From: a virus
Reading direction: 5' to 3' (one strand)
DNA: 20,434 bases
IMG/VR virus record: IMGVR_UViG_3300030104_002552
Span: 1 to 20,434 of that record
Part shown: piece by piece, positions 1 to 20,434 of the stretch
How positions within the stretch are numbered: the stretch's first letter is position 1
How the letters are laid out: every line of letters starts with the position of its first letter
Position numbers and translations under genes: made by a program
The notes under the pieces: generated by a model
Told to the model about the DNA's origin: nothing
Database searches by the model: none
The model's input: the letters and a program-made list of their open reading frames with translations, nothing else

Positions 1-1
1 G

Positions 2-23
2 TCTACAGGCATATATCTGTAGA
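2..23. repeat. Short inverted repeat at the window edge
   Basis: TCTACAG and CTGTAGA flank an 8-base AT-rich centre, a 7-bp dyad between the HNH stop and the window end. Together with the GC-rich patch at 31-43 (GCGCCCTCCC) it lies in the non-coding DNA expected between HNH and the terminase region, where packaging sites (cos/pac) lie in related phages. It may be a packaging or terminase recognition element, but the evidence is slight. Confidence 0.35.
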
Positions 24-46
24 TATTTAATGCGCCCTCCCTATGT

Positions 47-370
47 TTATTTATCTCTTGCACTCTTTTTATTATGACAGCTAGCACATAAGGCCTGTAA
101 ATTATTTATTGACCATACAGCACCGCCTTTGTTAATAGGTGTAATATGATCAATAGTATTAGCTGATGTATATATTCCTTTTCTCTCACAATGTACACAG
201 ATAGGCTGTTTATGTAGTATCATCTTTCTTAACTTGCGCCATTGTCTGCTGTTATAGATATATTTGTTTGTGTCAGTCATACCTTTAAAGGCTTCCTGTT
301 TATCTTTAACATAAGTACTCCTAGCCTTAACTGCTAATGTGCTTCTATTTCCTTTAGGTATATTAGGCAT
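47..370 (-). CDS. HNH endonuclease (107 aa)
   Basis: A single-metal nuclease of the HNH class. The zinc-binding pairs C58-C61 (ICVHC) and C95-C98 (CASCH), the active-site DH (D74, H75, in TIDHITPI), N89-N90 and H99 are all present. Stand-alone HNH proteins of this size next to terminase genes take part in DNA packaging (HK97 gp74 is the model), where they work with terminase to cut the genome. It begins with the ATGCCTAA overlap with the preceding gene. It is the last gene at this window edge; if the ends join, terS follows within about 200 bases. Confidence 0.92.
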   Translation of the reverse strand: MPNIPKGNRSTLAVKARSTYVKDKQEAFKGMTDTNKYIYNSRQWRKLRKMILHKQPICVHCERKGIYTSANTIDHITPINKGGAVWSINNLQALCASCHNKKSARDK

Positions 371-725
371 CTTCTAACTTATCTAATACCATGCTTATTA
401 AGTTCTCCATCTTTTGCTTATAGTATTCTTTAAATGATAGCATGCTATTCTCTTGCTGATGCAGTAAGTACAATGCCTCTCTTAGTCTTTGGCTGTGGCT
501 TTTGCCTCTAATATCCTTTAGCTCTTTGGTAGTCTTTTCTATTACATCTTTCTGCTCATCGCTTATATCTCCTGTAGATAGTAATAATAATACTTCCTTT
601 CTCCTAAAGCTAAACAGCTCAGCACATTTAGCTGCATCTATTTCAGGTGTGCCAAATGTAAGCTTTAAAGTACCATCAGCACGAGTAGCTATTGCTTCTA
701 ATCCAGCTGGTAAAGTAATTATCAT
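363..725 (-). CDS. Hypothetical protein (120 aa)
   Basis: The N-terminal segment MIITLPAGLEAIATRADGTLKLTFGTPEIDAAKCAELFS contains two beta strands, followed by a helix (RRKEVLLLL) and charged helices to the end (DEQKDVIEKTTKELKDIRGK; QENSMLSFKEYYKQKMENLISMVLDKLE). Proteins with this beginning are frequent in Bacteroidota phages but have no known role. It overlaps the membrane-protein stop as ATGA and the HNH start as ATGCCTAA. Its place just before HNH and terminase suggests a packaging or transition role, but that is guesswork. Confidence 0.78.
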   Translation of the reverse strand: MIITLPAGLEAIATRADGTLKLTFGTPEIDAAKCAELFSFRRKEVLLLLSTGDISDEQKDVIEKTTKELKDIRGKSHSQRLREALYLLHQQENSMLSFKEYYKQKMENLISMVLDKLEDA

Positions 726-1024
726 ATAGTGCTTATTGTGTCAATTAGTGTCATTACATCTTCATTAGTAATAACCCCTAATAGCCTACCCAATACTATG
801 AGGCCTGTGATTATATACATTATCATCTTAGGCCAATTAACTAAACCCTCAGCATTATAACCATCATCCTTAATATTATTCTTTATTTCAGTAATTACAT
901 TACCAAATGGTAAGGCTGGTATTATACCTTTACCTATTTCTTTTATAAGGCTTTTTATTTTCATCCTTTTTTTTTTAGGTGTTGTTGTTTTTTTTGTTCC
1001 TTTTTTTTTAGTGTATTTTGCCAT
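722..1024 (-). CDS. Membrane protein with lysine-rich N-terminus, second holin candidate (100 aa)
   Basis: The first 25 residues are almost all K and T (MAKYTKKKGTKKTTTPKKKR). One membrane helix (MIMYIITGLIVLGRLLGVI) covers about residues 67-85, after an amphipathic part (IGKGIIPALPFGNVITEIK). This layout is like small holin or membrane-anchored proteins of Bacteroidota phages. Its location between VRR-NUC and the terminase side is away from the DUF5675 gene. Its coding strand carries A-runs of 9, 8 and 10, a stretch prone to ribosomal or polymerase slippage and to sequencing error. Function is not established. Confidence 0.7.
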   Translation of the reverse strand: MAKYTKKKGTKKTTTPKKKRMKIKSLIKEIGKGIIPALPFGNVITEIKNNIKDDGYNAEGLVNWPKMIMYIITGLIVLGRLLGVITNEDVMTLIDTISTI

Positions 1025-1406
1025 GTGTTCTATCGTTTAAAAAATAATTTTCAAGTGTTTCAATACATTCATCATAACCCTTACAAACTACAGCTAAATA
1101 TCCACGATCTAATAAATCATCAATCCAATCTTTCTGTAATTGGCTAGGGTAGCAGTTTTTATTTAATTTTATTTCTATAAATAATCCAAAATAACCGCCT
1201 CTAGCTGAACAAATTTGTAAATCAGGAAAACCAGCAACATATCCTGTAGCTTTTGCTTTTTTTCTTTGGCTTATGTGCTTTTGGTATTGTCCTCCTAAGC
1301 TAGCACAATATCTAACATAAGGCCAACGTCTTTTAATATAATTTACAACAAATGTTTGCAGCTCTGCCTCTGTTTTATAGCTTATTGTTCCAGCCTTTAA
1401 CTTCAA
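1008..1406 (-). CDS. VRR-NUC family nuclease (132 aa)
   Basis: A PD-(D/E)xK nuclease of the virus-type replication-repair class. The catalytic set is visible: E14 in KTEAELQ, GFPDL (D62), IEIK (E78, K80), and the Q-W helix QLQKDWIDDL after it. The size (132 aa) is typical of stand-alone VRR-NUC proteins in phages, which process branched or flap DNA in replication, recombination or packaging. It overlaps the gene before by 32 bases and the gene after by 17. No missing catalytic residue is seen. Confidence 0.9.
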   Translation of the reverse strand: MKLKAGTISYKTEAELQTFVVNYIKRRWPYVRYCASLGGQYQKHISQRKKAKATGYVAGFPDLQICSARGGYFGLFIEIKLNKNCYPSQLQKDWIDDLLDRGYLAVVCKGYDECIETLENYFLNDRTHGKIH

Positions 1407-2151
1407 TTTTTATATGTTTTAAAATATCATCTATTTTATGATATAAAGCCACGCATGAAGCATACATTTTAGTAGTACGATGGCTCATTACCTCCTCTAT
1501 ATTTACCCTCTCGCCCTCAGATCGCCTTTTTTTAAGCCCTTTAACCCAATATTTCTCAGCTTCTTTTTTGTATTTTTTTATTTCAGCTTTTGAGAGCTTA
1601 ATATATTTCAAATTCCAAAAATGATTAAATATAGCATAAGTAGCCCAATCAATTTTAGGCTCTGTCATTGTCTTTCTCTCCTCTACATAGGGATTAATAC
1701 AATTTTCAATAAATTGTTGCTCTATTTCGCTAATTTCTGCCTCTGTTGGCTTTTTTTCCTGTTTACTCATATTACTGCTTTTAAAGTTTTTTATTTTTTT
1801 TGCTTTATATGTTTTATAGGCTGTTAATACTTTGCCCATAGTAATAGCATCTAATTTCTGAAACATCTCTAAACCTAAATCACCAGCTACTGCTAATCTA
1901 AAAGCATGTTTTATTTCATTTGTGCTAAAATTACTAAAATTTTTTAATATCACTCCATTTAGTACACTCTCCTCTAATTCATTAAGCTGATTATCCTTTT
2001 TAACATTAAGCAATACATACAGGTAATTTACCAGCTCTATTATCTTCTCAGGACTATCTAAATGCTTAATTCTTTGCTCTCTATAATCCCTACTATAAAC
2101 TAACTCCAAAGGTGCGCTTTGTGTCGAAATCGCTAGCTCGTTTTTTTTCAT
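1375..2151 (-). CDS. Hypothetical protein of the replication module (258 aa)
   Basis: A helical, lysine-rich protein. Notable segments are [20 protein letters not shown], the region [28 protein letters not shown] and the charged middle [22 protein letters not shown]. No catalytic motif is recognised. ORFs of this kind commonly follow the replisome organizer in Bacteroidota phages, so a role as helicase loader or replication accessory is possible. The ATG at 2151 creates a 59-base overlap with the upstream gene; no other Met lies near the start, and the N-terminal residues look coding, so I keep it. It overlaps the next gene by 32 bases. Confidence 0.75.
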
Positions 2152-2671
2152 TTTTCTGTGTGGTTAAGTTATCTCTCTTTAGCCAATTTTTAGCTGTTAA
2201 ATACAAGTTTTTATATTTAGTATTTCCTTTATAATTTTCAATTTGATCTAAAATATCATTAACCTGTTGTTTATCATACTCACTAATTAACTTATTATAA
2301 TCATCTAAATTAATTTGTAAGTGTGCAAACTTCCTATATATATTTTCATTAACATTAACATTATCATTTACATTAACATTATCATTTACATTAGGTTTTG
2401 GTTTGGTTAGCTTTTGGTTTCGTTTTGGTTTTGGTTTGGTTTTAGTTTGGTTTGGCCTACCTCCTTTTTTACTATTTTCCCAGCGTTTGTGGTTAGCATC
2501 TAACTGAGGCTTTATAAGGCTAAATAAAGCTTTTTGTACAGGCTCAAGTTCTAGCTCTTTACGATCTAGCGCATAACTGCAAATAGCATAATATAAATCT
2601 GCGGCCTGTTCAGTTGTTAAACTTTTTGTGGCCTCAAAAAATGACCTGTAAAATATAAAACTATCCCTCAT
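2093..2671 (-). CDS. Phage replisome organizer / DnaD-like protein (DUF6291-like, 192 aa)
   Basis: Predicted to open the origin and load the host helicase. The N-terminus [36 protein letters not shown] and [28 protein letters not shown] match DUF6291. The linker is low complexity: a K/P/T/Q-rich part, then [17 protein letters not shown]. The C-terminal part ([32 protein letters not shown]) resembles the helical end of replisome organizers. It overlaps the methyltransferase by 11 bases and the next gene by 59 bases in another frame. The repeat-rich DNA of its linker is a candidate replication origin. Confidence 0.78.
2347..2394. repeat. Tandem 18-bp repeats in the replication gene
   Basis: The plus-strand unit CATTAACATTATCATTTA occurs twice in perfect tandem (2353-2370 and 2371-2388), with partial copies on both sides. 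It encodes the repeated NVNDNV segment. The repeat is AT-rich, as expected of a melting region next to iterons, but can also be explained as coding low complexity. Confidence 0.85.
2394..2455. repeat. TTTGG/TTTTGG cluster, candidate origin element
   Basis: About eight copies of TTTGG or TTTTGG occur within 62 bases on the plus strand, encoding the KPK/TKP-rich linker of the replication protein. They could act as binding sites (iterons) for the protein encoded around them, as the lambda origin lies within gene O. The paired G residues could also form a weak two-layer quadruplex. This is inferred from pattern only. Confidence 0.5.
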
Positions 2672-3314
2672 ATTTAAGTTTTTTTTCAGTTGCTGTTATT
2701 ATTTCCAAACATAATTTATAAGGTATTTTAGACCTTTCATAATTACCTTTTTTGCCCTGTGTACCTAAACCATTATTTGTTCCTCTAGGACACTTATCAT
2801 GATGACAATTTTTATTACCATTAAAGCATTCTGCTTTTGGCTGCCAGCCATAAAGATTAAATATGTTTCTTATGTTATTGCTCCATATATCAGTAGGCTT
2901 TGCAGCATTATCTCCATATTTACAATACCAAATTGTAATTTTTGGTAAACCTAACATAAATGGCTGTTTTCTAAGTAAGCCTCTAGGATTCTCAATGTAA
3001 TACATACATTTATAATAAGATATTAAATTCAATACATTTTTAACTAACTTATCAGACTTATAAGCAAAATGTGAAATAGGTTTATCTGTAGGCCTATGAA
3101 ATCTTATACCAGCTATTGAGTAAGTAGTACATGGAGGAGATGCCCATATCATATCAGGGCTAAAAGGTATTAAATCAGGTGTGAGCTGTTCAATATCTAT
3201 AGCTAAATTAATACCCTCAAATTTTTGTATATCAACGCTAAAAACCTCATGCCCTCGCTCCTCTGCTACTTTGCCTATGCTTCTAGATCCTGCAAACAAT
3301 TCAAGAATTTTCAT
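2661..3314 (-). CDS. Cytosine-C5 DNA methyltransferase, short phage form (217 aa)
   Basis: Transfers a methyl group from AdoMet to cytosine C5 in DNA. Motif I is [20 protein letters not shown] (the FAGxG loop has S in place of G: FAGSRS); motif IV with the catalytic cysteine is ASPPCTTYS (C62); a motif VI-like ENPRG stands at 108-112 in place of the usual ENV. A Cys/His-rich segment (C163, C170, H171-H172, C175) near the C-terminus could bind metal. At 217 aa it is shorter than stand-alone Dcm enzymes (about 320 or more), so the target-recognition region is reduced. It is probably a protective modification enzyme; no partner nuclease lies beside it. Confidence 0.85.
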
Positions 3315-3609
3315 AATTTCCTTTTTTTATTACATCCTCTTTTAGCATATAAATCATATCTGTAATAGCATCATAAAGCTGATTTATAAAAACTTTATTC
3401 TGTTTCAGGTAGTCCTCATCAATTACATTTTCATACATTTTAAATGTATTTAAGACTAAATTAAATCTCTTTTTTACTATTCCTGAATGAGTACCTTTTA
3501 AATTATATAGCTGCTCGTTTAAGCTCTTAAATGTGGCCAAAATAATTAATGTATTAATAGTTTCATCTATATTATTTTTCTTATCTTTGGCTTCTAGTAT
3601 TTTTTTCAT
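3301..3609 (-). CDS. Hypothetical protein (102 aa)
   Basis: A helical protein with basic N-terminus (MKKILEAKDKKNNIDETINTL), a hydrophobic helix (LIILATFKSLNEQLYNL) and two further helices (VLNTFKMYENVIDEDYL, FINQLYDAITDMIYMLKEDV). No motif is recognised. It follows the hairpin after the HTH gene and overlaps the methyltransferase by 14 bases, so it belongs to the same transcript. The gap upstream (about 33 bases) is the only one in this part of the module. Confidence 0.75.
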   Translation of the reverse strand: MKKILEAKDKKNNIDETINTLIILATFKSLNEQLYNLKGTHSGIVKKRFNLVLNTFKMYENVIDEDYLKQNKVFINQLYDAITDMIYMLKEDVIKKGNYENS

Positions 3610-3638
3610 AATCTAAATATTAGTATTTCTATTCAATT

Positions 3639-3664
3639 AACCCTAGTCTTTACTAGGGTTTTTT
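3639..3664 (+). terminator. Intrinsic terminator facing the plus strand (perfect 9-bp hairpin)
   Basis: AACCCTAGT and ACTAGGGTT form a perfect 9-bp stem with a 4-nt loop. On the plus strand it runs straight into T6; on the minus strand it is followed by AATTGAATAG, with no U-tract. It therefore reads as a terminator for plus-strand transcription, although every gene in the window is on the minus strand. It may alternatively stabilise or process the minus-strand mRNA. Confidence 0.65.
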
Positions 3665-3804
3665 GTTATTATAAACTTTACGCCATCAATCTCAATAGCC
3701 TTAACTACATTGTTCTTTATCCAATTATAGACAGCTGTAGTGCTAACTCTTTGCTCATGTGCGTAAGTTTGCACCGATATTAAATTATCTGTATCTACTT
3801 TCAT
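3643..3804 (-). CDS. Small helix-turn-helix DNA-binding protein (53 aa)
   Basis: ATG at 3804 lies two bases after the SSB-like stop and gives 53 codons to a TAG at 3643. The core LISVQTYAHEQRVSTTAVYNWIKNN is a winged-helix/MerR-excisionase type HTH: a helix, a turn with S/T, and a recognition helix TAVYNWIKNN, then a two-strand wing (VVKAIEIDGVKFIIT). Such proteins act as small regulators or excisionases in phages; without an integrase here, a regulator is more likely. The stop codon is inside the hairpin at 3639-3660. The candidate operator at 4763-4780 could be its site, but this is only proximity. Confidence 0.75.
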   Translation of the reverse strand: MKVDTDNLISVQTYAHEQRVSTTAVYNWIKNNVVKAIEIDGVKFIITKNPSKD

Positions 3805-3806
3805 AA

Positions 3807-4265
3807 TTAAAATGGTAAATCTGCTGTTTCTTTTTTGTTTTTCTTAACTTGCTTGTAATCTGTATTCATAACCCAGCTCACAAACACATCAGCTAGCTTT
3901 AATATAGCCTCTGCATCATCTCGCTGCACACATTCAACAGCTGCCTTTAAACAGCTTTGTTTTACAATCATTTTCTGTACATCATCGCCACGCTGAGCTT
4001 TTTGTATGTTATTAAAATTGCCATCTCTACTAGGCGAAGCTTTAAAATTATATACAGGTTTTATTTTAGGGAATTTAGGCTTAGATATATCATAAATATA
4101 ATCTACCTGAGCGCCCTCAACAAAATGTGATTGATTTGCGCTAACACTATTATACTCGCCTACATCGCCATTCTCCATTTCTACCTCATACTTATAGAAA
4201 GTTTTACCTTGAAATTCAAATGTGCCATTAGCCTGAACAGACTTTACTATACTATTTTTTTCCAT
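3807..4265 (-). CDS. SSB-like single-stranded DNA-binding protein (152 aa)
   Basis: Residues 1 to about 72 look like a compact OB-type barrel (SIVKSVQANGTFEFQGKTFY, YEVEMENGDVGEYNSV, VEGAQVDYIYDISKPKFPKIKP). A helical middle follows (DVQKMIVKQSCLKAAVECV, AEAILKLADVFVSWVM). The last residues, KKETADLPF, match the acidic-then-DLPF/DIPF tip of bacterial SSBs that recruits partner proteins, though the tip is less acidic than in host SSB. Its place first among the recognisable replication genes fits. I am confident in the general class but less so in the exact family. Confidence 0.65.
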   Translation of the reverse strand: MEKNSIVKSVQANGTFEFQGKTFYKYEVEMENGDVGEYNSVSANQSHFVEGAQVDYIYDISKPKFPKIKPVYNFKASPSRDGNFNNIQKAQRGDDVQKMIVKQSCLKAAVECVQRDDAEAILKLADVFVSWVMNTDYKQVKKNKKETADLPF

Positions 4266-4383
4266 CTTTATTTAATTTTAGAGTATTTAATTGTTTAATT
4301 GTTAAATGATAAGGCGCATAAGTAATATGATTCCAATTACCTAATTTTTGCAGCCTTTTAATGTTTTCTAATACTTTATTCAT
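4252..4383 (-). CDS. Very small protein of unknown function (43 aa)
   Basis: ATG at 4383 opens a frame of 43 codons, beginning MNKVLENIKRLQKLGNWNH and ending NKDGKK. It overlaps the preceding ORF by eight bases (ATGAATAA) and the SSB-like gene by fourteen. The overlaps on both sides and the otherwise gene-free DNA support it; nothing in the sequence suggests a function. Confidence 0.5.
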   Translation of the reverse strand: MNKVLENIKRLQKLGNWNHITYAPYHLTIKQLNTLKLNKDGKK

Positions 4384-4546
4384 CTTCTACTAATTTAATT
4401 AGATCCTGATTAAGTTTTAACGCTCTCTGTAAGTTGTTGAGCTGTCCGTTATCTCTACCACCTATACTAGAAATACAGGCAACATTAATAAGGCTGATTA
4501 ATTCGAGCTGTTGGCTCTTTAGTTGTTTTAGCATTTTCTTTTTCAT
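4376..4546 (-). CDS. Small protein of unknown function (56 aa)
   Basis: ATG at 4546 opens a frame of 56 codons ending TAA. The product is largely helical: a basic start (MKKKMLKQLKSQQLE), a short hydrophobic segment (LISLINVACISSIGG) and a C-terminal helix (LNNLQRALKLNQDLIKLVEDE). It begins 4 bases after the terminator T-run. The stop overlaps the next ATG in the 8-nt form ATGAATAA. No family is recognised. Confidence 0.6.
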   Translation of the reverse strand: MKKKMLKQLKSQQLELISLINVACISSIGGRDNGQLNNLQRALKLNQDLIKLVEDE

Positions 4547-4549
4547 AAT

Positions 4550-4577
4550 CAAAAAAATTAAGGAGGCCTAAGCCTCC
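4550..4577 (-). terminator. Intrinsic terminator after the first early ORF
   Basis: GGAGGC and GCCTCC form a 6-bp GC-rich stem with a TTAG loop (4562-4577), followed on the minus strand by TTAATTTTTTT. The stop codon of the 56-aa ORF lies in the loop, so ribosomes finishing that ORF would cover the hairpin and could lower termination. This gives a natural partial terminator coupling translation of the first ORF to expression of the downstream genes. Confidence 0.82.
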
Positions 4578-4738
4578 ATGTTAAATGCTTCCATTTTAAT
4601 ATCGTGAATAATTAAAATCATTTTTTCATTTCCTAATTTAAATGCTGAAGATTGCATTGCTTTGCAAGCATCAATAAAAGATAAATTTAATTCTTTTGCT
4701 AATTTTTTAATTTCTAGTTTTAGTTGTGCCTTGTTCAT
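4568..4738 (-). CDS. Small protein, first gene after the early promoter (56 aa)
   Basis: ATG at 4738 opens a frame of 56 codons ending TAG within the terminator hairpin. The N-terminal half is basic and helical (MNKAQLKLEIKKLAKELN) and is followed by a second helix (SFIDACKAMQSSAFKLGNEKM) and a hydrophobic end (ILIIHDIKMEAFNMEA). I do not recognise a family. Being the first gene of the module, with its own terminator directly after it, it would be made early and at a higher level than the genes behind. Many early phage proteins of this size act on host processes, but no function can be assigned from sequence. Confidence 0.6.
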   Translation of the reverse strand: MNKAQLKLEIKKLAKELNLSFIDACKAMQSSAFKLGNEKMILIIHDIKMEAFNMEA

Positions 4739-4762
4739 AATCTGTTGTTTTTATTAGTTTGA

Positions 4763-4780
4763 TGTTGTAAATGTACAACA
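4763..4780. promoter_or_regulatory. Perfect inverted repeat over the -7 box (candidate operator)
   Basis: TGTTGTA and TACAACA flank a 4-bp centre, an 18-bp perfect dyad that covers the entire -7 box. A protein dimer bound here would block RNA polymerase. The only small HTH protein in the window is encoded at 3643-3804 downstream, so autoregulation is possible but not shown; a host regulator is equally possible. Confidence 0.55.
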
Positions 4781-4798
4781 ATAAACTTAACTACCAAA
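4768..4798 (-). promoter_or_regulatory. Bacteroidota-type promoter for the early/replication module
   Basis: The minus strand has TTTG (4798-4795), a 19-bp spacer, then TACATTTA (4775-4768), one mismatch from the consensus -7 box TAnnTTTG. The known spacer range is about 17-23 bp. Transcription would start about 4760 and run into the 56-aa ORF at 4738. It is the largest non-coding gap in the minus-strand gene array between the late and early modules. Confidence 0.6.
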
Positions 4799-4828
4799 CT
4801 TTTTTTAATTTTTTTTTAATTTTTTTTT
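4799..4828 (-). promoter_or_regulatory. Phased A-tracts (intrinsic curvature / UP-like element)
   Basis: On the minus strand three A-tracts of 9, 9 and 7 residues, separated by TT, are centred near 4824, 4813 and 4803, about one helical turn apart. Phased A-tracts bend DNA. They abut the -33 element of the promoter below, where an alpha-subunit-binding UP element or bent DNA would raise promoter strength. They also overlap the last codon region of the metallophosphoesterase gene. Confidence 0.65.
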
Positions 4829-5681
4829 ATTTAGCTCTTGTAAACTCGTGTTTGATTTTCATGTTTTCATAGTAGAATCTGAGCCACCATGCGCCTAATG
4901 GCTTGGGACTTCTTCCCCTTTCTCTATGGAAATTTTCCCCTTGTAAATACTCCTCTTTGTATGTAGGTAGACAAACATGAGTTTGTTCATCTAAATATAA
5001 ACTTCCTTGCTGATTAATTCGCTCTCTGCTTATTGTCATTAGCCAGCTCTGATGTATGTGGCCACTAACACATATATTAGCATCAGGTAAATAAACTGCC
5101 TTTCTGTTTGTTTGAATTACGCCTTTAGTAACAGGAGAAGATCCTCCATAGCCATGAGTAAAATTAAGAATAACAGGCGTAAGCCTAGAGCTTCCTGATG
5201 CTTTTTTAAAGCTAAATTTTACATAGCCTGTATAAAGCCCTTTTGTAAGCTTTGTGCCATTCTTATAATTTAATGTAGTAACAAAGCGCTCTATTAAATC
5301 TGTTTCATGATTTCTCCTTATAGCGCTCTCATGGTTTCCCTCAGCTACAAGTGCAAACATATCAGCATAAGGGCTAAACCAATCTACAGCTGTATTAACT
5401 ACAGCATCCAAATAATTATCAACCTGATGAATAGCTCTAAGGTCTGTCTTTGAGGCTCGCCTATCATATTTGCCTTGCATAACACAAAATAAATCTCCAA
5501 AATCAAGTATTTTAGCATTTCGCTCTCTTGCCTTGTCTAAATGTGTTTTTTGCAATTTCCAATCTGAATGTGGATTGTCCCAATGCCTATCAGATGAAAG
5601 TAGATACCACTGCTCCCAGCCAGCTTTATATTCATGGTCAATAACTAATACTTGTGGACTTATTCTTTTTATTTTAGGCAT
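4827..5681 (-). CDS. Calcineurin-like metallophosphoesterase (284 aa)
   Basis: All five metal-binding blocks of the superfamily are present in order: SSDRHWDN (D31, H33), DFGDLF (D63), AEGNHES (N116, H117), FTHGYGG (H176) and SGHIHQS (H208, H210). It is thus predicted to be an active two-metal phosphoesterase. The substrate is unknown: nuclease (SbcD/Mre11-like), nucleotide or cyclic-nucleotide phosphodiesterase and protein phosphatase are all possible. The first block, D-R-H-W-D-N, differs from the usual D-x-H by its tryptophan and asparagine, a variant I associate with phage copies. It sits at the end of the late operon rather than with replication genes, and its stop lies against the regulatory node before the early module. 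Confidence 0.88.
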   Translation of the reverse strand: MPKIKRISPQVLVIDHEYKAGWEQWYLLSSDRHWDNPHSDWKLQKTHLDKARERNAKILDFGDLFCVMQGKYDRRASKTDLRAIHQVDNYLDAVVNTAVDWFSPYADMFALVAEGNHESAIRRNHETDLIERFVTTLNYKNGTKLTKGLYTGYVKFSFKKASGSSRLTPVILNFTHGYGGSSPVTKGVIQTNRKAVYLPDANICVSGHIHQSWLMTISRERINQQGSLYLDEQTHVCLPTYKEEYLQGENFHRERGRSPKPLGAWWLRFYYENMKIKHEFTRAK

Positions 5682-6087
5682 TATTTAAAATGATTAAGTT
5701 AAAGCCATCAGGAGCAACCTCTAAAAGATGCCGCATTGTACGCCTAGAATGCGTTATATCACATTCACCATCTTTATTAATATCATAAAATTTATAGCCT
5801 ACAGCAATACATCCTTTAAGCTGTGTATAATAATTAGCTGGATGAATTAAAATGTAATCTCTGTTTTCAACATTTTCTACAAGATAATGCTTATCATATT
5901 TTTCTGATGTTCTAGGCTTAACATTATATTCTCCTGTAGGAATACAGCTCTCATTTCTTTTATTATTCTTATCAGGCAGCTCTAAGGTGCAACATTCATA
6001 CTCCATATCTAAACCATCAAATATAAATAAACGCCCTAGCGTTTGCTTTTTATTTTCGTTTAGTCTTATAAGCACCGCTCGTTTCAT
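5674..6087 (-). CDS. DUF5675 family protein (lysis-region protein, function not established)
   Basis: 137 aa with the DUF5675 pattern: a short N-terminal strand region with GRLFIFDGLD, YECCTLELPDKNN, then RNESCIPTGEYNVKPRTS, DYILIHPANYYTQLKGCIAVG and the C-terminal SRRTMRHLLE. The central GEY...R.S, IHPANY...GCI.VG residues resemble a small conserved domain that could be enzymatic; a link to peptidoglycan processing has been proposed because such genes lie beside holins, but I cannot establish it. No other candidate lysin is visible in the window, which makes this gene the best lysis candidate. Its stop overlaps the metallophosphoesterase start (ATGCCTAA). Confidence 0.82.
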   Translation of the reverse strand: MKRAVLIRLNENKKQTLGRLFIFDGLDMEYECCTLELPDKNNKRNESCIPTGEYNVKPRTSEKYDKHYLVENVENRDYILIHPANYYTQLKGCIAVGYKFYDINKDGECDITHSRRTMRHLLEVAPDGFNLIILNNA

Positions 6088-6347
6088 TTATAAAGCTTTT
6101 TCTTAATATCTTTTATATCTTCCTTTATTTCTAATAAATCCTGTTTTGTTGTTGCTATAGTTTGCAAAATTAAATCATTCTGCATATCAAATTCAACCCT
6201 AGTTACTTCAGGCTGAATAGGAATAGGGAGTTTTTTAGCTTCTTCTATATCTTTTTGCAAAACAATATACTCTCCTACAAGTAAGGCAATAATGCCTCCT
6301 ATAGTTATAATATTTTTTAAGCTTATATTAAAGGTTTGTTCTTCCAT
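6084..6347 (-). CDS. Small membrane protein with coiled coil, holin or spanin candidate (87 aa)
   Basis: Residues about 12-30 (IITIGGIIALLVGEYIVLQ) form one membrane-spanning helix near the N-terminus. After a proline-containing linker (KLPIPIQPEV), the C-terminal 35 residues (ILQTIATTKQDLLEIKEDIKDIKKKLYK) form a charged coiled coil. It starts two bases after the tail-protein stop and overlaps the DUF5675 gene as ATGA. A one-helix protein directly after the tail genes and before a DUF5675 gene is typical of the lysis region in Bacteroidota phages, so a holin-type or inner-membrane spanin-type role is plausible, but the sequence does not prove it. Confidence 0.7.
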   Translation of the reverse strand: MEEQTFNISLKNIITIGGIIALLVGEYIVLQKDIEEAKKLPIPIQPEVTRVEFDMQNDLILQTIATTKQDLLEIKEDIKDIKKKLYK

Positions 6348-6348
6348 T

Positions 6349-9300
6349 TTATACTTTTTCTAATGTGAAATAACCTCCATAAATTGCATCTTGTACAGCT
6401 GTTACTTCCATTCTAACTACATAATATTTTCTAACATCAATAGTCTCAGGCGTATTTAAGTTTAAATTTGAGTTTGTAGTTCCAGCGCTACCTATTGAAT
6501 TAATAGTATTATTCGTAACAGATCCTTTTTCTAATACAAAAACCTTATTTACATTGGCATACAATATAACGCTAGTTATTTTATAACCTACAGGCAAATT
6601 AAAAACTCCCATTATATCGTTTGCCCTACTATCATAAGTATTAGCTATAACATCGCCAGCTAAAGTTCTTGTATAAATATTAACATTACTATTAGATGAT
6701 AAATTAAAATCAGATGGATTAAAATAGTACAATAATTTATTTGCTGTTGTGTCCCATTTCGTACGATAACCTATGTTACCACCCTCAAAATGACCTGTAA
6801 CACTTAGAGCATTATCTGTGCTATCATAAGTGAAATCGCTATCAGCACCAAATGCGCCATTGTTATTAAATTGTACTTCTGTATTTGATCCAGCTGGAGA
6901 AGCACTACCACCACTCGAATTTATTGTAACTGCACCTGTTCCACCTGTTGGAGAAATACTAACATTAGTACCAGCTACGATTTGTGTTACTCCACCGCCA
7001 CCGCCACCTGTGATAACATTTGATAAATCATAACTAACAGCGCTAATAATTGAGCCTATTGGATATTTTCTACCAGCAGTAAAAGAATCTACATCAGCAT
7101 TAGTTGCGCCAGCTGCCGCACCTCCATCTGCTGTAAGTGTTAATGGATTAGATCCATCAGGCAAAGTTAAAAGCAATTTTTGATTGTCATAAATTTGACC
7201 TCTTAAAACAAAATTAACTTTTGCATAAGTTGTTTGATGATTTATTTGAGTTGTAGTAAAACCTAGAGCATTACTTTTAATTGTTTCTTGAAATAATGCA
7301 CTATTATTAGCTGGCCTACCTCCATCTGCTGGCCCTCCTGTTGTTGGATCAACAGGATCATACTCTGTTGTATCTTCTACTACAATAACAGGCGGAATAT
7401 CCTCGTTTATTTTAAACCATTCTCCGCTTAATTCATCTGATGCGGCTTTAAATGTACCTCCTAAAAATCTATAATACTTAAAATTGCCATCATTATTATA
7501 ATCATATTTGATAGTATTTAAAGGGCTTATTCCTGATGATTTTATTGTTCCCTGTAATATTTCTAATGGCTGTGATTGTATTTGCAAAAATTCATTTACT
7601 AAGAGCTGAGATGCGTTTAAAGGAGTTGCTGGGCTTGGGTTTCCTCTTTGTAGGCCTGTTATTGCTTTAAAAACATTACCATCCAAATAATTTATTGAGT
7701 ATAGTTGATTTGCTGCGCTTTGTCCTAATGCAACATCTCCTAAATCAAAAGTTTCAACCGCCTCATGTGTTGATTGGCTCGCTGTGTATATTATACCATC
7801 TGAAACATCAGCATCAAATACTAAATTTTGTTCTGTTGGTATTAAAGTTATGTTTTCGCATTCTGTGCTAGAGTTTACAGGGCTTGGATCATTAATATCT
7901 GCATACTCCCACGAAAAATTAGGATTGTTAGCTGATCCTGTATTAGTAACTTTGGCCTGATAATAATCATTTGTAACATCAAATTCTAAACTAATTTGTC
8001 CGCTCATTTCAGGATCTGCCACCTGAGCATTTATTTTAAAATCTGTTGTATAAGTAACATAATTGCTTATTGTGCTTCCGCTTACCTGTGTTGGCCCTGT
8101 ACTACCTCCAAAAGAATTATTAGGGACACTATTAAAAACTAAACCAACGCAAAATGTACTATTATTAACAGGTAGATCCATTTGTGCTGGCGCATCATAA
8201 CCTCTACTAATTGTTATAGATGTAGGAGCTGTTGTCCATGTAAGCTGTGTATCATTAGGCAATGATCTTAAATATTTTGTAGTACTACCATCAGTAATTT
8301 TTACTGTCAATACTCCTACGCTTGTAACACTTCCATCGATTAGCTTCCATCCTGAGTAATTATTTACAAAATTAAAATTACTTTTTAATAGTCTTTCGGT
8401 ATGCTTTGCATAAAAATCTAAAGTTAAAAAACCATCTTGCTGGGATTGTATAGAGCCAGCATCAAATTCATTAGTTAAATCAGTTCCTGATGGAATATCA
8501 AAATTTGAAAATCCAGCAATATGATTAACAAACACTTTTTTATAAGCTGGCTCAAATGTAAATGAACTACCAGCTAAAAGATCATTTGTTACAAGACTTA
8601 AATCTAATCTAGGTAAATATGATACTTGTATTTCATTATTTGAGGGATTTTGTCTATAATCCCAAACATTTATAACTCCATTAGGATCGGCTGCAAATGA
8701 GTTTTCTTGAACAAAATTATATTTACCATCAGCTAAAAAACCAACCATCCCAAAAGCCTTTAAAACACCATTTAAAATATCTACAGGATTATATTCTATT
8801 GCTGCATGATTAATCATACCAGCTAAAGCTATTTCATCTGAATTTGTTGCTGGAATTACAAAACCTTTTTTAACATAATAAGTAGATGCTGCATTAGCTG
8901 TAGCGCTGTAATCGTTTGGCTGCCACCAATCTAAAATAGTTCTCATAATATAAGCATCCTCAGGAGCTGGGCTATGATTATGGCCGCTAGTACCTAAATC
9001 AATTATTTTCATATCTTCTAAAAAATCAAAGAAAATATTTTTTATACTATGAGCGCTAAGTTGATCCCCTATAGAGCTAAAAACCTTTTTTTCACTTTTT
9101 GCGTAAAACCCATAACTATCAGTAGCTGTTAATTTATAAGTATATGGATAAGATACATTTTCAATTTGGTCAAATGCTGGCTGTACCCATCCAAACCAAA
9201 ATAAATCTACACTTTTATATATTCTAATAAAAAAGGCGTTTGTTCCTCCTGATAAAGATTCTTTTAAAAAAGCTTCATCATTATCATTTTGAACTAAATA

Positions 9301-9903
9301 ATTTACAACACATTCAGAGCCTAAAAAAGTTCTGTTTCTAGTTCCTCCTGAGCCATTCCATTTAATAGTGAAACCATCTCCTGATGTTTCAAATCTTTCA
9401 GATGGACTAAAATATTTTAAAACTTGTATATCCTGAATATAACCATCAAATTGAGAAGTGCATACTATTTGTAAAGCTCCTCCACCAGCAACAACTTCAA
9501 AAGAATGTGCCTGATTAAGAGTTAATGTTGGCCCTGATACGCCACCTAATTTAACTATAACAGCTCCATTTGTTCTACCTTGAATACTTATTAAAACTCT
9601 ATATTCAACGCCACTTTCTAATAAATTTAGATCGGTATCATAAATTAAACTAGCATTATTTCCAGCTGTATGCTTTGCTGAGCCTCCATAGCTTGAGGAA
9701 TATGACCAATTTGCCGCATTATTCCATTGATTAAAACCAGCTACAGATGAAAATTCACGAGCAGCAGCATTTGGAGGGTATAGTGTTTGTGTGCCATCTG
9801 CATTTCTATCAGCATGATTTTTCTTCCAAATTTGAATAGCCCAATCATTATTCTTATCTGATCTAAACGTATTAAATTTATATTCTCCAAATTCTAAAGC
9901 CAT
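6349..9903 (-). CDS. Large tail-tip / hub and fibre protein (1184 aa)
   Basis: The only structural gene between the tape measure and the lysis region, so it must supply the distal tail, hub and receptor-binding functions. Residues about 40-170 look like a jelly-roll, carbohydrate-binding-type insert (NNAANWSYSSS, LNLLESGVEYRVLISIQGR, SFEVVAGGGALQIVCTSQ, DGYIQDIQVLKYF). The hub-like part follows, with ATDSYGFYAK, a helix at 280-300, and DILNGVLKAFGMVGFLADGKYNFVQE at about 370-400. From about residue 960 a glycine run (six G) leads to VTQIVAGTNVSISPTGG and GSNTEVQFNNNGAFGADSDFTYDST, repeats typical of fibre stalks. The C-terminal 150 residues are the likely receptor-binding or tip domain. The domain boundaries are inferred by eye. 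Confidence 0.85.
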   Translation of the reverse strand: MALEFGEYKFNTFRSDKNNDWAIQIWKKNHADRNADGTQTLYPPNAAAREFSSVAGFNQWNNAANWSYSSSYGGSAKHTAGNNASLIYDTDLNLLESGVEYRVLISIQGRTNGAVIVKLGGVSGPTLTLNQAHSFEVVAGGGALQIVCTSQFDGYIQDIQVLKYFSPSERFETSGDGFTIKWNGSGGTRNRTFLGSECVVNYLVQNDNDEAFLKESLSGGTNAFFIRIYKSVDLFWFGWVQPAFDQIENVSYPYTYKLTATDSYGFYAKSEKKVFSSIGDQLSAHSIKNIFFDFLEDMKIIDLGTSGHNHSPAPEDAYIMRTILDWWQPNDYSATANAASTYYVKKGFVIPATNSDEIALAGMINHAAIEYNPVDILNGVLKAFGMVGFLADGKYNFVQENSFAADPNGVINVWDYRQNPSNNEIQVSYLPRLDLSLVTNDLLAGSSFTFEPAYKKVFVNHIAGFSNFDIPSGTDLTNEFDAGSIQSQQDGFLTLDFYAKHTERLLKSNFNFVNNYSGWKLIDGSVTSVGVLTVKITDGSTTKYLRSLPNDTQLTWTTAPTSITISRGYDAPAQMDLPVNNSTFCVGLVFNSVPNNSFGGSTGPTQVSGSTISNYVTYTTDFKINAQVADPEMSGQISLEFDVTNDYYQAKVTNTGSANNPNFSWEYADINDPSPVNSSTECENITLIPTEQNLVFDADVSDGIIYTASQSTHEAVETFDLGDVALGQSAANQLYSINYLDGNVFKAITGLQRGNPSPATPLNASQLLVNEFLQIQSQPLEILQGTIKSSGISPLNTIKYDYNNDGNFKYYRFLGGTFKAASDELSGEWFKINEDIPPVIVVEDTTEYDPVDPTTGGPADGGRPANNSALFQETIKSNALGFTTTQINHQTTYAKVNFVLRGQIYDNQKLLLTLPDGSNPLTLTADGGAAAGATNADVDSFTAGRKYPIGSIISAVSYDLSNVITGGGGGGVTQIVAGTNVSISPTGGTGAVTINSSGGSASPAGSNTEVQFNNNGAFGADSDFTYDSTDNALSVTGHFEGGNIGYRTKWDTTANKLLYYFNPSDFNLSSNSNVNIYTRTLAGDVIANTYDSRANDIMGVFNLPVGYKITSVILYANVNKVFVLEKGSVTNNTINSIGSAGTTNSNLNLNTPETIDVRKYYVVRMEVTAVQDAIYGGYFTLEKV

Positions 9904-11717
9904 TATCTTCGCTCTTTTCTTCTATTTGCTCTATCGAATACTATTAGTAAATCATCTCCTGTTATTCTTACATCAGGTATTATTGCGCCTCCTCCTACAT
10001 TTTGATTTGGTATAATTGTTCCTGATTGATTAGGCATAAACATCTCAGGGCCTTTTTCTCCTACCATATAAGGCTGCCCAGCCACTACAGAGCCACCACT
10101 TGCTTTACCTGTTAGCGAGCCTGTAAGCAAGCCTATAAAATCAGTAGAGCCTCCAGCTGCTTTAGCGCCTCCTAATCCTGTAAAAGAAAACAAAGCTGCT
10201 AATACAGCTGCTTTAACAATCATAGCCATAATTTGCTTAGCCAAATCTTTAAATATTTGTCCCATACTAACTAAAAAATTCTCTCCACTTACAACAGCAT
10301 TAGCAAAGCTACCAGCAAAATCATTAGCCATAGCATACCCAAACTCTTTAGTAGCATCTCTTAAAGCAAGAGTTTTCTCTTTTAAAGCTACTAAACTACT
10401 TCCGTAAGTTGTATCTATAACCTCTGCCTCCTCTTGCATCTCATCAACATCCATTTCAATTAAATTAACAGATCCTGATGCAGTAGAGTTTTCTCCTGTT
10501 TGTGCTGCGCTTAATTGTCCGCCAACACCTAAACCACTACCTAAGCCAAATAGAGATTCTTTAGTTTTTGTTGCTGCATTACTTATAGCTCTAGTGAAAG
10601 AGCCAAATTCAGTTTTATAATCTTTAGTCTCAACCTTTAACTGCTCTAAGCCCTCAGCCATATTTTCAAAAGGATTGCCTATTGGCTCTTTTCCAAAGTA
10701 ATCAAGTACTTTATTAAATCCTTTTATAATTAAGCTATATGGATTAAATTCTATAAACCATTGGAGCATCTGAACTAGAGCATTTTTCCACCAACCAACA
10801 TCTGAAAACCTTTCTTTAAAGGCTTGCATATTATCAACAACATATATAACAGCAGCAGTTAAGGCAGCTAAACCAGCTACAACAGCGCCTAATGGACTCA
10901 TAAAAAACCCTACAACAGAGACTAAAGTACCAAATAAAGTAACCATAGGGCCTATAGCTGCTAATACTCCTCCTAATGTAACTATAGCTATTTTTAAACC
11001 TCCATCTAAATTTTCCCAAGCTGCTAAAGTTTTATCAAGGAATTTAACTAAACCATTCAATAAAGGCATTAGCATTTCGCCTATTTTTTCCATTATATCG
11101 CCAAACCTGTTAGCAAGTTGTTTAAGACCTCCAGCACCAGCTTTAGCTGCCGATCTTGCTTGGCCCTCAAATTGTTTAGATAAGCCCTTAACAGCTGTTT
11201 CTAATCTTTCTTGACTGCCTACAGCTCCTGTTATTTCTACCCCATACCTTGTAAGGGCGTTTGTACTACTACCAACAGACTTAGCTACTAAATCAGCTGC
11301 CGCCCTAAGATCCATTCCTTTAGTGGTAGCCATGTCTTGAATGAGAGGAGTTAATCTTTTAACAGCTTCTTCCTCTAAGCCCATACTTGTAAGCATGGCC
11401 TGAGCTGCCATTGTTTCCTCATCTCCAAATAAAGTAACTTTTTGTAATTCTTGTGCCTCTTTTTTTAATCTTCTAAAGGCTTTCATGTTACCATTTAGAG
11501 ACCGAGACAATTTAGCTTCGGCTTGTGCTTGTGTATCAAATGCTTTTACTGAGGCCGCTGCGAATGCAGTTAAAGGTGCTGTAAGGCTCATGGTTAAAGC
11601 CTTGCCTGTTTTCTTTAATGAGGCTGCTGTTTTTTTAAAGCCCTTTTGTGCTAATTTCATTTTAGACTGAAAGTCTTGTATATTAGCTCCTAGCTTTATA
11701 TTTACATTTTTACTCAT
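9903..11717 (-). CDS. Tape measure protein (604 aa)
   Basis: Sets tail length and is threaded through the tail tube, then ejected ahead of the DNA. It has the family's build: an alpha-helical N-terminus with Q/K-rich heptads (NIQDFQSKMKLAQKGFKKTAASLKKTGKAL), the conserved region MLTSMGLEEEAVKRLTPLIQDMA...GMDLRAAADLVAKSVGSS, hydrophobic segments at about 240-295 (IAIVTLGGVLAAIGPMV; VVGFFMSPLGAVVAGLAAL) and about 495-515, and a C-terminus with GGSVVAGQPYMVGEKGPEMFMPNQSG, a motif very common at tape-measure ends. With the known relation of about 1.5 angstrom per residue, a tail near 90 nm is predicted. Its stop overlaps the next start as TAATG. Confidence 0.93.
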   Translation of the reverse strand: MSKNVNIKLGANIQDFQSKMKLAQKGFKKTAASLKKTGKALTMSLTAPLTAFAAASVKAFDTQAQAEAKLSRSLNGNMKAFRRLKKEAQELQKVTLFGDEETMAAQAMLTSMGLEEEAVKRLTPLIQDMATTKGMDLRAAADLVAKSVGSSTNALTRYGVEITGAVGSQERLETAVKGLSKQFEGQARSAAKAGAGGLKQLANRFGDIMEKIGEMLMPLLNGLVKFLDKTLAAWENLDGGLKIAIVTLGGVLAAIGPMVTLFGTLVSVVGFFMSPLGAVVAGLAALTAAVIYVVDNMQAFKERFSDVGWWKNALVQMLQWFIEFNPYSLIIKGFNKVLDYFGKEPIGNPFENMAEGLEQLKVETKDYKTEFGSFTRAISNAATKTKESLFGLGSGLGVGGQLSAAQTGENSTASGSVNLIEMDVDEMQEEAEVIDTTYGSSLVALKEKTLALRDATKEFGYAMANDFAGSFANAVVSGENFLVSMGQIFKDLAKQIMAMIVKAAVLAALFSFTGLGGAKAAGGSTDFIGLLTGSLTGKASGGSVVAGQPYMVGEKGPEMFMPNQSGTIIPNQNVGGGAIIPDVRITGDDLLIVFDRANRRKERR

Positions 11718-12063
11718 CTTTATTTAATGCTTTGCTTCTCTGTTGTAAATATGCTAATCTTTCTTTAGTCATTTTAGGCTCAGTATTATTTTTTTTGTCC
11801 CATTCAAAAGGCCAAAGCTTCTCAGGCCTCATGCCTTTCCCTTTCTTTGTGTGCGGTGTTATTAAAGTTGTAGCAAGTAGCCTAAACTTTTCCCACAAAC
11901 TCCTATCTCTCTGCTTTTCTAATTTTTCAAAACCTGTTAATTTGTTTTCAAATTCTTTAGGCGTAAAATCATCTAATTCATCAGGAGTTAAATTAAGCCA
12001 ACCAAAAGCAACAGCCTCTAAATCATCATAAGTGTTAGAGGCTTGCCTTTGTTCTATTTTGCC
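11710..12063 (-). CDS. Frameshift extension of the tail chaperone (gpT part of gpGT)
   Basis: The -1 frame opens at the slippery A run and reads 117 codons to the TAA at 11710: it begins GKIEQRQASNTYDDLEAV and contains FGWLNLTPDELDDF, LWEKFRLLATT and KLWPFEWDKKNN. There is no start codon near the junction, only a TTG at 11898 deep inside a conserved-looking stretch, so this segment is expected only as a fusion to the short chaperone: 107 + 117 = 224 aa. The WLNLTPDEL...WPFEWD pattern matches T-domain-like ORFs seen before tape measure genes in Bacteroidota phages. The T part recruits tail-tube subunits to the tape measure in known systems. It overlaps the tape measure start by eight bases (ATGAGTAA). 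Confidence 0.82.
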   Translation of the reverse strand, partial: GKIEQRQASNTYDDLEAVAFGWLNLTPDELDDFTPKEFENKLTGFEKLEKQRDRSLWEKFRLLATTLITPHTKKGKGMRPEKLWPFEWDKKNNTEPKMTKERLAYLQQRSKALNKDE

Positions 12064-12072
12064 TTTTTTTTT
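12014..12072 (-). promoter_or_regulatory. Programmed -1 frameshift site with downstream stem-loop
   Basis: On the coding strand a run of nine A is followed by G. In the zero frame this gives the heptamer A AAA AAG (12069-12063), the most efficient class of bacterial -1 slippery sequence. After the shift, the next codon is GGC. Nineteen bases further on, AGCCTCTAA (12043-12035) and TTAGAGGCT (12021-12013) form a perfect 9-bp stem with a 13-nt loop. The stem could stimulate the shift, though the spacer is longer than the usual five to nine bases, so its role is uncertain. Confidence 0.75.
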
Positions 12073-12383
12073 CCTTTACTTTTTGTAGGCTTTGCTAGGC
12101 TGTCCTGAAATACTTTAAGAACTTTGTTCATCGCCTCCTCATCTTCATCTAATAAATCAGCTACATCATCAATAGTTAAAACAAACTCTTGTTTCATTAC
12201 TCTAGCGCCATCTTTTAAGCCAGCCCATACTAGAGCTAAAGCTTGCGTCATAGTCATGTTATCGCCTAAACTTCCTAAATCGCCTAAAGTTGTACCTGTA
12301 ACATCGCTAAAAGCTCTAAGAGCTGCAAAGCCATATTTTACAGGGTAATCTTGACCAGCTATAAAAATAGGTGTTGCTTTCAT
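12054..12383 (-). CDS. Tail assembly chaperone, short form (gpG-like)
   Basis: Coats the tape measure during tail assembly. It shows the expected place (between tail tube and tape measure), length (109 aa) and pattern: a strand/helix start (FIAGQDYPVKYGFAALRAFSDVTG), a middle helix (MTQALALVWAGLKDGARV) and an acidic helix (LTIDDVADLLDEDEEAMNKVLKVFQDSL), ending in a lysine run. The lysine run is encoded by A9, a slippery site where a share of ribosomes should shift -1 into the next frame to make the long form. The zero-frame stop TAG comes three codons after the slippery heptamer. Confidence 0.86.
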   Translation of the reverse strand: MKATPIFIAGQDYPVKYGFAALRAFSDVTGTTLGDLGSLGDNMTMTQALALVWAGLKDGARVMKQEFVLTIDDVADLLDEDEEAMNKVLKVFQDSLAKPTKSKGKKKAK

Positions 12384-12823
12384 TATACGTCAATTTGTGT
12401 TAAACTTCTTGCACCAGCTAAAAAAATTTGATATTCTGCTCCTACTTCTGTTTGTCCTTTTAAATTTAAAGAAATAACTCTTACTTGACCTAAATAATAC
12501 ACATTATTGTGAGCAGCATTAGCATTTTTAATTTCAAATTTTACTGAATATAAATTATTATTTTCTAACTCAGTAAAAAAATCAATATAACTCCCGAATA
12601 AAGGGTTTTGTTCATTTTGATATAAAGCATCACATTTGATTGACCAATTACGACAGCCTAAAATAATCTTTTTCCACCCCTCACTATCTTTATTAGTTTG
12701 ATCTATTATTTCTGAATTAATTTCTAGCTCAAAATTAGTAGCATAGGCTACATCTCTCCAACCTAAAAAAGGCTTGTTTATGCGTAAAACTAACTCTGAT
12801 CCGTTTAAGAGACCTGTTGCCAT
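12383..12823 (-). CDS. Major tail tube protein 2, paralogue of the preceding gene
   Basis: 146 aa, aligned along its whole length with the upstream tail protein: MATGLLNGSELVLRI, EIIDQTNKDSEGWKK, CRNWSIKCDALYQNEQN, YIDFF and a C-terminal strand pair (EYQIFLAGARSL). The start lies three bases after the upstream stop (TAATAAATG). It has more bulky and aromatic residues than the first copy, so it may be a second tube component, a tube-end subunit or a diverged duplicate. Its stop overlaps the chaperone start as TAATG. Confidence 0.82.
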   Translation of the reverse strand: MATGLLNGSELVLRINKPFLGWRDVAYATNFELEINSEIIDQTNKDSEGWKKIILGCRNWSIKCDALYQNEQNPLFGSYIDFFTELENNNLYSVKFEIKNANAAHNNVYYLGQVRVISLNLKGQTEVGAEYQIFLAGARSLTQIDV

Positions 12824-12826
12824 TTA

Positions 12827-13270
12827 TTAAGCATCAGTTTCTGTTAGTTGCCCTGTCCCTGTTAATGTTACTGAAAATGTAGATTGATCCTCAGTACCAC
12901 CATTAACTGATAAAGATGTAACAAAAGCCTCTCCAGCATAATACTTATTACCTGTGCTAGCACCTGTAACTGTTAATTCAACATGAACATGAGTTCTTTC
13001 ATTTGTTCCTCCTAAATGATCCCAAAAATCAATAAAAGCATATTTGCCGCTCTCTACTTCATTTTGATATAAAGCATCAGAGGACACACTCCAAGAACGC
13101 AAACCGCCCTGTATTTGTTTCCAGCCTCCGCTGTTTTTATTTGTTATATCTATTTCATCCATAGACACTTCTAATGAGCAAGATGTTGAAAAAGCAACAA
13201 CAACCTCATTACTATTACTATCGCCTACTTTTAAAAGTAAGTCTGTTCCATTTACTAAACCTGTAGCCAT
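12827..13270 (-). CDS. Major tail tube protein 1 (TP901-1-like)
   Basis: Builds the tail tube by stacking rings. It starts MATGLVNGTDLLLKVG and has the strand-rich pattern of phage tail-tube proteins: SCSLEVSMDEIDITNKNSGGWKQ, LRSWSVSSDALYQNE, and a C-terminal SVTLTGTGQLT. The D-x-T-N-K-x-S-x-G-W motif is typical of the TP901-1 major tail family. The next gene is a clear paralogue (shared MATGL, TNK.S.GWK.I, R.WS...DALYQNE, IDF). It is more small-residue-rich (S, T, G) than its partner and is probably the main tube subunit, but this is inference. Confidence 0.85.
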   Translation of the reverse strand: MATGLVNGTDLLLKVGDSNSNEVVVAFSTSCSLEVSMDEIDITNKNSGGWKQIQGGLRSWSVSSDALYQNEVESGKYAFIDFWDHLGGTNERTHVHVELTVTGASTGNKYYAGEAFVTSLSVNGGTEDQSTFSVTLTGTGQLTETDA

Positions 13271-13314
13271 TTTTATTTATTTATTTTTGTTTGCAATTTA
13301 CAATTTTTTTTCGT

Positions 13315-13761
13315 TTATAGCAATACACGAGCCTGAAAGCTAAGCCTTTTGCTATAATATTTTCTAGCTAAATTATAATCTTCACTAGCGCTTTCTAAGG
13401 TAATACCATTTATAAGAATGCCACCAATATTATCAGGATGCCTACCATTTGCTGCTTTTTGTAAAGCCTGTGCTGCATTATCTGCTAAAAAAACACTATC
13501 TCTATAATTTTTATGAATACACTCTAAAGTAAAATCCACTATATATAAAGGAGCAGTTTCTGCTCTCAATGTTCTTTTAACATTTACAGGATTAACTGCA
13601 TCTAATTCATATAATACAGCAGCATTAGCATTAGCTTTTTCTTTTAAAGGAGCTGGCTGAATTTGACTAGATGTCATGCCGCTCACAGCTAATAATTGTG
13701 AATTATTTTTTAATATGTCAAATATAGCCACTCCTATTTTTAAGCCCTCTGTTGCACTCAT
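13315..13761 (-). CDS. Tail terminator / completion protein, DUF3168 family
   Basis: Expected to cap the tail tube at the head-proximal end. The N-terminus IGVAIFDILKNNSQLLAVSG with IQPAPLKEKANANAAVLYELDAVNPV, and later VDFTLECIHKNYRDSVFLADNAAQAL, match DUF3168 (helix, a short PxxLPE-like segment, strands, then the long helix carrying AD.A). It is 148 aa, near the family's usual size, and lies between the gp10-like and tail-tube genes as expected. Its 3' side is followed by a short AT-rich gap of 44 bases with no hairpin that I can see. Confidence 0.78.
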   Translation of the reverse strand: MSATEGLKIGVAIFDILKNNSQLLAVSGMTSSQIQPAPLKEKANANAAVLYELDAVNPVNVKRTLRAETAPLYIVDFTLECIHKNYRDSVFLADNAAQALQKAANGRHPDNIGGILINGITLESASEDYNLARKYYSKRLSFQARVLL

Positions 13762-14189
13762 AACTTTAGCTTTCTAAGTTTCTTATCTAATAATAATAAA
13801 ATTTCTTTTCTTAGTTTAGATTGTGTTTGTGTTTTATTTTTATTATAAGCCTTTTCTATATTTTTTTGAGCTTCATATTCAACATCATAAACTTGATCTC
13901 CTACCTCTACTAGATGAGCATGATAACCCTTAAAACTACCATAATAACGAGGCCCAATTAATATAAAAGGAACACCTTTTTTACTTCTTATTCCTTTTAT
14001 AATTCCTATAGATTTTGATAAGTTTTTAGTAACATCATTTATATTACCTCGAATATCATTTATAAAAGGCTTAGCTAGTTTTTTAAGACCTTGCTTTATT
14101 ACGCTATCTTTTAAAGCGTTTTGGCCTAAGTCTTTTAAAACTCTATCTAGCTCTTTATCTCCTGTTATTGATGTTGTAGGTGTTATCAT
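13758..14189 (-). CDS. HK97 gp10-like tail completion protein
   Basis: Probably acts in joining or completing the tail. It has a helical, basic N-terminal half (ELDRVLKDLGQNALKDSVIKQGLKKLAKPF), a middle part with strands ending in VPFILIGPRYYG and AHLVEVG, and a lysine-rich C-terminal helix. This pattern, with the GPR / HxHLVExG element, and its place between the head-closure gene and DUF3168 match the HK97 gp10 family. Most of its identification rests on this motif plus position. The stop overlaps the next start as ATGA. Confidence 0.8.
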   Translation of the reverse strand: MITPTTSITGDKELDRVLKDLGQNALKDSVIKQGLKKLAKPFINDIRGNINDVTKNLSKSIGIIKGIRSKKGVPFILIGPRYYGSFKGYHAHLVEVGDQVYDVEYEAQKNIEKAYNKNKTQTQSKLRKEILLLLDKKLRKLKL

Positions 14190-14524
14190 TAATCTGTATA
14201 TGAACGAGCTTTTATAACAACATATTGTTCATTTGCATGACCTTTAAACATAATTTCAGACACATCAAATGTTATTGAATTATAAACTATTTTATCAATT
14301 CTATCTATAGATTGAGTAATACTATCTTTTCTAAAAGTAAACTCTGCATTTTTTTGTAAAGTTAATGTTTCTCCCTCTATTTTTTCTGATCCAGCTAACC
14401 ATTTTACTTTACCATATCTAGTGTAATCTGTAGAAGAATCTTCTACAAAACTCCCATAATCTGTTTGCTGTGTTTCGCCTTTTATTGTTATTTTTATTTT
14501 ATGTCTAAATTCGCCAGCATTCAT
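14189..14524 (-). CDS. Head closure / head-tail joining protein (SPP1 gp16-like)
   Basis: A small beta-barrel protein that closes the head and docks the tail. The sequence MNAGEFRHKIKITIKGETQQTDYGSFVEDSSTDYTR is typical of the Phage_H_T_join family, which starts MxxGxxRHxIxI and carries a D-x-G loop; strands continue to the end (YVVIKARS). The start is the ATG at 14524 (111 aa), not the TTG two codons earlier, because this ATG overlaps the connector stop as TAATG. It overlaps the following gp10-like gene by the same TAATG form. Confidence 0.85.
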   Translation of the reverse strand: MNAGEFRHKIKITIKGETQQTDYGSFVEDSSTDYTRYGKVKWLAGSEKIEGETLTLQKNAEFTFRKDSITQSIDRIDKIVYNSITFDVSEIMFKGHANEQYVVIKARSYTD

Positions 14525-15093
14525 TACCAAATATAATTTTTATATTGTGTTATTATATGCTTATAACCTAAAGGCATTTCATCCACTTTTAAATAGCTTA
14601 CAGGGCTTCTATTGTCATAAAAATGTTGGATAAGCATATACATCGCTATTTTTAATGTTCTAACTACATCCGCATTTTGTGGCTCTACATCATATTGTAT
14701 TGATAAAGCATTAGCTCTGTCATACATTGTAAATGTGTTGTAAAATTGTACCACAGGAAGCCCATGATTATAGCTAATTTTATAATCAGTTTGATCCGTT
14801 AGCGATTGGCTAACATTATTTGCATCTGCATATTTAATAATTGGATTATTAATTTTACCAGCATAAGACAAACATAAAACATCATTTTCAGGCCAATCTC
14901 TATAATACTCTGTTATAGTAGTATCTACTACAACCTGATTAGTATCTTTTAGCACTTGCATACGAGCTATCTTTATAAGCTCTGTGATATAAGAATCATC
15001 ATCATTAGTTGCTACTCTCAAATAATCTTTTGCCTCTTGTAGGCTAATTAATTCAGTCCCTGTATATAAATCTACTTTCGCCTGTTGTGCCAT
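14524..15093 (-). CDS. Head-tail connector (gp6-like adaptor)
   Basis: Binds the portal and forms the first ring of the head-tail interface. The N-terminal pattern SLQEAKDYLRVATNDDDSYITELIKIARMQV is the classic start of the gp6/Phage_connect family (an LxEAKxxLR helix, then a DD-containing turn, then a long helix). The C-terminus DVVRTLKIAMYMLIQHFYDNRSPV is the matching second helical part, and the 189-aa length is within the family's range. It is the first gene after the capsid terminator. Its stop TAA shares a base with the ATG of the next gene (TAATG). Confidence 0.88.
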   Translation of the reverse strand: MAQQAKVDLYTGTELISLQEAKDYLRVATNDDDSYITELIKIARMQVLKDTNQVVVDTTITEYYRDWPENDVLCLSYAGKINNPIIKYADANNVSQSLTDQTDYKISYNHGLPVVQFYNTFTMYDRANALSIQYDVEPQNADVVRTLKIAMYMLIQHFYDNRSPVSYLKVDEMPLGYKHIITQYKNYIW

Positions 15094-15112
15094 AGTTTTT
15101 TTTTTATAAAAA

Positions 15113-15140
15113 AAGGGAGTAGGAATTAACCCACTCCCTT
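15113..15140 (-). terminator. Intrinsic terminator after the capsid gene
   Basis: On the minus strand, AAGGGAGT and ACTCCCTT form a perfect 8-bp stem around a 12-nt loop and are followed directly by a run of T residues. It starts 21 bases after the capsid stop and lies upstream of the connector gene at 15093. Since no obvious promoter follows, it probably acts as a partial terminator that lowers expression of connector and tail genes relative to capsid. Confidence 0.85.
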
Positions 15141-15161
15141 ATAAATCAATCAAATTACTAA

Positions 15162-16448
15162 TTAAGAATCAGTATCTACAAAGAATGAGAACGCTTTATC
15201 AGGTCTCGCCACCAATCCATCTAATAGATTAGTAATAACCAAGCGCCCTATACCTCTTGATGCAGTTGTATATGGATCGTATAAAATACTCATACCTCCA
15301 AACTGACCTAAGTGTATATCACTCATATCTCCAAATAAAACATAATCTCCAGCGCCAGCTGATCCATTTGCTGCTTTACCTAAGTTAGAAGATACTTTGA
15401 ATGGATAAGTGTTTATAGTCTTTTGGAAATTGTCCATGTAACCATCAACATAATTATTAGATGCTAAGCCTTTAGCAGCACCTAAACCACTTGCATTAAA
15501 TATGTACGCCATTCTAGCAGCAGACGGATTAACATCATTTGCTAAAACATTAGCCTCACAGTTTAGCACATCTTCAATAGCCATAGCTGTAGCGCCTGTT
15601 GTTCCTGTAGCAGCATCTAAAACAGCTTTAAATATTGAATCAGGCCCTTGTGCGCCTGTTGTAGATGTTTGGTCTGCTGCTGCAAGTAAGTTAGCCTCAA
15701 ATTGAGCCATAACTGCTGTAGCTAAATTACGCTGTAGAGCTGCCTCTACTGCTGGGTTTTGCTCCATCAATTCAGCGCTCATAGATGCTAAAGAAATAAT
15801 TTTCTTTGGAGAAAGGTCTTTCTTAGTTATTGCACCACTTTCAGCTGCTTCCGTTGTTCCTGATGTGTAGCCACTTTCAGAAACAAATGATGCAGTACAT
15901 GAGCCAACAATAGGAAATCTGCGATCTGCTTGTAAGCCTGTGTAAAAGTTAGCTCCAGCTGATGCTAAAACAGAATTTGCTTGTAACTCATCAATAAAAG
16001 ATGCTACTTCAATCCCTTTAGCATTTGCAGCTGTGTTTAAAGCTCTACTTTCTAAAACTGCTGATGGAATAGCAATACCTCTATACATAGCGTTTGGCGC
16101 TTCGTTTCTAGCTTCCTGATCCATCTCTTTTACAATACCCTCTACCACTCCTGTATAAGCTGCTTTTGCTGCTGCTCCAAAAGAGAATTTTCTAAGGTCT
16201 TTGTCAGTTTCTTTTACATCTTGCGTAGAAAATGATACAGGTGTATTGTTTTTAGCTAGCTCTAAAGAACGCTCTAAGCGATCAATTCGAGATGCTAAAT
16301 CGTTTACATTTTTTTCAGTAGCATCAAAAGCCTTTTGCTCATCTTCTGTTAAATTACGATCTTCAGCCTCTGCTACATTAATAAGAGCTGTCATTTCATC
16401 TAATGAAACTTGGCGCTCCTCTCTTAGTTGCTTTAGTGTTTTGTTCAC
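15162..16448 (-). CDS. Major capsid protein, HK97 fold, with N-terminal delta domain
   Basis: The shell protein. Residues 1 to about 70 are charged and helical with heptad character (LKQLREERQVSLDEM, EDEQKAFDATEKNVNDLASRIDRLE), matching the delta/scaffolding domain that the protease removes. From about residue 125 the sequence follows the HK97 capsid fold, with FRRFPIVGS-like and EMAELMEQNP-like positions visible as ADRRFPIVG and SMSAELMEQNPAVEAAL. At 428 aa it is normal for the family. The start codon is GTG at 16448, overlapping the protease stop; no in-frame ATG lies near it, and the family start (MNKTLKQLREER) fits. A strong intrinsic terminator follows the stop, the usual arrangement for a very highly needed product. 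Confidence 0.94.
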   Translation of the reverse strand: MNKTLKQLREERQVSLDEMTALINVAEAEDRNLTEDEQKAFDATEKNVNDLASRIDRLERSLELAKNNTPVSFSTQDVKETDKDLRKFSFGAAAKAAYTGVVEGIVKEMDQEARNEAPNAMYRGIAIPSAVLESRALNTAANAKGIEVASFIDELQANSVLASAGANFYTGLQADRRFPIVGSCTASFVSESGYTSGTTEAAESGAITKKDLSPKKIISLASMSAELMEQNPAVEAALQRNLATAVMAQFEANLLAAADQTSTTGAQGPDSIFKAVLDAATGTTGATAMAIEDVLNCEANVLANDVNPSAARMAYIFNASGLGAAKGLASNNYVDGYMDNFQKTINTYPFKVSSNLGKAANGSAGAGDYVLFGDMSDIHLGQFGGMSILYDPYTTASRGIGRLVITNLLDGLVARPDKAFSFFVDTDS

Positions 16449-17020
16449 TTTTTTAATTTTAATAGTTTTAATTTACTCTTTCGAGTTTTTACATTGTCCT
16501 TTGTTACTTCTTTATGATGGTCTAAAGATCGGACTGCTGCGCTAGTTTGTGGATAAGCTGGCCTAGTAACTAAGCTAACATCTATTAGCCTTTTTACTTC
16601 CTTGACTTCTCTAACAAAACCTGTCGCATCTTCTTCCCATTTATCTTTATCTACATAAAAACCAAAGCTCATTTTGGAGATGTCCCCCCTCTCCATAAGC
16701 TCAATGGTATCTTTTGCAGCTTGTGTTTTTGGCATAGTTATTTCAGATACTAAACCTCTCTCATCTACTGAAAGCTTTAAAGTGCCTGAGCTTGTTCTAC
16801 CAAATACTATATTATTATCATGATTTAATAAAGCCACTACATCATTATCTAAAACTTTATCAAATGCTCTATTATTAATCTTTTCCTTAAATCCTCCTAA
16901 ATCCTCGCTTAGTTGGTCAAATACAGCAGCATAACCTCTAACAATAGTATCTCCTGTTTCTGTTTTTTCTGCTCTTAGCTCAGAGCATTCAAATTGTCTT
17001 ATTTCTAAATCTTTACTCAT
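16445..17020 (-). CDS. Prohead (capsid maturation) protease, HK97 U35 family
   Basis: A serine protease that cleaves the capsid protein's N-terminal scaffolding region during maturation. The sequence RGYAAVFDQLSEDLGGFKE, then ALLNHD (the catalytic His), GDISKMSFGF (the catalytic Ser in MSFGF) and DVSLVTRPAYPQT follow the family order. Two starts are possible: ATG 17035 and ATG 17020. I prefer 17020 (MSKDLEIRQFE, 191 aa) because it gives the ATGAGTAA junction with the portal stop seen repeatedly in this genome; the longer form adds MKSKA only. The last 15 residues are strongly basic (KSKLKLLKLKK). The stop TGA overlaps the GTG start of the capsid gene (GTGA). Confidence 0.92.
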   Translation of the reverse strand: MSKDLEIRQFECSELRAEKTETGDTIVRGYAAVFDQLSEDLGGFKEKINNRAFDKVLDNDVVALLNHDNNIVFGRTSSGTLKLSVDERGLVSEITMPKTQAAKDTIELMERGDISKMSFGFYVDKDKWEEDATGFVREVKEVKRLIDVSLVTRPAYPQTSAAVRSLDHHKEVTKDNVKTRKSKLKLLKLKK

Positions 17021-18194
17021 CGCTTTGCTTTTCATTTGTTGCTAGCATATTCATAGGCACATAATACTTATCTCCATCTACGCTATCATTCATATTTTCC
17101 TTTCTTCTTATCTCGTTTGGACTAATTGCACCAATGGCAAACAGCTTAGCATAATACTCAGCTCTACTTTTGCTGTCTCCTCTTAATAATGCGTTAGTGT
17201 TAAATTCAAAATAAGTAACTCCTTTCTCATTTTCAAATATTAGCTTTTTATTAAATTCCTGTTCTATCTTTTTTAGCATAGGAGTTATACAAAAATTAAG
17301 ATATTCAATAGATTGATGCTCGATGTTACTGAATGTGGCGCGATCGAGATCAGCCAATAAATGCGGTGGTACGCGAAAAATACGAGCTATCTCTAAAATA
17401 CTAAATTTACGAGTAGCTAAAAACTGCGCCTCATCAGGTCTAAGCTGAATAGGCTTGTATGTCATACCCTCCTCCAAAACTGCTGTTTTAAATGATCCAC
17501 CATAGCCACTATGATAAGTTCGATGCCATTGTTCACTTAAAGACTTCATGGCATCAGCGCCTAATTGTGCTGGATGTTGTAAAACACCTCCAACCTTTGC
17601 GCCACTCTCAAAAAATTCTTTACCATAAGTCTGAGCTGCTATACCAAGAGCAATATTATCTTTAGCTGCTGAAATTCTACTCTGCCCAACAATACCATCT
17701 AAGGCCATGTCAGGTATATGTATAATATCAGAAGCATCATAATTACCCTGTTCTTTTACTTCATAAATAATACTATTTTCCTTAACTACTATTTTAACAT
17801 CATCAGGATGTATTAAATATAAAGCTACAGGCAATCCTCTCTGATTTCTTTGTATATGTGCATAAGCGTTACCATATAACAAAAGTGTATTTATTAAAGT
17901 TTCAAAAAATATGTACTTTGTTTGTATATGATTAGGCTCGCTATTACCTAAATTATATAAAGGGTTTTCATAATATTTTTCTCTGCCTTTATCAGTAACT
18001 TTATATAAACAAAATGGCAGTTGGCTTATTGTTTCGCTTATTACTCTAATAGCTGCATAAACTGCGCTAAATGTTAAGCTAGTCTGTGGATTAACAAGAA
18101 CATTTTTTCCTTGTATATTTCCTAAAGCATAATCTATATAACTTCGCTCCTCAGGCTGTTCTTTTTTAGCTCTGAATATGTCAAAAAACCCCAT
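17013..18194 (-). CDS. Portal protein, HK97 family
   Basis: Forms the dodecameric ring at one capsid vertex through which DNA enters and to which the connector and tail attach. The N-terminus MGFFDIFRAKKE, the segment TSLTFSAVYAAIRVISETIS, and the later PPHLLADLDRATFSNIEHQ and FNTNALLRGDSKSRAEYY are characteristic of the HK97 portal family. The open frame reaches 18242 through a TTG, but the family-like MGFFDIF start is the ATG at 18194, giving 393 aa; the 16 upstream residues (MLYSKNIRKLQKKYFL) are atypical and probably untranslated. The stop overlaps the preferred protease start by eight bases (ATGAGTAA). Length and order (TerL, portal, protease, capsid) are standard. Confidence 0.95.
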   Translation of the reverse strand: MGFFDIFRAKKEQPEERSYIDYALGNIQGKNVLVNPQTSLTFSAVYAAIRVISETISQLPFCLYKVTDKGREKYYENPLYNLGNSEPNHIQTKYIFFETLINTLLLYGNAYAHIQRNQRGLPVALYLIHPDDVKIVVKENSIIYEVKEQGNYDASDIIHIPDMALDGIVGQSRISAAKDNIALGIAAQTYGKEFFESGAKVGGVLQHPAQLGADAMKSLSEQWHRTYHSGYGGSFKTAVLEEGMTYKPIQLRPDEAQFLATRKFSILEIARIFRVPPHLLADLDRATFSNIEHQSIEYLNFCITPMLKKIEQEFNKKLIFENEKGVTYFEFNTNALLRGDSKSRAEYYAKLFAIGAISPNEIRRKENMNDSVDGDKYYVPMNMLATNEKQSDE

Positions 18195-18246
18195 TAAAAA
18201 ATATTTTTTTTGCAATTTACGAATATTTTTACTATAAAGCAATAGC

Positions 18247-19809
18247 CTAAATAGTAAAAAAACCCTTGTTATCTCGCTTATATTTACTTACAATAGGAGC
18301 TTCAGAGTACATCTCCTCTCCTACTGCCATACATAAAGCCATAATTGTATCTATTTTATCAGAGCTTTTTGCCTTGTTTGGCTTAATATTTCCAGCTGGA
18401 TCGCTTTCTAATTGTACATTTGCAAACTGCCATCTTATCACAGGATCGTTAAAATATATAAAATCGCCTGTCATTACTTTGCTCTCTATTTCTTTAGCTG
18501 CTGGGCTTAACGATTTGTAACCCATACCGAATGCACTCATTTTAACACCCTCCTCTATACATTCTATAACTAATTGGCTACTATTCCACCTATCAAAAGC
18601 TATACTTTGCACCTTATACTTATCACAGAGCGCAAATATTTTAGCTTTTACATAATTATAATCAGTAACATTACCCTGAGTTATCTCTAAATAATCTGCA
18701 AATTGCTGATAATTTACGCCATCTTTGCCGCCTGTTCTACCCTCATATTTATCTTCAGGTATAAAAGTCCAATGCTTACATATAATTTTTTCGCCTATTC
18801 GCCAAACTAAAACTAAGCTAGTTAAATCTCTTACCGATGCTAAATCTAATCCACCATAGCAAGGACTATTTAATAAAACCTCCTCGCTAATAGTTTCATC
18901 ACAGGCTAATATATCTTGATCTGATAGCCATGCTGTCTGTGATCCTGTCCACAAGTTTAAATGTAGGCGCTTAAAAATGTTTAAATATGAGGGCTGAGCT
19001 AGAGCTTTCTTAACTTCTCGCTCCATATATGAACGCTTTAAAGATACATCTAAACTTGGATTAGCTTTTGCCCATGTTTCAGAATCACTTATATCATCAT
19101 CTTCATCAGCCTCATATACTACAGGTAAAAACTGCTCATCTATTAAACTACCATCTTTTACACGCTTTGCATAATCATACATTTTATAACACGCGCTAAA
19201 TTTGTCATATCCAGCGGTAGTAATAGCTATAGATAGAGGGCTTTTTCTTGCTCCTGTACTTGTTTCTAGTACTTGCCAAAGATTCTCAGTACCATCATCA
19301 CGCATACCATGTAGCTCATCATAGATAAAAGCGCTAGTATTAAAGCCATGTTTTGTGCTTGTTTCTCTACTTATGGCCTTATAAAATGAGCCTTGTGCAT
19401 TATATACAATACTATTTTTAAATATTTCTACATAGCTTTCTAGCTTTGGATTGTTTTTAACCATGTCAGCTACTACACTATAGACAATCTTTGCCTGTTC
19501 TTTGTCATTTGCTGCGCTATAATACTCTGCTCCGTACTCCTGATCTAAATACAACAATGTTAAAATTATTGCAGCTGCTAGAGTACTCTTTCCGTTTTTT
19601 CTAGGTAAAAATATAAACGCAGTTCTATACTTTCTGCTGTCATCTTCCTTATTTTTCCAACCAAATAAAGGCTTTATTATTTGTTCCTTTTGATATTCCT
19701 GTAGTATAAAAGGCTTTTTTGCTAGCTCGCCCTTTGTATGCGTTAGATGTGTTTCTATAAACTTAACAGCCTTGTTAGCTGTTTCCTCATCAAAATAGTA
19801 TTTACTCAT
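18247..19809 (-). CDS. terL: Terminase large subunit (HK97-type Terminase_1)
   Basis: The ATP-driven packaging motor and nuclease that pumps DNA into the prohead through the portal. The ATPase domain shows a Walker A motif PRKNGKST at about residues 69-76 and a Walker B motif FIYDEL at 161-166, with the catalytic glutamate in DEL. The C-terminal RNase H-like nuclease domain shows acidic residues in GGLDLASVRD (D322), IAFDRW (D406) and DKIDTIMAL (D487). At 520 aa it is a normal full length. The ATG at 19809 overlaps the terS stop by four bases. Only a short gap separates its stop from the portal frame. No frameshift or truncation is visible. Confidence 0.96.
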   Translation of the reverse strand: MSKYYFDEETANKAVKFIETHLTHTKGELAKKPFILQEYQKEQIIKPLFGWKNKEDDSRKYRTAFIFLPRKNGKSTLAAAIILTLLYLDQEYGAEYYSAANDKEQAKIVYSVVADMVKNNPKLESYVEIFKNSIVYNAQGSFYKAISRETSTKHGFNTSAFIYDELHGMRDDGTENLWQVLETSTGARKSPLSIAITTAGYDKFSACYKMYDYAKRVKDGSLIDEQFLPVVYEADEDDDISDSETWAKANPSLDVSLKRSYMEREVKKALAQPSYLNIFKRLHLNLWTGSQTAWLSDQDILACDETISEEVLLNSPCYGGLDLASVRDLTSLVLVWRIGEKIICKHWTFIPEDKYEGRTGGKDGVNYQQFADYLEITQGNVTDYNYVKAKIFALCDKYKVQSIAFDRWNSSQLVIECIEEGVKMSAFGMGYKSLSPAAKEIESKVMTGDFIYFNDPVIRWQFANVQLESDPAGNIKPNKAKSSDKIDTIMALCMAVGEEMYSEAPIVSKYKRDNKGFFTI

Positions 19810-20270
19810 AATTTAAAAGTATTATCTACAATCTCAGGAGCGTTTATTCTAGTCCTAGCTGATGGAGTTAGCCCAAACTGACAAGCTATTTTTAATGCTT
19901 TTGCTAGAGCATCGTTTGCTATTCTTTGCTCAGGCTTTGCCTGTCTTTTAGTTAAAGCTCCATCTTCATTAAAAAACTCATCAATGCGCCCTAGTGTTTT
20001 TAGCTTCTGCTCCATCTCTACATATAAGCCCATCTCATTAGCGTAAGCAGTAACTAAAGATAAGTCTACTAAATGCAGCATCCTCTTGCTGTGTAGCTCT
20101 GTGCAAACTATCTCATACTCGCGCTGTCCGTATTCGCTTAACTGCATAGGTGCATCAGGAATGTTAGCAAGCCTACTAACTTGCATCTCATTCTCATTAA
20201 CTCTACAAGGCTGATCTGTGCCAGCCATTCGCTTTAAAGCTGTTGGTTTTGGAGGCCTGCCTTTACCCAT
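19806..20270 (-). CDS. terS: Terminase small subunit, P27 family
   Basis: Recognises phage DNA and recruits the large terminase to begin packaging. The N-terminus (MGKGRPPKPTALKRMAG) is the hallmark of the P27/Terminase_4 family and is followed by a helical core (YGQREYEIVCTEL, LVDLSLVTAYANEMGLY) and a C-terminal segment ending FGLTPSARTRI, all typical of the family at about 150 residues. I choose the ATG at 20270 (154 aa) over the upstream TTG at 20276: the family begins exactly with MGxGRPPKP, and this ATG gives the 8-nt overlap with the preceding small ORF. The stop overlaps the terL start as ATGA, so the two subunits are translationally coupled. An HNH endonuclease gene lies at the opposite window edge, the usual partner upstream of terS. 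Confidence 0.93.
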   Translation of the reverse strand: MGKGRPPKPTALKRMAGTDQPCRVNENEMQVSRLANIPDAPMQLSEYGQREYEIVCTELHSKRMLHLVDLSLVTAYANEMGLYVEMEQKLKTLGRIDEFFNEDGALTKRQAKPEQRIANDALAKALKIACQFGLTPSARTRINAPEIVDNTFKL

Positions 20271-20400
20271 TATCAAATATTATCCCTACATAAAGAATTA
20301 AAAAAAACAAGCGTAATTCAATTACATTAACATCCTCAATTTCATCAATAGTAACCCCTACGCAAAAGCCTTTAATTAAAGCAAATTCAATATGTATCAT
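20263..20400 (-). CDS. Small hydrophobic protein overlapping terS (45 aa)
   Basis: An open frame of 45 codons starts with ATG at 20400 and stops with TAA at 20263-20265. It overlaps the small-terminase start by eight bases (ATGGGTAA), the same junction form used at five other gene boundaries here, which is the main reason to believe it. The product (starts MIHIEFALIKG, ends YVGIIFDNG) alternates hydrophobic and polar residues with an acidic middle (DEIEDVN), more like a small beta-rich protein than a clear membrane helix, although residues about 29-42 are very hydrophobic. Small unassigned ORFs between HNH and terS genes are common in Bacteroidota phages. The function is unknown. The frame stays open upstream of the ATG to the window edge, so a longer form cannot be excluded from this window alone. 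Confidence 0.55.
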   Translation of the reverse strand: MIHIEFALIKGFCVGVTIDEIEDVNVIELRLFFLILYVGIIFDNG

Positions 20401-20434
20401 AAAACTCTTATTTTTGCACGCATAAAAAGAAGTT
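20397..20434 (-). other. Possible 3' end of an upstream ORF (8 codons visible)
   Basis: A reading frame with ATG at 20423 runs eight codons (MRAKIRVL) and stops with a TGA that overlaps the ATG of the next small ORF as ATGA. The frame is also open to the window edge, so this may be the tail of a longer gene or only a short leader peptide coupled to the next ORF. If the two window ends join, a stop lies in frame shortly upstream and only a tiny ORF is possible. Little more can be said. Confidence 0.25.

Follow-up and report, generated by a model that had tools for sequence, protein, structure and literature searches.

Between the late and the early genes of a viral contig lies a short non-coding gap that raises a simple question: is it an early promoter, or an early promoter that is held in check by a product of its own operon? 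A preliminary description of this DNA had seen curved DNA, a promoter and an operator-like inverted repeat here, and had proposed repression or autoregulation and the role of an early switch. Our analysis of the sequence moderately supports a promoter with an operator, probably under autoregulation. For the full reading, an early promoter with negative feedback by the helix-turn-helix (HTH) protein of its own operon, we would put the chances at about even.

The genome and its probable early promoter

The window, by which we mean the whole stretch of viral DNA that was analysed (20,434 bp), has all of its substantial genes on the minus strand. The terminase, portal, protease, capsid, head-tail and tape-measure genes are on the right side, and small early genes and an HNH gene on the left. 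For comparison 17 related contigs were read whole or nearly whole, and the gene order is largely common to the window and these relatives. Several related contigs share a start, CTTCTTTTTATGCGTGCAAAA, a few bases from the end, and a finishing point after the HNH gene. Given this common start and finish, the contig ends are probably real termini and the window is probably a complete linear genome of ~20 kb with fixed ends. At 1-46 and 20400-20434 the related contigs start or stop at nearly identical bases. A 7-bp dyad, TCTACAG-N8-CTGTAGA, at 2-23 is incompletely kept in relatives, and a terminator-like hairpin (GGGAGT...ACTCCC-TTTTTTT, 15093-15162) is found right after the major capsid gene. 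Named phages gave no DNA-level match; the TerL of the window is only ~40% identical to those of very many phages, and its 284-aa protein is 39% identical to a protein of one Rhodobacteraceae phage.

The promoter match is found on the minus strand at 4768-4798 and is of the Bacteroidetes type, TTTG-N19-TACATTTA. It lies between a 284-aa metallophosphatase/exonuclease-like gene (4827-5681, minus strand), which is the last gene ahead of the promoter, and the gene at 4568-4738. In minus-strand order, this gap holds A-tracts, TTTG, 19 bp, TACATTTA and a 25-nt leader. The published consensus is TTTG/TAHHTTTG (PMC6847099, and PMC9723704 for the -7 box). The -33 element TTTG (4795-4798, minus strand) is present in most relatives and stands at about 19 bp from the -7 box, as in Bacteroidetes sigma-A promoters. 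The -7 element TACATTTA (4768-4775, minus strand) agrees with every fixed position of the consensus box except the G at -5, which is nearly invariant in Flavobacterium promoters (PMC6847099). The A found there belongs to the dyad discussed below and points to a weaker or traded-off promoter; relatives of the type that we call B carry the full consensus box, TAACTTTG. Published numbering puts the -7 box at -12 to -5 (PMC9723704), and the predicted transcription start is therefore the A at 4763 (minus strand), a sequence-derived position within the range of 4755-4763 that had been proposed. The leader, ACATCAAAC...AACAGATT, covers 4739-4763 on the same strand.

How distinctive is this site? No other match of this kind lies in a non-coding gap of the window. 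Across nine genomes of the clade, intergenic sites like this on the coding strand are essentially limited to the early promoter; relative G012 has a second such site in the same gap, and G007 and G012 have one weaker candidate each elsewhere. An E. coli-type promoter scanner made no call at the TTTG/TACATTTA site, because this is not a sigma-70 site. The described promoter sequence between the late and early genes, with its 19-bp spacing, is confirmed, and the region is probably the early promoter and the only host-type promoter of the phage. From the promoter type alone, the host is probably a member of the Bacteroidota. As part of the overall reading we would describe this small (~20 kb), uncultured virus as a virulent phage of Bacteroidota. 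Host RNA polymerase would start at about 4763 and transcribe the early operon leftwards and, were the virion DNA circularised via its ends, the same transcript could run on into the terminase and structural genes.

The A/T-rich region upstream does contain the three A-tracts at one-turn spacing that had been described, with lengths of 7, 9 and 9 bp (4800-4806, 4809-4817 and 4820-4828, minus strand) and centres 10-11 bp apart. The idea that the curved DNA is a special or conserved element did not survive. The predicted bend, computed with wedge parameters, is 41 degrees per 41 bp, which is the 94th percentile of an AT-rich window with a maximum of 67. The three-tract pattern is found only in the window and G007, and in G002 and G003 the region is bent no more than average. 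We therefore rejected curvature as a functional element.

Behind the promoter is an exchangeable gene, which in the window encodes 56 aa (4568-4738, minus strand). All type-A genomes, the window's own type, and G004 have a small gene, differing by genome, between the promoter and a conserved 58-aa gene; type-C genomes have one or two genes in this slot, and G001, G002, G003 and G005 have none. The leader motif AACAGATTATG is the conserved 5′ border of the slot and, at the other end, a terminator-like hairpin, GGAGGC-TTAG-GCCTCC followed by TTAATTTTTT (4562-4577, minus strand), overlaps the stop codon of the 56-aa gene; both borders are common to most genomes. In eight cassettes the stop codon is inside the hairpin, which gives proteins that otherwise differ a C-terminus of -EA or -GA. 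The slot (4562-4738) is also seen in contigs L060, L064, L065, L067, L068, L057, L061 and L062. Placed directly after the early promoter, it resembles a moron slot. At L113:2201 and L037:7584, in otherwise different contigs, a similar promoter is followed by a first gene that resembles those exchanged in G011 and G016, a pattern that suggests the promoter and the gene were transferred horizontally together. Between the slot hairpin and the next gene no further promoter was seen, so this terminator-like hairpin must be read through, perhaps since ribosomes would reach the stop codon in its loop.

The dyad over the -7 box and its counterparts in relatives

The inverted repeat that had been described is confirmed as perfect, TGTTGTA-CATT-TACAACA (4763-4780), with 7-bp arms and a 4-bp loop, and it is centred on the -7 box rather than in the -33/-7 spacer, unlike a MerR-type site. 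What relatives share is only the 6+4+6 core, GTTGTA-N4-TACAAC at 4764-4779; conservation does not reach the outermost pair of the 18-bp repeat. This dyad is probably an operator. A perfect inverted repeat might also act at the RNA level as a leader hairpin, and we rejected this idea as extremely improbable, given that the 5′ arm is upstream of the predicted start at 4763 and would be outside the transcript.

A more serious alternative is a plain early promoter with no operator, where the dyad would simply result from the TA..TA box together with an inherited initial-transcribed sequence, and where the co-variation described below would reflect ancestry or joint recombination. Dyads of this size are not, as such, rare in a window this AT-rich: it has 34 with 7-bp arms and loops of 0-8, compared with 24.5 +/- 7 in dinucleotide shuffles. 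Locally, some 7-bp dyad is found in 33% of shuffles of the intergenic region, and one with at least two G/C per arm in 3.7%, and any TAnnTTTA box supplies two of the seven pairs by itself. In addition, TTTACAACATCAAAC occurs without the 5′ arm at other promoter-like sites (L037, L050, L143 and L096). The 5′ arm GTTG is itself rare outside the clade. Other searches were set aside: the exact 17-mer TTGTACATTTACAACAT is found in 22 viral contigs, which are mostly chance matches in coding sequence plus the clade itself, and a wider 15-mer, like a promoter pattern conditioned on the 3′ arm, gave mostly unrelated sites.

The relatives are more informative. Three promoter types occupy the same gap. 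Type A (the window, G007, G011, G012, G015 and G016) has GTTG-TAMATTTA-CAAC, five relatives thus sharing the dyad core of the window; in G012 the neighbouring spacer has diverged and GTTG is kept. Type B (G001-G005) has TGTT-TAACTTTG-AACA, with AGTT in G005, and type C is found in G008 and G009. The upstream 284-aa gene is 79-94% identical throughout, and ~90% identical across differing promoter types. On a tree of the neighbouring early genes, well-supported branches force every one of the four gains or losses that type A needs, and the promoter has therefore been exchanged or replaced often in this clade. That the promoter type is exchanged in G001-G005 would also fit a plain promoter. As an 18-bp unit the dyad is not conserved, which in part counts against the preliminary description by its own standard: it is replaced in close relatives, but the replacements are mostly symmetric about the -7 box and change with the recognition helix of the HTH protein.

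This symmetry extends to some of the distant phages with the same early gene (L350, L324/L330/L482, L351/L356, L318, L319/L320 and L202). L350, with an HTH protein 53% identical to that of the window, has GTTGTA-N4-TACAAC at two promoters of one genome; these copies (L350:2754-3420) are 630 bp apart, each ahead of a small gene. L324/L330/L482 have GTG-TAACTTTA-CAC and L351/L356 have TGTT-TATCTTTG-AACT. The pair next to the box is G-C in type A and L324, and T-A in type B. Type C and L318 have only two pairs, and L202 and L319/L320 have no symmetry centred on -7. Other dyads in types B and C that are not centred on -7 (GTTAAATGTTTAAC and AGTTTTAAATTTAAAACT) are AT-rich and broken in sisters, and were not counted as evidence.

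At least three consecutive flank pairs around the -7 box are found in 9/14 distinct HTH-linked promoters and in 1/18 other intergenic sites of the same or related phage contigs, these controls being promoter-like sites rather than proven promoters (Fisher p 0.0006; Mann-Whitney p 7e-5). When the 3′ flanks were shuffled among promoters, 0/5000 shuffles reached the observed count. That the symmetry recurs with other sequences, in type B and in L324/L482, argues against a plain promoter.

The HTH protein and its recognition helix

The dyad overlaps the core promoter of the operon that encodes a 53-aa winged HTH protein (3643-3804, minus strand), a probable promoter regulator. Its gene is the fifth of the early operon and has the same direction as the promoter. 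Behind the slot the operon (47-4552, minus strand) encodes proteins of 58, 43 and 152 aa, the HTH protein, a methyltransferase, a DUF6291 protein, resolvase-like and HNH proteins, and others. The HTH protein has no Pfam match. Its AlphaFold model (pLDDT 83) has helices at residues 11-17 and 22-30, the latter being the recognition helix, and a beta wing at 36-46. The best PDB match with Foldseek is Pukovnik Xis (TM 0.72, probability 1.00, E 0.06), and Pukovnik Xis and BldC are among the first matches (E 0.06-0.15). The modelled fold would be that of Xis, BldC and RdfS, which we take as a fold match rather than proof of kinship. A conserved hairpin across the HTH stop codon (3639-3660, minus strand), with paired changes in relatives and no sense-strand T-run, is kept in both promoter types (CCCTAGT/ACTAGGG, GCCCTAA/TTAGGGC and ACCCTAG/CTAGGGT).

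Does the helix follow the promoter? The helix is VSTTAVYNWI in type A (5/6), V[SA]V[TQ][ST][VI]YRWI in type B (5/5), TTQCIYNW in type C, [VS]MT[IV]YRW in L351/L356 and TTASVYRW in L324. Over 23 pairs, promoter distance correlates with recognition-helix distance at r 0.42 and with the rest of the protein at 0.07 (partial Mantel p 5e-5), the helix residues for this test being picked after inspection of the alignment. Over 17 collapsed lineages, where helix 22-30 of the model was used, the values are 0.31 and 0.07 (p 0.003). The best single residues in the former test are 22, 27 and 24, all inside the model helix; in the latter, residue 45 comes second after 22. Among 2867 variable columns of 21 proteins, HTH residues 22 and 27 are among the six best for promoter type. 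These results support co-variation of the -7 surroundings with residues 22, 24 and 27 of the recognition helix, while the remainder of the protein does not follow the promoter.

Individual genomes make this concrete. The HTH protein of G012 is 55% identical to that of the window, yet has the same helix, VSTTAVYNWI, and the same dyad. G001 is the closest kin of the window (91% over the early proteins), but differs in both helix and promoter. The exception is G016, where a type-A promoter is found with a type-B helix. Phylogenetically independent comparisons are few (two concordant and one without change), which leaves room for ancestry or joint recombination behind a plain promoter. The genes between the promoter and the HTH gene (clusters 14, 21 and 11) follow promoter type less than the helix does, which speaks against that explanation; on balance we consider a plain promoter rather unlikely.

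A repressor encoded by the host could also own the dyad. The dyad promoter is present in L113, a 10-kb fragment of a different phage in which no HTH homologue was found, as a host operator would allow. If the site belonged to the host, however, no variation with the helix of a phage protein would be expected, and two scans of genome contigs for host or prophage copies of the early gene or the HTH gene found none. We regard a host repressor as very unlikely.

Proteins that occupy positions -12 to -5 usually keep RNA polymerase away. With the HTH gene fifth in the operon and the site at -12 to -5, negative feedback is the simplest reading. Once enough HTH protein is made, it would bind the sequence centred on the -7 box, shut RNA polymerase out and so limit early transcription. 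The same protein might instead be an activator or an architectural protein that spreads on A/T-rich DNA in the manner of BldC or Xis, with the -7 region as one of several half-sites, possibly direct repeats. The fold matches binders of direct repeats and A/T-rich DNA, and type-B promoters do have GTTWAAW repeats 7 bp apart. That said, no one-turn-spaced repeats are evident by eye in type A, the co-varying part sits at the -7 box, and sites there usually block the polymerase; this makes an activator or architectural role quite unlikely.

Autoregulation is therefore supported by the helix co-variation and by the enrichment of symmetry at -7. Counting against it are G016, the few independent comparisons, the asymmetric L202 and L319/L320, the mere two pairs of type C and L318, the preference of known proteins of this fold for direct repeats over palindromes, and the L113 dyad with no HTH homologue. 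The early switch of the preliminary description, if meant as a two-state decision, finds no support. The genes of the window that were searched, all but some small ORFs, include neither an integrase nor a CI-like repressor, no integrase is evident in the gene order shared by relatives, and lysogeny genes and divergent promoters of the lambda CI/Cro type were not found in the window or relatives. For a ~20-kb genome of this kind, a single master promoter with negative feedback reads better than a lysis-lysogeny switch.

The operator and the recognition helix may have changed together in relatives, giving at least three specificity types. We tentatively suggest, as a somewhat doubtful extension, that, in a phage clade lacking lysogeny genes, an excisionase-type protein has been repurposed as an early repressor with heteroimmune-like specificity types, where the -7 operator and helix are exchanged or re-evolve together between near-identical genomes, perhaps to escape repression by co-infecting relatives. 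If true, this would offer a directly testable case in which operator and repressor co-evolve outside temperate phages, within a group of uncultured phages; it comes with natural pairs (window/G001 and G016/G003) where promoter and helix have changed together or apart. It would also give an Xis-type protein a role in a phage without an integrase, and provide matched promoter-regulator pairs for Bacteroidota genetics.

Comparison with known systems

The promoter resembles the Bacteroidetes sigma-A promoter (TTTG / TANNTTTG) in its -33/-7 elements, 19-bp spacing and AT-rich upstream region, and differs in the A for the nearly invariant G at -5 and in the dyad over the box. Lambda Cro and the operators of heteroimmune lambdoid phages are a known case of early-promoter feedback, where several operator types are matched by recognition-helix types. 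In contrast, the window has no CI, divergent promoter or lysogeny genes, its HTH fold is another one and it has one site.

Small winged HTH proteins with early promoters as their targets are also known from phages, among them the dual excisionase/repressors Cox of P2, Apl of phage 186 and their relatives; pR and pL, the early promoters of phage 186, are repressed by Apl (PMC7498355). The window shares the small winged HTH fold with the Xis/Cox/Apl proteins, but not a partner integrase in the same element, and it has one promoter rather than facing pR and pL. Proteins with the fold of Apl, Xis and BldC mostly form head-to-tail multimers on direct repeats, not palindromes (PMC7498355, PMC11963761). 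The repeats of Apl and Cox are 10-11 bp apart, whereas the site in the window is symmetric at -7, and by analogy such a symmetric site would set this HTH protein apart from Apl, Xis and BldC.

Another parallel for the proposed role is RdfS of ICEMlSymR7A, an Xis-like winged HTH protein with the same fold, which represses its own promoter and binds over the -35/-10 (PMC11963761). RdfS works in excising an integrative element, and no consensus can be recognised for its binding, whereas the site in the window co-varies with the helix. The components are of known kinds; what is unusual is that operator and helix types are matched in a phage that lacks lysogeny genes.
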